64,000 nucleotides of DNA from Campylobacterales bacterium (GTDB lineage: Bacteria > Campylobacterota > Campylobacteria > Campylobacterales > Sulfurospirillaceae), in NCBI GenBank assembly GCA_016930915.1, contig JAFGFU010000019.1, forward strand, positions 1 through 64,000, in the 5' to 3' direction. The position numbers and the translations under genes are program-made. Positions 1-64,000 of this stretch are shown piece after piece; the first letter of the stretch is position 1, and each line of letters begins with the position of its first letter. The notes under the pieces were generated by a model. The model saw only the letters and a program-made list of their open reading frames with translations, did not search any database and was not told the DNA's origin.

Positions 1-87
1 ATCAGTTTCATCAGTTTCATCAGTTTCATCAGTTTCATCAGTTTCATCAGTTTCATCAGTTTCATCAGTTTCATCAGTTTCATCAGT
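1..87. repeat. 9-bp tandem repeat coding for Glu-Thr-Asp
   Basis: Nine exact copies of ATCAGTTTC plus six further bases run from the first base of the window, so the array continues to the left. On the minus strand each unit reads GAAACTGAT, Glu-Thr-Asp, in frame with the acidic protein. The unit length is a multiple of three, so slippage would change length without breaking the frame. Confidence 0.97.
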
Positions 88-1065
88 CAATGACATCTCA
101 AACTCCAACGACTCATCTTCTATTGGTGTTTCTTCAAAAGGTTCTTCTAACGATTCTTTTGGAAGTTTCCATTCCAAAGTATCTTCCCTTATATCCTCTA
201 ATTTATCTTCTTCTAATTCTTCTTTCTCGTTGGCATCATCGAGCAAAAATTCTTTCGTTTCTTTAAATTCATCATCTAAAAAACTCAAACTATCTTCTAG
301 TATCTCTTCTTCATCACTTTCATCTAACAATTGTTTAACTTCATCAATATCATCTTTATCTAAAACACAAGGAACAACATCATCAAATAAAAGGTCATCA
401 TTTTCACGAACTTTTGGCTCGTCTTCTTCTAAGTCAAAATTAAAATCCTCTAATTCTCCCTTAGACTCATTCTCTAAAGAAAACACATCTTCTTTTAAAG
501 AAACTTTTTCAATTTCCTCATCCATAGCAACAGCTTCATCTAAAAGTTCATCTTCAAATTTTATATTATCAAATTCATGCTGCTCTTCATCGTGAGGTAA
601 AAATGCATCATTATCATTATTTTCATTAACCAAAGGGCTCTCTTCCTCTGTTGTTTCCAATGCATCAATTTGGTCAATATCAAAATGTTTATCTTCCTCT
701 TCTTCATCGTCAAGGGTTAAATCATCACCTTCTTCTTTTTGACTACTCAAAACATTGCTAACTTTTTCAAGTAATACTAAAAAATCTGTCGGTAAAAAAG
801 GCTTTTCCAGAGAAACATTTACATATTCCGGTTTTTGAGCCCCTCTTTGACAAATATAAATACAATAATCACACCCTATATTCTCTTTGAGTTCATTTAA
901 GGCTGATTCATCATAAAGTTCATTATCGACTAAAATAACATCATAACTGCTAAGTGGGACCAATCCATAGTCGTCAAACTCATCTAACTCATGCCCAGCT
1001 TTTTCAGCACTTAGTTTGATTAATCTTGAAACAGCGGGATTATTATTGAGTAGTAACAGGCGCAT
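1..1065 (-). CDS. Highly acidic protein with an N-terminal pseudo-receiver domain (3' end outside window)
   Basis: The frame is open from an ATG at 1065 to the window edge (355 codons visible). Residues 1-105 look like a degenerate response-regulator receiver: hydrophobic beta-strand starts (MRLLLL), an Asp in YDVILVDNE at about residue 47, and a C-terminal LEKPF resembling the receiver Lys-Pro. The acidic pair normally found near the N-terminus is replaced by NNN, so phosphorylation is doubtful. After residue 105 the chain is almost all Glu/Asp/Leu/Ser and ends, in this window, in (Glu-Thr-Asp)n. It lies just downstream of fliR, as does a 'highly acidic protein' in C. jejuni (recalled synteny), so a flagellum-linked role is an inference. 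Possible -10 TATACT lies on the minus strand near 1100. Function unknown. Confidence 0.75.
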   Translation of the reverse strand, partial: MRLLLLNNNPAVSRLIKLSAEKAGHELDEFDDYGLVPLSSYDVILVDNELYDESALNELKENIGCDYCIYICQRGAQKPEYVNVSLEKPFLPTDFLVLLEKVSNVLSSQKEEGDDLTLDDEEEEDKHFDIDQIDALETTEEESPLVNENNDNDAFLPHDEEQHEFDNIKFEDELLDEAVAMDEEIEKVSLKEDVFSLENESKGELEDFNFDLEEDEPKVRENDDLLFDDVVPCVLDKDDIDEVKQLLDESDEEEILEDSLSFLDDEFKETKEFLLDDANEKEELEEDKLEDIREDTLEWKLPKESLEEPFEETPIEDESLEFEMSLTDETDETDETDETDETDETDETDETDETD

Positions 1066-1125
1066 GCTCACTCCTGAATGAGAATTATTAGCTCTCATTG
1101 TAGTATAAAAAAATTTATGATTGCT

Positions 1126-1899
1126 TTAACGTATAAAAAGAAGTGTTAATTGATTCAAGGCTTCTTGAAACTCCCGTTTAAAAAGAAGCATGACAGAGGC
1201 CAATGTAACAATAATCACCACCAGAGAAACAGCAATTCTGATTGGAAAACCAACCACTAAAAGGTTAAATTGTGGCATGGTTTTCATCAGCATTCCAAAT
1301 ACAACATCTAAAAGTAATGAAAAAGCGACCACAGGAAATGAAAGAATAAATCCATAAACAAACATTCCTGTTGTTGCTTTGAGCAGATAATCTACAATAT
1401 TAAGTTGTGGATAAAATGTTCCTAACGGTAAAAGAGATAAAGAATCCGCAATAAAAATAAGCATTTGATGATGCCCATTAAACGCTAAAACAATCATCAA
1501 CCCTATTAACGCAAGTATTTGTGATAAGACAGGAATAGATGTGCTCGTTTGGGGATCAACCACACTTGCCATGGTAAAGCCCATAACAAAAGACATTTGC
1601 ATACCTGCCATTTGCAAAATAGAAAGTGCAATCGTTAAAAAAAGACCTGCAATTAAACCAATTAAGATTTCTGAAACAATAGCCAGTGTCAAATTAAGTA
1701 GTGTTGGTGTTACATGTAAAGCTGGCAATAGAGGAAATAAAAAAACTACCATAAAAAATGTAATGGAAGTTTTAATGCTCAAAGGAATATTAGCATGAGA
1801 AAAAAAAGGGAAAAAAGAAAATAACCCACTTAGTCTTGCAAAAAGAAGAAAAAAAAGAATCACACGGTCTTCACCAAAAAATGCCACAAGTGATTCCAT
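1126..1899 (-). CDS. fliR: Flagellar type III export protein FliR
   Basis: A 257-aa integral membrane protein, the usual FliR length, with about six hydrophobic segments and charged residues mainly in loops. FliR is part of the FliPQR export gate in the flagellar basal body. The N-terminus (MESLVAFFGEDRVILFFLLF), the segment GLIAGLFLTIALSILQ and the GFTMASVVDPQ stretch are FliR-like. The start lies one base after the stop of the upstream ABC ATPase gene, so translation is probably coupled. The acidic-protein gene follows about 60 bp downstream. A TTACATGTAA palindrome at 1710-1719 is read as Leu-His-Val-Thr. Confidence 0.93.
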   Translation of the reverse strand: MESLVAFFGEDRVILFFLLFARLSGLFSFFPFFSHANIPLSIKTSITFFMVVFLFPLLPALHVTPTLLNLTLAIVSEILIGLIAGLFLTIALSILQMAGMQMSFVMGFTMASVVDPQTSTSIPVLSQILALIGLMIVLAFNGHHQMLIFIADSLSLLPLGTFYPQLNIVDYLLKATTGMFVYGFILSFPVVAFSLLLDVVFGMLMKTMPQFNLLVVGFPIRIAVSLVVIIVTLASVMLLFKREFQEALNQLTLLFIR

Positions 1900-1900
1900 A

Positions 1901-2548
1901 TTAACTCTCCTCTTTTAATCCATCCAGATGAAGATGTCTTACATAGGTACATTGTTTAGCCAATTGTTGATTGTGCGTCACAAGCAAAAGAGCTGCATTT
2001 TCTTTTTCAACATACTCAAACAAGACATTCATAACCTCTTGCGCTGTTTTGTCATCAAGATTACCAGTAGGTTCATCCGCAAAAATAATCTTAGGTTTTT
2101 TTGCTAATACCCTTGCAATTGAAACACGTTGCTGCTGCCCACCAGATAGATCTCCTACACGATAATTCATAAATGTAGCAATACCTAGACGCTCCAAAAT
2201 ACCTTTATCAATGCTTCTGTCGCTAATAACAGAAGCAAGCTCAACATTTTCATTGGCAAGGAAACCTTTAAAAAGATAGTGGGATTGAAAAATAATTCCT
2301 ACATCATATCGTCTTAGCTTAAGTCTTGCATCATCATTATCATGATAAATATTATGATCACACAAAACTACTTCACCTCGATTGGGTTTTAAAAGTGTTG
2401 AACAAACATGAAGTAACGTTGATTTACCACTACCGCTTACACCTAAAATTGCCATAGACTCTTTTGGCTCAAGAGTAAAACTAACATTTTCAAAAAGAGG
2501 ATAATCAAATGCATGAGAGACAGTATCTACACGGAGTAAAGGCATCAA
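1901..2548 (-). CDS. LolD/FtsE-type ABC transporter ATP-binding protein
   Basis: A 215-aa ABC ATPase with Walker A (GVSGSGKSTLLH, near residue 36), signature LSGGQQQRVSIARVLA, Walker B plus D-loop (IIFADEPTGNLDD) and switch His (LLVTHN). Length and signature fit the LolD/FtsE/MacB class that pairs with separate permeases in lipoprotein release or cell-division export. No permease lies next to it, so the partner and substrate are unknown. It sits between tsf and fliR, which matches the C. jejuni order as I recall it. An SD-like AAAGGAC lies just upstream of the ATG. Confidence 0.85.
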   Translation of the reverse strand: MMPLLRVDTVSHAFDYPLFENVSFTLEPKESMAILGVSGSGKSTLLHVCSTLLKPNRGEVVLCDHNIYHDNDDARLKLRRYDVGIIFQSHYLFKGFLANENVELASVISDRSIDKGILERLGIATFMNYRVGDLSGGQQQRVSIARVLAKKPKIIFADEPTGNLDDKTAQEVMNVLFEYVEKENAALLLVTHNQQLAKQCTYVRHLHLDGLKEES

Positions 2549-2601
2549 TGTCCTTTAAAAAAGAGGTGAAGAGAATAACCCCTCACCAAAAATTTCTATA
2601 T

Positions 2602-3669
2602 TTATTTTAATTGCTCAGCAACTTCGCTAGCGAAGTCACATGCTTTTTTCTCTAGGCCTTCACCTAATTCAAAACGTACATAGCCTACAAGCTCAATTTT
2701 ACCACCAAGCTCTTTTGCTTTTTCTTCAACCACTTGTGCAATGGTTTTTTTATCATCCATTACATAGAATTGACTTAAAAGCGTGTATTGTTGGTCAAGT
2801 TGTGTATTGTCAGCGATAAAGCGATCAATCTGACCAGGAATAATTTTATCCCAGATTTGCTCAGGTTTACCCTGTGCTTTAAGCTCAGCTTCCATCTCTT
2901 TTCTTGCAGTTAAAAGTACATCATCTGTAAGTTGCGCACGAGAAACAAACAAAGGCATACGCTTAAGAGGTTTTTTAAGACGCGCTAACTCTTCATTTTC
3001 TTTTTCAATGTCCGCTTTGATACCAATTGTCTCTTTTTCAATAAACTCAGCATCAAGCTCTGTGTAGCTTAAAAAACTAGGTTTCATAGCAGCGGCATGC
3101 ATACAAAGATTTCTAATAAACTCACTCGCAGCCATAGCTGTTTTTTCGCTGTCACAATTTGCAGCAATCAATACACCTACACGCCCATTTGAGTGAACAT
3201 ATCCATTAACTACCCCGTTAGCACCTGCTTTAAGTGTTGCAAAACGTCTAACAACTAGGTTTTCACCAATAGTAGCTACCTTCGTTGCAAAATACTCTTC
3301 AAATACAGTACCATCAATAGTCGTTTTCATTAACTCTTCAGTACTTTGAACATCCGTTGCTTGAATATGGGCAGTTGTATCTTTTGTAAGATTAATAAAA
3401 CCTTCATTTTTTGCAACAAAGTCAGTCTCTGCATTAATTTCAGTCACCGTTGCCACTTTAAAAGTAGCATCAACACATACATCAACAAGACCTTCACTTG
3501 CAAGTCTATCAGCTTTTTTTGCTGCTTTACCAAGACCTTTTTCTCTTAAAAGGTCTTTTGCCGCTTCAAAGTCACCGTCAGTATCAACAAGTGCTTTTTT
3601 ACAATCCATCATACCAGCCCCAGTGGACTCGCGTAATTCTTTTACTAAAGCAGCGGTAATCTCAGCCAT
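2602..3669 (-). CDS. tsf: Elongation factor Ts
   Basis: A 355-aa EF-Ts, the nucleotide-exchange factor for EF-Tu. The N-terminal UBA-like region carries the family signature LRESTGAGMMDCKKAL, and the core has the TDFVAKNEGF motif. About 355 residues is longer than the roughly 283 of E. coli and is, from memory, usual in this phylum. The start codon overlaps the rpsB stop by one base (TAATG), so the two genes are almost certainly translated in a coupled way from the rpsB promoter. Confidence 0.97.
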   Translation of the reverse strand: MAEITAALVKELRESTGAGMMDCKKALVDTDGDFEAAKDLLREKGLGKAAKKADRLASEGLVDVCVDATFKVATVTEINAETDFVAKNEGFINLTKDTTAHIQATDVQSTEELMKTTIDGTVFEEYFATKVATIGENLVVRRFATLKAGANGVVNGYVHSNGRVGVLIAANCDSEKTAMAASEFIRNLCMHAAAMKPSFLSYTELDAEFIEKETIGIKADIEKENEELARLKKPLKRMPLFVSRAQLTDDVLLTARKEMEAELKAQGKPEQIWDKIIPGQIDRFIADNTQLDQQYTLLSQFYVMDDKKTIAQVVEEKAKELGGKIELVGYVRFELGEGLEKKACDFASEVAEQLK

Positions 3670-4460
3670 TATTCACCTTCCTCAACAGAAACGTCTTCTT
3701 CACTCACCGCTTCAGTGATAAGCTCTTTTTTTTCATCTTCACTGATTTCAGCCACTTCTTCAGTTGCTGGAGCATCTTTTGAACGAATTTCATAACCTTC
3801 AGTCATTGCTTCACACATTTCTTTACAGAAAAGTTGAATTGAACGAATCGCATCATCATTTCCTGGAATTGGAAGATCAACAACATCTGGATCACAGTTT
3901 GTATCAAGTGGCGCAACTACAGTAATTCCAAGACGTCTAGCTTCTTGAACTGCAATTTTTTCTTTAACAGTGTCAATAACAAAAATCATATCAGGAAGAT
4001 TTTTCATATTACGGATACCACCTAGGTAATCCAAAAGTTTCTCTTTTTTTCTTCTAAGCATTAACGCTTCTTTTTTTGTTAGAAGGTCAATTTGTCCATC
4101 TTCTTCCATTTTTTCAATAATGTCAAGTTTACGGATTGATTGTCTGATGGTTTGGTAGTTGGTAAGCATTCCGCCTAACCATCTGTGATTCACATATGGC
4201 ATACCACATTTTTCTGCGTACTCTTTAACAGCTTGGCTTGCTTGTTTTTTTGTACCTACAAAAAGCATTGTTTTGCCCTCTGCTGCTGCATCTTTAACAA
4301 CATTGTAGGTATATCTAAAATAACGTAGTGTTTTTTGTAAATCTACGATATAAATATTTTTTCTCTCACCGAAGATGAATTTTTTCATCTTTGGATTCCA
4401 GCGTCTTGTTTGGTGTCCGAAGTGTACACCACACTCCAATAGGTCTTTCATGGTTACCAT
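3669..4460 (-). CDS. rpsB: 30S ribosomal protein S2
   Basis: A 263-aa S2 protein with the family motifs [27 protein letters not shown] and the [11 protein letters not shown] stretch near the C-terminus, followed by an acidic tail (residues about 230-263). S2 is needed for late assembly of the 30S subunit and mRNA binding. It is the first gene of an rpsB-tsf-ABC-fliR leftward cluster. An SD (GGAGAG) precedes the ATG. Confidence 0.97.
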
Positions 4461-4566
4461 GAAGTCTCTCCTTTGTTTAATTTTGGTTTAGCCTCCACAC
4501 CCATCAACAGCGTATAACTGCAACCGTATAAGGATTGGTGTGTGTGAGATTTAGGCGGTGATTATA
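4461..4566 (-). promoter_or_regulatory. rpsB promoter and 5' leader with a hairpin
   Basis: On the minus strand a -10 TATAAT lies at 4561-4566, giving a leader of about 90 nt before rpsB. The leader can form a stem between CACACCAATC and GATGGGTGTG (9 of 10 pairs) enclosing about 27 nt. Ribosomal protein S2 represses its own operon through its leader in several bacteria; that this stem is such a site is inference. Confidence 0.5.
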
Positions 4567-4644
4567 GTTAAAAAAAGTTTAAATTTCGCTTGTTTTCATT
4601 TTTAAACTACTAAACGTTTAATTTACTTTGAACAAAAAAAATCT

Positions 4645-4650
4645 TATAAT
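4645..4650 (+). promoter_or_regulatory. Probable -10 box for mlaA-mlaC
   Basis: TATAAT, 32 bp before the mlaA start, preceded by an A-rich tract and no recognisable -35, which is usual for sigma-70 promoters in this phylum. It is divergent from the rpsB promoter. Confidence 0.5.
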
Positions 4651-4681
4651 TGCGCAAATTTTTATATATTGAGGTACTATT

Positions 4682-5425
4682 TTGCGTCTATTCCTAGCCT
4701 TTATATTTTCAGGTATACTTCTTTTCGCTTCTGAGATGACTGCATCTTCTTATGCAAATGACGATTTTGATGCCGAATTTAATGATACCCAAAACAAAGA
4801 ACTTTTCGACCCATTAAGCAGTTACAATGAATCAATGACAACATTTAATGATTCATTTTACGAATATATTTTAAAACCAACAGCAGAAGGTTATGCGTTT
4901 ATTGTTCCGCAACAAGCACGCAATGGTATTTCAAACTTTTTTGATAATCTTCTGTTCCCTATTCGTTTTGCCAACAATCTTTTGCAACTAAAATTCTTTA
5001 ATGTCTTAGAAGAGAGTGAACGTTTTATGATTAACTCCACTATGGGAATTTTGGGCTTTCGTGATCTTGCAGACGAAGAGTTGAGCATTAAAGCCCACGA
5101 TGAAGATCTTGGACAAACATTGGGATATTATGGCATTGGAAGTGGCTTTCATATTGTCCTCCCATTCTTAGGACCCTCCAATGTGAGAGATCTTGTTGGA
5201 TTATCGGGTGATATGTGGCTCAATCCTATTAATTATTTTGAAGCACGTCATCTCAATCTTCTTAAAAATCAAGAGCAAGCACTTGCCACAACAGCCTTTT
5301 TCACGATTAATGAAACATCTTTACATGTAAAAGAGTATACGCAATTAAAAAAAGATGCTATAAAGCTTTACCCTTTTATGCGTAGCCTGTATGAATCCAG
5401 AAGGAATAAACTTATCCATGAATAA
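4682..5425 (+). CDS. mlaA: MlaA/VacJ-family outer-membrane phospholipid transport protein
   Basis: A 247-aa protein with the VacJ/MlaA features DPLSSYNESMTTFND, RFMINSTMGILGFRDLA and GYYGIGSGFHIVLPFLGPS. MlaA removes phospholipid from the outer leaflet of the outer membrane and hands it to MlaC. The TTG start puts a typical signal peptide at the N-terminus. No Cys is visible near the cleavage region, so the lipobox of classic MlaA appears absent. The gene overlaps the mlaC-like gene by 8 bp. The C-terminal region carries a TTACATGTAA palindrome read as Leu-His-Val-Lys. Confidence 0.9.
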   Translation: MRLFLAFIFSGILLFASEMTASSYANDDFDAEFNDTQNKELFDPLSSYNESMTTFNDSFYEYILKPTAEGYAFIVPQQARNGISNFFDNLLFPIRFANNLLQLKFFNVLEESERFMINSTMGILGFRDLADEELSIKAHDEDLGQTLGYYGIGSGFHIVLPFLGPSNVRDLVGLSGDMWLNPINYFEARHLNLLKNQEQALATTAFFTINETSLHVKEYTQLKKDAIKLYPFMRSLYESRRNKLIHE

Positions 5426-6035
5426 AACAATCAAACATTTTTTACTCTTCATCTCTTTATCGTTTGGAATAACAAACCACTCCCTTTACGCGATTGAAGA
5501 GAATAAAATTAGCGCATTTATGCAAACCAATATTGATCTTGCAACAACCATTTTACGAGATAAAAAACTTTATAAAAATGAAAAATCTGAAAAACTTTTT
5601 GTTATTTTTGATTCTATTTTTGATTACACTCTTATGGCTCAACTTTCACTTGGAAGTAAACAATGGTCACTCCTTGATGCCTCTAAGCAAAATGAGTTTA
5701 CAAAACTATTTGAGGAAAAACTCAAACTCTCTTATATGAATAAACTTGACCTTTATACAGATGAAAAAATTGTGATTAAAAATTTAGAGAAAATCAAAGA
5801 CACCCGTATTCATCTCACGACCCATTTAATGAAAAACAGTGAAGTTTATGAAATTATCTATAAATTTTATAAAAACAAAAATAATGATTGGTTAATTTAT
5901 GATGTCGATATTTTAGGAGTTAGTATTATCCAAACTTATCGTACACAATTTGCAGATATTCTAACCAAAGAGCCATTTGAAAAATTACTTGAAAAGCTTA
6001 AGCAACCTGACGAAGAAACACCAAAGAAGCAGTAA
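5418..6035 (+). CDS. mlaC: MlaC/Ttg2D-family periplasmic phospholipid-binding protein
   Basis: The 205-aa product has a signal peptide (MNKTIKHFLLFISLSFGI) and the MlaC-type fold pattern: a helical N-terminal half, a MNKLDLYTDEKIVIKN-like strand region and a C-terminal DVDILGVSIIQTYRTQF motif typical of the family. MlaC shuttles phospholipid between MlaA and the inner-membrane MlaFEDB complex. I chose the ATG at 5418 because it starts the signal peptide; an in-frame ATG at 5391 would add nine non-signal residues. The gene overlaps mlaA, so the pair is an operon. No mlaFED genes are in the window. Confidence 0.85.
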   Translation: MNKTIKHFLLFISLSFGITNHSLYAIEENKISAFMQTNIDLATTILRDKKLYKNEKSEKLFVIFDSIFDYTLMAQLSLGSKQWSLLDASKQNEFTKLFEEKLKLSYMNKLDLYTDEKIVIKNLEKIKDTRIHLTTHLMKNSEVYEIIYKFYKNKNNDWLIYDVDILGVSIIQTYRTQFADILTKEPFEKLLEKLKQPDEETPKKQ

Positions 6036-6055
6036 ATAGCCATTTCACTGCTTCT
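6025..6055. terminator. Bidirectional terminator between mlaC and trpA
   Basis: A 9-bp stem, AGAAGCAGT / ACTGCTTCT, with a 13-nt loop overlaps the mlaC stop. The next gene is convergent, and AT-rich sequence follows on both sides. Confidence 0.6.
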
Positions 6056-6063
6056 ATAATACG

Positions 6064-6804
6064 TTAAGCGTTAATTTTTTCTTTAATGATTCTTGCTTTT
6101 TGTGCAATGAGAGAAATTTTTTCTGAAGCACTTAGACTTTCATTTAACAGAACTTCAACAAAAGCACTTCCTACAATTACACCATCTGCCCCACGAACAC
6201 GCTCTTTTGCCGTTTTTTCATTCACTCCAAAACCAACAAATAATGGTGTTTGGGTCTGTGCTTTAATTGCCTGTATTGTTTGGGTTAAGTCTTCACTTGC
6301 TTGTGAACCTGTAATCCCTGCATATGCGACTAAATAGATAAAGCCTTTAGCTTCTTTTACAAGCTGGGCAATTCTCTCTTTGCTATCGGTTGGGGCGACA
6401 AAACTTACCATAGAAAGCGCATGCTGATTCATCAAGGAGAGATAAGGCAATGCCTCTTCGTGTGGCAAATCGGGAATAATAAACCCTTTCACTCCCAAAT
6501 CAGTTGCTTTTTGGGCAAAAAAATCTACACCCTTGTGATAGAAAGGATTAAAATACCCCATCCAATAGGTTTCAATTTGCGATGCAACTGTTGCAGAAAT
6601 TTCAAAAAGAGTCTCCATTTTAAAACCATTTTGTAACGAGCGCAAATTAGCAAGTTCAATAATAGGACCATCTGCGACAGGATCTGAAAAAGGAATACCT
6701 AATTCTAATTTATCAACACCTGCTTCTTTTAAAGCAGAAACCAAATCTAACGAAAAATTTTTATCGGGAAATCCCGCTGTAATGTAGGCAACTAATTGCT
6801 TCAC
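6064..6804 (-). CDS. trpA: Tryptophan synthase alpha chain
   Basis: A 246-aa TIM-barrel protein with the alpha-subunit signature LELGIPFSDPVADGP (catalytic Glu and Asp neighbourhood), GFIIPDLPHEEA (second catalytic Asp) and the phosphate-binding GFGVNE and GVIVGSAFVE loops. It cleaves indole-3-glycerol phosphate to indole and glyceraldehyde-3-phosphate. The other trp genes are not adjacent. It overlaps the upstream Hpt-like gene by 4 bp, so the two are co-transcribed; no functional link between them is obvious. Confidence 0.95.
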   Translation of the reverse strand: MKQLVAYITAGFPDKNFSLDLVSALKEAGVDKLELGIPFSDPVADGPIIELANLRSLQNGFKMETLFEISATVASQIETYWMGYFNPFYHKGVDFFAQKATDLGVKGFIIPDLPHEEALPYLSLMNQHALSMVSFVAPTDSKERIAQLVKEAKGFIYLVAYAGITGSQASEDLTQTIQAIKAQTQTPLFVGFGVNEKTAKERVRGADGVIVGSAFVEVLLNESLSASEKISLIAQKARIIKEKINA

Positions 6805-7214
6805 GCTTTCTCCAACGTATGAGGTACTTTAATAATCAGAGGATTAAGAACTGTAAAAAAGGAAGCATCTGTTTCGACATCTTTACGGTATTTTTCAAAT
6901 TGATCACTCACCAGAAGCAACCAATCAATAAATGACTCACTCGCAGGCCCTTTTAGCATGCGTGCCTCTTCCACAATATCTTCACATAATGCCGCGAGTT
7001 TAATGATGGGATCAAGCTTAAGAAAGCCTGCAGCAGATTTCATATTATGAAAAATACGAAACAAATCACCGATGTTATCAACATAACGATCTTGCTTACT
7101 CAAACCAATAATTAAAGGTTCCATATTTTCGCACATTATGGCATAGTGAGAAAGAAAATCTCCGACAATTTCGATGTCAAAATCAACTTCTAATTGTTTC
7201 AGAATACCCATCAT
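6801..7214 (-). CDS. Stand-alone Hpt-domain (histidine phosphotransfer) protein
   Basis: A 137-aa all-helical protein. The segment LFRIFHNMKSAAGFLKL near residue 55 resembles the Hpt motif His-x-x-Lys-Gly/Ala, with His in FHNMKSA as the predicted phospho-acceptor. There is no kinase or receiver domain. Such proteins relay phosphate between hybrid kinases and regulators. The partner cannot be told from context, as it sits upstream of trpA and divergent from panB. Confidence 0.7.
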   Translation of the reverse strand: MMGILKQLEVDFDIEIVGDFLSHYAIMCENMEPLIIGLSKQDRYVDNIGDLFRIFHNMKSAAGFLKLDPIIKLAALCEDIVEEARMLKGPASESFIDWLLLVSDQFEKYRKDVETDASFFTVLNPLIIKVPHTLEKA

Positions 7215-7290
7215 GTATACCTCCGAAGTGGCTCATTGTACCATGTTTAATCTAAAATTTTCTTGTCCTAAAATAGGGTATAATGAGGCC

Positions 7291-8079
7291 ATGAAAACAA
7301 TTACATCCATTCAACAACACAAAGGGGAAAAACCCCTGACCGTCATAACAGCTTATGATGCACTTTTTGCTTCTTTATTTGATCAAAAAGTCGACATTAT
7401 CTTAGTTGGCGATAGCCTTAATATGAGCTTTAATGCTAAATCTGACACCCTTTCTGCGAGTATGGAAGTGATGTTGTACCATACCAAGGCTGTGTGTGCA
7501 GGGGCTAAAGATACTTTTATTGTCTGCGATATGCCTTTTGGAACCTACACGGATGAAAAAACTGCCTTACACAACGCTTCACTTGTCTACTCTCAAACCA
7601 ACGCACATGCCGTTAAAATAGAGGGAGGGGTTAGTCGTGCACCTATTATTCACTCCCTGACTCAAAATTCTATCGCCGTTATGGCACATATTGGTTTGAT
7701 GCCACAATACGTACGCAGTGAAGGTGGGTATAAAGTTAGAGGACGCAGTGAGGAAGATATTTTAGCGCTTATTGAAGATGCCAAAGCGGTGGAAAAAGCG
7801 GGTGCCTTTAGTGTGGTCATTGAAGGTGTTGTGGAAGAGGCAGCCAAACGCATCTCCGAAGCGATTTCCATTCCTACCATAGGCATTGGTGCAGGAAAAT
7901 ATACCGATGGACAAGTGCTCGTTTGGAGTGATATGCTAGGCTTTTTTCAAGCCTTTAAACCCAAATTTGTCAAACGCTATTTAGACGGGGCGGCCCTTGT
8001 GCAAGATGCTGTGGATACGTATGTCAAAGAGGTGCAAACACGTCAATTCCCCGACACCGAATACACCTACCAAAAGTGA
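7291..8079 (+). CDS. panB: 3-methyl-2-oxobutanoate hydroxymethyltransferase
   Basis: A 262-aa TIM-barrel enzyme of pantothenate synthesis. It transfers a hydroxymethyl group from methylene-THF to ketoisovalerate. Motifs seen: [16 protein letters not shown] (Mg-binding Asp), [13 protein letters not shown], and the catalytic Glu in VIEGVVEE, then [14 protein letters not shown]. The ATG at 7291 fits family N-termini ([15 protein letters not shown]); the frame is open further upstream but without family-like sequence. A -10-like TATAAT lies at 7279-7284, immediately upstream. ruvB starts 4 bp after the stop. Confidence 0.96.
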
Positions 8080-8083
8080 GAAA

Positions 8084-9106
8084 ATGGAACGCATTGTAGA
8101 AATTGAAAAAGTCTCTTTTGAGAGTGACTATGAAAAGAGCCTTCGCCCTACCTCTTTTGAGGACTATATTGGTCAAGAAAAAATTAAAAAAAACTTACAA
8201 GTCTTTATTCAAGCAGCACAAAAACGTTCAGAATGTTTAGACCACATTCTCTTCTTTGGCCCTCCAGGTCTTGGTAAGACCACCTTAGCACATATTATCT
8301 CCAACGAAATGCGCTCCAATATTAAAATTACCGCAGCCCCTATGATTGAAAAAAGTGGGGATTTAGCGGCGATATTAACGAATCTTCAAGAAGGCGATAT
8401 TCTCTTTATCGATGAGATTCACAGGCTATCTCCTGCGATTGAAGAGATACTCTATCCTGCCATGGAAGATTACCGTTTGGATATTATTATTGGCTCAGGA
8501 CCTGCGGCGCAAACGATTAAAATTGATTTACCTCACTTTACGCTCATTGGGGCAACCACACGTGCGGGGATGATTAGCTCTCCGCTTCGGGATCGCTTTG
8601 GGATGCATTTTCGCTTGCAATTTTATACCAAAGAGGAACTCTCTTTAATTATTACCAAAGCATCGCATAAACTCGAGAAAATTTGTCTTCAAGACGCTGC
8701 GGCTGAGATGGCAAGACGCTCACGTGGCACCCCTCGTATTGCGCTTCGTTTGTTAAAACGTATTCGTGATTATGCAGATGTTGTGGATGAAGAACAGATT
8801 AATAAAGAGCGTGCGCAATATGGGCTCAATGAACTAGGTGTAAATAATTTGGGGTTTGATGAACTGGATTTAAAATATTTGGAATTACTGCTTCAAAGCA
8901 AAGGACGCCCATTGGGTCTTAGCACCATTGCAGCAGCACTGAGTGAAGATGAGGGAACGATTGAGGATGTGATAGAGCCTTATTTGCTTGCGAATAACTA
9001 TATTGAGCGAACCGCACGTGGACGAATTGCGAGTCCTAAAACGTATGAGTTGTTTCGTCTTACACCACCCACACTCCAAAGCACTCTTTTTGAGGATAAT
9101 ATATGA
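8084..9106 (+). CDS. ruvB: Holliday junction branch migration ATPase RuvB
   Basis: A 340-aa AAA+ motor with Walker [15 protein letters not shown], Walker [12 protein letters not shown], sensor 1 GATTRAG, arginine finger region LRDRFG, sensor 2 [16 protein letters not shown] and a C-terminal winged helix ([16 protein letters not shown]). It drives RuvA-bound Holliday junctions during recombination repair. The start at 8084 gives the standard N-terminus ([17 protein letters not shown]). It is close behind panB and overlaps the following permease gene by 4 bp (ATGA), forming an operon. Confidence 0.97.
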
Positions 9107-10143
9107 ATGAACATCGCTTCTTTTTAACTGCTATTTTTTTGGTGGTTTTGGTCTCCTTGCTAAAATTGTATCAGCCTTTTTTGATGATTATCGCTATTGC
9201 TTCCTTGCTTGCAATGGCAACGTATACCATTAATTTTAAACTTTATAAATTCACCAAAAACAGACATGTTGCGGCTATTCTTTCTACTTCACTGCTCTCA
9301 TTACTCCTTTTTGGACCCTTAATTTATTCACTGACCTCCATTGGGTCTATTGTCAATAATTTTGATTTTGCGATGATTGAAAAAGTACAACACTACCTCA
9401 GAACCCTCGATTATCAACTACCTACTCCCTTTGCTTTTATGCAATCTTCTTTGGATGAGTTTATTAGTAGCCTCAATATTGCACAAATGTCAAGCACGGC
9501 ACTCTCTTATTTAGGCTCTCTAGGCAAAAACAGTGCGGGATTTTTAAAAGATATGCTTCTGATTGTGGTCTTTTTCTTTTTTGCACTTTTAAATGGCAAA
9601 GATTTAATTGATTACATCAAAAGTGTCATGCCCCTTGGCGCACAAGAAGTGAACATGGTGTTTGCGGAAGTGACCAGTGTGATGAGCGTGGTGTTGTATT
9701 CTATTTTATTTAGCGCTATTTTTCAGGGGATGCTTTTCTCTTTTATCGGTATGTATTTTGGTTACGATGGATTGTTATTGGGTATCTTTTACGGCTTTGC
9801 CTCTTTGATCCCTATCATTGGTGGGGCACTTATGTGGATTCCTCTGTGTGCCCTTGAAATCGCACATGGCAATACAGGCTCCGCCATTATTATTGCACTC
9901 TATTCGATTATCGTGATTTCCATTATTGCTGATACCTTTATCAAGCCTCTGATTATTAAATACATCAATGATAAAATGGTTAAAACACCCACTATGGTCA
10001 ATGAGCTCTTGATTTTCTTTGCTATTTTTGCGGGTCTTTCCACATTTGGTTTTTGGGGAATGATCTTAGGTCCTGCCATTACGACCTTGTTTATTTCCCT
10101 GCTCAAACTCTATAAATTGCTCAAGGAAAAGAGTTACATGTAA
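9103..10143 (+). CDS. AI-2E (PerM/YdiK) family membrane permease
   Basis: A 346-aa polytopic protein with about eight membrane segments and the family C-terminal pattern [14 protein letters not shown] and [18 protein letters not shown]. Family members export autoinducer-2-like molecules or Na+/ions; the substrate here is unknown. The start overlaps the ruvB stop. The last codons (TAC ATG TAA) fall inside a TTACATGTAA palindrome, so the stop codon is part of the motif. Confidence 0.88.
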
Positions 10144-10146
10144 AGG

Positions 10147-10168
10147 GGTTTGCACGCATCAGCAAACC
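10147..10168. terminator. Hairpin between convergent genes
   Basis: Stem GGTTTGC / GCAAACC with an 8-nt loop, just after the permease stop. A TTACATGTAA copy follows at 10178-10187. It probably ends the panB-ruvB transcript. Confidence 0.55.
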
Positions 10169-10201
10169 TTTGTATCTTTACATGTAAAAGAGAAAAAGAG
10201 C

Positions 10202-12226
10202 TTATAAAACCTCTTTTTGTAAAGCCATTATGGATGAAATAATCTCTTGATGATGCGCTTTTTTCTCTTCTAAAAATGCCACTTTTTCCTCTTTTAAACG
10301 GGTGAATTGACTCACCAAACGCTCATAATCTTTGCTTAAAAAGGTGTGTTTGGTGTTCATCATATTTTCTAGCTCATAAAGATGAAACGCTGTTCTAAGG
10401 CGCTCTTTAATTTCGTCTAATTTAGGCTGATACAAAGAAAATTTGGTGGGATTTTCTTCATACAATTTACGTGATTTTTCAATTTTATTTTCCAAAAACG
10501 CTACACACACTTCGGTTGCATTTTGATAGTTAAAGCTCACCGCACTGGAGAGGTGGTTAAACTCAGAGCTGATTTTGGCATACGAGCTTGCGATTTCATC
10601 ACTAAACGCTTTCAAAATGGTCTCATACGCTTTAGAGGCAAAACGACGCATGTTGGCAAACTCAATGTCCGAGTGAATCTCTTCACTTTTTCGAATGACT
10701 TCATAAGGTGCTTGCCACGCCACAACACCCGCTTCAAATGAGCGGTAGACTTGCGCATTTTTTTCATTCACTTCGTTTTGAATATCTCCTAAAGTGCGCA
10801 CATATTGCTTAAACATTTTGCCAATTAAATTCTCTTCATAAAAAAGACTTTTGTAAATTAAATCCGAGTTAATTTTTGGCGCTTGGTATTCAAAAGGAAG
10901 GTAATTCACACTCTTTTTGAGCAAGCCTCCTTTTTGTACCTCATACCGTACCAATTTCTCGGTAGTAATTTGGTTAAAAATAGCATCAGCGATGGTATCA
11001 ATAATCTGCTCAATACGCATGAATGCACTCTTTAAATCATGGGAAAATTTACTTTTTAGCTCTGTAAACAATCCCTTTGCTTCTGCTTCAAAACGAACAA
11101 TCTCTTCTAAAAGCTCATCGTAAATGCTTAAAAAAAGCTCATGTTGAGCGATGAGTTTAGCGGTAATATCCCTAATCTCTTTGGTGATAGCAAACTCTTT
11201 AGACTGGGTTGATTTGGGTTGAATTTCATTTCGAATAAACTCTAAAACTTTATTAATGTTTGAATCTTCAAGAAGCTTCATATTGGCACTTAAATCACTT
11301 TGTACAATACTGTCTAATGATTTTTGATACGCCCTAAAATCACCCTCAATCGCTTTAAAGTCAAGCCTTTCAGAACCCTCTTTGAGCTTTACATGTAAAT
11401 CACTTATAAAGGTGTCCAAAGACTCTTGCATCATCACTTTTTTATCATGGCTCCGTGACTCTAACGCTTGACGTGCCGAGATGGGAATGACATCGCTAAA
11501 AAACTTTTGAAAAGCGCTTTTAACATACTGGGTAGTCTCTTCTACTTGCTCGGGTGTAAATTTATCTTTTTGGTTTAAAACACACAGTGATTTGTTTTGG
11601 TACTTGCCTAAATACTCCTCTAAGACCTGAAGCTCGCTCATTTTTCCCGCATTATCAATTAGCGTTAACCAAATAATGCCATCAACCTCTTTGAGTACCT
11701 TCTCAGTCGTTTGAGTATCGCTGGCTGCTTGAGAATTAAGACCTGGGGTATCCACAAAAACAATATCTTTTAAAATATTAAGAGGTGCGTACAGCACCAA
11801 ATAGGCAATATCTTCCACCGAACCTCTTTGGTCGGTAAAGTGGGAAATATTGCTAATATCGTGGTATTCATCTCTGCCATCTTTGTAGCGTACACGAATT
11901 TTAAACGCTTCTCCATAGCGAATATAATTCACTTTAGAAGTCACGGGTGTAATGCCTGTGGGCAAAATACTCTTGGCGAGTAAAGCATTTAAAAAGGTTG
12001 ATTTTCCACTGGAAAATTGCCCCGTAATGGCTACTTTCATTGGCTCTTCAGAGCGCATTTGAAGGCGATCTAACGCTTTTTTGAGTTGCATTGAGGGATA
12101 CTGTTTTTCTTCTAAAAGAACATACTGTACTTTTTTAAGTGCTCCTAAAAGGGTTGCATCAAACGTAGGAATAGCTTTTAAGAAGTTTGCTTTATAAGCA
12201 CTTGCAAAGTTTTCTAAAAGACTCAT
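10202..12226 (-). CDS. Dynamin-like GTPase, shorter partner
   Basis: A 674-aa bacterial dynamin-like protein: G1 ITGQFSSGKSTFLNALL (about residues 67-83), G2 Thr in TPVTSK, G3 VDTPGLNS, G4 LNQKDK, then long helical and coiled-coil stretches. Dynamin-like proteins tubulate or fuse membranes. It overlaps a second, larger dynamin-like gene by 4 bp. C. jejuni has an equivalent pair next to frdCAB that acts as a hetero-oligomeric membrane tether (known from memory), and the same neighbourhood is kept here. A TTACATGTAA copy is read as Leu-His-Val-Lys. Confidence 0.85.
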   Translation of the reverse strand: MSLLENFASAYKANFLKAIPTFDATLLGALKKVQYVLLEEKQYPSMQLKKALDRLQMRSEEPMKVAITGQFSSGKSTFLNALLAKSILPTGITPVTSKVNYIRYGEAFKIRVRYKDGRDEYHDISNISHFTDQRGSVEDIAYLVLYAPLNILKDIVFVDTPGLNSQAASDTQTTEKVLKEVDGIIWLTLIDNAGKMSELQVLEEYLGKYQNKSLCVLNQKDKFTPEQVEETTQYVKSAFQKFFSDVIPISARQALESRSHDKKVMMQESLDTFISDLHVKLKEGSERLDFKAIEGDFRAYQKSLDSIVQSDLSANMKLLEDSNINKVLEFIRNEIQPKSTQSKEFAITKEIRDITAKLIAQHELFLSIYDELLEEIVRFEAEAKGLFTELKSKFSHDLKSAFMRIEQIIDTIADAIFNQITTEKLVRYEVQKGGLLKKSVNYLPFEYQAPKINSDLIYKSLFYEENLIGKMFKQYVRTLGDIQNEVNEKNAQVYRSFEAGVVAWQAPYEVIRKSEEIHSDIEFANMRRFASKAYETILKAFSDEIASSYAKISSEFNHLSSAVSFNYQNATEVCVAFLENKIEKSRKLYEENPTKFSLYQPKLDEIKERLRTAFHLYELENMMNTKHTFLSKDYERLVSQFTRLKEEKVAFLEEKKAHHQEIISSIMALQKEVL

Positions 12227-14595
12227 TTGGACTCCTTTAGTGTGCGTAAGTCATCTAAAACAATACCTAACACACGCTCTTTCTCTTTAATCTCAAGCAT
12301 GCGTGCTTCACGGTTTTGCGTTGCATCTTTCATTTGACGCATGGCATTTTCAAGCAATGCCTCCTCGCCTAAAAAACGCTCTTCAATGGCAGAAGCTGGG
12401 GCTTGAATCAGCGTTGAAAACGACTCTAAAAGCGTTTCATTAATCGTGCGTAATTTCTCGTGTATCATCGCTTTCATTCCAGAAAACTCTTCGTTAAACA
12501 GTGCATCTAGGCTCATATTAAGCGCACTCAGGTCGTTTTTGCCCTGTTTTTTAATGGCATCATTGACTCCTGCAATCACAACTGAGCTGTTTTTAAAGAG
12601 CAAAATAGAGCTCAAATGCTCTTCACAAAAGGCTTTAGCATCAAAGGTGTGCTCACCTGCATCGCTCTTAAATTCACCGTATTTTGCATCCATATACTCC
12701 AAAGCACTTTGCATCTTTTTTTGAAACTCATAGCGATAATCCCGTACCAAATCGACCATGCCATCTTTCATCGCTGTTTCAATAATAGAAGCCACACGCT
12801 CCTCTTTAGGCAATTTTTTATGCTTACTCATTTCATAACTTACATCATCGCTAATACGACGTTTCAGGACGTTTTGCAGTGTGCCTAAACGGTTGAATGC
12901 AAAGGTTTGTAAGGTGGTAAAGTAGTTACGCATCTCCTCTTTACTTTGAGCAACACTGCTTTTAATCTGCTCAAAAAAGTGCATCATTGCTTTTTTATCG
13001 TCTTGATGTTTGGCGTATGCTTGCTCAATCTCTTCGTTTGAGAGATTCAAGAGCTGAAACTCCTGCTCAAAACTACGCAGGGATTCTTCAATAATGGATT
13101 CTATCTCTTTTTGATTGGAGGCAATAATCAGATTTGCTTTTTGACTGTTACTACCAAAGAGTACATCTTCAAGGTACGCTTCGACGAAAGGAAGTCCCGT
13201 ACGCTCTAAATCATAGCCTAAAGCCAAAGCCTCTTGCTCACGCCCTAATTTGTGCATCAGTGCTAATTTCCCAGCAATAGGAATAAAAACAATTTTAGCA
13301 ATAATTTCATCGAGTTTTGCACCCTTGTTTTGCTCCCTCAAGCGTGCTTCAATGCTACGCTTGGTATAAGCAATGACTTCTTGTAACTCTTTTTCTTTAA
13401 TGGCATCAATACGAGTAATCACGACTAACAATCGTGCAACATTACGGTACAAAAGCGCATCAATAATAAAATCAACATCTTTTTGCGTTGCTGCTTGTGC
13501 GGCATTCATTAAGTGTATCATCAAATCACATTCACTCAGATACTCCAACGTAATCTCTTCACGCTGAATCACGGGGTCATCTAAGCCAGGAGTATCAACA
13601 ATTTGAACCCCCTCTTGTACAAACTTAAGGTCCGTGTAAAGTTCAACACTTTTGACCAAATTGCACTTTTTATCGGAATGTTTAGCCGAGGTGTAGAGCG
13701 CTAAATCTTTCACACTAATACGTTCACTCACCCCTTGCGCACTCACTAACGTATTAAATTTTTCTCCAAAATACGCCTTACTCTCTTTAACAAAGGCTTC
13801 AAGGCTTTTGAGTGTTTGTGAGCCTTTTTCTATATTAGCCCACTCTTTGGCATTCCAAAAATTAACGACGGCATAAGGCTCTTTGGCATATTTTATCACT
13901 GTTAAGTTAGCCGTTTCTGGCACCACTGATGTGCCTAAAAGCTCCTCGCCTAAGAGGGCATTGAGCATGGTTGATTTGCCAGCATTCATCACGCCTGTAA
14001 TGCCAATGGAAAAACGCTGATTGGCTAAGCGCTCAAAAATGAGATTTAGACGCTCTTTTAAACGTGGTATTTCAAGCGCTTGGGCTATATTTTCAATGGC
14101 TGTTGAGAGAGAATGCAAGGCTGTTTTATAATAGTTTTCTTGCGTGCTTGCACGCTTTACATGTAACGATGCTATTTCAATTTTTTTCTCTTCAATAAGA
14201 GAAAGAACACCACTAATGGATCGCTCTACGTCATATGAGATAATGCCTTCTTTTTTGAGGTATTCTAAGCGTTTTATAATCGCTTGATTGACACGAAGAT
14301 TGCCTAAATTAATTAAATACAAAAGGAGTTGGATTTGTGCATGTTGAACTATCTCTTTAGTAAAAGAAGAGGTTTCAAAAAGCGTTTTTAAAAGAGATTT
14401 TGGTTCTTCAAGGCTTGCCATATTGGCAAAATTGTGTGGGCTAATGATACATAAAATTGCTGCACTATCGCAAAAATTATCAAAAGCAGTTGAAAGAGTT
14501 TGATCGAGTTTGGCTCTATTTTTCTCGTCAAAAACAACATTTTTATCTAACTTCTCACTCCAAACGAGCAAGAAAAAATCATTAATGATATGCAT
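12223..14595 (-). CDS. Dynamin-like GTPase, longer partner
   Basis: A 790-aa dynamin-like protein. A ~195-residue N-terminal helical extension precedes the GTPase domain: G1 GVMNAGKSTMLNALLG (about residues 201-216), G2 region VVPETAN, G3 VDTPGLDDP, G4 VITRIDAI. Coiled-coil helices follow. It is the upstream gene of the pair, with AT-rich promoter-like DNA (several TATAAT on the minus strand) between 14600 and 14700. Function in membrane remodelling is inferred from the family. A palindrome at 14157-14166 is read as Leu-His-Val-Lys. Confidence 0.85.
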   Translation of the reverse strand: MHIINDFFLLVWSEKLDKNVVFDEKNRAKLDQTLSTAFDNFCDSAAILCIISPHNFANMASLEEPKSLLKTLFETSSFTKEIVQHAQIQLLLYLINLGNLRVNQAIIKRLEYLKKEGIISYDVERSISGVLSLIEEKKIEIASLHVKRASTQENYYKTALHSLSTAIENIAQALEIPRLKERLNLIFERLANQRFSIGITGVMNAGKSTMLNALLGEELLGTSVVPETANLTVIKYAKEPYAVVNFWNAKEWANIEKGSQTLKSLEAFVKESKAYFGEKFNTLVSAQGVSERISVKDLALYTSAKHSDKKCNLVKSVELYTDLKFVQEGVQIVDTPGLDDPVIQREEITLEYLSECDLMIHLMNAAQAATQKDVDFIIDALLYRNVARLLVVITRIDAIKEKELQEVIAYTKRSIEARLREQNKGAKLDEIIAKIVFIPIAGKLALMHKLGREQEALALGYDLERTGLPFVEAYLEDVLFGSNSQKANLIIASNQKEIESIIEESLRSFEQEFQLLNLSNEEIEQAYAKHQDDKKAMMHFFEQIKSSVAQSKEEMRNYFTTLQTFAFNRLGTLQNVLKRRISDDVSYEMSKHKKLPKEERVASIIETAMKDGMVDLVRDYRYEFQKKMQSALEYMDAKYGEFKSDAGEHTFDAKAFCEEHLSSILLFKNSSVVIAGVNDAIKKQGKNDLSALNMSLDALFNEEFSGMKAMIHEKLRTINETLLESFSTLIQAPASAIEERFLGEEALLENAMRQMKDATQNREARMLEIKEKERVLGIVLDDLRTLKESK

Positions 14596-14720
14596 GGGAT
14601 ACTATCTTTAAAGTTTTGTTTTGACTTTATTGTGATACAAAAAAGTATGAAAAAAGTCTATTTATTATATCAGTATTTATTATAATGGAAACAAAAAAAG
14701 TAAGACTAAAAGATTAAAAT

Positions 14721-14748
14721 AAGGGATAAAACAGGTGTTTTATCCCTT
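14721..14748. terminator. Rho-independent terminator after frdCAB
   Basis: A 12-bp perfect stem (AAGGGATAAAAC / GTTTTATCCCTT) with a 4-nt loop, 19 bp after the frdB stop. T-rich sequence follows on the minus strand. Confidence 0.85.
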
Positions 14749-14766
14749 TTGATTTAGAACAAAAAC

Positions 14767-15489
14767 TTATTTGCGAAGTGCAACAAGTTTTCTTCTCATG
14801 TAAGCAATTTTTGTTTGAAGTGGTAAGTGTTTTGGGCAGTTATCTTCACATGCCACAAGACTCATACAACCAAAAACACCATCATCATCACCAACAAGCT
14901 CATAGAAGTCTTCATCAGTTCTTTCGTCATGTGGATCCATTGCAAAACGAGCAACACGGTTAAGACCAACGGCACCAATAAAGTTTGGACGCATCAATTT
15001 TGTACCACACGCTGCAACACAAATACCACACTCAATACAACGATCAAGCTCAAATGTTTCATCCGCTAATTTTGGCTCCATTGGCGTCTCAAGCTTAGAA
15101 ATATCTGGTTTATGATTGGTATGAATCCAACTCTCAACACGTTTACTCATATCGTTCATCCAGTTACCTGTATCAACGGATAAGTCTTTAATCAATTTAA
15201 ATGCTGGCATAGGCATCAATTGGATGACGCCATCTTTATAATCTTTTGTTAATGTACGGCACGCCAATTTTGGGGTACCATTCACCATCATACCACAACT
15301 ACCGCAGATACCCGCACGGCATACGAAGTCGAATGAAAGGTCAGCATCTAATGTCTCACGAATTTTCGTAAGCGCAATAAAAAGAGTCATACCATCGGTT
15401 TCTTCGACTTTATACTCTGCAAAATGCGCTTTTGAAAGCTTTGATTGTGGGTTATATTTCATAGCCCTGATGGTAATAGTTCTACTCAT
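14767..15489 (-). CDS. frdB: Fumarate reductase iron-sulfur subunit
   Basis: A 240-aa Fe-S subunit. Cys57, 62, 65 and 77 ([10 protein letters not shown]...C) bind the [2Fe-2S] cluster; Cys151, 154, 157 and 161 ([11 protein letters not shown]) and Cys208, 214 and 218 supply the [4Fe-4S] and [3Fe-4S] sites. It passes electrons from the dihaem FrdC to flavin in FrdA. The start overlaps the frdA stop by 4 bp. The gene order C-A-B is that of Wolinella succinogenes-type quinol:fumarate reductase. Confidence 0.97.
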
Positions 15490-17471
15490 TTTGGATCTCC
15501 AAATCTCTCATTTTTAGCTTTATAGTAAGGTTGAAGCTCAAATGGCATAAGCGCTTCTTGAATTTCATGTCTGTCTTTGCCAGCAGCTTCCATCTCTTCA
15601 CGGATTTTATCTACTTGTTCTTGTCTTTGTGCACTGATTGGATTTTCAATGATGTTACCTTTAACACCGTAACCACGGAATGCTGGTGGAATTTCCATTT
15701 TCATAATGTCAAGATCTTCATACTCTACAACAGGCAATGTATCGCCATCTTTCCATGATGTTAATGTACGTTTCAACCAGTTAGCATCATCACGTTTCAA
15801 GTAATCTTCTCTATAGTGTGCACCACGACTCTCTGTTCTATCACGTGCGCCAACAGCAACACACAATGCCATTTTAAGCATCATAGGAACACGGTATGCT
15901 TCTTCTAACTCTGGGTTAGCAGAACGTGTTTTAGACTTAATGGTAACATCATGAGATTTTTTAAGTAGCTCTTCAAGCTCATTAACTGCTTCAGCCAAAC
16001 CTTTACCATCACGGAAAATCGCACATTTTTCCCACATAATGTCACGCATTCTGTTTTTAATTTCAAAAATATTGTATTTACCTTTGTTATTCAACAAATG
16101 GTCAATAAAATCACTCTGTTTTTTCAATGCTTTTTCAATAGTTGCAGTATTGACATTAACTTCATTTGCCAAACAATACTCAGCAAAATAATCACCAACA
16201 ATCATACCCGCAACAACAGTCTCACTGACTGAGTTACCACCAAGGCGGTTAAATCCGTGCATATCCCAACATGCAGCTTCGCCTGCGGAGAAAAGACCTG
16301 CTAGTGTTGGAGACTCACCGGTTGCTTTGGTTCTAATACCACCCATTGAGTAGTGTTGCATTGGAAGAACGGGTGCCCAACCTTTTGGACCTTCATCGGC
16401 TGGATCAATACCATTAAAGATTTGACAAATTTCTTGTACGTCTCTTAGGTTTCTCTCAATATGCGCACGACCTAGGATAGAGATATCTAACCATAAGTGC
16501 TCACCGTATGGTGATTTAACACCTTTGCCTTTACGGATGTGCTCCATCATACGACGGCTTACAACGTCACGGCTTGCTAATTCTTTTTTCTCTGGCTCAT
16601 AATCTGGCATAAAACGGTGACCATCAACGTCACGTAAGATACCACCATCTCCACGACAACCTTCTGTTAAAAGGATACCTGATGGAACGATTGGGGTTGG
16701 GTGAAATTGTACCGCTTCCATGTTACCGAGTTTTGCAACACCAGTTTCTAGTGCAATTGCAGCACCGATACCATCACAAATAACCGCATTGGTTGTTTGT
16801 TTATAAAGTCTACCATAACCACCTGTTGCGATTAAAGTACCTTTAGCAACATACGCCCAAAGCTCACCTGTTACAAGGTCTCTTACGATAGCACCGTAAC
16901 AACGGTTGTTTTCATGAATCAAAGCAATCGCTTCTTTTCTATCTTCAATGTTTACACCGTGTTTTAAAGACTCATTCGCAACAGCAAACAACATCGTATG
17001 ACCTGTCGCATCTGCTGTATAACAGGTTCTCCATTTTTTGGTACCACCAAAGTCACGTGAGTGAATGTAACCATGTACTTCTTCATCTTCAACAATGGTT
17101 GTTCTCTCCGCATTGATAATAGCCTCACGAGGACCTTTATGAATTCTAGTCCAAGGCACGCCCCAACCAGCAAGTTCACGAATCGCTTTTGGTGCTACAG
17201 TTACGAACATACGCGCAACTTCCTGATCACAGCCCCAGTCACTACCTTTTACAGTATCGGCAAAGTGAACGTCTTCGTTATCACCACGACTCATCTTTGA
17301 GTTACCAATACTTGCTTGCATACCACCTTGTGCCGCAGCAGAGTGAGATCTCTTAACTGGACAAAGACTTAAAACTGTTGTGCTTAAACCACGAGATTGC
17401 GTTGCAATCGCCGCTCTAAGACCTGCTAAACCACCACCGATTACCAGTGCATCACAATATTTTACGTTCAT
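15486..17471 (-). CDS. frdA: Fumarate reductase flavoprotein subunit
   Basis: A 661-aa flavoprotein with the FAD-binding start ([16 protein letters not shown]), the covalent-FAD His in [14 protein letters not shown], substrate residues in the HRFMPDYEP and [11 protein letters not shown] regions, and FNRLGGNS near the FAD ribityl. It reduces fumarate in the cytoplasm as part of fumarate respiration. It is the second gene of frdCAB, 2 bp after frdC. Confidence 0.97.
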
Positions 17472-17473
17472 AT

Positions 17474-18256
17474 TTACGCCCTAACCTTCTGATCAATTCT
17501 TACTTCTACTTGCGCCGTTGGTTTAAATTTGTCAACATGACCATTGCTGTATTCATAACCAATTTTGACGTATGCAGCAAGTGTTAAAAGTCCTAGTGCT
17601 AAGAAAAATGTTGTTACAGCCCATTTAACTTTTTTAAGTTTTTTGCGAGACTCTTTAACGTTCTCACCTTCAAACCAGCCCCATTTAACACAGAGACGAT
17701 ACAAACCAATACCACCGTGAAATTCAACCGCTAAAAGAAGAAGAAGGTAAAATGGCCACATAACATCAGCGTACATTCTCTCAGATGAACCGTATGGTCC
17801 AATTTCATCTGCTTTAACTGTCATCATTAAAAGGTGAGCAGAGCCTAAGAAGAACATTGCAAAGCCAGTAAATGCTTGTGTAAACCACATCGTCGTATCA
17901 TCGTGTTTCATCATGCCCATGTGTGTTTTGTAGGCTTGATATTGTCTGTATGTATTTGGTAATTTTCTCATACCAAGCATTGCATGCACAATAAAAACTG
18001 CAAATACAAACAATACAATTGCAGAAACAATCCAAGGTTGTGGTTCACTAAGGAACATACTACCTTCAAACATTTTTGTTATTGTGTTCATAAAATCTTT
18101 GCTGATCAAAATCGTTGAAACAAAGAACATATGTCCCCACATAAACAAACCTAAGAATAGACCCGTCGCACTTTGAATATAATCAAGTTTCGCTGGAACT
18201 CTACTCTTTTTCCCCTCAACACTCGTACCTAAAAAACCTTCAAGTAGGTCATTCAC
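17474..18256 (-). CDS. frdC: Fumarate reductase dihaem cytochrome b subunit
   Basis: A 260-aa five-helix membrane anchor. His42, His91, His141 and His180 match the four haem ligands of W. succinogenes FrdC (44, 93, 143, 182), shifted by two. Glu64 and Glu178 match that enzyme's Glu66 (menaquinol oxidation) and Glu180 (transmembrane proton 'E-pathway'). So this is a menaquinol:fumarate reductase of the Wolinella type. It is the promoter-proximal gene and has a ~150-nt leader that holds a long hairpin. Confidence 0.96.
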
Positions 18257-18285
18257 ATTTTATCCTTTTTGTGAAGTTTGGTAAA

Positions 18286-18320
18286 CACCCATAAACGCAC
18301 AGAGTGTACATTTATGGGTG
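18286..18320. repeat. Long hairpin in the frdC leader, related to two prophage hairpins
   Basis: Outer arms CACCCATAAA / TTTATGGGTG pair perfectly; the centre CGCACA-GAG-TGTACA pairs in part. The central 18 bases (CGCACAGAGTGTACATTT) differ by one base from the centre of the prophage hairpin at 51544-51578, while the outer arms are unrelated. It lies 30-64 bp upstream of the frdC start. Confidence 0.75.
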
Positions 18321-18410
18321 GCTACAGCTTCGTTAGCAAACACTTCATATGCTCATTCAAAGCAGATGTTTTACCATGAGAAACACTTATTTGATACTTA
18401 ACGAATGAAA

Positions 18411-18420
18411 TTATAATATA
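18411..18420 (-). promoter_or_regulatory. Probable -10 region for frdCAB
   Basis: The stretch TTATAATATA contains TATAAT-like boxes on the minus strand, about 155 bp before frdC and upstream of the hairpin, leaving the hairpin in the transcript. Confidence 0.4.
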
Positions 18421-18433
18421 TGCAGGGGGATTT

Positions 18434-18457
18434 AAAAGGGATTTTTTTATCCCTTTT
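18434..18457. terminator. Terminator after lgt
   Basis: AAAAGGGAT / ATCCCTTTT stem with a 6-T loop, overlapping the lgt stop codon; A- and T-tracts flank both sides, so it may work in either direction. Confidence 0.7.
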
Positions 18458-19265
18458 TAGCTCGTTTGATAATAAAAAAGTAGAGTAAAAGCCCACAAAA
18501 AGCCATTACAATCGAGAGTGCTTGTCCTTTACTCATCCAGTTGCCATACACAAAGCCAATTTGAAAATCAGGCTCCCTAAAAAACTCTGCAACAAAGCGT
18601 CCAACGGAGTAGAAAAAGCCATAAAGGGCAATCAATTCGCCGTCATATTTTTTGTAATTTCTGTAAATATAGAGCACAATAAAAACCATTAGACCTTCTA
18701 GTACAGCTTCGTATAATTGGGAAGGATGACGCAATACTCCATCCACATAAATGCCCCACGAAACCTCTGTAGGTCTACCGATAAGTTCTTGGTTTAAGAA
18801 GTTGCCAATCCGTCCGAAAATATACCCCACAGGCACACTAATCGCCACCACATCCAGTAGCTTCCAGACATTAATTTTATATTTTAAGTTAAAAAACCAT
18901 GTCCCTAGGAAAAAGCCCACAATTGCACCATGATAGCTCATTCCTCGAATACCCACAAACGTACCATCCATAAAAGGATTAAACATCTGCCACGGATGGG
19001 TTAAATAATAATCCACATGTGGATCATAAAAAAGAATATAACCAATCCGTGCACCTAGCACAATACCAATTTCTATCCAGATGAAATAACTCTCCAAGAT
19101 CTGATTGCTAAAGCCCACGTTTTCACGTTTGACGTACCATTTAGCCGTATAAAGTGCCCCTAGGAGCGCTAGCATATACATCAAGCCATACCAATGCACA
19201 GCAAAACCACCGACTTTAAAAGCAACAGGGTTAAAGTGCGAATAAATTTCATTCCAAAAAAGCAT
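18447..19265 (-). CDS. lgt: Prolipoprotein diacylglyceryl transferase
   Basis: A 272-aa inner-membrane enzyme with seven hydrophobic segments. Motifs: RGMSYHGAIVGF (catalytic His region) and the Lgt signature GRIGNFLNQELIGRPT. It transfers diacylglycerol from phosphatidylglycerol to the lipobox Cys of prolipoproteins. A TTACATGTAA copy lies just upstream of the start. It appears monocistronic, with its own terminator. Confidence 0.96.
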   Translation of the reverse strand: MLFWNEIYSHFNPVAFKVGGFAVHWYGLMYMLALLGALYTAKWYVKRENVGFSNQILESYFIWIEIGIVLGARIGYILFYDPHVDYYLTHPWQMFNPFMDGTFVGIRGMSYHGAIVGFFLGTWFFNLKYKINVWKLLDVVAISVPVGYIFGRIGNFLNQELIGRPTEVSWGIYVDGVLRHPSQLYEAVLEGLMVFIVLYIYRNYKKYDGELIALYGFFYSVGRFVAEFFREPDFQIGFVYGNWMSKGQALSIVMAFCGLLLYFFIIKRAKKG

Positions 19266-19330
19266 AAAAATCCTTACATGTAAAAGAAGAAGTCTACCCG
19301 AAGAAGGTTGAGAAAGTCTTTAGAAACGCT

Positions 19331-21628
19331 CTATTCGAGATTCAATTGCTCAAGCACAACCTGATTACGCCCATTTTCTTTAGCACGGTACAATGCCTCA
19401 TCCACACGTACCATCATGCTTTTTTCATCATCTCCATCATGAAAGGTTGCCACCCCAAAACTAGCTGTTTTCGTACCAACCTGTGAAAAGGAAAACGATG
19501 CAACACATAGACGCAATTTTTCTGCTAGTAAAGAAGCATTTTCAAGGGTACTGTTGGGCAATAACAGTAAAAACTCTTCCCCACCCCAACGCCCAAAAAT
19601 ATCTTCAGCGCGAATCTGTGCTTTAATACATAAAGCAAACTCTTGCAAAATCGTATCGCCTACTTGATGCCCATAAGTGTCATTGACCACTTTAAATTTA
19701 TCAATATCAAGTAAAATAATGGAAAAAGGAGTGTGATGTCGCCTTGCAATTAAGAGATGATACGCAAAGAGTTCATCCAATTTGAGTCGATTGTAAAGCC
19801 CTGTGAGCCTATCGGTGATAGAGAGTTCTTCGACCCGTTTTTTATCGGTAATATCGGTTCGAATAGCGGTATATCCAATTAAAGAGTAATCTTCATCATA
19901 CCGTGGAGCGATAATGGTCTCCACCCAGTATGCAGTGCCATCTTTACGTCTGTTTTTAAGCTCACCTTTCCAAATCAAGCCACTTTTAATCGCCTTCCAC
20001 AGCTCCTCATACACCGAGGAAGGAAAATCTACATGGCGCACAATCGCATGATTTGCACCAATAAGCTCCTCTTTAGAGTACCCTGAAATCTTACAAAACG
20101 CCTCACTGACCTCGGTAATAACGCCCTTTAAATCTGTTGTCGAAATAATCACATGTTTATCAATAATACTTAAATATTTTTCCAATTTATATTTTGATTT
20201 TCGATAATTTGTAATATCACTCAAAGTTAACAGTACCGCACTGACTTTGTGCGTGGAAGTGAAGTACAAGGGCGAGGCATTGACTTGAATCCACAAAAGA
20301 GGATGATGTTCCCTTTGAATTCCCATGATAACACCTTGCAACACTTCTCCATAACTCAATGCTCTAAAAAAGGGGCGTTCTTCTGGAAAAAAAGAGGAAC
20401 CATCTTCATGAATCGCCTTCCAGGGCAATTCACTGTTTAAACGCCCAATTAAACTCTCCTCTGAAGCGCATAACATCTCCCTAGCAGCATCATTACACTC
20501 TGTGATAATCCCTTGCTCATTCATCACGACAATGCCTTCTTGCATCGTCTTAAAAATAAGACGTACCCATGCTTCAGACTGAGAGAGTTGTTTGGTTTTC
20601 TCTTTGGCAATCGCATACGCATGTTTACGTGTGCGCTGCAAGGCATAAATCCACGCACTAATGATAATAGAAAGCACTATTCCCAGCGCAAGCTGTATAT
20701 AGGGAACCGCCTGATTGAGGCTGCTACCTAAAACATGATTGGCTTTAAAGATAAAACTCCACTCGGTACCATAAGCATCAAAAAAAACCCTATGCTTCAA
20801 TCGAGGGGTAGACAAGGAAGGATTGGAATCGTAAAGAAAGGTCGATTTTTCAAGGGAATAACCATCATAAATTTCAACATCCACAAAACGGTAATGATTC
20901 TTTAGAATATCTGAAAAGAGCGTATTGACCTTGATGGCACTATAGACCACACCTTTTGCAGCAGCCAAACGCTCTGCCTCATTTTGAAGCAAATGATGGC
21001 GATGATACAACGGCATGTAGATAACAAATCCTTCTTTTTCAGAGGCTTTTGCCTCTTGTACAAATTCAATTTTAGGCGTAATAACAGCAGCGCCTTTTTG
21101 TAAAGCTTTCTCAATGCTTTTTCTACGAATCACTTCTGAGCCAATATCATAACCCAAAATCTGTTTGGTTTGTTCACTCAAAGGTTCAATATAGGTAACT
21201 GGAAAAAGTGTAGCATAAGGTGAGGCGGGGAAAATGGTATAGTGCGCCATGCCCTCTTCTTTACGTCTAGCCTCTTCATATGCTACTTTTTTGGAGGCTT
21301 CGACTAATGGGGAAAATCCTAAAGCATAAAGACTTGGAAAATTTTCTGCTAAATTGTGCATCTTGGCAAAAATTTGCCACTCGTTGCGAGTAATATTTTC
21401 TGAAGAAAAGATAAAAGCTGCACTGCTGTTTAAAAGCTGAATATGAGATTCGAGTTCGTTGTGAATTAAAGCTGTCATCTCTTTTGAGAGAGCCTCAAAA
21501 CGTATCTCTTCGGTTTTATCAATCCACTGAGCACTCTTCCATGCCAAAAGAAGCGAAAAAAATATACCCAAAATAAGTGTGAGAAAAGGTAAAAATGAAA
21601 CCGTGTACCACCGCTCAAGCCTTTGCAC
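19331..21628 (-). CDS. CHASE-PAS-PAS diguanylate cyclase
   Basis: A 765-aa sensor. Order: TM helix (about 12-32), extracytoplasmic CHASE-like domain (about 40-290, with the Y-PASPYATLFPVTYIEPL region), second TM helix (about 305-330), two PAS domains (about 345-460 and 470-590; the second ends in YTAIRTDITDKKR with a PAC-like segment), and a C-terminal GGDEF domain. The active site reads GGEEF, and the product-inhibition site RAED sits five residues upstream, so c-di-GMP synthesis with feedback control is expected. The CHASE ligand is unknown. Confidence 0.9.
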   Translation of the reverse strand: MQRLERWYTVSFLPFLTLILGIFFSLLLAWKSAQWIDKTEEIRFEALSKEMTALIHNELESHIQLLNSSAAFIFSSENITRNEWQIFAKMHNLAENFPSLYALGFSPLVEASKKVAYEEARRKEEGMAHYTIFPASPYATLFPVTYIEPLSEQTKQILGYDIGSEVIRRKSIEKALQKGAAVITPKIEFVQEAKASEKEGFVIYMPLYHRHHLLQNEAERLAAAKGVVYSAIKVNTLFSDILKNHYRFVDVEIYDGYSLEKSTFLYDSNPSLSTPRLKHRVFFDAYGTEWSFIFKANHVLGSSLNQAVPYIQLALGIVLSIIISAWIYALQRTRKHAYAIAKEKTKQLSQSEAWVRLIFKTMQEGIVVMNEQGIITECNDAAREMLCASEESLIGRLNSELPWKAIHEDGSSFFPEERPFFRALSYGEVLQGVIMGIQREHHPLLWIQVNASPLYFTSTHKVSAVLLTLSDITNYRKSKYKLEKYLSIIDKHVIISTTDLKGVITEVSEAFCKISGYSKEELIGANHAIVRHVDFPSSVYEELWKAIKSGLIWKGELKNRRKDGTAYWVETIIAPRYDEDYSLIGYTAIRTDITDKKRVEELSITDRLTGLYNRLKLDELFAYHLLIARRHHTPFSIILLDIDKFKVVNDTYGHQVGDTILQEFALCIKAQIRAEDIFGRWGGEEFLLLLPNSTLENASLLAEKLRLCVASFSFSQVGTKTASFGVATFHDGDDEKSMMVRVDEALYRAKENGRNQVVLEQLNLE

Positions 21629-21695
21629 AATCGCTCCTCAAAAGTCCATTAAGCGATTGTATCACAAAAGGAAAAAAAACGATGTAATAAAAAAG

Positions 21696-21718
21696 GTAAG
21701 GAGCCTAAAACTCCTTAC
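21696..21718. terminator. Terminator after hsp20
   Basis: GTAAGGAG / CTCCTTAC stem; the right arm runs into a TTACATGTAA copy at 21715-21724, so the palindrome forms part of the hairpin. Confidence 0.65.
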
Positions 21719-21726
21719 ATGTAAAA

Positions 21727-22158
21727 CTATTTAACCTGAATTTTTTTCACTTCGGCTTTTTCAACTTTGAGTTTAGGAAGGACGACTTCAAGCACGCCAT
21801 TTTCACTGCTCGCTTCGATATTTTCTGCATCAACATTTTCAGGCAAGGCAAATGAGCGTTGGAATTTACCATAGCTACTCTCAACTTTATAGTAGTCATT
21901 CTCTTTGCGCTCTTCTTTAAAGCTTCGCTCTCCTGAGATGATAATCTGATTCTCTTTGAGGTCAATGTGAATATCCTCTTTTTTCACCCCTGGCAAATCC
22001 ACCTCAATATGGTAGGCAAACTCACCCTCACGGGTACTGACACTCGGACGAAACGCAGAGATATCACCCTCTTCACTTTGGGTTGTTGGGGAGTAATGAA
22101 AGAGCCTATTTTCAAGTTCTCGTAACTCTTTAAAGGGATTGTAACGTGTGACTAACAT
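21727..22158 (-). CDS. Small heat-shock protein, Hsp20/alpha-crystallin family
   Basis: A 143-aa chaperone with an alpha-crystallin domain at about residues 40-132 (VDLPGVKKEDIHIDLKEN; the end FALPENVDAENIEAS...NGVLEVVLPK). A short N-terminal arm carries the 'RYNPFKELRELE' type start seen in Class A bacterial Hsp20. The tail KKIQVK holds the I-x-V motif that docks into neighbouring subunits. It is an ATP-independent holdase. It lies downstream of a Crp-type regulator and may form its own unit. Confidence 0.93.
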   Translation of the reverse strand: MLVTRYNPFKELRELENRLFHYSPTTQSEEGDISAFRPSVSTREGEFAYHIEVDLPGVKKEDIHIDLKENQIIISGERSFKEERKENDYYKVESSYGKFQRSFALPENVDAENIEASSENGVLEVVLPKLKVEKAEVKKIQVK

Positions 22159-22213
22159 GATGAACTCCTTTGTTTTTTGATGGAAGAAGTCTATTACATG
22201 TAAAAAAAATTAT

Positions 22214-22231
22214 CTGCCACTTAAGTAGCAG
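22214..22231. terminator. Loopless dyad after the Crp-type regulator
   Basis: CTGC-C-ACTT / AAGT-A-GCAG, an 18-bp dyad overlapping the end region of the regulator gene, with A-rich DNA to the left (T-rich on the minus strand). Confidence 0.45.
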
Positions 22232-22233
22232 AG

Positions 22234-22890
22234 TTATTCAGTCGGGAGATGCTCCAGCAGGTTTTGGGAATCTTTGATGTAAATCTCTTTACGCTTAATA
22301 TCAATCAACCCCTCTTTTTTAAGCGATTGGAGGTTGCGATTGAGCACTTTTCGCACCGTGCCTATGAGGTTGGCGAGTTCATCGTGAGAGAGGTTGTTGA
22401 TAAGTTTGAGGGTTTGCTTGTCGCCCTCTTTTTCAATGTTTTTTGCAATGAGCTTGACCAACCTTGTCGTAGTATCATACAAGGATAAATCACTCGCCAA
22501 ATTCTCCATCTCTCGTAGCTGTTTTGCCACATAAGGGAAAAAAAGTTTGTTAAACGAAGGCTTCGTCTCTATCCACTCACGAAAGAGCTCAATGGGAAAA
22601 ACAAGCAGTTTCACATCATCTAACGCCATCGCCATATTTTCATGCATTTTGCCATCTAAGAGACTAACCACATCGTACATATCGCCTTTGGATAAAAGGT
22701 AGAGAATCTGCTCTTTGCCATTTTCAAAATTAATCTGAGAGACTTTCACACGTCCCTCCAAAAGGACAAAAAAGTGCTCCAAACACTCCTCAGGGCGCAT
22801 GAGTACTTCGCCTTTTTTCACAAAACTCACCCGACCAAAACGGGCAATATCCTCATGCAACTCTTGCTGAATGACTTCTAATGCGTACAT
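22234..22890 (-). CDS. Crp/Fnr-family transcription regulator
   Basis: A 218-aa regulator: an N-terminal cyclic-nucleotide-type beta-roll (about residues 15-120; LEHFFVLLEGRVKVSQINFENG, LLSKGDMYDVVSLLDG) and a C-terminal winged HTH (LSHDELANLIGTVRKVLNRNLQSLKKEGLIDIKR). No Cys cluster for an Fe-S sensor is present, and the cAMP-contact Arg/Ser pattern is not obvious, so the signal is unknown. It overlaps the end of the upstream SEC-C protein gene closely (start next to its stop). Confidence 0.88.
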   Translation of the reverse strand: MYALEVIQQELHEDIARFGRVSFVKKGEVLMRPEECLEHFFVLLEGRVKVSQINFENGKEQILYLLSKGDMYDVVSLLDGKMHENMAMALDDVKLLVFPIELFREWIETKPSFNKLFFPYVAKQLREMENLASDLSLYDTTTRLVKLIAKNIEKEGDKQTLKLINNLSHDELANLIGTVRKVLNRNLQSLKKEGLIDIKRKEIYIKDSQNLLEHLPTE

Positions 22891-23286
22891 TTAATCGACC
22901 TTACCATCCAGATACATCCACGCTTTACCAAAGCGTTTAAAACGAGAATACTCAACATGAATGCCCTCACGTCCTTCTTGTACAAACGTAGCTCGAAAAG
23001 AGACTTTGCCCACTTTATCGCTCATCCCACCTTGCCACATCTCCAACACGCTCAACCCTGTCCACGCTAGGCCTTTACATGTAAAAGCAATCTCCTCTTT
23101 AAGATGCTTACTTCTTGTGCTTGGATGGGTCGTTTCGTACAAATAATCCACCAACGAGAAAACAAAAGCGCTGTAACGAGAACGCATCAGCGCCTCACAC
23201 GTTGGGGCATTGTGGTTTTTGTGGTAAGGTTCACAGCAGTTTTCATAAGGTTTTTGAGAACCACAAGGGCACATATTTTTTAGCAT
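22891..23286 (-). CDS. YchJ-family SEC-C zinc-binding protein
   Basis: A 131-aa protein opening with the SEC-C motif MCPCGSQKPYENCC, which binds zinc, followed by the YchJ-type domain (EALMRSRYSAFV, KGLAWTGLSVLEM, VEYSRFKRFGKAWMYLDG). Function of the family is unknown. It ends directly before the Crp-type regulator, so the two are likely co-transcribed. A TTACATGTAA copy is read here in another frame, Phe-Thr-Cys-Lys. Confidence 0.88.
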   Translation of the reverse strand: MLKNMCPCGSQKPYENCCEPYHKNHNAPTCEALMRSRYSAFVFSLVDYLYETTHPSTRSKHLKEEIAFTCKGLAWTGLSVLEMWQGGMSDKVGKVSFRATFVQEGREGIHVEYSRFKRFGKAWMYLDGKVD

Positions 23287-23399
23287 TTCAACTCTTTACA
23301 TGTAAATTAGCATCAATTATACAAATTTTTTGGTTTTCAACTGCTTCTATTCTTGGCTTCGGTACAATGCTTATTTATTTTTTGCTACTAGGTTTTTTT

Positions 23400-24578
23400 A
23401 TGTTTTTACGCTTTCAAACGTCACTTCACGCATGGCTTCCTATTATAGGACTTACCATTTGCGCCTTTATTTTCAATACCACCGAATTTGCTCCGATTAG
23501 CTTACTCACTACCATTGCGACAGATTTTAACATCAGTGAAGCACAAACGGGCATGATGATGACCATCTACGCATGGATAGTTGCGACCATCTCTCTGCCC
23601 TTAATGCTTCTTAGCAAAAATGTAGAGCGCAAAACGCTTCTGCTGAGCATTTTACTCTTTTTCATTCTCTCGCATCTGCTCTCAGCCTTTGCATGGAGTT
23701 ACACCATCTTAATGCTCTCTCGTGTTGGCATTGCTTTCTCACACGCAATTTTTTGGGCAATTACCGCCTCTTTGGTTTACCGTTTAGCCCCAAAAGGACA
23801 AATCACCAAAGCCCTTAGTTTTCTTGCCACAGGAAGTGCTTTGGCAATTGTTTTAGGCTTACCACTAGGACGCATCATAGGTCAAGCGTGGGGCTGGCGT
23901 TCTACCTTTGGCGTTATTGCTCTGCTTGGCGTGGGGATGTTCTATTTTCTCTACAAAACCCTGCCTACATTGCCGAGCCAAAACGCAGGTTCGCTCAAAA
24001 GTTTACCCATCCTCATGAAACGCCCAGCCCTTATGGGGATGTATCTGCTCACCATTTTAGCCATTAGCGCTCATTTTACTGCCTATTCGTATATTGAGCC
24101 GTTTGTGATGAACATCGCTCATTTGGGAGAGCATTTTGCCACCGTAGTGCTTTTTGTTTTTGGTATCGCAGGACTTCTAGGAAGCATGCTCTTTGCACGC
24201 TTAAGACATAAACACCCTTTTGGCTTAGTTCTCTTTGCTCTTGGTGCGCTTATCATTGCAGAACTTTTAATGCTCACCCTCTCCTTTCACACGCTTTCTT
24301 TTAGCATTTTGTCGCTCTTTTGGGGGATGGCTATTTGTTTGATTAGTCTGATTTTGCAAGTGAGTGTTTTAGAACTTGCCCCCGATGCTACCGATGTTGC
24401 GATGTCTTTGTATTCGGGTATTTATAACATTGGGATTGGCGGGGGAGCGTTCATTGGAGGTCTCGTTACAACGCATCTTGGTATGCGCTATGTTGGAATG
24501 AGTGGGGCTTTGTTTGGAATAGTCGCCCTGAGCCTTGCCATTTGGATTTGGAAACGCTATTTAATGGTTCAAAAATAA
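23400..24578 (+). CDS. MFS exporter (AraJ/SotB type)
   Basis: A 392-aa transporter with about twelve membrane segments and MFS motifs: NTTEFAPISLLTTIATDF in helix 1 (typical of the AraJ/SotB/NepI drug and sugar efflux group), loop 2-3 LMLLSKNVERKTLLL, and helix 5 ATGSALAIVLGLPLGR. I place the start at 23400 (MFLRFQTSLHAWLPIIGLT); the frame is open further left, but that part overlaps the divergent YchJ gene antisense and lacks MFS character. Substrate unknown. Confidence 0.85.
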   Translation: MFLRFQTSLHAWLPIIGLTICAFIFNTTEFAPISLLTTIATDFNISEAQTGMMMTIYAWIVATISLPLMLLSKNVERKTLLLSILLFFILSHLLSAFAWSYTILMLSRVGIAFSHAIFWAITASLVYRLAPKGQITKALSFLATGSALAIVLGLPLGRIIGQAWGWRSTFGVIALLGVGMFYFLYKTLPTLPSQNAGSLKSLPILMKRPALMGMYLLTILAISAHFTAYSYIEPFVMNIAHLGEHFATVVLFVFGIAGLLGSMLFARLRHKHPFGLVLFALGALIIAELLMLTLSFHTLSFSILSLFWGMAICLISLILQVSVLELAPDATDVAMSLYSGIYNIGIGGGAFIGGLVTTHLGMRYVGMSGALFGIVALSLAIWIWKRYLMVQK

Positions 24579-24579
24579 G

Positions 24580-24613
24580 GTTACATGTAAAGCTTTTCAA
24601 CTTTACATGTAAC
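24580..24613. terminator. Paired palindromes forming a convergent terminator
   Basis: Two TTACATGTAA copies face each other as GTTACATGTAAAG and CTTTACATGTAAC, separated by 8 nt, giving a 13-bp stem. The element sits exactly between convergent genes. Confidence 0.65.
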
Positions 24614-24621
24614 GCTTTGAA

Positions 24622-25884
24622 TTACCCTTCTCTTAGCGCCTTAGCAATGAGTTCTATCGGGTTTTTAAAGATAACATCCACTTTTTGTCCGTGCATGGCA
24701 TCACCCAGTTGCATACGACAGGCGCTGCACTCTGCACTCACGTATTCTGCACCCGTCTCTTTTATCATCGCAGCCTTTGGAAGTCCTGCGGCTTTGGCGA
24801 AGCGGTATTTTTCGGTTTGCATCGTAACCCCTCCAAACCCACAACAGCGGTTTGGATCACTCATCTCTTTAATGGTGTAGTTTTGTGAAATTAAATTGCG
24901 TGGTTCCCTCCATACCCCTTGCATTTTGCGTGCGTGGCATGGGTCATGGTAGGTAACGACTTCACTTTTGCGTGCTTTCGTGGCTAAGATTTCAGCGAGG
25001 TTTGTTTTCTTTTCTAAATACTCTGTTGCCATAAAAATATGAGGGCTAATCGCCTCCGCACGCTCTTTCCACTCAGGTTGGTCATGGAAAAATTTTGCAT
25101 AGTCCTCTTTAATCATCGCACTACAGGTTGCTTCAGGAATTATGATGGCATCTAACTCATCTTTAAAGCTTTCAATATACGCAATGTTAAACTTTGCCAA
25201 AGCATCCACGCTATCAAAATCGCCCGTAAAGTATTGCGGTGCACCACAGCATTTTTGCTGTTTAATGAGGTAAGCATCGATTTGTAACTCTTTGAGAATT
25301 TCCAAAAGCGCCTTGCCCACATCGGTGTACATGTAATTGGCTAAACACCCAATGAAAATTCCCACTTTGCCTTTTCCCCCATGATAAACGACATCAGGAT
25401 GAGAGTTAAGAAAGGTTTTTTTTGCAAGACTTGGAAAGAGTCTGTCCATCTTGATGATAGGAAAATCTCTTAGATACATGGATTTTTGCTTCTCTACCAT
25501 CTTAAATCCACAGGTTTGAAACATATAACCAAAACGTGCCAAAATATCCATAATATTGCGGTTACGAAGCAAGAAGAAGGCGAGTTTTTTATACCACGCT
25601 AAACCAAACTTTTTGCGAATATCATTGCGCACCTGCTCAATGACCATATCTACAGGCAAATCATTGGGGCAAACATCGGTACAATTGGTGCATAAAAAAC
25701 AGCTCTCAAAGATGTTTTTAGCGTTTTTATCGAGCTCCAAATCCCCTCGCTGATACGCATTTAAAAGGTCTAAAAAACCTCTTGGGCTTGTTACTTCATC
25801 ACGATTGACTTCGTGAATCGTACAGACAGGAATACACTTACCGCATTTCACACACGCATCACTGGTTACATTAAATTGAAACAT
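24622..25884 (-). CDS. Fe-S oxidoreductase with two 4Fe-4S sites and two CCG domains
   Basis: A 420-aa soluble protein. CVKCGKCIPVCTIHEV and CFLCTNCTDVCPNDLPV near residues 10-80 are two ferredoxin-type clusters. Two cysteine-rich CCG domains follow (IGCLANYMY...QQKCCGAPQ; YHDPCHARK...NRCCGFGG). This layout is shared by GlpC, GlcF and heterodisulfide reductase subunits, which take electrons from a flavoprotein; the substrate here cannot be assigned. The gene lies 3 bp after hemN, as in C. jejuni from memory, so a link to anaerobic heme or quinone metabolism is possible. Confidence 0.8.
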   Translation of the reverse strand: MFQFNVTSDACVKCGKCIPVCTIHEVNRDEVTSPRGFLDLLNAYQRGDLELDKNAKNIFESCFLCTNCTDVCPNDLPVDMVIEQVRNDIRKKFGLAWYKKLAFFLLRNRNIMDILARFGYMFQTCGFKMVEKQKSMYLRDFPIIKMDRLFPSLAKKTFLNSHPDVVYHGGKGKVGIFIGCLANYMYTDVGKALLEILKELQIDAYLIKQQKCCGAPQYFTGDFDSVDALAKFNIAYIESFKDELDAIIIPEATCSAMIKEDYAKFFHDQPEWKERAEAISPHIFMATEYLEKKTNLAEILATKARKSEVVTYHDPCHARKMQGVWREPRNLISQNYTIKEMSDPNRCCGFGGVTMQTEKYRFAKAAGLPKAAMIKETGAEYVSAECSACRMQLGDAMHGQKVDVIFKNPIELIAKALREG

Positions 25885-25887
25885 GTT

Positions 25888-27261
25888 TTACACCGTTTTA
25901 CTGAAGCGTCGTTTATCTTCAGGGATTTTTTGTAAATAAGCATCAAAAGGCATCACGATATTACGAATGAGAAGCGTTCCCGTAGGATTGACCAAAATCT
26001 TTTTGCCCACCTTATCCACCACCACAAGCTCTTCGGCTTCAAAAGGCTTGAGTGCTTCGATGGCATCAGCAAAATACGCAAAAAAGTCAATACCAAACGC
26101 TTTCTCAATGCCTTCAATATTCAGTTTAAAATTGCTCATCATCTCCATAATGACTGCTTTTCGAAGCACATCATCCTCATTTAAAATCAACCCTCGATGC
26201 ACAGGCAATTTTCCTGCATCAATGGCCGCTTCATACGCATCCATCTCTTTGAAGTTTTGAACGTAATGCGCTACACCCTCACCAATACTGGTTAAACCAA
26301 TCCCAATCAAATCCGCCCCACCTTTGGTGGTGTAGCCTTGGAAATTGCGGTGCAATTCTCCTTTTTCAATGGCAAGGAAAAGCTCATCATCGGGTTTGGC
26401 AAAGTGGTCCATCCCAATCATTTTATAACCGTTACTCTCCAGATAATCAATGCTATAACGCATAATGGCCAGTTTTACACTCGGATGTGGTAACGTCGTC
26501 TCATCAATCTTTCGCATCGACTTTTTCATCCACGGTACATGGGCGTAGTTAAAGACCGCCAAACGGGTTGGGTCAAGTGAAACCGCCAAACGAAGGGTTT
26601 CTTGAAAACTCTCAAAACTTTGGTAAGGAAGCCCATAAATCAAATCCATATTGATTGACTTAATACCCGCTTCTTTCGCCATTTTTACAGCATTTTGCGT
26701 GACGTCGTAGGGTTGAATGCGGTGAATTGCCTTTTGTACCTCATCGTTAAAGTCTTGCACCCCATAACTCACACGATTAAACCCATGACGTGTCAGTACA
26801 GCTAACTGCTCTTTACTTAAAAAACGTGGGTCGATTTCACAGCTGATTTCAGCGTCTTTGGCAAAGTTTTTAAAATGGCTTTTTATCGCCTTTAAAATAC
26901 GCTCTAACTGCTCTTTGCTAAAAAAAGTAGGAGTTCCTCCGCCAAAGTGCATCTGTATCACTTCACGGCGTGTATCAAGGTGTTGGCAAAGCAGTTCTAA
27001 TTCACGCTCTAAATAGTCAATGTAGCGCTCTTTTTTATCTTCCTTGCTAGTATATACCACGTTACACCCGCAGAAATAACAGGCACTTCGGCAAAACGGA
27101 AGGTGAAAATAGAGTGAAAGGGGGCGAGAAGCGTCTTGGTGCGCCAAAACCTCCTCATAACTTTTACATGTAAAGCTTTCATTAAACTCAGGTGCGGTTG
27201 GATAGCTGGTATATCTAGGCCCTGCTTTAGAGTACTTGGCAAACTTTTCAAAATCAATCAT
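25888..27261 (-). CDS. hemN: Oxygen-independent coproporphyrinogen III dehydrogenase
   Basis: A 457-aa radical-SAM enzyme with Cys57-x3-Cys61-x2-Cys64 (FCRSACYFCGCN), the extra Cys66 seen in true HemN, the SAM-binding HFGGGTPTF, and ISCEIDPRFLS. It decarboxylates coproporphyrinogen III in anaerobic heme synthesis. The early YTSYPTAPEF segment is typical of HemN and argues against the HemW paralogue. It starts 8 bp after the UPF0763 gene. A TTACATGTAA copy is read as Phe-Thr-Cys-Lys. Confidence 0.95.
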   Translation of the reverse strand: MIDFEKFAKYSKAGPRYTSYPTAPEFNESFTCKSYEEVLAHQDASRPLSLYFHLPFCRSACYFCGCNVVYTSKEDKKERYIDYLERELELLCQHLDTRREVIQMHFGGGTPTFFSKEQLERILKAIKSHFKNFAKDAEISCEIDPRFLSKEQLAVLTRHGFNRVSYGVQDFNDEVQKAIHRIQPYDVTQNAVKMAKEAGIKSINMDLIYGLPYQSFESFQETLRLAVSLDPTRLAVFNYAHVPWMKKSMRKIDETTLPHPSVKLAIMRYSIDYLESNGYKMIGMDHFAKPDDELFLAIEKGELHRNFQGYTTKGGADLIGIGLTSIGEGVAHYVQNFKEMDAYEAAIDAGKLPVHRGLILNEDDVLRKAVIMEMMSNFKLNIEGIEKAFGIDFFAYFADAIEALKPFEAEELVVVDKVGKKILVNPTGTLLIRNIVMPFDAYLQKIPEDKRRFSKTV

Positions 27262-27269
27262 AAATCTCC

Positions 27270-27758
27270 TTAACGCTCAATGGCGTTGATAATACTAGCA
27301 CCCTCTGGTAAATAGAGATCCTTAAGGTCCAAAAAGAGGTTAGGATGCTCTTTTTTAATCTTCTTAATCAACGCATCAAAATCAACATCGCTTTTTTTAC
27401 TCTTTTTCATCTCTTCCATCGCCACCGTCCAGACGTCGTGAAAATCAAGTGGCAAATGTTGCAAAATGCTCTTTTCAAGCTTGAGAAAAAGTGTTTCTTG
27501 TTCTACTTTTTTAAAGTGTTCTATCATTTTGCTAAGCGTATCAATGCTGAGCATGGCATGGAGTTTTTGATGTTCATCATAGACTAACCATGGCTCTTTT
27601 TGATTGTTCCATGAACCACTTTTAAGACGCAAAAGCTTGCTGTTTTCATCCTCGTGGGAAACTATCTCTAAAACCGTTTGCTCTTTTTGCTTGTTGAGGC
27701 TTAAACCTTTAGAAATCTTTTCTATCATCTTAAACTCTTTTTTTCTCTTAAATTCCAT
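27270..27758 (-). CDS. UPF0763 (DUF2603) family protein
   Basis: A 162-aa soluble protein of unknown function, recognised as UPF0763 from sequence character (MIEKISKGLSLNKQKEQ; GSWNNQKEPWLVYDEH; ALIKKIKKEHPNLFLDLKDLY) and from its place between argF and hemN, which recurs in Campylobacterota. It overlaps argF by one base. An internal ATG ten residues in (MIEKISKG) is also a good start and may be the real one. Confidence 0.75.
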   Translation of the reverse strand: MEFKRKKEFKMIEKISKGLSLNKQKEQTVLEIVSHEDENSKLLRLKSGSWNNQKEPWLVYDEHQKLHAMLSIDTLSKMIEHFKKVEQETLFLKLEKSILQHLPLDFHDVWTVAMEEMKKSKKSDVDFDALIKKIKKEHPNLFLDLKDLYLPEGASIINAIER

Positions 27759-28684
27759 TAATACTCTCTGTGTTTATCAAGCCATACCATCACCGCTTTT
27801 TGAGCATGTAGACGGTTTTCTGCTTCATCAAAAATCTCATCGGCATGCGCTTCAAACACCGCCTCACTCACTTCATAATCACGGTACGCTGGTAGGCAGT
27901 GCAAAAACATTGCATCCTTTTGCGCTAAGCTCATCATCGCATCGTCCACCATGTAGCCTTGAAAATCTGCCACACGTTTGGCTTTTTCAGCCTCTTGCCC
28001 CATTGAAACCCATGTATCGGTAGTAACAACGCTTGCTCCAGAAATTGCCTCTTTGGGGTCATTACCAATTTTGATGAGCGCACCGCTTTGTTGTGCAAAA
28101 GAGTGTGCATCGGCTAAAATGGCGCTATCTACTTCATACCCTTTAGGCGTTGCAATGCGAAGCTCAAAACCTAGTTTTGACGCCATCATGAGCCATGAAT
28201 GCGTCATATTATTGCCATCACCCACATACGCCACAATCGGGTTTTTATCTTTGCCATACTCGACCATCGTCATGTAATCCGCCATCAACTGTACAGGATG
28301 GTAGCTATCGCTCAAACCACTAATGACAGGTACACGTGAATACGCCGCAAACTCTTCTAAGGTACTTTGTGCGAAGGTTCGTATCATCACCATATCCACC
28401 ATACGGCTAATCACCCGTGCAGTATCTTTCATAGGTTCGCCACGTCCTAGTTGCAAATCGTTCGAGGATAAAAAGAGCCCTTTGCCACCCAGCTGATGAA
28501 TCCCTACTTCAAAACTCACTCGTGTACGTGTTGAGCTTTTTTCAAAAATCATTCCTAGCGTTTGGTTTTTTAAATAAGGTTTGAGTTTACCTTTTTTCGT
28601 CTGTTTCTTAATTTTAATCGCAAGATCAATGATCTCCAAAATCTCTTCTTTGCTAAAATCTTTCAGGGTTAAAAAATGTCGCAT
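27758..28684 (-). CDS. argF: Ornithine carbamoyltransferase
   Basis: A 308-aa enzyme of arginine synthesis, forming citrulline from ornithine and carbamoyl phosphate. The carbamoyl-phosphate site is [25 protein letters not shown] and the ornithine/catalytic loop [11 protein letters not shown] follow. It lies within a hemB-argF-UPF0763-hemN leftward operon with gaps of at most 8 bp. Confidence 0.96.
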
Positions 28685-28689
28685 TATTA

Positions 28690-29664
28690 TTATTTCCTTT
28701 TTAAAATTTCTGCTACTTCTTTAGCGTGATAACTGATGATAATATCAGCCCCCGCACGTTTAAACGCAATCATCGTTTCCATCATCACCCGCTCATAATC
28801 AATCACACCTGCACGCCCAGCAGCTTTAAGCATGGCATATTCACCACTCACGTTGTACACGCACAAAGGCAGGGAAGTGGCATTGCGTACATCACGGATG
28901 ATGTCTAGGTATGCAAGGGCTGGCTTGACCATCAAGATGTCAGCCCCTTGCGCTTCATCTTCCACCGACTCATTGATAGCTTCTCTGCGATTGGCAGGAT
29001 CCATTTGGTAGGTTTTTCGATCACCAAAAGAAGGGGCGGACTCTGCCACATCACGAAACGGTCCATAATAGGCACTGGCAAATTTGGTCGAATAACTCAT
29101 AATGGGAAGATTAATAAATCCTTCGCCATCGAGTGCTTCACGCAAGGCTTCTATCATGCCATCCATCATGCCAGAGGGGGCTATCATATCTACACCTGAA
29201 CGTGCATGAACGAGGGCTTGTTTGGCTAAAATTTCTAAGGTCGCATCATTATTAACACTCTCATTTTCCATATCTAAAATGCCACAATGTCCATGGTCGG
29301 TAAATTCACAAAAACACAAATCAGTCACGACAAACATCTTTGGATACGCCTTTTTAACGGCTTTAATGGTACTAGCGATGATGCCATGCTCGCACAGCGC
29401 ATCGCTTCCCACACTGTCTTTAACCTCAGGAATTCCAAATAAAATAATCGAGTTAATTCCAAGTTCCTGTAAGCTTCCACACTCTTTTAAAATCTCATCA
29501 ATGCTCATCTGAAAAACACCTGGCATCGAGCCAATCTCTTTTTTAATGCCCTCTCCGCTTCTCGCAAATAAGGGGTAAATAAAATCATCCATACTCAAGG
29601 TTGTCTCACGCACAAGTGAGCGAAGCGTTGCATTCATTCTCAGTCTTCTAAATCTTTTAAACAT
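28690..29664 (-). CDS. hemB: Delta-aminolevulinic acid dehydratase
   Basis: A 324-aa porphobilinogen synthase. The Schiff-base lysine is in [11 protein letters not shown] and the second active-site Lys in [15 protein letters not shown]. Cys residues in [14 protein letters not shown] mark the zinc-dependent class. Condenses two ALA molecules in heme synthesis. First gene of the leftward heme/arginine operon, divergent from ribA with a 78-bp promoter region between. Confidence 0.96.
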
Positions 29665-29742
29665 TCTTTTGCCTTATCTTGGTTAAAATGACGTCTTTGC
29701 GTTAAAAAATTACGATTTTACCATAAGTGGATATAAAAGAAA

Positions 29743-30306
29743 ATGAAAATAGAAATTTCAGAGGTTGCAAACCTCCCCTCACGTTTTGGAGCTTTTAAAA
29801 TTCAATCTTTTAAGGAAGGGATTAAAGAGCATTTGGTCATTTTTAAAGAGCCTTTAGGTAACACTCCTTTGGTTCGCATTCACAGCGAATGTCTTACAGG
29901 TGATACGATTGGTAGCCTTAAATGCGATTGCAGGGATCAATTAGAGTATGCACTCAAAGCAATTGAAAAAGAGAATGGTATGGTAATCTATCTTCGTCAA
30001 GAAGGTAGAAATATAGGACTTTTAAATAAAGTCAATGCCTATGCACTGCAAGATAAAGGATTAGATACTGTAGAAGCAAACCATCAATTAGGCTTTAAAG
30101 CCGATGAGCGCACGTATGAAATTGTTGAGTTCATTTTGGCACACTTTGGAATTAAGAAAATCAGACTCCTTACCAACAATCCTTTAAAACTAGGTGCCCT
30201 CAAAGGGATTGAAATTGTTGATCGTGTACCTATTATCATTGAAGCTAATAAATATAATGAACACTATTTAAAAACGAAAAAAGAGCAAATGGGACATCTA
30301 TTTTAA
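29743..30306 (+). CDS. ribA: GTP cyclohydrolase II
   Basis: A 187-aa enzyme that starts riboflavin synthesis by opening GTP. The zinc ligands are in LKCDCRDQLE, with the preceding HSECLTGD; RQEGRNIGLLNK is the active-site Arg loop, and LLTNNPLK binds GTP. It lacks the RibB (DHBP synthase) domain that is often fused. mscL follows after 12 bp. Confidence 0.95.
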   Translation: MKIEISEVANLPSRFGAFKIQSFKEGIKEHLVIFKEPLGNTPLVRIHSECLTGDTIGSLKCDCRDQLEYALKAIEKENGMVIYLRQEGRNIGLLNKVNAYALQDKGLDTVEANHQLGFKADERTYEIVEFILAHFGIKKIRLLTNNPLKLGALKGIEIVDRVPIIIEANKYNEHYLKTKKEQMGHLF

Positions 30307-30318
30307 TAAGGAGCCACT

Positions 30319-30747
30319 ATGCTAAAAGAGTTTAAAAATTTCCTTATCAAAGGTAATGTTATTGATATGGCGGTGGGGTTTATTTTTGGTGCAGCGTTTG
30401 CAACAGTTGTCAAATCTTTGGTCAGCAATATCATAATGCCACCCGTGGGCTTACTACTTGGCAATGTCGATTTTTCGTCTTTATTTATCGCCTTAGATGG
30501 GAAAGAGTATGTTTCCTTAGCCGATTTGGAAAAAGCAGGTGCTCCAGCCATTAAACTGGGTGTTTTTTTTAACGACCTCACCTCTTTTATTATTTTAGGA
30601 TTTGTCATGTTTATGATGATTAAGGGGTATGCAAAAATTGCTCCTAAAGAAGCACCTACTCCTACGACAAAAGTGTGCGCTGAATGCGCGATGAACATCC
30701 CTTTGAGCGCTAAAAAATGCCCTCACTGTTTGAGTGAACAAGCCTAA
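30319..30747 (+). CDS. mscL: Large-conductance mechanosensitive channel with C-terminal zinc ribbon
   Basis: A 142-aa MscL: N-terminal helix MLKEFKNFLIKGNVIDMAVG, pore helix 1, a periplasmic loop, and TM2 (FIILGFVMFMMIKGYAKI). Opens under membrane tension to release solutes. Instead of the charged helical bundle seen at the E. coli C-terminus, this one ends in a zinc-ribbon pair, CAECAMN...KKCPHC. Such tails occur in other MscL proteins from memory; their role is unclear. An SD (AAGGAG) lies 7 bp upstream of the ATG. Confidence 0.93.
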   Translation: MLKEFKNFLIKGNVIDMAVGFIFGAAFATVVKSLVSNIIMPPVGLLLGNVDFSSLFIALDGKEYVSLADLEKAGAPAIKLGVFFNDLTSFIILGFVMFMMIKGYAKIAPKEAPTPTTKVCAECAMNIPLSAKKCPHCLSEQA

Positions 30748-30767
30748 ATTCTTTACATGTAAAGAAT

Positions 30768-30796
30768 GAAATAAGGGAAAATTTTTCCCTTATTTC
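30768..30796. terminator. Bidirectional terminator between mscL and sodB
   Basis: A long A/T-flanked stem, GAAATAAGGGAA / TTCCCTTATTTC, lies between convergent genes, next to a TTACATGTAA copy that is itself extended to an 18-bp palindrome (TTCTTTACATGTAAAGAA). Confidence 0.8.
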
Positions 30797-30802
30797 GTCT
30801 TT

Positions 30803-31399
30803 TTATGCCTTTAAATTCTCGTTGACAAAATCCCAATTCACTAAATATTTGAGAAAAATATCAATATAATCCGCACGTTTGTTTTGATAATCCAAATAAT
30901 ACGCATGCTCCCAGACATCAACCGTTAAAAGTGCTTTTTGCTGATGCACCATTGGGGTGTCAGCGTTGCTTGTTTTCGTAATTTTAAGTTTTCCATTTTC
31001 CAACACCAACCATGCCCAACCGCTACCAAATTGGGTGAGTCCTGCATTTTTAAAGGCTTCCACAAAGGCATCATAACTACCAAAATCTTCATTGATTTTT
31101 GCAGCAATCACTCCCGTGGGTACACCTCCACCATTTTTTTGCATACAGTTCCAATAAAAGGTGTGATTCCACACTTGTGCGGCATTGTTAAAAATACCTA
31201 CTTTTTCAGGGACATTCGCTGAGGCAAAAATAATCGCTTCCAACGCTTCCTCTGCCAAAGGAGTGTTTTGAATCAAATTATTAAGATTGGTAACATAGGT
31301 TTGATGGTGCTTTCCATGATGATAACCCAATGTATTCGCACTGATATAAGGCTCAAGGGCACTTGCTTCATACGGAAGAGCGGGTAAGGTAGTTGCCAT
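30803..31399 (-). CDS. sodB: Iron superoxide dismutase
   Basis: A 198-aa Fe-type SOD. Metal ligands: His in YHHGKHHQTYV, His in VWNHTFYWNCM, and Asp and His in DVWEHAYYLDYQN. The WNHTFYW and GSGWAWLV patterns are of the Fe class. The ATG at 31399 (MATTLPALPYEASALEP) is the family start and has an SD (AAAGGAGA) before it; an upstream in-frame ATG at 31435 would add 12 residues. Detoxifies superoxide in the cytoplasm. Confidence 0.95.
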   Translation of the reverse strand: MATTLPALPYEASALEPYISANTLGYHHGKHHQTYVTNLNNLIQNTPLAEEALEAIIFASANVPEKVGIFNNAAQVWNHTFYWNCMQKNGGGVPTGVIAAKINEDFGSYDAFVEAFKNAGLTQFGSGWAWLVLENGKLKITKTSNADTPMVHQQKALLTVDVWEHAYYLDYQNKRADYIDIFLKYLVNWDFVNENLKA

Positions 31400-31581
31400 A
31401 ATAATCTCCTTTAATAAATGATTAAACACGTTCATTCTACTCTTTCCCTAGTAAACAAAACCTAAATATAATACTTTTTTTAATCTTAGATACCTAAGCT
31501 AGTTTTTTGACATAAGTCATAGCTTTTTGAACATGATTTTAAGTAGACTATCTGGAGTTTTAACGTCAAAGGAACCTAAAA

Positions 31582-33567
31582 ATGCGTCGAACCATAAAAT
31601 TTCAATTAGGTCTAGTATGTTGTGTTGTAGTGCTTTTTGCGCTTATTTTAGGAGTAAAAACCCTCATGGAGGGCAGAGAAAAACTTCGAAATGTTGATGA
31701 TTTACAAGCTATGGTCACCCTCTCAAGTAGCATTAGTCTTTTGGTACATGAAAGCCAAAAAGAAAGAGGTGCGAGTGCTGGATTTATTGGCTCTAAAGGT
31801 CAAAAATTTGCCGACAAAGTTCCTCCACAGAGAAAACTCACCGACAAAGAGCATCAGCGCTACAAAACAGCTTTTCAATCCATCGCACTAGAACGCTATC
31901 CTCAAACACTCAAAGACAAAATAGTGACGATTGAAAGTTTCTTGCAAAAACTTCCTTCCATTAGAAGTCGTGTGGATGCACTCAGTATTAGCGTTGCAGA
32001 AGAGGTAGAGTATTACACCTCACTGAATCAACACCTTTTGGACATTGTTGCATCCACCGCTGTTCTCTCAGGAGAACCAGAAATTGTCAAACAACTGAGT
32101 GCTTATGCGAACTTTCTAAAATCCAAAGAACGCTCAGGTATTGAGCGAGCTGTCCTCTCCAACACCTTTGCCGCCGATAAATTTGCACCCAATATGTTCG
32201 TTAAACTCATTACGCTCATTTCGGAACAAACCTCTTATATTGATGCATTTTTCAGTACGGCTTCCCCTAAATCTATCGCTTTTTATAACCAAACCATGCA
32301 ATCACCTATCGTACAAGAGGTTGAAAAGATGCGCAATGTCGCCATTGAAAAGGCGACCACTGGTGGTTTTGGAATCGATGCGACCCATTGGTTTGATACG
32401 ATTACCAAAAAAATTAATCTCCTTAAAGAAGTCGATGACGCCCTTGCGAATGAAAATTTAGAAACCCTCCATGCTCTTGAGAAAGCAACGAAAAAACAGA
32501 TGATGATTGAAAGTTCTGGATTGATAATAGTCACGCTTTTGATTCTTGTATTATTGTATACCACTATTAAAGATATTCTCCAAGCCATTACCCTCTCAGG
32601 GCAAAAGCTCTCACACGTCTCTTCAACGCTGGACTTGACTTATCCTCTTCTGCTTAAAAGTGATAACGAAATCTCCGATACCATGAAAGAAGCTCAAAAA
32701 CTGATTCACAATTTTAAAGACTCTATCGCTAAAGCCTTTGAGACGTCCAACGATAGTGTAAAAGCGAGTAACTCTCTAAGCGACGTCTCTTCCAATCTTG
32801 CGAGTAACATCACCGAACAAAATAGATTTATTCATGGCATTCAAGAGGAGATGCGTCTGCTTCGTGAAAAAGAGCATGAAATGCAAAACATGTCCCTTAA
32901 AACCTTAGACGATTTAGAGCAAACCAAAGCAGTGCTTGAAACCTTTGTCACGAGTATGAGCAGGGTGGTTGAAATGATTTCTATTGGCGCTCAAAAACAG
33001 CACGAATTAGGAAGCAAAGCCAATTCGCTTGCGCAACAAGCAACGGATATTAAAAATGTATTGGCCATTATTGGGGATATTGCCGATCAAACCAACCTTT
33101 TAGCACTTAATGCCGCCATTGAAGCCGCACGTGCGGGCGAACATGGGCGTGGCTTTGCCGTGGTTGCCGATGAAGTGCGAAAACTAGCAGAACGCACCCA
33201 AACTTCTTTAAGTGATATTAGCACTACTACCAATGTTATTGTGCAAACCATTCATGAGGTAACAGGTGAAACAGAACACATTTCACAATCATTTTACCAA
33301 CTCTCTAAAGAGACGAATACACTTATCGACCAATCTCAACATACCTCTCAAACGCTCAGCAACACCATTCGCATCTCCAATGAACAAAGTGTAAAGCATA
33401 CGGATGTGGAAAAAACCGTAGAGCTCTTTATGAAGCATATCAACGAAGTCACAGCGCTATCAGAGAAAAACAACACGTTAGGTGAAACGGTAAAAGAGAT
33501 TTCTGCGAATCTCTCTTCTAAGGCAGAAAGTGCCAATGTGGAACTTAAACGCTTTCGTATCCAATAA
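31582..33567 (+). CDS. Methyl-accepting chemotaxis protein with NIT-type sensor domain
   Basis: A 661-aa transducer. TM1 (about residues 8-26) and TM2 (about 310-330, [19 protein letters not shown]) bracket a periplasmic helical domain with the NIT (nitrate/nitrite sensing) family marks [17 protein letters not shown] and [18 protein letters not shown]. The cytoplasmic hairpin tip [18 protein letters not shown] and [20 protein letters not shown] is the CheA/CheW contact region. No C-terminal CheR-docking pentapeptide. Nitrate/nitrite as ligand is inferred from the domain family only. Monocistronic, ended by paired palindromes. Confidence 0.9.
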
Positions 33568-33572
33568 TACTT

Positions 33573-33607
33573 TTACATGTAAACCTTCCAGAAAGGTTTA
33601 CATGTAA
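33573..33607. terminator. Paired TTACATGTAA hairpin after the MCP gene
   Basis: Two copies of the palindrome in opposed context: arms TTACATGTAAACCTT and AAGGTTTACATGTAA (15 bp, perfect) with a 5-nt loop. It starts 5 bp after the MCP stop. It would make a very stable hairpin, and each arm could also fold on itself. Confidence 0.75.
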
Positions 33608-33669
33608 TTAATCACCTATTAATAGCCCTTTGGGTACCATACGCTTAAAATTATCCAAAGGCTTATTTC

Positions 33670-34239
33670 ATGGCTTCGTTTACGCTTCCTGCCACTTTTT
33701 GGCAACAAGCAGATGTTTTTGCAACCCTTCTTCTTCGCTACAATCAAACACACAATATTTCAGGTGCAAAAACAAAAGAAGTGGTTTTTAAAAATATTGA
33801 AGACAGTATTTATCCTCTGCAATTCTTACATGTAAAAACCATCAAACGAGCAATTGATGTGGGAAGCGGTGCTGGTTTTCCAGGCTTACTGCTTGCGCTT
33901 GCATTGCCAGATGTTCAGTTTACATTGTTTGAGCCTATTGCTAAAAAAAGTGCTTTTTTACACCTAGCCAAATCAACCTTAGGGCTTAAAAATATTGACG
34001 TTTCAACCAATCGTGTGGAAAAAGCAACGCCTTTTGTTGCCGATTTAATTAGCTCACGCGCTGTGACCAATACCAAAATGTTAATCAAATTGTGTCATAA
34101 TTTTATAGCGCCTCACACGACCTTGCTTTTTTATAAAGGTGAATTGGTGGAAGAGGAGATTAAAGGCTTGTCTCACTGCCAAATCTACCAAAAAGAGAAA
34201 CGTTATTATCTTATTATGGAGAATGTTGATGTTGTTTAA
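33670..34239 (+). CDS. rsmG: 16S rRNA (guanine-527-N7)-methyltransferase
   Basis: A 189-aa GidB/RsmG protein with the SAM-binding motif DVGSGAGFPGLLLAL, the preceding LLLRYNQTHNISGAK region typical of the family, and SSRAVTNTKML. Methylates G527 of 16S rRNA. It lacks the long N-terminal extension but is of usual length for the phylum. First gene of a tight four-gene rightward run. A palindrome at 33836-33845 is read as Leu-His-Val-Lys. Confidence 0.95.
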   Translation: MASFTLPATFWQQADVFATLLLRYNQTHNISGAKTKEVVFKNIEDSIYPLQFLHVKTIKRAIDVGSGAGFPGLLLALALPDVQFTLFEPIAKKSAFLHLAKSTLGLKNIDVSTNRVEKATPFVADLISSRAVTNTKMLIKLCHNFIAPHTTLLFYKGELVEEEIKGLSHCQIYQKEKRYYLIMENVDVV

Positions 34240-34456
34240 ACTTGCTATTTTAATCGGAATCATTTTTTTAATTTATCTTTTTTTCTTTAAAAACAAACGT
34301 CAAGAAGAGGTTAAAAAGAGTAATGAGAAAACAAAAACTTTAGAAGGAGAGACTATGGTGGAGTGCCAAAAATGCGCTACTTTTGTGAGCCATAAAGAGG
34401 CAATCATTAAAGATGGTCAGTTTTTCTGTTCTAAAGAGTGTGCGAGGTTAACATAA
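34229..34456 (+). CDS. PP0621-type membrane-anchored Cys-motif protein
   Basis: A 75-aa protein: one N-terminal membrane helix (MLFKLAILIGIIFLIYLFFF), a Lys/Glu-rich linker, and a zinc-binding-like tail with CQKCATF and FCSKEC. This layout matches the PP0621 family, of unknown function. The ATG at 34229 has GGAG 7 bp upstream, which favours it over ATG 34223. It overlaps the end of rsmG by 11 bp. Confidence 0.7.
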   Translation: MLFKLAILIGIIFLIYLFFFKNKRQEEVKKSNEKTKTLEGETMVECQKCATFVSHKEAIIKDGQFFCSKECARLT

Positions 34457-34842
34457 TGTTACTGATTGGTCATGATGCCATTGATTTTAAACCCTTTTAT
34501 GCTATTCATACATTTGAAGAGGTGCGAAAAACACCCTCTTGCAGTATTGTGTTGTTTGATTTCAACACGGTATTGGCCAAAAAATGTGCCGATGAAAAGC
34601 TTCTTTTTGCTTTACATGTAAAACAAATTAAAGAGCTCATTTTGGCAAATGCCTTAGGTGCTTCTTATTTTATCGTCACAAAATCACTAGCACTGCAAGC
34701 ACAAAAAATTGCAGATGATTATCTTTTTGATGGCAAAATACTCCTTTTAAGTAACGATGAAAACGATATTGAATTTGCAGCGTTGCATGGTATTGATGGT
34801 ATTTTATTTGAAAAAGGAATTCACTCTTTGGAATCAGCATGA
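34456..34842 (+). CDS. Conserved hypothetical protein
   Basis: A 128-aa soluble protein I do not recognise. The start overlaps the upstream stop (TAATG), and the end overlaps the next start by 4 bp, so it is translationally coupled in the rsmG run. The alternating strand/helix pattern (IVLFDFNTVLA, SYFIVTKSLALQAQKIADDY, KILLLSNDENDIEFAALHGIDGILFE) suggests a Rossmann-like or pseudo-receiver fold. The palindrome at 34612-34621 is read as Leu-His-Val-Lys. Confidence 0.7.
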   Translation: MLLIGHDAIDFKPFYAIHTFEEVRKTPSCSIVLFDFNTVLAKKCADEKLLFALHVKQIKELILANALGASYFIVTKSLALQAQKIADDYLFDGKILLLSNDENDIEFAALHGIDGILFEKGIHSLESA

Positions 34843-36089
34843 AAAAAATACACTATTTTCTTTTAGCATCTTTTATCACACTTTTATACTGGGTACTTGA
34901 TGCTTACGCACATCTTTTGATTGCTCAATCCACTTGGATGCATGCTCTTCTTTTGCAAACGCCTTATAGTACACCATTAATGACATCGCTTACTGCTGTG
35001 TTGCTTTTTTTTGCAACACTGATTCCTCTTTTATTTAAACAAAAACCACAAAAAGAGTCTGCTGATGAGTTTAATGCACTTGAAAAACTCTCAAAACTTC
35101 TTTTTGCTTCCCTCGCAACCAAATTTAATGTCATCAAAGCCCAAGAAAAAATAGAAGAACTATTGCATCTTGAAGGAAGCTTACTATTCATCTACGAGAA
35201 AGAGAATTTTAGCCTTTATAATGAAAATGAGTTTATCAAATCAACCTTTCGCTCAAAAGATATTTTTCCCTTCCGTACAAACAATGAAAGAAGTGTGGTT
35301 GAAGAAGTAGCGGTACGTTGTTTTATTGAAAAAGCTCCTTTCGCAAAAGATGCAATTAAAATCAATAAAATGCCTATAACCCTTTTTAGTTTTTTACTCA
35401 AAGAAGAAGAGACACAAACTATTGTAGGTAATCTCATGCTTGCAAGCAGTGATCCTGATTTTATTGAAAAACATCAACCCTTAATTAATAAATATATTCT
35501 CATGCTTACCTTTGTGCTCTCCCTTGCTTTCAAAAAAGAGCATTTAGAAAAATTAAATGAACAATATAGCAATGAGAATGGTAGTTTTGACAAAATTCTT
35601 AATGTACTCAATTACGAAAAAATAGATGAATATCTTTTTTACGAATTTAAACGACACAAACGCTATCGTACAGAGTTAACGCTTATGCTTATTGAAATTA
35701 ATATGTTTGAAAACCTAAGCAAAGTCTTTCCTCAAGACTCTATTGTAACCTTTAAAAAAGAGTTTATTCAACTGGTGCACAAATACATCAGAGAAGTAGA
35801 TATTTTTGGAAAATGGAGTAAAAATCGGTTTGCTATTCTTCTGCCCGATAGTGATTTTAGATCAGCCATGGGACTTGCAAAAAAACTGCAAGGTATTTTA
35901 GAAACAACAAAATTTTCAAAAGTAGGTAAAATCTCTTGCAGTTATGGCATTACCTCGCTCGCCCCAAAAGATACACTTGGAAGCCTAAAAGCCCGTGCAG
36001 AAAATGCTCTTGTAAGAGCAACTATTCACGAAGGAAATGCCATTGAGGTTAAATTACAGCATGGCTCTTTAGATGATAATCCGCTTTAA
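34839..36089 (+). CDS. Membrane protein with a degenerate GGDEF domain
   Basis: A 416-aa protein with two N-terminal membrane helices (about residues 5-25 and 48-66), a GAF-like middle, and a C-terminal GGDEF fold (FEFKRHKRYRTELTLMLIEIN ... SCSYGITSLAP). The active-site motif is replaced: the text reads IFGKWSKNRFAIL where GG(D/E)EF should stand. The inhibitory-site residues REVD five residues upstream are kept. So it is probably catalytically dead and may bind c-di-GMP as an effector. The 3' end overlaps alr by 21 bp in convergent orientation. Confidence 0.8.
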   Translation: MKKIHYFLLASFITLLYWVLDAYAHLLIAQSTWMHALLLQTPYSTPLMTSLTAVLLFFATLIPLLFKQKPQKESADEFNALEKLSKLLFASLATKFNVIKAQEKIEELLHLEGSLLFIYEKENFSLYNENEFIKSTFRSKDIFPFRTNNERSVVEEVAVRCFIEKAPFAKDAIKINKMPITLFSFLLKEEETQTIVGNLMLASSDPDFIEKHQPLINKYILMLTFVLSLAFKKEHLEKLNEQYSNENGSFDKILNVLNYEKIDEYLFYEFKRHKRYRTELTLMLIEINMFENLSKVFPQDSIVTFKKEFIQLVHKYIREVDIFGKWSKNRFAILLPDSDFRSAMGLAKKLQGILETTKFSKVGKISCSYGITSLAPKDTLGSLKARAENALVRATIHEGNAIEVKLQHGSLDDNPL

Positions 36090-37097
36090 TGTGGGTGAGA
36101 GTTTAGTTGGAATCTCGTAGGTAATGGTTTTAAACTGTTGCGCAAGGGTAGTAGCATTCTCAAACATGCAAACCTCCCTAGCATCACCCCCTAAACAAAA
36201 ACTATCCATTGACATACGACCCTTACTCAAACTTCCATCAGCCATCGCGATGGATGTATATCCATCAAAACGGAAAAAACCATCACCATAGCCAATATCA
36301 TATGTTGAAATCACCTCATCACACGGAGCTTCATAAATACCACCATACCCTACACGTTCACCTTTTTTCAGTACACGAGTGCTGAGTTTTTCTGCCCATA
36401 ATGCTAAAACAGGTTTAAGCGACACGGAATTAAAAGAAGGATGCAAAGGATTATACCCATACATCGCAATACCAACACGTGCGAAAGCGTCATCGCCTAA
36501 AGTGTCGGTGCGAAGCAAACCTGCAGAATTACACGAATGAAAAGCAATCTTCGGTAATCCATACTGCTGCGCCAATGCTTTTATACGCTTTTTTGCACGC
36601 TCAAACAATGAACGTTGCCAAAAAAATTCTGAGTTCAATTCGTCTGCACTTCTAAAATGTGTAAAAACACCTTTTATCTGTAACTTCTTTTGAACAATAA
36701 TCTCCATTGCTTTTTCAATTTCATGCTCTTTAATTCCATTACGATGCATACCTGTATCAATGCTTAAATGGATATTTTCTCCATCTCGTAAACTTTCTAG
36801 CATCGCATAAGAATGTGCTGAAAAAGAGATGTTATGCGCAAGTTTTTCAGTAGGAACAGCATCAACTAAAACCAAAACTTCATCAAAAAGATCAGCAATA
36901 CTCTTCGCTTCTTCAATATTTTTTACCGCTGCTCTTTTCAAGCCGAACTCATGGCAAAGCTCTGCCATTATGCGAAGACCATGCCCATAGGCATTATCTT
37001 TTAAAACCGCCATAAGTTTTTCTTTACCCTCTGCTTTTACAGCAAGGATTTGAAGATTATGAAACAAATGGGCTTTGTTAAGTGTAATAAAAGCCAT
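36069..37097 (-). CDS. alr: Alanine racemase
   Basis: A 342-aa PLP enzyme that makes D-alanine for peptidoglycan. The PLP lysine is in AVLKDNAYGHGL, the opposite catalytic Tyr in RVGYGGIYEAP, and the substrate/PLP-phosphate Arg in FARVGIAMYGYNP. Slightly shorter than the E. coli enzyme. It is followed upstream by a small gene and a peptidoglycan carboxypeptidase gene, making a cell-wall-themed leftward cluster. Confidence 0.95.
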   Translation of the reverse strand: MAFITLNKAHLFHNLQILAVKAEGKEKLMAVLKDNAYGHGLRIMAELCHEFGLKRAAVKNIEEAKSIADLFDEVLVLVDAVPTEKLAHNISFSAHSYAMLESLRDGENIHLSIDTGMHRNGIKEHEIEKAMEIIVQKKLQIKGVFTHFRSADELNSEFFWQRSLFERAKKRIKALAQQYGLPKIAFHSCNSAGLLRTDTLGDDAFARVGIAMYGYNPLHPSFNSVSLKPVLALWAEKLSTRVLKKGERVGYGGIYEAPCDEVISTYDIGYGDGFFRFDGYTSIAMADGSLSKGRMSMDSFCLGGDAREVCMFENATTLAQQFKTITYEIPTKLSPTLKRIII

Positions 37098-37098
37098 A

Positions 37099-37335
37099 CT
37101 AAGCCTTTAGCCCGAATTTACCTACTAAAAAACCTCTGATTTTACGGGCTTGATAATCTAATTTATAAAAATGCTCATAAACACTTTGCGCATCGAGTGT
37201 TGGCTGTGTTGAAAAATCAAAATTCAACCCTTTAGTATCTTTGGGAATATGCGTATCCAAGTAGGTTAAAAAAGAATCACGAGCTTCAATGAGTTTTTCC
37301 AATTCACGTTCAAGCATCTCTTTTTCACTTAACAT
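37099..37335 (-). CDS. Small helical hypothetical protein
   Basis: A 78-aa protein, largely helical (MLSEKEMLERELEKLIEARDSF...), unrecognised. One base separates its stop from alr, and 9 bp separate it from the upstream carboxypeptidase gene, so it belongs to the same transcript. Confidence 0.65.
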   Translation of the reverse strand: MLSEKEMLERELEKLIEARDSFLTYLDTHIPKDTKGLNFDFSTQPTLDAQSVYEHFYKLDYQARKIRGFLVGKFGLKA

Positions 37336-37344
37336 TAACGCTCC

Positions 37345-38433
37345 TTATTTTTCAGCCAAAATTGACATTTTTTTACCAATAAGTTCCACATAAAGCTCTT
37401 TTTCTCCCTTCGATGCGAAAGAGGGACTTTTATAAGTTTGCTCATAAGAAATTTTAAAAATTTTTCGATTTTCTACGGTGGGATAAGGCGCAATATTCAT
37501 ATTTTCAAACAGAATTGTTTTCTTCTCTTTTCGAGAAAAAATCTGCTTTTTCATTGCTGAAAACTGCTTTTTACCAGAACCATCTGCTTTTTTAAAGTCA
37601 TCTGAATAATAATTTAAATACGCATTAATATCACTGACTTTCCATGCACGTTGCCATTTATAAACATCACTTAAAAGTGTTGCAATCTCATCTTTACTTA
37701 TTTTATTAACTTTACTTTCACCAATAATGGTCATTGTACTCTGTGCATTAATTTCGGCATCTAACACTTTAATAGCATCATTATCCATCACCACACAACC
37801 TTTACTTAAATCATCGCGATCTTTACCATCTAAAGGCATACCATGAATCCAAATACCACTGCCATTTTTTCCACGCAAGACATCAAAAAGATTTGGATAG
37901 GAGAGCGAAAAAGCTAAAGGACCATAAAAAGGATCACTTGGCTTAAACCGTTTCGTAATTTCATACACCCCCACAGGTGTTTTCAAATCACCTCGTTTTA
38001 CTTTATCCCCATTTTTACCCATAATAACATCATGACTTTTGATGCGTTCCAAACCTTCATCTTCACTGTTTTTATAAACCTCACAGCGTTTTTTCTCTTT
38101 TTCGCAGACAATCAAAGAATCTAAATTTTCATAATAGCCGTATTCGACATCCATACCTCGAATCTGTTTGAGCCAAAAATCTTTAGATACCAACTCTTTT
38201 TCAGTTGGATTTTTTGTTTTAAGCACTTTAACTTTAGTCTCTTTAGCAACTGCCTTCACTTCAGTTGGAGCTTTAGTCTCTTTCACTTTGATGGTCTCTT
38301 TAGACTCAAACTCTTTTTTTAAAAAATCCTCTACGGCATCAATACCTTTCGTTTTATAAATACGATAAATATCCTCAGCAGTTGCCGCATACAATGCAAG
38401 TGCAAACAAAGATAAAAAGACTAAATAACGCAT
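37345..38433 (-). CDS. pgp2: L,D-carboxypeptidase of the Csd6/Pgp2 (YkuD) type
   Basis: A 362-aa secreted protein: signal peptide MRYLVFLSLFALALYAATA, a Lys/Glu-rich linker, a YkuD domain with the catalytic signature SGIWIHGMP...DLSKGCVVM (His and Cys), and a C-terminal NTF2-like pocket (WKVSDINAYLNYYSDDF). This layout matches Pgp2 of C. jejuni and Csd6 of H. pylori, which trim tetrapeptides to tripeptides and set helical cell shape. The ATG at 38433 with SD (GGAAGAGGA) is preferred. Gene symbol by homology only. Confidence 0.88.
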   Translation of the reverse strand: MRYLVFLSLFALALYAATAEDIYRIYKTKGIDAVEDFLKKEFESKETIKVKETKAPTEVKAVAKETKVKVLKTKNPTEKELVSKDFWLKQIRGMDVEYGYYENLDSLIVCEKEKKRCEVYKNSEDEGLERIKSHDVIMGKNGDKVKRGDLKTPVGVYEITKRFKPSDPFYGPLAFSLSYPNLFDVLRGKNGSGIWIHGMPLDGKDRDDLSKGCVVMDNDAIKVLDAEINAQSTMTIIGESKVNKISKDEIATLLSDVYKWQRAWKVSDINAYLNYYSDDFKKADGSGKKQFSAMKKQIFSRKEKKTILFENMNIAPYPTVENRKIFKISYEQTYKSPSFASKGEKELYVELIGKKMSILAEK

Positions 38434-38590
38434 ATATTCCTCTTCCAGTGTCAATTTTTAAGTGGCTATTTTATAAAAAAAACCCTTAATAGCTCCTCTT
38501 CTTATCAAAGGTGATGAGAACATGACTATTTAATAAAATTTTAAGACATAGATGATAAACTCAAATACCCTCATTTTAAAGGATATACTC

Positions 38591-39067
38591 ATGCCCTCCG
38601 CGCGTTTTTTTAAACTGCTTATTGTAGAAGTTTTGGTGATTGGGGCTATTGGGGCTTACCTTTTTATTGACTCAAGCGATCTCTATCGATGGTGGGTAGG
38701 AGAAACTCATTTTGTATATGCCGATCCAACATGTGATTTACATGTAAAGAGTTGTGAAGTGAAACTTAGTGATGGACATAAGGTACTTTTTGATATAGAA
38801 CCTAAAAGTATTCCACTGATGAAACCACTTTCTTTTACAGTCACTTCAGAGATTGATGTACCTTCTATCGAGATTAAACTTTTTGCGACCAATATGAACA
38901 TGGGTTTTCATACGTTTAAACTGACTAAAATCGCCGAGGGACGCTATCAAGGTGAGGGAATATTGCCTACGTGTGTGGTTGGGAATATGATTTGGGAGAC
39001 TCATGTGATTTTTAATGAGAACAGACAAAGTCAGGGAGCTATTTTTACCTTTCAAACCGATAAATAA
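38591..39067 (+). CDS. Membrane-anchored periplasmic Ig-like (FixH/YtkA-like) protein
   Basis: A 158-aa protein with one N-terminal helix (FKLLIVEVLVIGAIGAYLFI) and a beta-rich periplasmic part. The Met/His stretch ATNMNMGFHTFKL resembles the metal-binding strand of FixH/YtkA-like domains linked to copper and cytochrome oxidase assembly; that role is inference. The ATG at 38591 follows AAAGGA. A terminator hairpin lies just after the stop. The palindrome at 38738-38747 is read as Leu-His-Val-Lys. Confidence 0.6.
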   Translation: MPSARFFKLLIVEVLVIGAIGAYLFIDSSDLYRWWVGETHFVYADPTCDLHVKSCEVKLSDGHKVLFDIEPKSIPLMKPLSFTVTSEIDVPSIEIKLFATNMNMGFHTFKLTKIAEGRYQGEGILPTCVVGNMIWETHVIFNENRQSQGAIFTFQTDK

Positions 39068-39070
39068 TCT

Positions 39071-39099
39071 AAAGATTTATGTTACGATATGTAATCTTT
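39071..39099. terminator. Terminator hairpin
   Basis: AAAGATT / AATCTTT stem with partly paired interior, 3 bp after the preceding stop. Confidence 0.55.
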
Positions 39100-39124
39100 A
39101 AGCTCGACATTTTTGTTTCACTCT

Positions 39125-39178
39125 TTGCAATGTGATTCATCATATTTTTTTCGTTATACTGAGAATTTTACATTGCAA
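39125..39178 (+). promoter_or_regulatory. Promoter of the PAS/MCP pair within a spaced dyad
   Basis: A -10-like TATACT at 39155-39160 lies between inverted arms TTGCAATG (39125-39132) and CATTGCAA (39171-39178). The right arm falls in the expected transcribed leader. A regulator site is possible. Confidence 0.4.
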
Positions 39179-39191
39179 CAAAGGATTCATA

Positions 39192-39698
39192 GTGTCTATT
39201 TTGCAAAGGGGCGATGCCCTTACCTTTGATGAAAATCTTTTTATTGTCTCAAAAACAGACCTTAAAGGAAGAATCACTTACGCCAATGATCTTTTTATTG
39301 AAATTTCTGGCTATCAAGAAAAAGAGTTGATTGGTAAACCCCATAACATCTTACGTCATCCAGATATGCCAAAGGCTATTTTCAAACTCCTATGGGAACG
39401 AGCTCAAGCAGGAAAAGAAATGTTTGCTTATGTTAAGAATCGCACTAAACACAATCACTATTATTGGGTTCATGCCTATATTACACCCATTACGGATACC
39501 AAAACGAACACAATTATTGGTTACCATTCCGTAAGACGTTCTCCTAGTCAAAAAGGTCTTAGTGTCATAGAGCCACTGTATGATAAAATGCTTAAAGCCG
39601 AACAACATAATGGTGTACAAGCCTCACTCTCACTCTTAGAAAACACCCTATCTCATTTAAAGGTTAGCTACGATGCCTTCATACTCTCGCATGAATAG
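39192..39698 (+). CDS. PAS-domain aerotaxis sensor protein (CetB-like)
   Basis: A 168-aa single-PAS protein with Aer/CetB-type marks: [40 protein letters not shown] and [11 protein letters not shown]. In C. jejuni the FAD-binding PAS protein CetB pairs with the transducer CetA for energy taxis. The start is probably GTG 39192, with AAGGA six bases upstream; an ATG further up would add sequence without PAS character. It overlaps the next MCP gene by 26 bp, which fits a split sensor/transducer pair. Confidence 0.85.
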
Positions 39699-41118
39699 AT
39701 CCTCTCTTGCTAAAGTGCAAGATGCAAATATTATCTCCTTAGTGGCATTTACGTTTGCTTTTATCCTCGAAGTTTCATACAATGGCTTTCATTGGATTCA
39801 AGTGATTAATCTCACCAATTTTGCCTTAGCTTGGTTTATGTTTATCAATATTCGCAAAGTGCAAAAAACAATTCATGCACTCGCAGATATTGTCAAAGAA
39901 AGTGAACATGGTCACTTACATAGACGCATTGTCAATGTCAATGATGGTGGCGAGCTTAAAATGCTCTGCTCAAACATGAATTCCTTGCTTGATAATTTTG
40001 AATTAGTCACTAAAGAGATTAAATCCACGATTCTTGCTGCATCCAAGGAGGACTTTAGCCGTAAAATTCTTCAAAAAGGAATGCACGGAGAATTTAAAGA
40101 GCAAGTTGAAATGGTCAATCAAGCTGTCCTTGCTATGAAGCAAACACACGATTTTATTGCCCGTAATACCCTCAATGCTGAATTGGCACAAATTGGAAGT
40201 AGCTCAAATGATTTTACTACGGTACAATCTAATTTAACCACTATTGTTGAACGCTTAAAAGAGATTGCCAAAGATGGAGAAGTGTACGCCGAAGAGACCA
40301 AAGGAAGTTATCAAAATCTACGAGATACTATTACAAAAATCACCTCATTAATTGAATTTGTCAATCAAAATGAGCAAAGTATTGGTATTTTAGTACAACG
40401 CACACGAGACATCAGCGCTGTGGTGGATATGATTAACGATATTGCCGATAAAACAAACCTTTTAGCCCTCAATGCCGCCATTGAAGCAGCCCGTGCAGGT
40501 GAGCATGGTCGTGGCTTTGCTGTCGTAGCAGATGAAGTACGCAAACTGGCAGAAACCACACAAAAAGCCACCGCAGAGATTGCAATTTCCATTAAAATGC
40601 TCCAACAAGAGACTTCAGGGCTTGAGAGCAATGCCAACTCTATGAAACAAAATGCCGATGAATCAACCAAAACACTCGATAAATTAAGCACCACCTTTAA
40701 CAGTTTGATTGAACACTCAGATATTACATCCTACAACATTACCACCATTCAACAAACTATTTTCATTACATTAGCCAAAATGAATCATGCAATCTTTAAA
40801 TCTAACGCTTACAGTGCCGTTTATCTCAACGATAAAGAGACACAATTCCAAACGCATGAACGTTGTAGCTTAGGGGAATGGTACGAGAAAGATGGCGAAA
40901 AAATCTTTGGAAATACGCAAAGCTTTAAAACTATTTATGAAACCCATAAAAATTTCCATACCTGCATTCTTGATATTATCAACCTTATACGTTCAACCTC
41001 GTCCAACCTTTTGGAGGAAAAAGAGCGTATTATTGAGGCATTTCATACGGTTGAAAAAGAGAGTAAAGTACTTTTTGTCTCCCTAGATACAATGATTGCA
41101 GAAAAAAGTGTAGGCTGA
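39673..41118 (+). CDS. Methyl-accepting transducer with C-terminal CZB zinc-binding domain
   Basis: A 481-aa transducer with short membrane helices near the N-terminus (about residues 19-58) and essentially no periplasmic domain, then a HAMP-like region, the signalling tip [34 protein letters not shown], and a C-terminal CZB domain ([28 protein letters not shown]). It probably relays the signal of the PAS protein encoded just upstream. CZB domains bind zinc and sense pH, zinc or oxidants such as hypochlorite (family knowledge), so the complex may read two inputs. Confidence 0.88.
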
Positions 41119-41131
41119 TTACATGTAAACA

Positions 41132-41161
41132 AGCGTGTCTATGTGACTTCATAGACACGCT
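41132..41161. terminator. Bidirectional terminator
   Basis: A perfect 12-bp stem (AGCGTGTCTATG / CATAGACACGCT) with a 6-nt loop lies between the convergent transducer and porin genes, next to a TTACATGTAA copy. Confidence 0.85.
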
Positions 41162-41178
41162 CATTTTAGATTAAAATA

Positions 41179-42390
41179 TTAGAACTTATAATTTGCTCTA
41201 AAACGTAACTCGTTGCTGCTTCCTGTTGAAGCATCTTTATCTTTGGTTTCGTATTGCACTTCAACACCAAACCCTTTAAGTGCGCCATCAAATGCATAAT
41301 TGGCATAAACATCAATCACATCATAATCACTGTTGGCTGCTTTTAAATTAATATCAGAGTAACGTGCACCAATTTTTGCGCCTTTAACCACTTCATAATT
41401 GGCATCAATCGCATACCCTTTACTTCCCGCTTTATACTCACCACTGTGAATCACGTTAGCGGTGTAAATTGGATCTGCCCCACCCACATCAGCACTTACG
41501 CTAGCATCATTGTCATCATCTACCTCAGCATACGCCGCATACATGTTAAACGCACCGATTCCAAAACTAGCTTTTACACCATAAAAACTACCATCATCTT
41601 CGCCTGATTCATCATAATCTGTTATAAGGTACTGACCTGCTAGACCATAACGAAAATCATTCATCTTAGCGGTATACGCAAGCTCGGTATAATACACATC
41701 TGCGACATCAACCACTTGTGCCCATTGACCTGTAATGGTAAGTCCTGGAATCGATTTGTTAATCGCAAGGAAAGTATACGCACCATCATCGTTAAATTTT
41801 TCAAAATCAGCCACATCTGATTTTTTAGCTGCCGTATCAGGGGATGTTCTATTTTGCCATTTACTGATATATCCTGCGGCTAAAGTGGTATCAGGAATGT
41901 TTGTATTGGTGATTAATGCACCTTCAAAGGATTGTTTGATCATACGAGAACTACTGCCTTTGATAAGTGGTGTATCGATAAATTGACGACCCACTTTTGC
42001 GGTTGTTTTATCAATGGTGTATTGAACATACATCTCTGAAAGGACTGCACCTGAGCCGTACATATCATTATAAAACAATGCTTTAGCTTCATCATCTGCA
42101 AACGGAGCATAATTGGATTGGAACGTTGCGCCCATTTTAAAACCATAAAACGAATCAGTCACATAGTTTAAAATAACACCCATATTAACAATATCAGCAT
42201 CACCCTTTTTTCTATCCCAAGCACCAGCTGCTGCTGCAGGAACATCCGTATCTCTGTCAAAATACCAGGCTCTTAATTCACCCTTTACTTTACCGTTTTT
42301 AAATGCATCCGCTAAGCTGTCTGCTGCGAATGAATGGGAAGCAAGTCCTGCAACTACAATGGCCGCCAAGCTAAGTTTAGCTAGTTTCAT
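41179..42390 (-). CDS. Major outer-membrane porin
   Basis: A 403-aa protein with a signal peptide (MKLAKLSLAAIVVAGLASHSFA) and an alternating beta-strand pattern ending in Phe (RFRANYKF), as for outer-membrane beta barrels. Family marks (ADAFKNGKVKGELRAWYFDRD, KVGRQFIDTPLI, GAKIGARYSDINL) are those of the OprD/Campylobacterota porin group. Substrate unknown. It is in the same direction as, and downstream of, the kinase/regulator genes, with a 397-bp control region. Confidence 0.88.
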   Translation of the reverse strand: MKLAKLSLAAIVVAGLASHSFAADSLADAFKNGKVKGELRAWYFDRDTDVPAAAAGAWDRKKGDADIVNMGVILNYVTDSFYGFKMGATFQSNYAPFADDEAKALFYNDMYGSGAVLSEMYVQYTIDKTTAKVGRQFIDTPLIKGSSSRMIKQSFEGALITNTNIPDTTLAAGYISKWQNRTSPDTAAKKSDVADFEKFNDDGAYTFLAINKSIPGLTITGQWAQVVDVADVYYTELAYTAKMNDFRYGLAGQYLITDYDESGEDDGSFYGVKASFGIGAFNMYAAYAEVDDDNDASVSADVGGADPIYTANVIHSGEYKAGSKGYAIDANYEVVKGAKIGARYSDINLKAANSDYDVIDVYANYAFDGALKGFGVEVQYETKDKDASTGSSNELRFRANYKF

Positions 42391-42491
42391 CTCTTCTCTC
42401 CTGATTTTTTGTTTGAAGGCGAGGAGAGTTTAACAAAAAGCTTCAAAGGGTGGCAATGGATTTTATAAGCTATTATTAAGAATAAACCCTG

Positions 42492-42524
42492 TTTGTAATC
42501 AAACCGTAATGCCTTTGTAATTCT
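42492..42524. promoter_or_regulatory. Three 11-bp phased direct repeats upstream of the porin
   Basis: TTTGTAATCAA, ACCGTAATGCC and TTTGTAATTCT follow one another; GTAAT recurs exactly every 11 bp. OmpR/PhoB-class regulators bind direct repeats with this phasing. The regulator encoded at 46025-46711 is of that class and is a natural candidate. Assignment is inference. Confidence 0.5.
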
Positions 42525-42646
42525 TTCGACATTAAGGCACTTTTATTACATCTCTTGTAATTTTTTTGGAACTCTTTTCAACCATGATTCAAGCCAAATT
42601 TAAAAACATGCATCAAAAAAAAGAGCTTTTTTAAAGGAGGAAAACA

Positions 42647-42727
42647 TTATCTCATAAAATCAAAAAGTGGTCTCACACGTTACTCGATAAACTTAGCACA
42701 CCATTCCATAGTCTCATTGAGCATTAA
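42647..42727 (+). CDS. Possible small protein lacking a canonical start
   Basis: Twenty-six codons and a stop follow an ideal SD (AAAGGAGG, 6-7 bp upstream), but the codon at the start position is TTA. The peptide (starting SHKIKKWSHTLLDKL) is basic and amphipathic. No ATG, GTG or TTG lies in this frame after the upstream stop at 42635. Either a rare start is used, the start has mutated, or the SD-like sequence is accidental. Confidence 0.25.
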   Translation, partial: LSHKIKKWSHTLLDKLSTPFHSLIEH

Positions 42728-42787
42728 ACAGTAACCTCATCCAATCTTTGAAAAGATAAAACACTCAACATCTTTACATGTAAAGAT

Positions 42788-44449
42788 TTACGCACTCGCC
42801 ACACTGGGTAATTTAATGGTAAAAATAGCGCCAAGAGGTGTATTTTTAACGTTAATGACCCCACCCATATTGTTCTCAATAATCATCTTCGTCATATAAA
42901 GCCCAATGCCGGTTCCTTGTTTGGCATACTTCGTCGTAAAGTAAGGCTCAAAAATTCTATCGATATACTCCTGCGCAATACCTCCACCATTATCTTCAAT
43001 CACAATCAGTGTGTATTTGTACCCTTTTTTTAACTCCAATCGAATAAAAGGATTACTGACTTCACGCTCACTAAGGACATCTTTAGCATTGGAGAGAATA
43101 TTTAAAAGCGCTTGAGCAAATTCATTAGGATAGCCTAAAACCTCAACCTTCGCTGAAATATCAAAGGAGAGTTCTATGCCATGATAATTCAAGGAGGCCT
43201 TCAACATCGAAATAGCTTTTTGACACGCCTCGGATATTTCAAAGACCTCTTTATCTTTGGATGGTTTAAAAAAGTTTTGAAAATCACTGATAGTACTTGA
43301 CATATACGCATTGAGCTTATTGCACTGCTGAATACTGTTTAAAAGGGTCACATCATCCAAATCATGAAACGAATGTTTGACTTGAAGATTAATCAAAATG
43401 GCACTCAACTCTCCTAAAGGCTGACGCCATTGGTGGGCGATGTTACCTATCATTTCACCCATACTCGCAAGTTTACTCTGCTGAATCAGTAATTTTTCTT
43501 GTTCGGTTCGCTTTAAAATCTCTTCATTGATTTTTGACTCTAAGTTGTCAATCATTGTATTAATCACATCTTTAAGACGCTGTAATTTATCTGCTTGGGG
43601 AAATGAGTGAAGCCTTGAGGAGAGAATACCCTGTTGCAAATCATTCACGACACTAATAGCATCTTCAATAAACTCATTGTCTTGTTGAATATCCGAGGTG
43701 GCTTTAGAGATGCTTTGATTGAGCAGTTTGGACATGGTTTCTAACTCATCTTTGCTTGAGAGCGCAATAGGTTTAGGTTCACTTTGTCTGGTTTGCAAAT
43801 ACGCAAAAAACTCTTGCAATCCCTCTTGAAGACGATGAATGGATGAGACGATATGCCCTGAGAGAGAATACCCCGCAATAAACACCAATGTTGCTAGTAA
43901 AATTACCAAAACGGCTAATTCATACTTCAGTGCTTGCGAGCGACCTTGAATATCTTCAAAATTGGATTCCATATGGTGTACTGCAGTGTGCTGTAAAATT
44001 TTAAGTTGCTCCAACAGGGCATAGTAACGCGCCCTCTCAACAGATGTTACATAGACAAAGGCGCCCTCTTCAAAAGAAGATGCCACATAGTCACATGTCT
44101 TCTCAACGCTTTTAAGATAGGCTTGCCAAATATCATAACTCTTCTCATCCAATGCCTTAAACCGCTCCTCTAATCTTTTGCGTTGCTCCATAATCTCAAC
44201 TTCAATGCTCTTTCGATAATCCTCATTAGGAGAAAGCACCAATGAAAGGCTCTTTTCATGAAGCACATTTAAAGGCTCTATATAATTTTCTTGTAAATGC
44301 TGTGTACTTTTTGCGTTATCAAAAATAATAGCCGCATTGCGAATATTCTCTTTGGAAAGCGCAAAAGAACGCTCTGCTAAGATGAGCATTCCAATAAAGG
44401 AAAAACTAAATAAAAAGAGCAATTTGTATTTGATGGGGATATTTTTCAT
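42788..44449 (-). CDS. Membrane sensor histidine kinase
   Basis: A 553-aa kinase: TM1 (about residues 8-27), a mostly helical periplasmic sensor (about 30-185), TM2 (about 187-208), a linker, the phospho-acceptor box SMGEMIGNIAHQWRQPLGEL, N-box LLNILSNAKDVL, G1 DNGGGI, F-box IFEPYFTTKY and G2 GTGIGLYMTKMI. The HQWRQPL H-box is common in Campylobacterota kinases. It overlaps the solute-binding protein gene by 4 bp, and the response-regulator gene precedes that, so the three make one operon. Confidence 0.9.
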   Translation of the reverse strand: MKNIPIKYKLLFLFSFSFIGMLILAERSFALSKENIRNAAIIFDNAKSTQHLQENYIEPLNVLHEKSLSLVLSPNEDYRKSIEVEIMEQRKRLEERFKALDEKSYDIWQAYLKSVEKTCDYVASSFEEGAFVYVTSVERARYYALLEQLKILQHTAVHHMESNFEDIQGRSQALKYELAVLVILLATLVFIAGYSLSGHIVSSIHRLQEGLQEFFAYLQTRQSEPKPIALSSKDELETMSKLLNQSISKATSDIQQDNEFIEDAISVVNDLQQGILSSRLHSFPQADKLQRLKDVINTMIDNLESKINEEILKRTEQEKLLIQQSKLASMGEMIGNIAHQWRQPLGELSAILINLQVKHSFHDLDDVTLLNSIQQCNKLNAYMSSTISDFQNFFKPSKDKEVFEISEACQKAISMLKASLNYHGIELSFDISAKVEVLGYPNEFAQALLNILSNAKDVLSEREVSNPFIRLELKKGYKYTLIVIEDNGGGIAQEYIDRIFEPYFTTKYAKQGTGIGLYMTKMIIENNMGGVINVKNTPLGAIFTIKLPSVASA

Positions 44450-46035
44450 GGAATCCTCTTGGGCAAGATAGGCGCTTGAAGTTTCTCAGGATAAGGGGCT
44501 TCTCCTCTTATCGACCAATGTTCAGGGGTAATATTTGCCTTCCAAAAAGGCTGCATTCCAATCCCCAAAGGCTCAAAAATCAACTCTTTATTCATCGCAA
44601 AGACTGCGTTTGGGATGGGAACAAAAAGCATATACGCTTCCTCTTTTGCTCGTTTTTGAATACGTTCATACAAAGAAATAAACGCTTCACTTCCCTGTTC
44701 TACCTCAAAAAATGCTTCAATGCACTGACGCATCAAAGTATCTCCTTTCACAAAACTCCATGGGTTATTTTCGTGATAGCGAATAAAAATAGGCCACGGA
44801 TGCCTACCGTAATAATCTTGTGTTCCTTGCACCAACATATCCCACGATTGAACTTGGGTATGATTTTTTTGCATGACATTGTAAATCTCTTTTTCACTCG
44901 TTGTCGTTTTATACCGCAACCGAACCCCATATAAAGAGAGCTGATACTCAATGCCCTTCCATAAAAAAAGCAGGGCATCTTGCGTAGCTACTTCAAATTC
45001 TCTATTATTCAAAAGTGCATAAATCGCCTCTTGGCTTAGAGGACATTCATAAGGCTTCATCGCATTAGGATTGAGTTGCCCCTCTTTTTTGTAGGTAAAA
45101 TTGAGAAGATTTTGTTGATTGAGCGCACAATTAAGCGCTTGACGCACCTCTTTACGGGCAATAGGCGCATTGCTCTTTTTTAAATTAAAATAGATTGTAA
45201 AATTGTGGCTTGAGGGCATGGAGATAAGTTTAGCATAGGGGGAAAGCATGGTTTCTACTTTTTTATTAAAAGGAATCTGCATAAAATCCAATCCCCCATC
45301 CTTAAAAAGCACCAAATCCAATGCCTCTTGCATACTCAGTTCTGTAAATAGGGTTATCGTCTCAATTTTAGGCAACCCCTCTTCCCAATAGTAGGGATTA
45401 GCCTTGAGGATAACTTTGGGAGTTTGTTTCCGTCCCGTCACCATGCCTTCGACTAAAATATATGGACCCAATCCGTACGGTCCTGCACTTTGAATATTCG
45501 CTCCAGTATCCCCTCCAGCCCAACCATACGTCTTTAAATATGATTCTGAGTAAAAATAGATACGTGCCAAATCACGAAAAAGCATTCCATAAGGTTTGTG
45601 TAAATGGATGCGAATTTTCAAATCAGAAATTTTTTCAACACGTTTAAGTGTTTTATCAATATTCGTATAATTAAAAGGCTGTTTAAGAAAATAGTCAAAA
45701 TTGTGAACCACCGAATCGGCATTAAAAGGTGTGCCATCTTGAAAACGCACATGAGGACGTAACTCAAACTCATACAAAAGAGGTGAGAGTTTTTTGCTTG
45801 AAACTGCTAGCGCATACTCCCATCCTTGTTCATTTTCAGCCAATCGAACCAGACTTTCATTGACCAAACGAGAGACATAATTGTAAGGCATAGAGGGGAA
45901 AAAAACTTTGATATGTGAACGAGGGTCTTTTACATGTAAAGCTCTTTGTGCCCGATGATCTTCTTGATACTCATTGGCATGCAAAGCAATCCCTACCACG
46001 TAAATCATCAAAACAATCAGTTTTTTAAAACACAA
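44446..46035 (-). CDS. Family 5 periplasmic solute-binding protein (likely sensor component)
   Basis: A 529-aa SBP_bac_5-type protein (oligopeptide/nickel-binding fold) with signal peptide CFKKLIVLMIYVVGIALHA and family marks RPHVRFQDGTPFNADSVVHNF and ILKANPYYWEEGLPKIETI. No transporter permease or ATPase genes are nearby; instead it sits between a response regulator and a histidine kinase. This suggests it binds a ligand and signals to the kinase, as TorT does for TorS in E. coli, although TorT is of another fold. The start is TTG, overlapping the regulator gene by 11 bp. A palindrome at 45930 is read as Leu-His-Val-Lys. Confidence 0.8.
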   Translation of the reverse strand: MCFKKLIVLMIYVVGIALHANEYQEDHRAQRALHVKDPRSHIKVFFPSMPYNYVSRLVNESLVRLAENEQGWEYALAVSSKKLSPLLYEFELRPHVRFQDGTPFNADSVVHNFDYFLKQPFNYTNIDKTLKRVEKISDLKIRIHLHKPYGMLFRDLARIYFYSESYLKTYGWAGGDTGANIQSAGPYGLGPYILVEGMVTGRKQTPKVILKANPYYWEEGLPKIETITLFTELSMQEALDLVLFKDGGLDFMQIPFNKKVETMLSPYAKLISMPSSHNFTIYFNLKKSNAPIARKEVRQALNCALNQQNLLNFTYKKEGQLNPNAMKPYECPLSQEAIYALLNNREFEVATQDALLFLWKGIEYQLSLYGVRLRYKTTTSEKEIYNVMQKNHTQVQSWDMLVQGTQDYYGRHPWPIFIRYHENNPWSFVKGDTLMRQCIEAFFEVEQGSEAFISLYERIQKRAKEEAYMLFVPIPNAVFAMNKELIFEPLGIGMQPFWKANITPEHWSIRGEAPYPEKLQAPILPKRIP

Positions 46036-46711
46036 GGCTATATCCCATTTGCGAATGGTTTTTCAAGGCTAAACCTTCGAGTTTTTTACGCAAGGTTTTT
46101 ACTAACGTACGAAGAGCCGCAATGCTCATAAACTCTTCTTTCCAAACACGCATCTCAATCTCTTCGTAGCTGACAATCAAACCCTTTTTACGTATCACCA
46201 GCAGTAAAAAATCAGCCTCTTTTTGTGTCAATTCTATCTTTTCACCCTCTTTGGGCATTGCCAGATGATTTTTAAAATCAAACCGATACTGCGCATACTC
46301 TATATACAAAGGTTTATCCGCTTCTATCTCTTCAACACACACTTTTAAAGCACTGAGCAATTCATCTAACGCAACAGGTTTAATCAAATATTTTTCAATC
46401 TTAAGATCAATCGCACTGAGCAAATACTCTTTATCGGTATGAGCCGTAATCATAATAATAGGAATTTTTTTATCATTCTGACGAATCTCTTTTGCCATCT
46501 CTAAGCCATCTTTTCGTGGCATGCGCAAATCGGTTAAAATAATATCAGGATGGTGTTCATAGTAGCAATCCAGAGCTTCTTCGCCATTTTTAACCTCAAA
46601 CACCTCTTTGAAATAATACCCCAAAGAGTTTGCCATTGGTTTGCGAATTCCCTCTTCATCTTCTGCGTACAGAAGCCTCAAATCTTTCAATTTTTCAAGC
46701 CAAATATCCAC
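46025..46711 (-). CDS. OmpR/PhoB-family response regulator
   Basis: A 228-aa regulator: receiver domain with acidic pair (LLYAEDEEG), phospho-Asp in DIILTDLRMP, Thr in MITAHTDKE, and Lys in KYLIKPVAL; then a winged-helix DNA-binding domain (LTQKEADFLLLVIRKKG, ALRTLVKTLRKKLEGL). The start is GTG with AAGGAG six bases upstream. It begins the regulator-SBP-kinase operon, just downstream of the TorA-type reductase genes. TTGTAAC upstream resembles the repeats near the porin. Confidence 0.92.
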   Translation of the reverse strand: MDIWLEKLKDLRLLYAEDEEGIRKPMANSLGYYFKEVFEVKNGEEALDCYYEHHPDIILTDLRMPRKDGLEMAKEIRQNDKKIPIIMITAHTDKEYLLSAIDLKIEKYLIKPVALDELLSALKVCVEEIEADKPLYIEYAQYRFDFKNHLAMPKEGEKIELTQKEADFLLLVIRKKGLIVSYEEIEMRVWKEEFMSIAALRTLVKTLRKKLEGLALKNHSQMGYSLVF

Positions 46712-46786
46712 ACATTGCTCCTTGAAAAAGTTTACATGTAAAGATTGTAACGAAACTTTTCTTCTCTCCTATTAAACACATATTGC

Positions 46787-46806
46787 GCTCCTCTTGATAG
46801 AGGAGC
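46787..46806. terminator. Terminator after the cytochrome gene
   Basis: Perfect 8-bp stem GCTCCTCT / AGAGGAGC with loop TGAT, 5 bp after the cytochrome stop on the minus strand. Confidence 0.8.
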
Positions 46807-46810
46807 CGTC

Positions 46811-47377
46811 TCACTGTGGTTTATAATTTTGCAGGTATTTTTCAATACTGTAACGCTCAGCACTTGAAAGTCCTGCTTGGGGACTCATTGCCTCTAAAAT
46901 GCTTGGCCAAACATTGGCATCAAACTCACTCTCAGGATGCAGAGCATGACAGGTACCGCATTTGGCTTGAAATGCTTCTTTGCCTTCTTCCAAAATAGAC
47001 ACTTTTGTCTCTTTGAGGGCTTTTGTTTTCACAAAGCCTTTCACCGATACATTGAGCCATATGCTCTCATATTCATCTTTTTTTTGCCCTATCACTTTAT
47101 AGGTTGAAGGTGTTGGTGCTTCAAAACCCACCATCAACATACCTATTTTTTCATAGGCTTTCGTACTTCCCTCAGGCATAAATCCGACAAACTCAACTTC
47201 ACTAAACTCTCCCTTTTGAGAGAGCACATTCACTTGGGAAGCAACGATCAGCTCTCCTAGAGCTGATCCGTCACTCGCCGTTGCGTACAAAGGCACATTT
47301 TGAGCAACAAAGGCACTTTGTGCGCATACCAACGTTGCTACGATACACAAGGGTGCTATTGCTTTGAGTGGTTTCAT
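46811..47377 (-). CDS. Periplasmic monohaem cytochrome c
   Basis: A 188-aa secreted protein: signal peptide MKPLKAIAPLCIVATLVCA, an SH3-like beta region (about residues 25-115), and a C-terminal c-type haem site CGTCHALHPESEF with a later Met (EAMSPQAG) as likely sixth ligand. It probably feeds electrons to the molybdoenzyme encoded directly upstream, with which it shares one base (TAATG). C. jejuni has a similar reductase/monohaem cytochrome pair (recalled). With the reductase gene broken, its use here is uncertain. Confidence 0.85.
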   Translation of the reverse strand: MKPLKAIAPLCIVATLVCAQSAFVAQNVPLYATASDGSALGELIVASQVNVLSQKGEFSEVEFVGFMPEGSTKAYEKIGMLMVGFEAPTPSTYKVIGQKKDEYESIWLNVSVKGFVKTKALKETKVSILEEGKEAFQAKCGTCHALHPESEFDANVWPSILEAMSPQAGLSSAERYSIEKYLQNYKPQ

Positions 47378-49460
47378 TAGGCGCCCTTTATCTTTGGTGC
47401 TTTAAAAATGCCAATGGCGGGTACTTCGCCCTTGAATTTTTCAATTTCCACCAAAGCTGTTGCTTGATTACCTTGCGCAAGTTCTGACGTTCCCACATCA
47501 GGAATCAATACATTGACATCACCGTGCACACACAGTGTACCAACCTTTCCTGCTTCTTTTGGGTCATACCATGCGCCCTCTTGCATTCTCACTGCTCCTT
47601 CCATGATGGCTTCTGTCACCACAGCTCCTGCTAAAACCTGTCCACGTTTATTAAAGACCCTAACAACATCCCCATTTTTAATGCCTCTTTTTTTCGCATC
47701 ATTCGGGTGCATCCAAATCGGTTCACGACCATTCACCTCTTCAAGGTGACGAAGCCATGTATTATTGAGCTGAGAGTGCAGGCGGTATTTTGGATGGGGA
47801 GAAACCAAACTTAAAGGAAACTCTTTGGCCACCTTACTTCCTGCCCACTCCATGGGTTCAAACCACATAGGGTGACCTTTACACTCTTTGTAGTTATAGC
47901 CTGCTATTTTTTTAGAGAAAATCTCAATTTTTCCAGAAGGAGTACCTAAACGATTAACCACAGGATTTGCTCTAAATTTTTCATGTTTAATAAACTTTTT
48001 AGCACTCTCCGGTGTCTCAAAATAGACATACCCTTTCTCCCAAAACGCATCAAATGTTGGCATTTTAACACCTGATTTAGCCGCTTTATCAAATGAGGCT
48101 TGGTAAAAGGATTTGATCCATTCCATTTTACTTTTTCCCTCAGTAAAGGCTAAAACTTGTTCTGCGGTAAAACGTCTTAAAATATTGACAAAAATATCAA
48201 AATCATCCATCGCCTCTCCCGCTGGGGCTACGGCTTGTTTCATCGCAAAAATGTATTCATTTGTATGCGCTTTGGTAATATCATTGCGTTCTTGTTCTGT
48301 CGTTGCAGGAAGAATAATATCTGCCATTCGAGCACTCGCTGTCCAGAAATTATCTTGAACCACAAAAGTCTCTAATTTTTGCCATGCTTTTATCATGCGG
48401 TTTCTGTCTTGATGGTGATGAAATGGATTTCCACCCGCCCAATACGCCATTTTTAATTCAGGCCATTTTTTGGTGTGCCCATCAAAGTTATACTCTTTTC
48501 CTGCATTTTCTAAACACTCAACAATGCGAGATACAGGGATAATTTCCATTTTTGCTTTATCCCAAGGCCCTTTGATTTTAGACTTAATGCTAATACCTGA
48601 AAGTCCTGGAGATGCGCTCGCAAAATCTTTAGCATCAGCATCGGCTTTTGTCAGTGGATTTCCTGTCGCGGCCGCAGGCATAGGAACACCGTTTGAAGAG
48701 TAGTGATAATTACAACCATACCCTCCTCCTGGAAGTCCGATTTGACCTAGCATACTAGCTAGCGTAATAAGCATCCAGTTAGGTTGTTCCCCATGATGTG
48801 CCCGTTGGGTTGACCATCCGCCCATAAGCATCGTGCGTTTAGAAACACACTCTTTGGCAAGCATCTTAATCACGTCTGTTGGAACACCACAAATTTTAGA
48901 TGCCCACTCTGGTGTTTTTGCCACCATATCTTCACTCTCGCCTAAAAGGTACTGTTTAAATTGATCAAAACCTATGGTATATTTTTTAATAAAATCTGCG
49001 TTATAGAGTTTTTCTGTATAGAGGTAATGCGCCATTCCTAGCATCATCGCTACATCGGTTGTAGGACGAATTTGAATATGCTCCGCACTAAAATACATCC
49101 CTGTATTGTTGTACACAGGATCAATCACATAAAATTTAACCCCTCGTTTTTTACCTTCTTCTTTCAACTCTTTTAGGTATTTATAAACACCATGTGTTGG
49201 GACACCCCATGCAATTTGATTGGTGTTGATAGGATCACATCCCCAAAAAACGATACATTCAGAATGTTCAATCAAAACAGGATAGACTGTGGGCTGAGCG
49301 CTGGATTCATCAGTCCCTCCAATATAAGGCGTAATTTGGCGAATCGCATGGGTTGAATAGGTACATGTACGCCCTGTATATCCTCCGGTAATGCCTAACA
49401 TTCTGTTTAAAAGTGCTTGTGGATTGTTAAGACTTCCCACACAAAACCATCCATAACTTC
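47377..49460 (-). pseudogene. TorA/DorA-type molybdenum reductase, 5' part removed by prophage insertion
   Basis: A molybdopterin reductase of the TMAO/DMSO/biotin-sulfoxide group: GMAHYLYTEKLYNADFI, MLMGGWSTQRAHHGEQPNW, GQIGLPGGGYGCNYHY, GGNPFHHHQDRNRMIKAW and RVFNKRGQVLAGAVV all match TorA-like enzymes. E. coli TorA is about 848 residues with a Tat signal; here about 695 codons remain, starting inside the conserved SYGWFCVGSLNNP segment (compare SGWQSTGMFHN in TorA). Upstream of 49460 the frame runs into prophage DNA and a stop near 49537. The GTG at 49440 is not a real start. The missing ~130-150 codons should lie beyond the far end of the prophage. Confidence 0.88.
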
Positions 49461-49864
49461 TGTGAGGGGCTGTATGAAATGATAGTGTAGAAATTTTGGC
49501 GCAATTCCCTAAAATAGGCGCTTTACTCTATGTGTTGCTAGTGTTTCATCTTTAAATTATTCTGCTGTTTTTTCACTCTCGTGTTCTTTTACGAAATTAT
49601 TGACTTGATTCGTGAAAACTTTAGTGTTTATCTTTGACATAGATAGTTGTTTATTCTTCGTTGTATAGGATGTTTCCGCTTGATTTGTGATGCGAAAATT
49701 TATGCGAAAATAGTGATGTGCTTTTGGGAGGTTACATTGTTCCTTTGGGTGTTGCTAAACTGTGATAAAGGAACACGACAAAGGAACAGAAAGGAACAAG
49801 GACAAAGGAACATATTTTTAAGCAATAAAGGAACAAAGTATTATATTTAACTCAAATTGATATT
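49461..49864. other. Prophage left-end control region, no gene
   Basis: 404 bp without a convincing gene. The first 250 bp contain loosely similar motifs, GAAATGATAGTG (49476), GAAAACTTTAGTG (49613) and GAAAATAGTG (49704), that could be transposase-binding sites as at Mu L1-L3. The last 100 bp hold the AAAGGAACA iterons. Confidence 0.55.
49738..49835. repeat. AAAGGAACA iterons
   Basis: Five direct copies of AAAGGAACA start at 49767, 49780, 49790, 49804 and 49827, plus one inverted copy (TGTTCCTTT) at 49738-49746. Likely protein-binding sites for the transposase, its enhancer-type regulator or another phage factor. Confidence 0.85.
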
Positions 49865-50542
49865 TTATTGTGATACCACCCACTTTTTATTTTGGTATTT
49901 GAGATTGTATTTTTCACCTATACTAAAAGTAGAGGCTGTGGCTACTACAGATTGATTGAGTATTTCGTTAGTATCAAATTTAGCACTTTCAAGCGCAGAG
50001 TTATTTTTAGTGTTAATATATTTAATGGAATTTTCACAATAGCGTGTTTTAAGTCGATACAAAGTGCTGTATTCAAAAGCCGACTTATTGATGATCTCTT
50101 TCATATCTTTGTTATAGAGCATAGGTGCACGAAATTTTCTCATCAAAAAGTCTTCACTTACATCTTTATATGTATCAATACAATCTCGTGCTGAGGATAA
50201 AGCTTGTAACATGTCATTGCGCAATAATGCTTGTTTGTGTTCTTCTAATATTTCATCTACAAATAACATGGTTGAGTTAATCGTATTAAGATAGTCCAGC
50301 ACCATTTTTTGATCTTCCTTGAAATACTGATCTTTTACAACTGGGTCTGTTACTCTTGGATTTTTACTTGTATCGTATATAGCAACAGTCATAATGCCAA
50401 AAAAACAAAAGCCAACTGCTATACATGTACTCATAAAATATGTATAGAATTTTCCCTTACCTTTTGTAAAAAACCTCTTTACAAAATATCTACCTACAAA
50501 AACACTCGCAACCAAAACTACTACAATCAAAAAACCAACCAT
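49865..50542 (-). CDS. Membrane protein of unknown function at prophage left end
   Basis: A 225-aa protein with two N-terminal membrane helices (GFLIVVVLVASVFVGRYF and FMSTCIAVGFCFFGIMTVAI) and a long, mostly helical, soluble part. It lies 15 bp after the repressor gene in the same direction, so it is probably expressed in the lysogen. Position and topology suit a superinfection-exclusion or lysogenic-conversion protein; that is inference from location only. Confidence 0.7.
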   Translation of the reverse strand: MVGFLIVVVLVASVFVGRYFVKRFFTKGKGKFYTYFMSTCIAVGFCFFGIMTVAIYDTSKNPRVTDPVVKDQYFKEDQKMVLDYLNTINSTMLFVDEILEEHKQALLRNDMLQALSSARDCIDTYKDVSEDFLMRKFRAPMLYNKDMKEIINKSAFEYSTLYRLKTRYCENSIKYINTKNNSALESAKFDTNEILNQSVVATASTFSIGEKYNLKYQNKKWVVSQ

Positions 50543-50557
50543 CTACCTCTCCTTAAT

Positions 50558-51247
50558 TTAAAACGCTTTGATCTTTGCTCTTACGATTCCAACGATTGTT
50601 AAGTATTCGAGTTCATCTCCTTCGATGCTTATCTCTCCATACCTTCCATTGTCGCTTATAAGCTTTACCCATTTGCCGAAAGGGTCGGTAAAAAACTTCT
50701 TAATATAAACATGTCCATTAATATTAGCGATGACGGTCTCACCGTTTCGTGCTTCATTGTGCCGTTCTATCATCACTACTTCACCATCATGCACAAAAGG
50801 TTCCATGCTATCGCCTACAACACGCAAAATATCAATGGTTTCAAAACGACGAATATTAAAAAACTCTTGTAGAAATTGGCGGTTAAACTTCATAACCTGA
50901 CACGGTTGTCCAAAATCTTCATTGATACCACCGTAACCAGCCGCAGCAACGATGTCAGGGTAATAGTTAATAGAGACTAAATCATCAGAGTCATCATCTT
51001 CTGGGCACTGACATACAGTTGGTAGTTGGTTATTGGAAGGTACAAGCATTTCTCCTTTGCCTGTAAGGAGCCAATAAACATTGATATTGCAGATTTCTGC
51101 AATATCAACAATTGTGCTTGCTTTGGGCTCAGATGTCCCTTTTTCGTAGTCAGCAAGTGTTCTTTTCCCTATTTTAAGGCTATTTGATAAATCTTCTTGT
51201 GTTAGTTTTGCGTAATTTCGTGCCTGAATGATGCGGGTTTCCAACAT
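50558..51247 (-). CDS. Prophage repressor, XRE-type HTH plus S24 (LexA/CI-like) domain
   Basis: A 229-aa repressor. HTH at about residues 5-60 (LTQEDLSNSLKIGKRTLADYEKG), linker, then an S24 domain with the catalytic Ser in VVGDSMEPFVHDGEVVMIERH and Lys in GHVYIKKF. It should hold lysogeny and be inactivated by RecA-stimulated self-cleavage. I place the start at 51247, as AAAAAGG lies about 6 bp upstream; the ATG at 51268 would lie within the operator. Codons 45-54 lie on a perfect palindrome related to the operator. Confidence 0.93.
   Translation of the reverse strand: MLETRIIQARNYAKLTQEDLSNSLKIGKRTLADYEKGTSEPKASTIVDIAEICNINVYWLLTGKGEMLVPSNNQLPTVCQCPEDDDSDDLVSINYYPDIVAAAGYGGINEDFGQPCQVMKFNRQFLQEFFNIRRFETIDILRVVGDSMEPFVHDGEVVMIERHNEARNGETVIANINGHVYIKKFFTDPFGKWVKLISDNGRYGEISIEGDELEYLTIVGIVRAKIKAF
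51081..51108. promoter_or_regulatory. Operator-like 28-bp perfect palindrome inside the repressor gene
   Basis: Two 13-bp arms, TTGATATTGCAGA and TCTGCAATATCAA, separated by TT. The central 14 bases TGCAGATTTCTGCA are identical to those in the early-promoter operator at 51294-51307. Confidence 0.75.
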
Positions 51248-51263
51248 TTTAGACCTTTTTAAT

Positions 51264-51277
51264 TGCAATAAATTGCA
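51264..51277. promoter_or_regulatory. Operator-like dyad at the repressor start
   Basis: TGCAAT-AA-ATTGCA, next to the repressor SD and start; half-sites resemble those of the main operator (TGCA core). Suggests autoregulation. Confidence 0.55.
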
Positions 51278-51285
51278 TTATTCTA

Positions 51286-51314
51286 TTGACAAATGCAGAT
51301 TTCTGCATTATAAT
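51286..51314 (+). promoter_or_regulatory. Early promoter with operator in the spacer
   Basis: Perfect sigma-70 consensus: TTGACA (51286-51291), 17-bp spacer, TATAAT (51309-51314). The spacer is filled by the dyad AATGCAGA-TT-TCTGCATT (51292-51309), so repressor binding would block RNA polymerase. A full -35 box is unusual for this phylum's own promoters. Confidence 0.85.
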
Positions 51315-51320
51315 GCCATC

Positions 51321-51353
51321 ATACCAAAAAAAAGGTAACTTTCTTTTTGGTAT
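51321..51353. other. Long hairpin just downstream of the early promoter
   Basis: ATACCAAAAA + AAAG - GTAA - CTTT + TTTTTGGTAT with a single bulged C: about 14 pairs. It would form at the very 5' end of the early transcript; stabiliser, attenuator or binding site. Confidence 0.6.
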
Positions 51354-51389
51354 GTGTTTCATGGTGTGAATTGTAACGTATTTCATTTA

Positions 51390-51413
51390 GTTTTATTACA
51401 TAGGTAATAAAAC
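51390..51413. other. Second leader hairpin
   Basis: GTTTTATTAC / GTAATAAAAC perfect 10-bp stem with loop ATAG in the early leader; no gene around it. Confidence 0.6.
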
Positions 51414-51433
51414 GAGTTTCTTTAACATAACAG

Positions 51434-51504
51434 CTACAGCTCAGGTACCTTTGATTAGGTAGGGAATTGACCCGTAAAACTGTAGTGTGTCAAGGCGTTT
51501 CGCC
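51434..51504 (+). ncRNA. Candidate structured RNA in the early leader
   Basis: Nested helices: outer CTACAG (51434-51439) / CTGTAG (51480-51485) encloses TACCT/AGGTA (51446-51461) and GGG/CCC (51462-51473); GGCG-TTT-CGCC follows (51494-51504). A multi-branched fold with no ORF in a 230-bp leader suggests a functional RNA. Hand-drawn only; no covariation data for this part. Confidence 0.35.
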
Positions 51505-51543
51505 AACCAAGGTCTGTTTACGAGGGGACGACTGTGGTTACTT

Positions 51544-51578
51544 CTTTTCAAAGCGCACAGAGTGTGCATTTTGAAAAG
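51544..51578. repeat. Leader hairpin, copy 1
   Basis: Arms CTTTTCAAA / TTTGAAAAG and inner stem GCACA-GAG-TGTGC. It ends at the SD (GGAGG) of the 22-codon ORF. Shares about 37 of 40 bases with copy 2 at 52478-52513, with the inner A-T pair changed to G-C in copy 2. Confidence 0.85.
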
Positions 51579-51587
51579 GAGGTCTGT

Positions 51588-51656
51588 ATGGGAGAGGAAA
51601 TTTACTTTTTTGTTTTCTTTTTTATTGTAGGAATGGTGTGGCTGTTTGATGATTAA
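51588..51656 (+). CDS. 22-aa single-helix membrane peptide
   Basis: ATG with SD GGAGG 6 bp upstream; the peptide MGEEIYFFVFFFIVGMVWLF plus two Asp is one hydrophobic helix with an acidic N-terminus and acidic end. It is the first ORF after the early promoter and is followed at once by a terminator. Function unknown; a membrane-active or regulatory micropeptide is possible. Confidence 0.65.
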   Translation: MGEEIYFFVFFFIVGMVWLFDD

Positions 51657-51674
51657 AGCCGTGTAGTGACGGCT
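51657..51674 (+). terminator. Terminator after the micropeptide ORF
   Basis: AGCCGT / ACGGCT stem with a 6-nt loop, followed by CTAATCATTATTTTTT; the T-run overlaps the 3' end of the convergent gene. Confidence 0.75.
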
Positions 51675-51681
51675 CTAATCA

Positions 51682-52440
51682 TTATTTTTTAGATTCATTT
51701 TTGTCGAGAGTTGGTTTTTTATCTTCGGTTGCAATAACACGACGTCCTGTTTGCTTGTTCTCGAAGATTTCACGACTGTTTGCTTGCAAGACTTCAGGTT
51801 GTTTAACGGGTTGCGATGGTGCCGTAGGTCTTGTAAGTTTTTGTTCTTCTGCCATATTTGTACCTCCTTTCATAGTATTGGATGATGAAAAGTGCAATAC
51901 CGCACCTGTTACAATGAAAAAAACACATGCCACAGTGGTTATAAAAGCACCTCTAAGTAAATTAGACGTTTTTTTGACGGTTTGCTTTGCCCCTTTCAGT
52001 GAGTGGCTTGTGATATCAAGTAGGATTAAGAGTCCTTCTGAATGTTCTAGCTCATTTTGAGCGATGTTTGCAAACATATCATTGTCTTCAGCGTGTGCCA
52101 TATGTCTATTGCGTGTGCTATGAATAGCAAACAGCGATAAAAGCATCGTTGATATACCGCAAACGGCTCCGAGAAAGAGTGATAAAAGCGATAAATCAAA
52201 AGAAGTATCTTCTCTTTTTGTCATTAATAATAATAGTGTTGAAAACGATAAAGAACTTAACCAAAGGTAGGTTTTAACAAGATTTAGCTGTGAGGGAATG
52301 ATGCTTGTGGTAATGTTATCAAAGTCTTTACGCTTGGCTTCAAGATTAAGTTTGAGATTTTTTTCATATGCATCTAATGTCACTTTTTTAGGCTCTTTCT
52401 TAGGTTTTATATGATGCTTTATTTTAAGTTTATCTGACAT
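51682..52440 (-). CDS. Membrane protein encoded against the early operon, with internal start
   Basis: A 252-aa protein: basic N-terminus (KIKHHIKPKKEPKK), membrane helices at about 58-73 and 83-105, and a third at about 166-186, then a hydrophilic tail. It is unrecognised. SD AAGGAG sits 5 bp before the ATG. A second in-frame ATG (51855) has an excellent SD (AAAGGAGGT), which would yield the soluble 57-residue tail alone. It is opposite to the early genes and is flanked by the two leader-hairpin copies, as for an inserted accessory ('moron') gene. Confidence 0.7.
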   Translation of the reverse strand: MSDKLKIKHHIKPKKEPKKVTLDAYEKNLKLNLEAKRKDFDNITTSIIPSQLNLVKTYLWLSSLSFSTLLLLMTKREDTSFDLSLLSLFLGAVCGISTMLLSLFAIHSTRNRHMAHAEDNDMFANIAQNELEHSEGLLILLDITSHSLKGAKQTVKKTSNLLRGAFITTVACVFFIVTGAVLHFSSSNTMKGGTNMAEEQKLTRPTAPSQPVKQPEVLQANSREIFENKQTGRRVIATEDKKPTLDKNESKK

Positions 52441-52477
52441 GTTTACTCCTTATTACGAATTATATCCCTTCTGAACA

Positions 52478-52513
52478 CTTTCTCAAAGCGCACGGAGCGT
52501 GCATTTTGAAAAG
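52478..52513. repeat. Leader hairpin, copy 2
   Basis: CTTT-C-TCAAA / TTTGAAAAG with one bulged C, and inner GCACG-GAG-CGTGC. Compared with copy 1, both partners of one inner pair have changed (A-T to G-C), keeping the pairing. It runs into the SD of the next ORF. Confidence 0.85.
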
Positions 52514-52523
52514 GAGGTATGAA

Positions 52524-52715
52524 ATGACTTTTACTGTGAAAGATATGCGTGTGAGTGTAAAGGTGTCTTTTGAAAAAGCACCTTTACATGTAAAGCCATC
52601 TGGGCGTATGGAGTTTTCAGAGTTACTTGAGCAATTTAGCCGTGATATGAGTGAGGTTCCGTTTGAAACGGAGGCAGTTTCTTTTAAAAATCTTAAGGAG
52701 TCAATCAATGAATGA
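52524..52715 (+). CDS. Small phage protein
   Basis: A 63-aa protein starting at ATG 52524 behind AAAAGGAGG; the ATG at 52519 meets a stop after one codon. Predicted beta/alpha (MTFTVKDMRVSVKVSFEKAP...). Unrecognised. It overlaps the Rha gene by 8 bp and opens the main early operon. The palindrome copy is read as Leu-His-Val-Lys. Confidence 0.65.
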   Translation: MTFTVKDMRVSVKVSFEKAPLHVKPSGRMEFSELLEQFSRDMSEVPFETEAVSFKNLKESINE

Positions 52716-53478
52716 ACTTATCAAACTGGAGTTTGTGGAGGGAGAAGCGAGGGTTAGTCATGACTTAATCGCTAAGGGAATGGGGTTAGATGCCATATCG
52801 GTACGGAAATTAATCGATGCGCATAGCGAAGATTTTGAGAGTTTTGGGGTTTTGTCATTTGAAATGACGAAACCCCCTGAGGGCAGTAGTGGTGGGCGTC
52901 CACAAACAACTTACTACCTCAATGAACAGCAAGCAACCCTTGCGATGACCTATATGCGTAACTCCGAGCAAGCCAGAGCGTTTAAGATGGCGTTGGTTCG
53001 TGCGTTTTATGCCATGAAAAGCAAGCTTGAGGGAGGTATGGTCGGTGGCGGCAATGCGCTTGAGCTACTTGCCGCTTCGCAAAAGCAACTGGCTGAGGGG
53101 TTTACGGTGATGGCAGGAAGCATCAAGGCGCTGAGTGATGGACAGGCACAGATCATCGAGCTGATTTCGCAACTGCAAAGCAACACACCCCTGCGGTATG
53201 AAGGACGCATCGAACGTCTTGGCATCAGCGAAGTGCAAAAGCAAAAGTTTGTCTGTCTTAATCCTGAGCTACACGACAACCCCGAAGAGCGTGAGATGTT
53301 TACGGTCAATGTCGTTGAGATACTCAAGCGTTACCCCAGCGGTTTGTTTCAAGGAATGTTGCTTTCAAAAAGTGACTATCCCTCAAGTGCACGCACGAGG
53401 AGATGGTTACAAGATGGCATCGGTGAGTTTTGGAACATGGAGCTTCGCCCAGGGCGAGGCTATTTATACTTTATCTAA
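52708..53478 (+). CDS. Rha-family phage regulatory protein
   Basis: A 256-aa protein with the Rha N-terminal domain (ARVSHDLIAKGMGLDAISVRKLID, GGRPQTTYYLNEQQATLAMTYMRNSE, FKMALVRAFYAMK) and a separate C-terminal part that is helical then compact (RYPSGLFQGMLLSKSDYPSSARTRRWLQ). Rha proteins are phage antirepressor-like regulators; in P22-like phage, rha interferes with growth in IHF-minus hosts. AAGGAG precedes the ATG at 52708. Confidence 0.85.
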   Translation: MNELIKLEFVEGEARVSHDLIAKGMGLDAISVRKLIDAHSEDFESFGVLSFEMTKPPEGSSGGRPQTTYYLNEQQATLAMTYMRNSEQARAFKMALVRAFYAMKSKLEGGMVGGGNALELLAASQKQLAEGFTVMAGSIKALSDGQAQIIELISQLQSNTPLRYEGRIERLGISEVQKQKFVCLNPELHDNPEEREMFTVNVVEILKRYPSGLFQGMLLSKSDYPSSARTRRWLQDGIGEFWNMELRPGRGYLYFI

Positions 53479-53488
53479 GGAGTCACGT

Positions 53489-53626
53489 ATGCTTCACATG
53501 AGTGCGATGATCCCGTTGGTGGTCATATTTGTTGCATTGTATTTGGTGCTCAGGCGTAAGCCACGAGCTAGAACGGAGAACTTGGAGCCGATTAAAAGTG
53601 TTCTTGGGTTTAGAAAGAGAGGGTGA
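53489..53626 (+). CDS. Small single-helix membrane protein
   Basis: A 45-aa peptide (MLHMSAMIPLVVIFVALYLV then a basic RRKPRAR tail), an N-out/C-in type single-span protein. SD AAGGAG lies upstream. Unknown function. Confidence 0.6.
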   Translation: MLHMSAMIPLVVIFVALYLVLRRKPRARTENLEPIKSVLGFRKRG

Positions 53627-53627
53627 G

Positions 53628-54107
53628 ATGAATACCTATAAAACATATGAATCGTATAAAGCTAAGTGTAAAGAAAAAAATCTTCCTCTAAATTACAAGA
53701 ATGCTGAGGAGTTTAGTAAGGCAATGAATGAGCCACCTAAGCCTTTTAGCACGGATGATTTTATGTCATACAAGAAGGAAGAAACGTTGAAAAAGGGTGA
53801 ACCCAATGCAGGGACATTTAAAGAGATAGTCCCTACAAAAAGAGGCGTGGGTCGTCCACCTAAGATGAAATCTCATGTAGAGATTTTGAGTGACGAGCCT
53901 TTACATGTAAAAGATGCCTCCCTTTTAAAAGAGCCTGCTGAAAACATTGTTTCTATGAAGGAAGAGGTGTTGCATGAGATTATCATCATGGCGTATGAAA
54001 GAGGTGTTATGCAAGCAGAAGCACTACACGCTTCTTCGATTGAAGAAGCAGATATTCCTATGATAGTGGATGACGTTTTAGGAGGAAGGCATGTGCAAAA
54101 TGTTTAA
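53628..54107 (+). CDS. Hypothetical phage protein with AT-hook-like motif
   Basis: A 159-aa charged, mostly helical protein. KRGVGRPPKMK at about residue 65 resembles an AT-hook (Gly-Arg-Pro core), so it may bind AT-rich DNA. The ATG at 53628 follows the previous stop by one base. The palindrome is read as Leu-His-Val-Lys. Confidence 0.6.
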   Translation: MNTYKTYESYKAKCKEKNLPLNYKNAEEFSKAMNEPPKPFSTDDFMSYKKEETLKKGEPNAGTFKEIVPTKRGVGRPPKMKSHVEILSDEPLHVKDASLLKEPAENIVSMKEEVLHEIIIMAYERGVMQAEALHASSIEEADIPMIVDDVLGGRHVQNV

Positions 54108-54192
54108 AAAGTTTAAACGCTTTATCGGTGAAAAAGTGGTGCGCCCTGTGCGTATAAAGCTCTATTTAGTAGAGTGGAATTTAACAAAGTAA
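54091..54192 (+). CDS. 33-aa basic micropeptide
   Basis: ATG behind GGAGGAAGGC; the peptide MCKMFKKFKRFIGEKVVRPV is strongly basic and amphipathic. It overlaps the preceding gene by 17 bp. Unrecognised. Confidence 0.5.
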   Translation: MCKMFKKFKRFIGEKVVRPVRIKLYLVEWNLTK

Positions 54193-54202
54193 AGGACATG
54201 AG

Positions 54203-54460
54203 ATGTTGATGATAGATAAGAAAGATGGCGTGTTATATACAGAAATTACAGGTGAATCAATGCAGGTTCTGGCAGAACTTGCCCTTCTTGTTGCGACAGT
54301 ACACGAAGAGATGAAAGAGCATATTGATGTTTATGACGCATTAAATGACCCTAGAGCGATGATGCATGTAAAACACTTTTTAAAAGGGCTTAAAAATGAG
54401 CAAGAAAAAGGAGCAAGCGATGATGAGAGAGCAAATGCCAGTACTGAAAGTAAAGGTTAA
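54203..54460 (+). CDS. Hypothetical phage protein
   Basis: An 85-aa helical protein (ITGESMQVLAELALLVATVHEEM), unrecognised. AAAGGA lies just upstream. It overlaps the zinc-ribbon micropeptide gene. A palindrome-like HisVal codon pair (GCATGTAAA) sits at its C-terminal third. Confidence 0.55.
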   Translation: MLMIDKKDGVLYTEITGESMQVLAELALLVATVHEEMKEHIDVYDALNDPRAMMHVKHFLKGLKNEQEKGASDDERANASTESKG

Positions 54461-54533
54461 AAAGTGTCATTTTTGTGGGATTAGGCATAACGGCGCTGTG
54501 AAAGTGTGTGAGAAATGCAAAGTGACGAAATGA
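54420..54533 (+). CDS. 37-aa zinc-ribbon micropeptide
   Basis: ATG 54420 behind AAGGAG. Two CxxC knuckles, CHFCGIRHNGAVKVCEKC, form a single zinc ribbon; the rest is basic. Nested over the end of the previous gene in another frame and overlapping the next start. Possibly a nucleic-acid- or protein-binding early factor. Confidence 0.6.
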   Translation: MMREQMPVLKVKVKKCHFCGIRHNGAVKVCEKCKVTK

Positions 54534-54961
54534 AAAATCTAGCCATTGGGATGGAACGTTATCGCTCCATCCAAGCAATAGCTAAAGCTGGATTGGGGAG
54601 TTCACCGCTTTGTGCTCTTTTTCGCTATGCGAAGATCAAAGGAGTGACACTCTTTTTTGTTTTTAAACATGATACTGCAAGGTTTGAGTTTAAGTACCAA
54701 AAAGAGCCGATACTAGAGCGGATGCGGATGTACTACAAACTCCATAAAGAGCGGATGTGTGCTTCCAACATCTTCTTTACAAAAATTGAAGCTGTCGTGA
54801 TTGCAGAGCCTAAAGTTGAAGAGGTTAAGAGAGAGCCTCTTGTTTATGGTGAGCGAAGCTGTGGGGATTTTGCCATTGCCTGTACGGATCCAAAATTACG
54901 TATGCTTTTTGAGAGCATACAGCAAACCATTAAAAACAAACCACCTCAAAAGCTTTCTTAG
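54515..54961 (+). CDS. Hypothetical phage protein
   Basis: A 148-aa protein, or 143 if the second Met at 54530 is used. The N-terminal AIGMERYRSIQAIAKAGLG could be a short HTH; the rest is unrecognised. A weak stem-loop follows the stop. Confidence 0.55.
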   Translation: MQSDEMKNLAIGMERYRSIQAIAKAGLGSSPLCALFRYAKIKGVTLFFVFKHDTARFEFKYQKEPILERMRMYYKLHKERMCASNIFFTKIEAVVIAEPKVEEVKREPLVYGERSCGDFAIACTDPKLRMLFESIQQTIKNKPPQKLS

Positions 54962-55012
54962 GAAGGCTTTTGTGTGGGTTTATATCAACACAAATTGAAC
55001 GAAAGGATGAAC

Positions 55013-55390
55013 ATGGATGAACTCGAACAAATGCGGCTTATTGCGCAGCTTATCGAAGAGTCTCGTGAGATTGGTAAGCCGCTGACCATCCAGCAAGCCC
55101 AGCGAAAAATACATCGTGAATACATCACAAGCCAACTCTGGAATAAGTATGGTCTCAAACCATCAGGTTTCTTGGTTAAAAGTGGCTTTACGGATGGAAA
55201 TGATGGTGATTTTATAGTCGCTGATCCACGTTATGAAGCTATCTTCAATAATTTTTTGAACATGAATAGTAAATTGACTGGGGCACAGGGCAAACGATTG
55301 CGTGAGGCGATGGATAAGCTAGGCATCGACTATTTGCATTCACCTACGTATCCATTAGATGATGTTAAAACAGACGCTGATGTGGCGTAG
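55013..55390 (+). CDS. Hypothetical phage protein upstream of the transposase
   Basis: A 125-aa protein, start at 55013 with AAAGGA 5 bp upstream. Helical N-terminus (MDELEQMRLIAQLIEESREIG), basic middle with IQQAQRKIHREY. No known domain seen. Ends 8 bp before the transposase gene, so it is in the same operon. Confidence 0.6.
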   Translation: MDELEQMRLIAQLIEESREIGKPLTIQQAQRKIHREYITSQLWNKYGLKPSGFLVKSGFTDGNDGDFIVADPRYEAIFNNFLNMNSKLTGAQGKRLREAMDKLGIDYLHSPTYPLDDVKTDADVA

Positions 55391-55398
55391 GTCGTAGC

Positions 55399-57549
55399 AT
55401 GCTGTACGTTGAAACACGTGTGATTGCCTCTATAGTAGGCGTGGTGGATAGAACAATACGAGCAGCGATTGAGCGAGGCTCAAAACAATATCAGAGTATT
55501 AGTATTGAGGCAAAAGGAAGAGGCGGTAAAAAGCTACTCATTGCGATCGATGATGCAAAGCTAAGAGAGGCAATCGATAAGGGTATGGTTGATAAAGATG
55601 TTTGTATTTGGGATGAAACGGGAAGTCCTATAAAGGAAAATAGTTTCATTCTAAAATCAAATATAAAAGAAGCCACACTACAAGAGATTGCTCCTGATAT
55701 GACAACCTACCTCAATGCGACGCCTGAGCAAAGACAAAAAGCACTATTGCGCATGGAAGTCATTGAACTTTATGAACATAAAGATAAACGTCAAAGTGTT
55801 AAGGCATTTTTGAACGCTTTAGATGGCAAATTTGACTTACTTTCGATGAATGAAATGAAGCTTTTTCGCTACAAAAAGCTCGTTGAAAATGCCAAGAAAG
55901 AGGCAAAAAGCCCTTTGGAAGCACTGCTTGATAACAGGGGGAGGCAAAAAGGCACAATTTGCATGAGTGAAGAGATGCAAGAAATGGCGGTGCGTATGTT
56001 TGCACGTCGTGATAATCCTCTCAAAGTCGCCTCAATTTATCAAAACATACTCCATCAGTACAAAGATGCGATGTGCAGTTATGATGTGCTTAACAACTTC
56101 CTTAACCGTTGGAAGCGGGAGAACGCATCGCTCGCAGAGTTCGCCCAAAATGCTGACAAATGGAAGAACAACCGTCTCGCTGCCTTTGGAAGCAGTAGCG
56201 AAAAAGCAAAGTATCCCAATCACTTTTGGGAGCTTGACTCAACACCGTGCGACATCATCTGTAAAGATGGCAAGCGCTACGCCATCCTTGGTATGGTAGA
56301 TGTTTTTTCAAGACGTTGTACCTTTTGGGTGGATGAAAAATCAAGTAGCTATAGCATCTCACGTTTGCTTCGTAAAGCGATCTTGAAAATGGGTGTACCT
56401 GAACATGTGGTAGTGGACAACGGTAAGGACTACCAGTCAAATCACTTCGACTCAATCACATACAACCTTGGTGTACAGAAGGTAACAGTTCCACCGTTTA
56501 GCGGAGATATGAAGCCTCACATCGAGCGACTCTTTGGAACACTTAGTTCTCAGCTTTTTGAAGAGCTGGAGGGTTATATAGGGCATAGCGTAGCAGACCG
56601 ATCTGAGATAGAAAGCCGAAGAGGCTTTGCACACAAGATCGCCTCACAGGCGAAGTGGTATGAGCAAGCCAAAAAAGAAGAAAAGCGAACGTTCTGCAAT
56701 GCCTTAGCGATCAAAAAAGACAACCTAGGGCTTGAAGTAAAAGTGCCCGTTGATGCAGAAAAGCTACAGCAGATCATCGACGGATGGGTTGAGGGTATCT
56801 ACGAAAAAAGAGAACACAGTAGCATTGGCAAGACCCCATTAAAAAGATGGGCTGATACCTTTATGCCTGTAAAGAGCATCAGCGATCCGCGTGCGCTTGA
56901 CATCTTGCTTGGTGAAAGCTTTGAAAGGCGTGTCGGTAAGAAAGGCATACGGTTAAACGGTGCGCTTTATCAACACGTTAACTTGGCGTATCACATCGGG
57001 GAGATGGTACGCATCATGTGCGATGACAATATGGGGCATGTGTTTGTCTATAAGATGAACTATGAGCCTATTTGTATCGCGGAAGATTACGAGTACACGG
57101 GCAAAAGTAGAGCCGAACTTGCAGAGGGTAAACGTATCTCACACCGAATAGCGAGAGAATATGCCAGGTTGCTTGAGGAGTGGGAGGACATTAGCCGTAA
57201 GGTTGATCCAAACATTCGCCACCGCATTGACGCATCTTTGAAAGAAAACTCTCCACTCATTGTGACAAAGATTGTCTCAAAGGTAACAGAGGTCAGCAGT
57301 GCTGTGATGGAGGCATCCAAAGAGTTTGCACGACAGGATGCAGAGATTGCAGAAACTTCAAACGTCATGAACATGGAAGGCGAAAAACTGCTTCCATCAG
57401 GTCGACCAGCATTTACACAACTGGTAGATCGTTTCATTTGGGATTTAGAACACGACACAGTGGATGAGTCAACAAATAAGTTGAAAGAAAAACAACCAGA
57501 CTTATGGGAGATTGCATCCAAAGAGTTTGCACGTAAAAAGGTTGGATAG
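55399..57549 (+). CDS. MuA-type DDE transposase
   Basis: A 716-aa transposase. Order: N-terminal DNA-binding part (about 1-90), helical inner domains (about 100-270), an rve/RNase H-like core with Asp280 (HFWELDSTPCD), Asp340 (VVVDNGKDY) and Glu376 (KPHIERLFGTL), a beta-barrel region (about 480-570) and a C-terminal helical tail that should contact the MuB-type ATPase. It cuts and joins the phage ends during integration and replicative transposition. The ATPase gene follows after 68 bp. Confidence 0.93.
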   Translation: MLYVETRVIASIVGVVDRTIRAAIERGSKQYQSISIEAKGRGGKKLLIAIDDAKLREAIDKGMVDKDVCIWDETGSPIKENSFILKSNIKEATLQEIAPDMTTYLNATPEQRQKALLRMEVIELYEHKDKRQSVKAFLNALDGKFDLLSMNEMKLFRYKKLVENAKKEAKSPLEALLDNRGRQKGTICMSEEMQEMAVRMFARRDNPLKVASIYQNILHQYKDAMCSYDVLNNFLNRWKRENASLAEFAQNADKWKNNRLAAFGSSSEKAKYPNHFWELDSTPCDIICKDGKRYAILGMVDVFSRRCTFWVDEKSSSYSISRLLRKAILKMGVPEHVVVDNGKDYQSNHFDSITYNLGVQKVTVPPFSGDMKPHIERLFGTLSSQLFEELEGYIGHSVADRSEIESRRGFAHKIASQAKWYEQAKKEEKRTFCNALAIKKDNLGLEVKVPVDAEKLQQIIDGWVEGIYEKREHSSIGKTPLKRWADTFMPVKSISDPRALDILLGESFERRVGKKGIRLNGALYQHVNLAYHIGEMVRIMCDDNMGHVFVYKMNYEPICIAEDYEYTGKSRAELAEGKRISHRIAREYARLLEEWEDISRKVDPNIRHRIDASLKENSPLIVTKIVSKVTEVSSAVMEASKEFARQDAEIAETSNVMNMEGEKLLPSGRPAFTQLVDRFIWDLEHDTVDESTNKLKEKQPDLWEIASKEFARKKVG

Positions 57550-57617
57550 TGGAGCGATTATAAATTCGCTCCATGATCGAGTCTTAAATATTAACCAACA
57601 ATAAAAGGAGTAACAAA

Positions 57618-58328
57618 ATGCGTGAAGAGTTTATACAAACACGTAATTACATCAAATTAGTGGAGTCTTTCGCAAACCTCAAAAATCTACCTGAAACTGC
57701 ACCGAGAATGGGGCTAGCGTTTGGTGATTATGGGCTAGGCAAGACCGTAGGATTAGAAAGGGTTGCAGCACAGGAGAACGCTATTTTATTGCGAGCGGTG
57801 CAGACATGGTCAAAGAGCTCTTTGCTTATTAAACTGTGTACGGAGCTAGGGTTAGACACCAAAGGGCATAGCTCCATGATGTATGAGCGAGTGAGGGAGT
57901 CCTTTATATTGGAATCTCGCATTGTTATTATCGACGAAGTAGATGCTTTATTGAAAGCGGAGAAGTTATCCGTCTTAGAGCTTTTAAGAGACCTCCACGA
58001 TGAGACACAAATCATCATATTCTTTGTTGGCATGGAAGAAGCCAATGCCAAGTTTAAGAAGTATCGCCACTACTATAGCCGTATTGTAGAGCTTGTCAAG
58101 TTTGAGGGAATTATTTTAAAAGACATTGAGAGCTTTTGTGCGCTAAGCGACGTAAAGATCGAAACAGACTTGATACATTTTTTTGTAAAACGGTATCCAA
58201 ATCTACGACAGATAAAAGTCTTACTGCTTCGTTTAGAAAATTGGTGCGAAATGAATGGATTAAAGAGTGTTGATCTTAATTGCTTTAAAAAAAGTGGGGT
58301 TGAACATGGACACAACACGCAAAATTAG
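57618..58328 (+). CDS. MuB-type transposition target ATPase
   Basis: A 236-aa AAA ATPase with Walker A GDYGLGKTVGLE (about residues 37-48), Walker B IVIIDEVDALL and a sensor-like FFVGMEE. It should bind target DNA, stimulate the transposase and give target immunity. SD AAAGGAG lies 7 bp before the ATG. It lacks the N-terminal HTH of Mu gpB; the short length matches Mu-like elements of other phyla. Confidence 0.9.
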   Translation: MREEFIQTRNYIKLVESFANLKNLPETAPRMGLAFGDYGLGKTVGLERVAAQENAILLRAVQTWSKSSLLIKLCTELGLDTKGHSSMMYERVRESFILESRIVIIDEVDALLKAEKLSVLELLRDLHDETQIIIFFVGMEEANAKFKKYRHYYSRIVELVKFEGIILKDIESFCALSDVKIETDLIHFFVKRYPNLRQIKVLLLRLENWCEMNGLKSVDLNCFKKSGVEHGHNTQN

Positions 58329-58887
58329 ACTGAAGAGAAAGAGCGACCTCAAGCAAAAGATATGGAACTACATGAGGCGCAATAAGCGCTTTCGTGTGGG
58401 TGACATTATGATGATCTTAGAGGTACGAGATGGGACAATCAGACCCATCATGTGGGCGCTAGAAAGTGCCAAATACATCAGACCAGAGAATGAGGCGGAA
58501 GCGTATAAAGATCGTATTTATACCTTTGTAAAAGACACAGGGATCAAAAGCCCCTCGATCATAAATGGAGATATGTATGATCACAACACAAAGGAGGAAT
58601 TTAAACTACAAAAGCAACCAACCGCCTATAGAATGAGACTTAAACTTTTAAAAGCGATGTCCTTACCATTGATGACTAAAGATGAGATCGCAAAGAGTGC
58701 GGAAGTAAGCATTACAGGTGGTTGGGCTAAACAAGAGTTTTTATACCTTGGTCTTAAAGGTGCGATCGCTAGAACAAATCCAGTCCAAAGACGTGAAAAG
58801 GAAATACTCTTCACTGTAAACAAGGAGAAGCGCGATGAACTCATTAGAGATATTGAAGAAAGCTTGCAACCAGTACGGACAGCGTAA
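58306..58887 (+). CDS. Phage protein with winged-helix-like region
   Basis: A 193-aa basic protein. Residues 10-70 (KQKIWNYMRRNKRFRVGDIMMILEVRDGTIRPIMWALESAKYI) look like a winged helix; a second DNA-binding-like unit may lie at 110-160. Start chosen at 58306 because it has GGGG upstream and overlaps the ATPase stop. Unrecognised family. Confidence 0.55.
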   Translation: MDTTRKIRLKRKSDLKQKIWNYMRRNKRFRVGDIMMILEVRDGTIRPIMWALESAKYIRPENEAEAYKDRIYTFVKDTGIKSPSIINGDMYDHNTKEEFKLQKQPTAYRMRLKLLKAMSLPLMTKDEIAKSAEVSITGGWAKQEFLYLGLKGAIARTNPVQRREKEILFTVNKEKRDELIRDIEESLQPVRTA

Positions 58888-59167
58888 CGTCGCAAAGCGC
58901 ATCAAGCGGAGCGTTACAGCGGTGAACCAAACGCTGCACGGAATATATCCTAAGCCTGAGAACATTTTGAACTTAGCCGCATCGACTTTTACGGAGTTTA
59001 CGACCAATGAAATTGTATGCCCTATTCTTAAAACGATACATAGTGGCACATGTAGCAGATACGCTCTTTGGGCAGAACAAGAGAAAGTCCATCCTGATAG
59101 GCTCTATCGCATGGTAAAAGAGAGTTGTTTGACATGTAAACAAGGGAGAAAGGATGATCGTACATGA
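58835..59167 (+). CDS. HTH protein of Mu-like early region
   Basis: A 110-aa protein. The N-terminal half is an HTH (KACNQYGQRNVAKRIKRSVTAVNQTLHG); the C-terminal half has five Cys or Cys-like residues (VCPIL, GTCSRY, SCLTCKQG), possibly metal-binding. AAGGAG lies six bases before the ATG at 58835. It overlaps both neighbours. Confidence 0.65.
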   Translation: MNSLEILKKACNQYGQRNVAKRIKRSVTAVNQTLHGIYPKPENILNLAASTFTEFTTNEIVCPILKTIHSGTCSRYALWAEQEKVHPDRLYRMVKESCLTCKQGRKDDRT

Positions 59168-59459
59168 CTTTGTAACTGTTGAAGAGCTCATAGAGCGTAT
59201 TAAGGACAAGCTGAGTAGACATGTAGGTGAAAGATGTGTATTCGATCATGATGTAGCGATAGCTTTAGGCATTAAGATACACATCTTAGCCAACGCAAAA
59301 CATCGAAATAGCAACACGAAACTGCTTGAACCCGTACTGAAGTATTGCATGAAAGAGAATATTGACCCTATAGCATTATTGATAAAAGAAAAAGGCACTA
59401 GTGCCGTGAGCACTCCGCTAAGGAGTCAAAGTAAGGCTTTGCCTTGCACGAAGCATTAA
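59154..59459 (+). CDS. CI-like HTH protein without protease domain
   Basis: A 101-aa protein with an N-terminal HTH of the phage CI type (FDHDVAIALGIKIHILANAKHRNS...LEPVLKYC) as seen in many Campylobacterota phage regulators, but no S24 domain. The tail (residues about 84-101) is coded by two short hairpins and may be unstructured. It could be a Ner/Cro-like regulator. Confidence 0.6.
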   Translation: MIVHDFVTVEELIERIKDKLSRHVGERCVFDHDVAIALGIKIHILANAKHRNSNTKLLEPVLKYCMKENIDPIALLIKEKGTSAVSTPLRSQSKALPCTKH

Positions 59460-59487
59460 AATAAAAACCAAACCAAAAGGAGAAAAG

Positions 59488-60120
59488 ATGTTTTTAAACG
59501 AGAGGCAAATGTGGCGAAATAAGGAGGGAAACTTTGTACACCCTGACATAGTCCCCATCGATAAGCAACTGGAGGATGAGCTTGTCATCAAGCTTGTAGG
59601 TGGAGCAAAAGAGTTACAGAGTAACTTGGCAAAGTTTAAAGCTGAGGCGTTTGAACAATGCGAGTCATTTGTTGATTTGCTCAGACAAAAGTACAACATG
59701 GATCGCTTGGCAAAGAGTGAAAATGGCTCGGTGACATTGAAAGCATTTGATGGAACGATGGAAGTGCAAATCCAAGTGGCTAAACTCATCAGCTTCGATC
59801 AAAAACTAGCTCTTGCCAAAGAGCTACTTGATGAATACTTCACAGAGAAAACAGAACATGCAGACCCTGAGATTAAAACACTCATCATGAGAGCGTTTGA
59901 AGTCAAGAACGGGAAGGTAGATGCGAAGCAGATTATCTCTTTGAAGAGCTACAACATCGAGCATCCTAAATGGCTTGAAGCAATGAAGATGATCGATGAT
60001 GCAACGGAGATCGCTGGAACAAAGAGCTATATCCGTTTTAAAGAACGTAAGAATGGCAAGATCGATGGGGAGCTATGCAACATCACGCTTAACATTGCAG
60101 CCATTGAATTAGAAGATTGA
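59488..60120 (+). CDS. DUF3164-family phage protein
   Basis: A 210-aa protein recognised as DUF3164, a Mu-like phage early family (Mu gp08 region): MWRNKEGNFVHPDIVPIDKQLEDELV, FEQCESFVDLLRQKY and KSYNIEHPKWLEAMKMIDDA near the C-terminus. Function unknown. AAAGGAG precedes the ATG. Confidence 0.82.
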   Translation: MFLNERQMWRNKEGNFVHPDIVPIDKQLEDELVIKLVGGAKELQSNLAKFKAEAFEQCESFVDLLRQKYNMDRLAKSENGSVTLKAFDGTMEVQIQVAKLISFDQKLALAKELLDEYFTEKTEHADPEIKTLIMRAFEVKNGKVDAKQIISLKSYNIEHPKWLEAMKMIDDATEIAGTKSYIRFKERKNGKIDGELCNITLNIAAIELED

Positions 60121-60128
60121 TTTAACAG

Positions 60129-60148
60129 CCTCCACATGCGTGTGGGGG
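60129..60148. terminator. Hairpin after the DUF3164 gene
   Basis: CCTCCACA / TGTGGGGG stem with one G-T wobble and loop TGCG, 9 bp after the stop. No T-run, so termination is uncertain. It directly precedes the inverted-repeat cassette. Confidence 0.45.
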
Positions 60149-60175
60149 TGATTAAGTTAACGATATTTATACACC

Positions 60176-60231
60176 TTGCGACACTTAAACCTCGCAAAAC
60201 AGGGAAGTGTCGCAGGTGTATAAAGTGTATA
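60176..60231. repeat. Left 56-bp inverted repeat of the internal cassette
   Basis: Matches the right copy (61515-61570) in reverse orientation at 54 of 56 positions. It contains its own inner dyad GCGACACTT...AAGTGTCGC. On this side the dyad extends outward to TTTATACACC...GGTGTATAAA. Confidence 0.95.
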
Positions 60232-60254
60232 GGGAACCAAAAGAAAGGGATAAA

Positions 60255-61166
60255 ATGTTTAAATTTTTAAAGCCAAACAGACTACTACACCTCGATAATC
60301 TCAATGAAAAGACAAGCTTTCTCATCGACTCGTTTATTCCTGAGCAAAATATTACAATGTGGTATTGTCGCGAAAATCAAGGGAAGACCGCTCTTTCATT
60401 GGGGGTTGCTAAGTATATACTAGACCATTGTGAAATTAAAATGATGGTTTATTTAGATATGGATAATCCGCGAAAGAACCTTTCTGATAGAAATTTAAAA
60501 GATACCATCGGGAAGTATGAAAACTTTCATTTTATTCATCGCTCAACTATAGACATAACGCCTTATGAACTGCTCAAAGATATTGGAGCTGAAGCGTATG
60601 GAAGCAATTATAAAAAGTGCGTGTTCATATTTGATTCTATTCGGAATTTTGTAGATGGTGACATAAACAATGATACGAAAGTCAGAGCTATTATGGAGAT
60701 TATGATGAATATCCGTGAGGCAGGCGGAACAGTCATAATCAACCACCATACCACTAAAAATGGAAAAGGGATTGAAGGATCAGGGGATTTTGCTAAAAGC
60801 TTGGATAATTTGTACTATATGCAACAGCTTTATCGAACCAATGAAGAACTTGCTTGTATTCTAAGTATTGAGAAAGAGCGTGCAGATATTACAGAGTCAA
60901 GCTTTGTCATAAAAAAAGAAACGCTTGAGCTGATACGATTAGACCCTGAAGTGAGTAAAATAACGATTGAAGATAAAGCTTTTATAGATTCGGTAAAGAG
61001 GGTTATAAAAGATAAAGGCGATTGTATTAATCAATCCAAGCTTCTTGAGGCGTTAGGCTATGCAAAAGGAGATAGAACTCAAATTCTTAAATTAGAAAAA
61101 TACATCGGGATGTTTTGGAAATGTGCTGATGGCAAAAATCGACAAAAGATTTTCAGCCTGATTTGA
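60255..61166 (+). CDS. RepA-like (AAA_25/RecA-fold) ATPase
   Basis: A 303-aa P-loop protein. Walker A is shifted from consensus (TMWYCRENQGKTALSLGVA; Gly-Lys-Thr kept), Walker B is CVFIFDSIRNF, and VIINHHTTKNGKGIEGSGDF matches the 'His-x-x-Lys-x-Gly...GS' motif 3 of RepA/DnaB-type hexameric ATPases. A C-terminal winged-helix-like part (about 240-300) follows. RepA of RSF1010-type plasmids is a replicative helicase. ATG 60255 has AAAGGG 5 bp upstream and is preferred to ATG 60207, which lies in the inverted repeat. Confidence 0.75.
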   Translation: MFKFLKPNRLLHLDNLNEKTSFLIDSFIPEQNITMWYCRENQGKTALSLGVAKYILDHCEIKMMVYLDMDNPRKNLSDRNLKDTIGKYENFHFIHRSTIDITPYELLKDIGAEAYGSNYKKCVFIFDSIRNFVDGDINNDTKVRAIMEIMMNIREAGGTVIINHHTTKNGKGIEGSGDFAKSLDNLYYMQQLYRTNEELACILSIEKERADITESSFVIKKETLELIRLDPEVSKITIEDKAFIDSVKRVIKDKGDCINQSKLLEALGYAKGDRTQILKLEKYIGMFWKCADGKNRQKIFSLI

Positions 61167-61195
61167 CTATGATAAAAACAAAAAAAGGAGAGCCA

Positions 61196-61501
61196 ATGTT
61201 CGATAAAAAACCAATGTGTGAGATATGTGGAAAGAAAGAAGCTACACATTTTACGCTGGAGAGACCCGATACTACTGATAATGCTGTTATAAAAATGGAA
61301 GGGAAATGGAGGTTTGTGTGTCAGGATGAAGATGGGTATAACGAATTTACACATATTTCAATAGAGAGATTTTTTAAAACTCCATCAGCCACAGTTGACT
61401 GGATGGCGCATACGCATGAAAAAGATTGGATGAACTGGGATAATTTTATGGATATGATACATAGATTTCGCACAGCAACTGGCTCTTTCTTCAAATCTTA
61501 A
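61196..61501 (+). CDS. Small Cys-motif protein of the cassette
   Basis: A 101-aa protein with CEICGKKEATHF near the N-terminus and a further Cys/Asp pair (RFVCQDEDGYNEF), probably one zinc site, and a Trp-rich C-terminal half (DWMAHTHEKDWMNWDNFMDM). SD AAAGGAG lies 6 bp before ATG 61196; an ATG at 61163 would overlap the ATPase stop. Unrecognised. It ends 14 bp before the right inverted repeat. Confidence 0.65.
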   Translation: MFDKKPMCEICGKKEATHFTLERPDTTDNAVIKMEGKWRFVCQDEDGYNEFTHISIERFFKTPSATVDWMAHTHEKDWMNWDNFMDMIHRFRTATGSFFKS

Positions 61502-61514
61502 ATTCCTCCTCCCT

Positions 61515-61570
61515 TATACACTTTATACACCTGCGACACTTCCCTATTTTACGAGGTTTAAGTGTCGCAA
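61515..61570. repeat. Right 56-bp inverted repeat of the internal cassette
   Basis: Reverse-complement partner of 60176-60231 (two mismatches). Begins with the doubled unit TATACAC-TT-TATACAC and holds the dyad TGCGACACTT...AAGTGTCGCA with an 18-nt loop. Confidence 0.95.
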
Positions 61571-61612
61571 ACACATTACGACACCCACCTGTTTCTCAAA
61601 ATCAACCACACA

Positions 61613-61669
61613 TACCACACGACCACAATACATACGAAAGTGCCATCAATAGCTTATTTGCGTGTGGTA
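61613..61669. promoter_or_regulatory. Spaced dyad upstream of the GemA-like gene
   Basis: TACCACACG and CGTGTGGTA, perfect 9-bp arms 39 bp apart, in the gap before the GemA-like gene. Operator or leader hairpin. Confidence 0.4.
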
Positions 61670-61700
61670 GGTATGGTAGATACCCTTAAAAGGACACACC

Positions 61701-62105
61701 ATGACCCCAAAACAATTAAAAACTCACAAAAGCCTCATCACTCAAGTACATACATCAACGCGTTATAAGAACTACTATAAAGAGAACAGGGATGCATACG
61801 AAGAGATGCTTTACAATGCTTTTGGTAAACGCTCATCTAAGGCATTACATGTAACAGAGCTCATCCAATTGGTGAGTTATCTTAACATGCAGACAGATGC
61901 GTTGCCAGTGTTTCAGTTTAAATGTTGCACTCCCTCTCAAGCGTGGAAGATCACAACCCTTTGGGAGCAAAAGGCGAGAGATAAAAGCGTTCTAGCACTG
62001 CTTAGCTTTTGCAAGCGCATCACCAAAAGAGAGTGCGAAAGCATCGCAACTCTAAGAGTCGACGAAGCAAAGAACATACTGATAGCACTTCAAAAGCTTC
62101 AATAA
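61701..62105 (+). CDS. GemA/gp16-like (DUF1018) protein
   Basis: A 134-aa basic protein with the GemA-type layout: N-terminal LITQVHTSTRYKNYYKENRDAYEEML, AFGKRSSKALHVTELIQLVSYL, and a C-terminal helical half. In Mu, GemA modulates host gene expression and DNA relaxation. Match is by pattern and position before the Mor-like gene. The palindrome copy is read as Leu-His-Val-Thr. Confidence 0.7.
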   Translation: MTPKQLKTHKSLITQVHTSTRYKNYYKENRDAYEEMLYNAFGKRSSKALHVTELIQLVSYLNMQTDALPVFQFKCCTPSQAWKITTLWEQKARDKSVLALLSFCKRITKRECESIATLRVDEAKNILIALQKLQ

Positions 62106-62180
62106 TTTTCTCAAATTGAGAAATATTCAAGTTAACCCCTCTTTTACATGTAAAATACTCAAAAAGCTCATAGGTAGGCT

Positions 62181-62441
62181 ATGTCAATCACCAACAAAGA
62201 TATTTTCGAAGACTTTACAAGACGCATCAGGCAAGGTGCAACTGATGAAGAGATAATGCGAGCGTATGGTGGTATGCCTATCTATGTCCCCTCTTGGTGT
62301 ATGAATGGTCGCAATGATGAGATCATCAAAGACTACACCGAAAACAAACTCTCCCCCAAAGAACTGAAACTCAAATACAACCTTAGCCTCAGCCGTGTCT
62401 ATGAGATCATCGGCGAGGCTAGAGAGCCATCCCTCTTTTAA
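62181..62441 (+). CDS. Mor-like middle transcription activator (short form)
   Basis: An 86-aa protein whose C-terminal half (NDEIIKDYTENKLSPKELKLKYNLSLSRVYEII) matches the Mor/C HTH of Mu-like phages; the N-terminal dimerisation part (GATDEEIMRAYGGMPIYVPSW) is also Mor-like, but the protein is about two thirds of the length of Mu Mor. It should switch on middle/late genes. It overlaps the convergent head gene by 4 bp. Confidence 0.78.
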   Translation: MSITNKDIFEDFTRRIRQGATDEEIMRAYGGMPIYVPSWCMNGRNDEIIKDYTENKLSPKELKLKYNLSLSRVYEIIGEAREPSLF

Positions 62442-62899
62442 TCTGCAAATTCCTTCAAATAATCTTCCAAAATACTATAAATTTCCTCTTCAACGCCACT
62501 GGTTAAATTCCCCTCTTTTGTTATCGGGAAGAAAGGTCTCGCATTCTTTCCAAACTGGTGAACCAATGGGTATGGGTAGCCCTCTTTACTAAAAGCATTC
62601 ACCCCAACGAGAACCGAGTGATCATCTGCCCCAGAGTTAATGCTTTCATACATGTTGCTGTCTTTACTTTGAAGTATCTTACTTCCACCGTGTTTGGCTT
62701 TGTAGCGTTTGGTGCTCTCTTTGAGCGGGTGCCACGGCGTTCCATCGGGGGATTGTTCATTGTCAAAACTTAACTCAGCGATATTCGTCAAGAGTTCACC
62801 TATCTCGCCCATGGGTGATTTAAGAGAGGTAAGTTTGCTTTGTAACCGTCTTAAAGCCTCTTCAAGGCGTGGTGCTCCGATAACTTCAATAGTGATCAT
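62438..62899 (-). CDS. Phage virion morphogenesis protein (Mu gpG-like)
   Basis: A 153-aa protein of the Mu G / phage tail S type: SPDGTPWHPLKESTKRYKAKHGG followed by KILQSKDSNMYESIN and YPLVHQFGKNARPFF. In Mu, gpG takes part in head/tail assembly. It follows the F-like gene on the minus strand after 101 bp, keeping the Mu F-G order but in the opposite direction to the early genes. Confidence 0.88.
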   Translation of the reverse strand: MITIEVIGAPRLEEALRRLQSKLTSLKSPMGEIGELLTNIAELSFDNEQSPDGTPWHPLKESTKRYKAKHGGSKILQSKDSNMYESINSGADDHSVLVGVNAFSKEGYPYPLVHQFGKNARPFFPITKEGNLTSGVEEEIYSILEDYLKEFAD

Positions 62900-63000
62900 C
62901 TTTTCTTCTTTATTTTTGGTATAATTTCAGCAAAGAGCAAGTGAATGGGTTAGGCAAAAGAGGCACTGCCCTGAGTCCCACCACTTTTAATCCTCTCGTA
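62900..63000. other. 101-bp gap between F-like and G-like genes
   Basis: No ORF fits. A TATAAT-like box on the plus strand (GGTATAATTT, 62918-62927) could start an antisense transcript. Otherwise nothing clear. Confidence 0.3.
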
Positions 63001-64000
63001 CTAATTGTGCGGCTCTTTGACGTATATCAGCTTATCTTTTCGTCTGCTCTCCACACTCTTGTTTGTATCAATGTAATAAATACTTACCCCTTGCGTCTTG
63101 TCGGGCAAATACTCAAAGAGTGCCATAACCGCACGTTTTCTTCCTTTCTCGTCCTGATAATATGAAAACATCTTTTTAACCAACCGTCCCGCTTTTTTAT
63201 CCCACTCAAGGTATATTTCATCAGGAGAGTTTAGTACATTGGCAAATGCGTCTACATAGAAGTGTCGGTCTTTTTTCGTAATCTTTCCAAACCCTGAAGC
63301 CATGAAAAGGTTATCGTCCAAAACCATCGGGTCGCCCACTTTATCGATGTACATAGCCCCTGATTTAACGCCCAAATCTTTATAAAATTTCTTCTTTAAA
63401 GCTTCATCGCTGTAGGTAGTGTATGACTTTTTAGGCATGATGGTTGGAAGTGATTTTAAACTCTTATCTAAGTCTAGTTTTGCGATCTTTGCAACACGAT
63501 TACCACCACCAGGGTTATATGCCCAGTCTTTTGTTGCTATGTCTTCATGCACCTCGGTACTGAGTTTTTTACCTCGTTTCTCCAACTGCTTTGCACTCCA
63601 CGCTCTAACTTTACAATGACATCCCCATGCATTAGGTGGGTAATTGGTTTGCCACCATGGGTCGGTTCGTAAAAGAATGATGCCATTTTTCTTTTTATGC
63701 TCCATCCTAGGATGCTCGCTAAGACCACCGATGTACTCCCAATAGATGTTATGCTCCCCTTGCATCTGCTGTTCATATCTAGCCGTAGACATAGCCACAC
63801 GAGTGTTGGTTTTGAAGATGGTGTTTAGCCTGGAAGAATTAACCGTTATCTCTTTAACTTCTCCCGTCTTTGGATTAATGATGTTTTGCTTTCCCCACCA
63901 TCCTTTTTTCTCAAGTGTGGGAATGAGCGCTTTTTTCCAATCCTCAAAACGTGTGCCCTCTTGCATCGCATCGGTTATAGAGCTGTGGATGTCGCTAAGT
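63001..64000 (-). CDS. Phage head morphogenesis protein, Mu gpF-like, with C-terminal nuclease-like domain (5' end outside window)
   Basis: The frame is open to the window edge (residues read LSDIHSSITDAM before the first visible ATG at 63966), so the gene starts beyond it. The Mu F domain is seen in RYEQQMQGEHNIYWEYIGG, EHPRMEHKKKNG, WWQTNYPPNAWGCHCKVRAW. After about residue 215 of the visible part, a separate module (FGKITKKDRHFYVDAFANVL, PDEIYLEWD, VSIYYIDTNKSVESRRK) resembles the phage barnase/EndoU/ColicinE5-like (PBECR) domains found at the end of such proteins. Confidence 0.82.
   Translation of the reverse strand, partial: LSDIHSSITDAMQEGTRFEDWKKALIPTLEKKGWWGKQNIINPKTGEVKEITVNSSRLNTIFKTNTRVAMSTARYEQQMQGEHNIYWEYIGGLSEHPRMEHKKKNGIILLRTDPWWQTNYPPNAWGCHCKVRAWSAKQLEKRGKKLSTEVHEDIATKDWAYNPGGGNRVAKIAKLDLDKSLKSLPTIMPKKSYTTYSDEALKKKFYKDLGVKSGAMYIDKVGDPMVLDDNLFMASGFGKITKKDRHFYVDAFANVLNSPDEIYLEWDKKAGRLVKKMFSYYQDEKGRKRAVMALFEYLPDKTQGVSIYYIDTNKSVESRRKDKLIYVKEPHN

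Follow-up and report, generated by a model that had tools for sequence, protein, structure and literature searches.

A cassette nested in a Mu-like prophage of a Sulfurospirillum genome, in which two inverted arrays of 9-bp iterons enclose an ATPase gene, is best read as one version of an exchangeable ATPase-plus-iteron module of Campylobacterota Mu-like phages. In this module, a helicase-type ATPase would act at its own iteron sites in a replication-type role, a proposal on which our own judgement is evenly balanced. The window, that is the whole 64,000-nucleotide stretch of DNA that was analysed, carries homologues of MuA, MuB, DUF3164, GemA and Mor, and the nearest named relative of the source genome is Sulfurospirillum sp. 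UBA1314. Profile matches confirmed the early-region position between DUF3164 and GemA given in an earlier note on this DNA. The interior of the cassette consists of the ATPase gene and a gene for a small Cys-containing protein (Table 1); as that note had stated, it holds no transposase, and no recombinase was found within it either.

Table 1. Features of the cassette and of its host prophage (positions in the window)
Feature	Position	Strand	Remarks
MuA homologue, host prophage	55399-57549	+	profile match
MuB homologue, host prophage	57618-58328	+	profile match
DUF3164 gene, left neighbour of the cassette	59488-60120	+	E = 5e-63
Conserved hairpin element (ATTTAACA-stem-GATTAAGT), 5' of the slot, outside the cassette	60119-60163	+	
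Left iteron array	60166-60234	+	contains the left 59-nt arm, 60176-60234
ATPase gene, 303 aa	60255-61166	+	phrog_6357, AAA_25
Small Cys-protein gene, 101 aa, accessory	61196-61501	+	
Right iteron array (59-nt arm), the left array inverted	61512-61570	-	
Second iteron array, other type (ACCACAC...)	61601-61681	+	
GemA gene, right neighbour of the cassette	61701-62105	+	E = 5e-11
Mor-family activator gene	62181-62441	+	

The inverted repeat, described earlier as 56 bp long with two mismatches, is real: that description fits the core of two 59-nt arms, which are 95% complementary and lie 1277 nt apart. Both arms are short arrays with mirror symmetry, built of the 9-bp units TATACACTT, TATACACCT and GCGACACTT, an 18-nt loop and the inverted unit(s). 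The left array reads TATACACC-TT-GCGACACTT, the 18-nt loop, then AAGTGTCGC-AGGTGTATA-AAGTGTATA, and the right one TATACACTT TATACACCT GCGACACTT, the loop, then AAGTGTCGC. The self-folding and the TATACAC repeats attributed to the arms were also recovered, since GCGACACTT/AAGTGTCGC and TATACAC are present in each arm and the DNA folds reach -18.7 kcal/mol on the left (z = -6.0) and -9.7 kcal/mol on the right (z = -4.6), beaten or equalled by no shuffle in either case. A word search of the 64 kb found TATACAC and GCGACACTT confined to the two arms, and no further copy of the arm exists in its own genome. Exact arm copies were found only in L003 among the viral contigs searched, and an arm 20-mer with three mismatches allowed matched the relatives, UBA1314 excepted, at about the rate of a reversed control pattern. 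The arms are shared with two independent assemblies (Sulfurospirillum UBA1314 and IMG/VR 3300028549_003087), and an assembly artefact is therefore excluded. At window positions 1-90 there is also a tandem 9-bp repeat, ATCAGTTTC, apparently a coding repeat and unrelated to the prophage arrays.

The enclosed gene had been called a RepA-type ATPase, and the profile searches agree. By its matches, the protein is a member of AAA_25 (Pfam, E = 2e-8, 34.5 bits against a gathering cut-off of 27; relatives score 30.6-47.9) and of phrog_6357 (E = 2e-74 over residues 2-297, nearly the full length), a family annotated as phage ATPase of unknown function. It carries the Walker A and Walker B motifs QGKT and IFDS. 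Its AlphaFold model (pLDDT 89) has a RecA fold followed by a C-terminal winged helix (about residues 238-302, H-E-H-H-E-E, pLDDT about 90). The closest folds in the PDB are RAD51, RecA, RadA, KaiC and Twinkle, and among viral folds AAA/Prim-Pol replication proteins match best; the sequence search for a close solved homologue returned only weak RecA/RAD51-type matches. Homologues with 29-38% identity occur in the same region of other Campylobacterota Mu-like phages, mostly directly before GemA, a distribution that marks the ATPase as a regular and, for the most part, fixed component of their early region. The idea of a captured replication module with iterons was the closest of the earlier guesses: the winged-helix RecA-type ATPase, the 9-bp iterons and the folds shared with replication proteins speak for it. 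The ATPase being a regular early phage gene, the cassette as a whole is not a foreign insertion. That a foreign cassette had inserted once before GemA was likewise ruled out, as homologous ATPases stand there in related phages.

The DNA 3' of the ATPase stop codon was inspected at 44 loci, which were sorted by eye and then scored against shuffles. Behind the ATPase gene, 26 of the 44 have an iteron array mirrored around a short loop; the remaining 18, several of them directly before GemA, have none. For 21 of the 26 array loci, stem length, period-9 match or both reached p <= 0.02, and the weaker L085, L086, L088, L105 and L003 were retained as array loci because they have close relatives with clear arrays. 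Among the 18 array-less loci the period-9 score singled out none, and the stem score by itself only the distant L119 and L122; this split is descriptive, the classes having been set before scoring but from the same sequence. Among periods 4-24, period 9 is dominant, with a ratio of 1.64 versus 1.25 for the next, at 18 (19 arrays from different loci). The iteron units differ between phage lineages: TATACACTT in the window, ACCACACGN in L085-L088, L097 and L098, ACAACCGCT and similar units in L099 and L102-L105, ACAACTCTT in L057, GAAACACTG in L076 and L077, ACAACTACT in L079 and L080, ACAACACGT in L083 and GCATCACCT in L056. Where the ATPase gene lies elsewhere (behind GemA in L079 and L080, behind Mor in L003), the array lies alongside it; by this linkage the array belongs to the ATPase gene. 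Our literature search found no paper on Campylobacterota Mu-like phages with such repeats. For phrog_6357, a family of unknown function, the array beside the gene is a probable partner.

The arrangement of the repeats bears on how they would be read. In the ACCACAC arrays the cores are equally spaced in both arms and the spacers between them are not complementary; because the core spacing is kept while the spacers are unpaired, this pattern favours protein sites in duplex DNA over a selected hairpin. Such sites could also be operators: bound by the ATPase, or by a small regulator of the phage, they would serve to regulate that protein's own gene together with the GemA-Mor genes behind it, and replication would not be involved. 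This is the main rival to a replication-type module, and we regard it as rather unlikely. It is in keeping with the left arm standing directly before the ATPase start, with the arrays before GemA, with ACCACAC cores that are kept between variable spacers, and with BldC, a winged-helix regulator of which one protomer binds each 9-bp direct repeat (PMC5859096). BldC shares with our case the 9-bp period of head-to-tail sites and the winged helix, but it is a free 68-residue regulator without an ATPase, whereas here the winged helix is fused to one, and this motor would be superfluous at an operator. Moreover, the array mostly lies behind the ATPase gene rather than before it and moves with the ATPase and not with GemA, and a search of the arms for promoter-like sites, made with a sigma-70 pattern, found none.

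A role of the hairpins as RNA, be it as structures of the 3' or 5' untranslated region, in termination or in stability, is quite unlikely in our estimate. Several arrays do form perfect stems of 17-26 bp directly 3' of the stop codon, and because the stems of L057, L080 and L110 are long and perfect, the hairpin form may also matter. However, the ACCACAC spacers do not pair, RNA stems would not be expected to show a 9-bp tandem period, terminator calling gave no T-run terminator at the arms, and Rfam gave no match within 59-62.5 kb. A different element, a short hairpin with conserved flanks, ATTTAACA-stem-GATTrAGT, immediately precedes the ATPase/GemA slot in the window and also in L055, L056, L076, L077, L003, L083, L085-L088, L097, L098 and L107, as well as in L082 (Campylobacter phage CAM-P21). 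All 14 sequences tested keep five of its stem pairs; at four of these both sides vary, and U-G pairs are frequent. Because the pairs are kept despite two-sided changes, this slot hairpin is probably a structured RNA; it has no Rfam match.

The window belongs to a clade in which the array is doubled. Five ATPases, those of the window, of Sulfurospirillum UBA1314 (L055) and of three viral contigs (L003, L083, L125), form one branch with support 100/99, and each of the five genes stands between two arrays, the front copy being inverted. At the other 21 array loci the array lies only behind the ATPase gene, and their upstream period-9 scores are at background, save one value for L132 (p = 0.013, no stem). 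The two arms of a phage, loop included, are 95% alike in the window, 97% in UBA1314, 93% in L083 and 83% in L125, the right arm of L003 having drifted from the left (74% alike). The window, L083 and L125 arm types differ strongly from one another: window-type against L083-type arms score 12, which equals the 99th percentile of shuffles (12), compared with 47-56 within the window, UBA1314, L083 and L125. Being alike within a phage and unlike between types, the arms have changed together, so that either one protein reads both arms or the arms convert each other. Under a replication-type module joint change would be expected, because one protein would read both arms.

The place of the unit in these phages is informative about mobility. 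Four of the five clade members have it in the usual ATPase slot before GemA. In L003 it has relocated as a unit: the gene with both arms sits between Mor and a convergent gene, the GemA slot of the same phage lacks it, and L085-L088 are empty at the corresponding place. The relocated unit is flanked on both sides by ACCCCTCA, a repetition that may reflect duplication of the target or may simply serve to preserve the overlapping ends of two genes. A plain transposon was ruled out as a reading of the inverted-repeat unit. The earlier suggestion of a non-autonomous mobile cassette, with the hairpins as ends and an unknown recombinase or transposase acting in trans, draws on this one case and on units bounded by inverted arms, also in L083 and L125; we nevertheless consider it unlikely. 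The ATPase is mostly a fixed early gene, the sites in the window, UBA1314 and L083 show no visible target duplication, there is no recombinase inside and a single copy in the genome, most relatives have a single array behind the gene, and the duplication in L003 may just preserve the two gene ends. In the proposed comparison of related Mu-like prophages for an empty site, L085-L088 proved empty at the L003 site, and the pre-GemA slot was found to hold homologous ATPases. A further reading, quite improbable in our view, would combine both roles: the mirrored iteron hairpins would be binding sites as well as the ends of a mobile unit, and, through pairing of the two flanking sites by the ATPase, the unit would be copied or would move from one phage site to another and its two arms would stay similar, as a replicon-like cassette in Mu-like phages.

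Traces of module exchange are visible in the slot itself. Just before GemA the window has the ACCACAC-type array of Table 1, similar to the arrays behind the ATPase of L085-L088, L097 and L098; G021 likewise has an ACCACAC-type array before GemA, and UBA1314 has none. The window copy scores 15 against that of L087, a modest likeness given a null mean of 7.4 and a highest value of 16 in 500 shuffles; against that of G021 it scores higher, at 21. L104 has a second array, resembling that of L099. The window copy, apparently orphaned, is probably the remnant of an earlier module, and such orphan arrays before GemA suggest that earlier modules were replaced. Comparing the window with UBA1314, the arms are 97-98% identical and the ATPase gene ends and the Cys gene nearly identical, versus about 85% identity in the middle of the ATPase gene, a mosaic that therefore points to recombination. 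With its lineage-specific iterons and orphan arrays, the slot is a natural archive of how proteins and their sites evolve together and of how modules are exchanged. In the second prophage of G021 (L078, about 900-1190), the DNA before a truncated GemA resembles, as judged by eye, the end of an IS3-type transposase gene, which would interrupt this prophage.

Several known systems resemble parts of the module. The RSF1010 RepA-type helicases have a similar size, about 300 aa, and like them the ATPase belongs to AAA_25; unlike RSF1010 RepA, it has a C-terminal winged helix, and no RepC or RepB' partner was identified. The RSF1010 iterons are read by RepC, not by RepA. P4 alpha, which binds origin repeats through a winged helix (as noted in PMC4234260), shares with the ATPase a motor domain joined to a C-terminal winged helix and short repeats as predicted site. 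It differs in its Toprim primase, the protein here having the RecA-fold motor and the winged helix only, and in that our case is a transposing phage with mirrored 9-bp iteron arrays at the gene's own ends. In pRN1, a stem-loop behind the replication gene, conserved in form and poorly in sequence, is required for replication (PMC4234260). As for pRN1 ORF904 and phage BIP-1 (PMC4234260), the stem-loop here lies directly behind the gene (26/44 loci), its sequence divergent and its form kept, and as in ORF904 the protein ends in a winged helix. Unlike ORF904, a Prim-Pol and SF3 helicase with an origin devoid of iterons, the ATPase has a RecA fold and iterons, and unlike pRN1 the window clade has a second array copy before the gene. 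Because the defining primase and SF3 domains are absent, the ATPase is not a P4 alpha- or pRN1-type protein, though its mode of action may still be like theirs.

By analogy with these systems, we infer that the winged helix of the ATPase would bind the 9-bp iterons flanking its own gene, that the protein would assemble on them as an oligomer and that the assembled motor would open the DNA or load replication proteins, as an origin-binding helicase with cis sites would (cf. P4 alpha and pRN1 ORF904). In the window clade the site would be doubled, the gene being framed by two copies in opposite orientation, and modules of different iteron specificities would replace one another in the pre-GemA slot, as plasmid replicons do. 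If the arrays load a helicase, Campylobacterota Mu-like phages would possess, in addition to transposition, an element for replication at a specific site. Several points count against a replication module or qualify it. First, Mu-like phages replicate by transposition and an origin is unnecessary. Second, the 303-aa ATPase has no primase domain and no adjoining primase gene was identified. Third, 18/44 relatives lack the array, which is therefore dispensable in some ATPase-bearing phages. Fourth, the two arms of L003 are only 74% alike. The partner reading the iterons could also be a protein other than the ATPase.

The earlier note had further proposed a phage satellite, for which no support was found, and a phage-borne defence or counter-defence pair formed by the ATPase and the Cys protein. 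The latter would suit a small accessory gene adjoining the ATPase in a variable early slot, and we give it hardly any credence: PADLOC returned no match, the ATPase belongs to the normal gene set of these phages, and most relatives lack the Cys gene. For this last reason the two proteins do not form a system as had been claimed, and the Cys protein was ruled out as a core part. The gene occurs only in the window, UBA1314 and L003 (3/5 of the two-sided clade), and by this distribution its product is accessory. The 101-aa protein contains one CxxC and one more Cys; its structure model is poor (pLDDT 46) and unusable, so that the zinc-like character given to it earlier is at most putative, profile searches gave no convincing family match, and no relatives were found in phage or plasmid records. 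A distant, weak relative occurs in another context in G322 (L061, 1432-1704). The CxxC end is absent from this relative, and the conserved part is therefore suggested to be the C-terminal SPxSxxDWxAHxxEKxW region.
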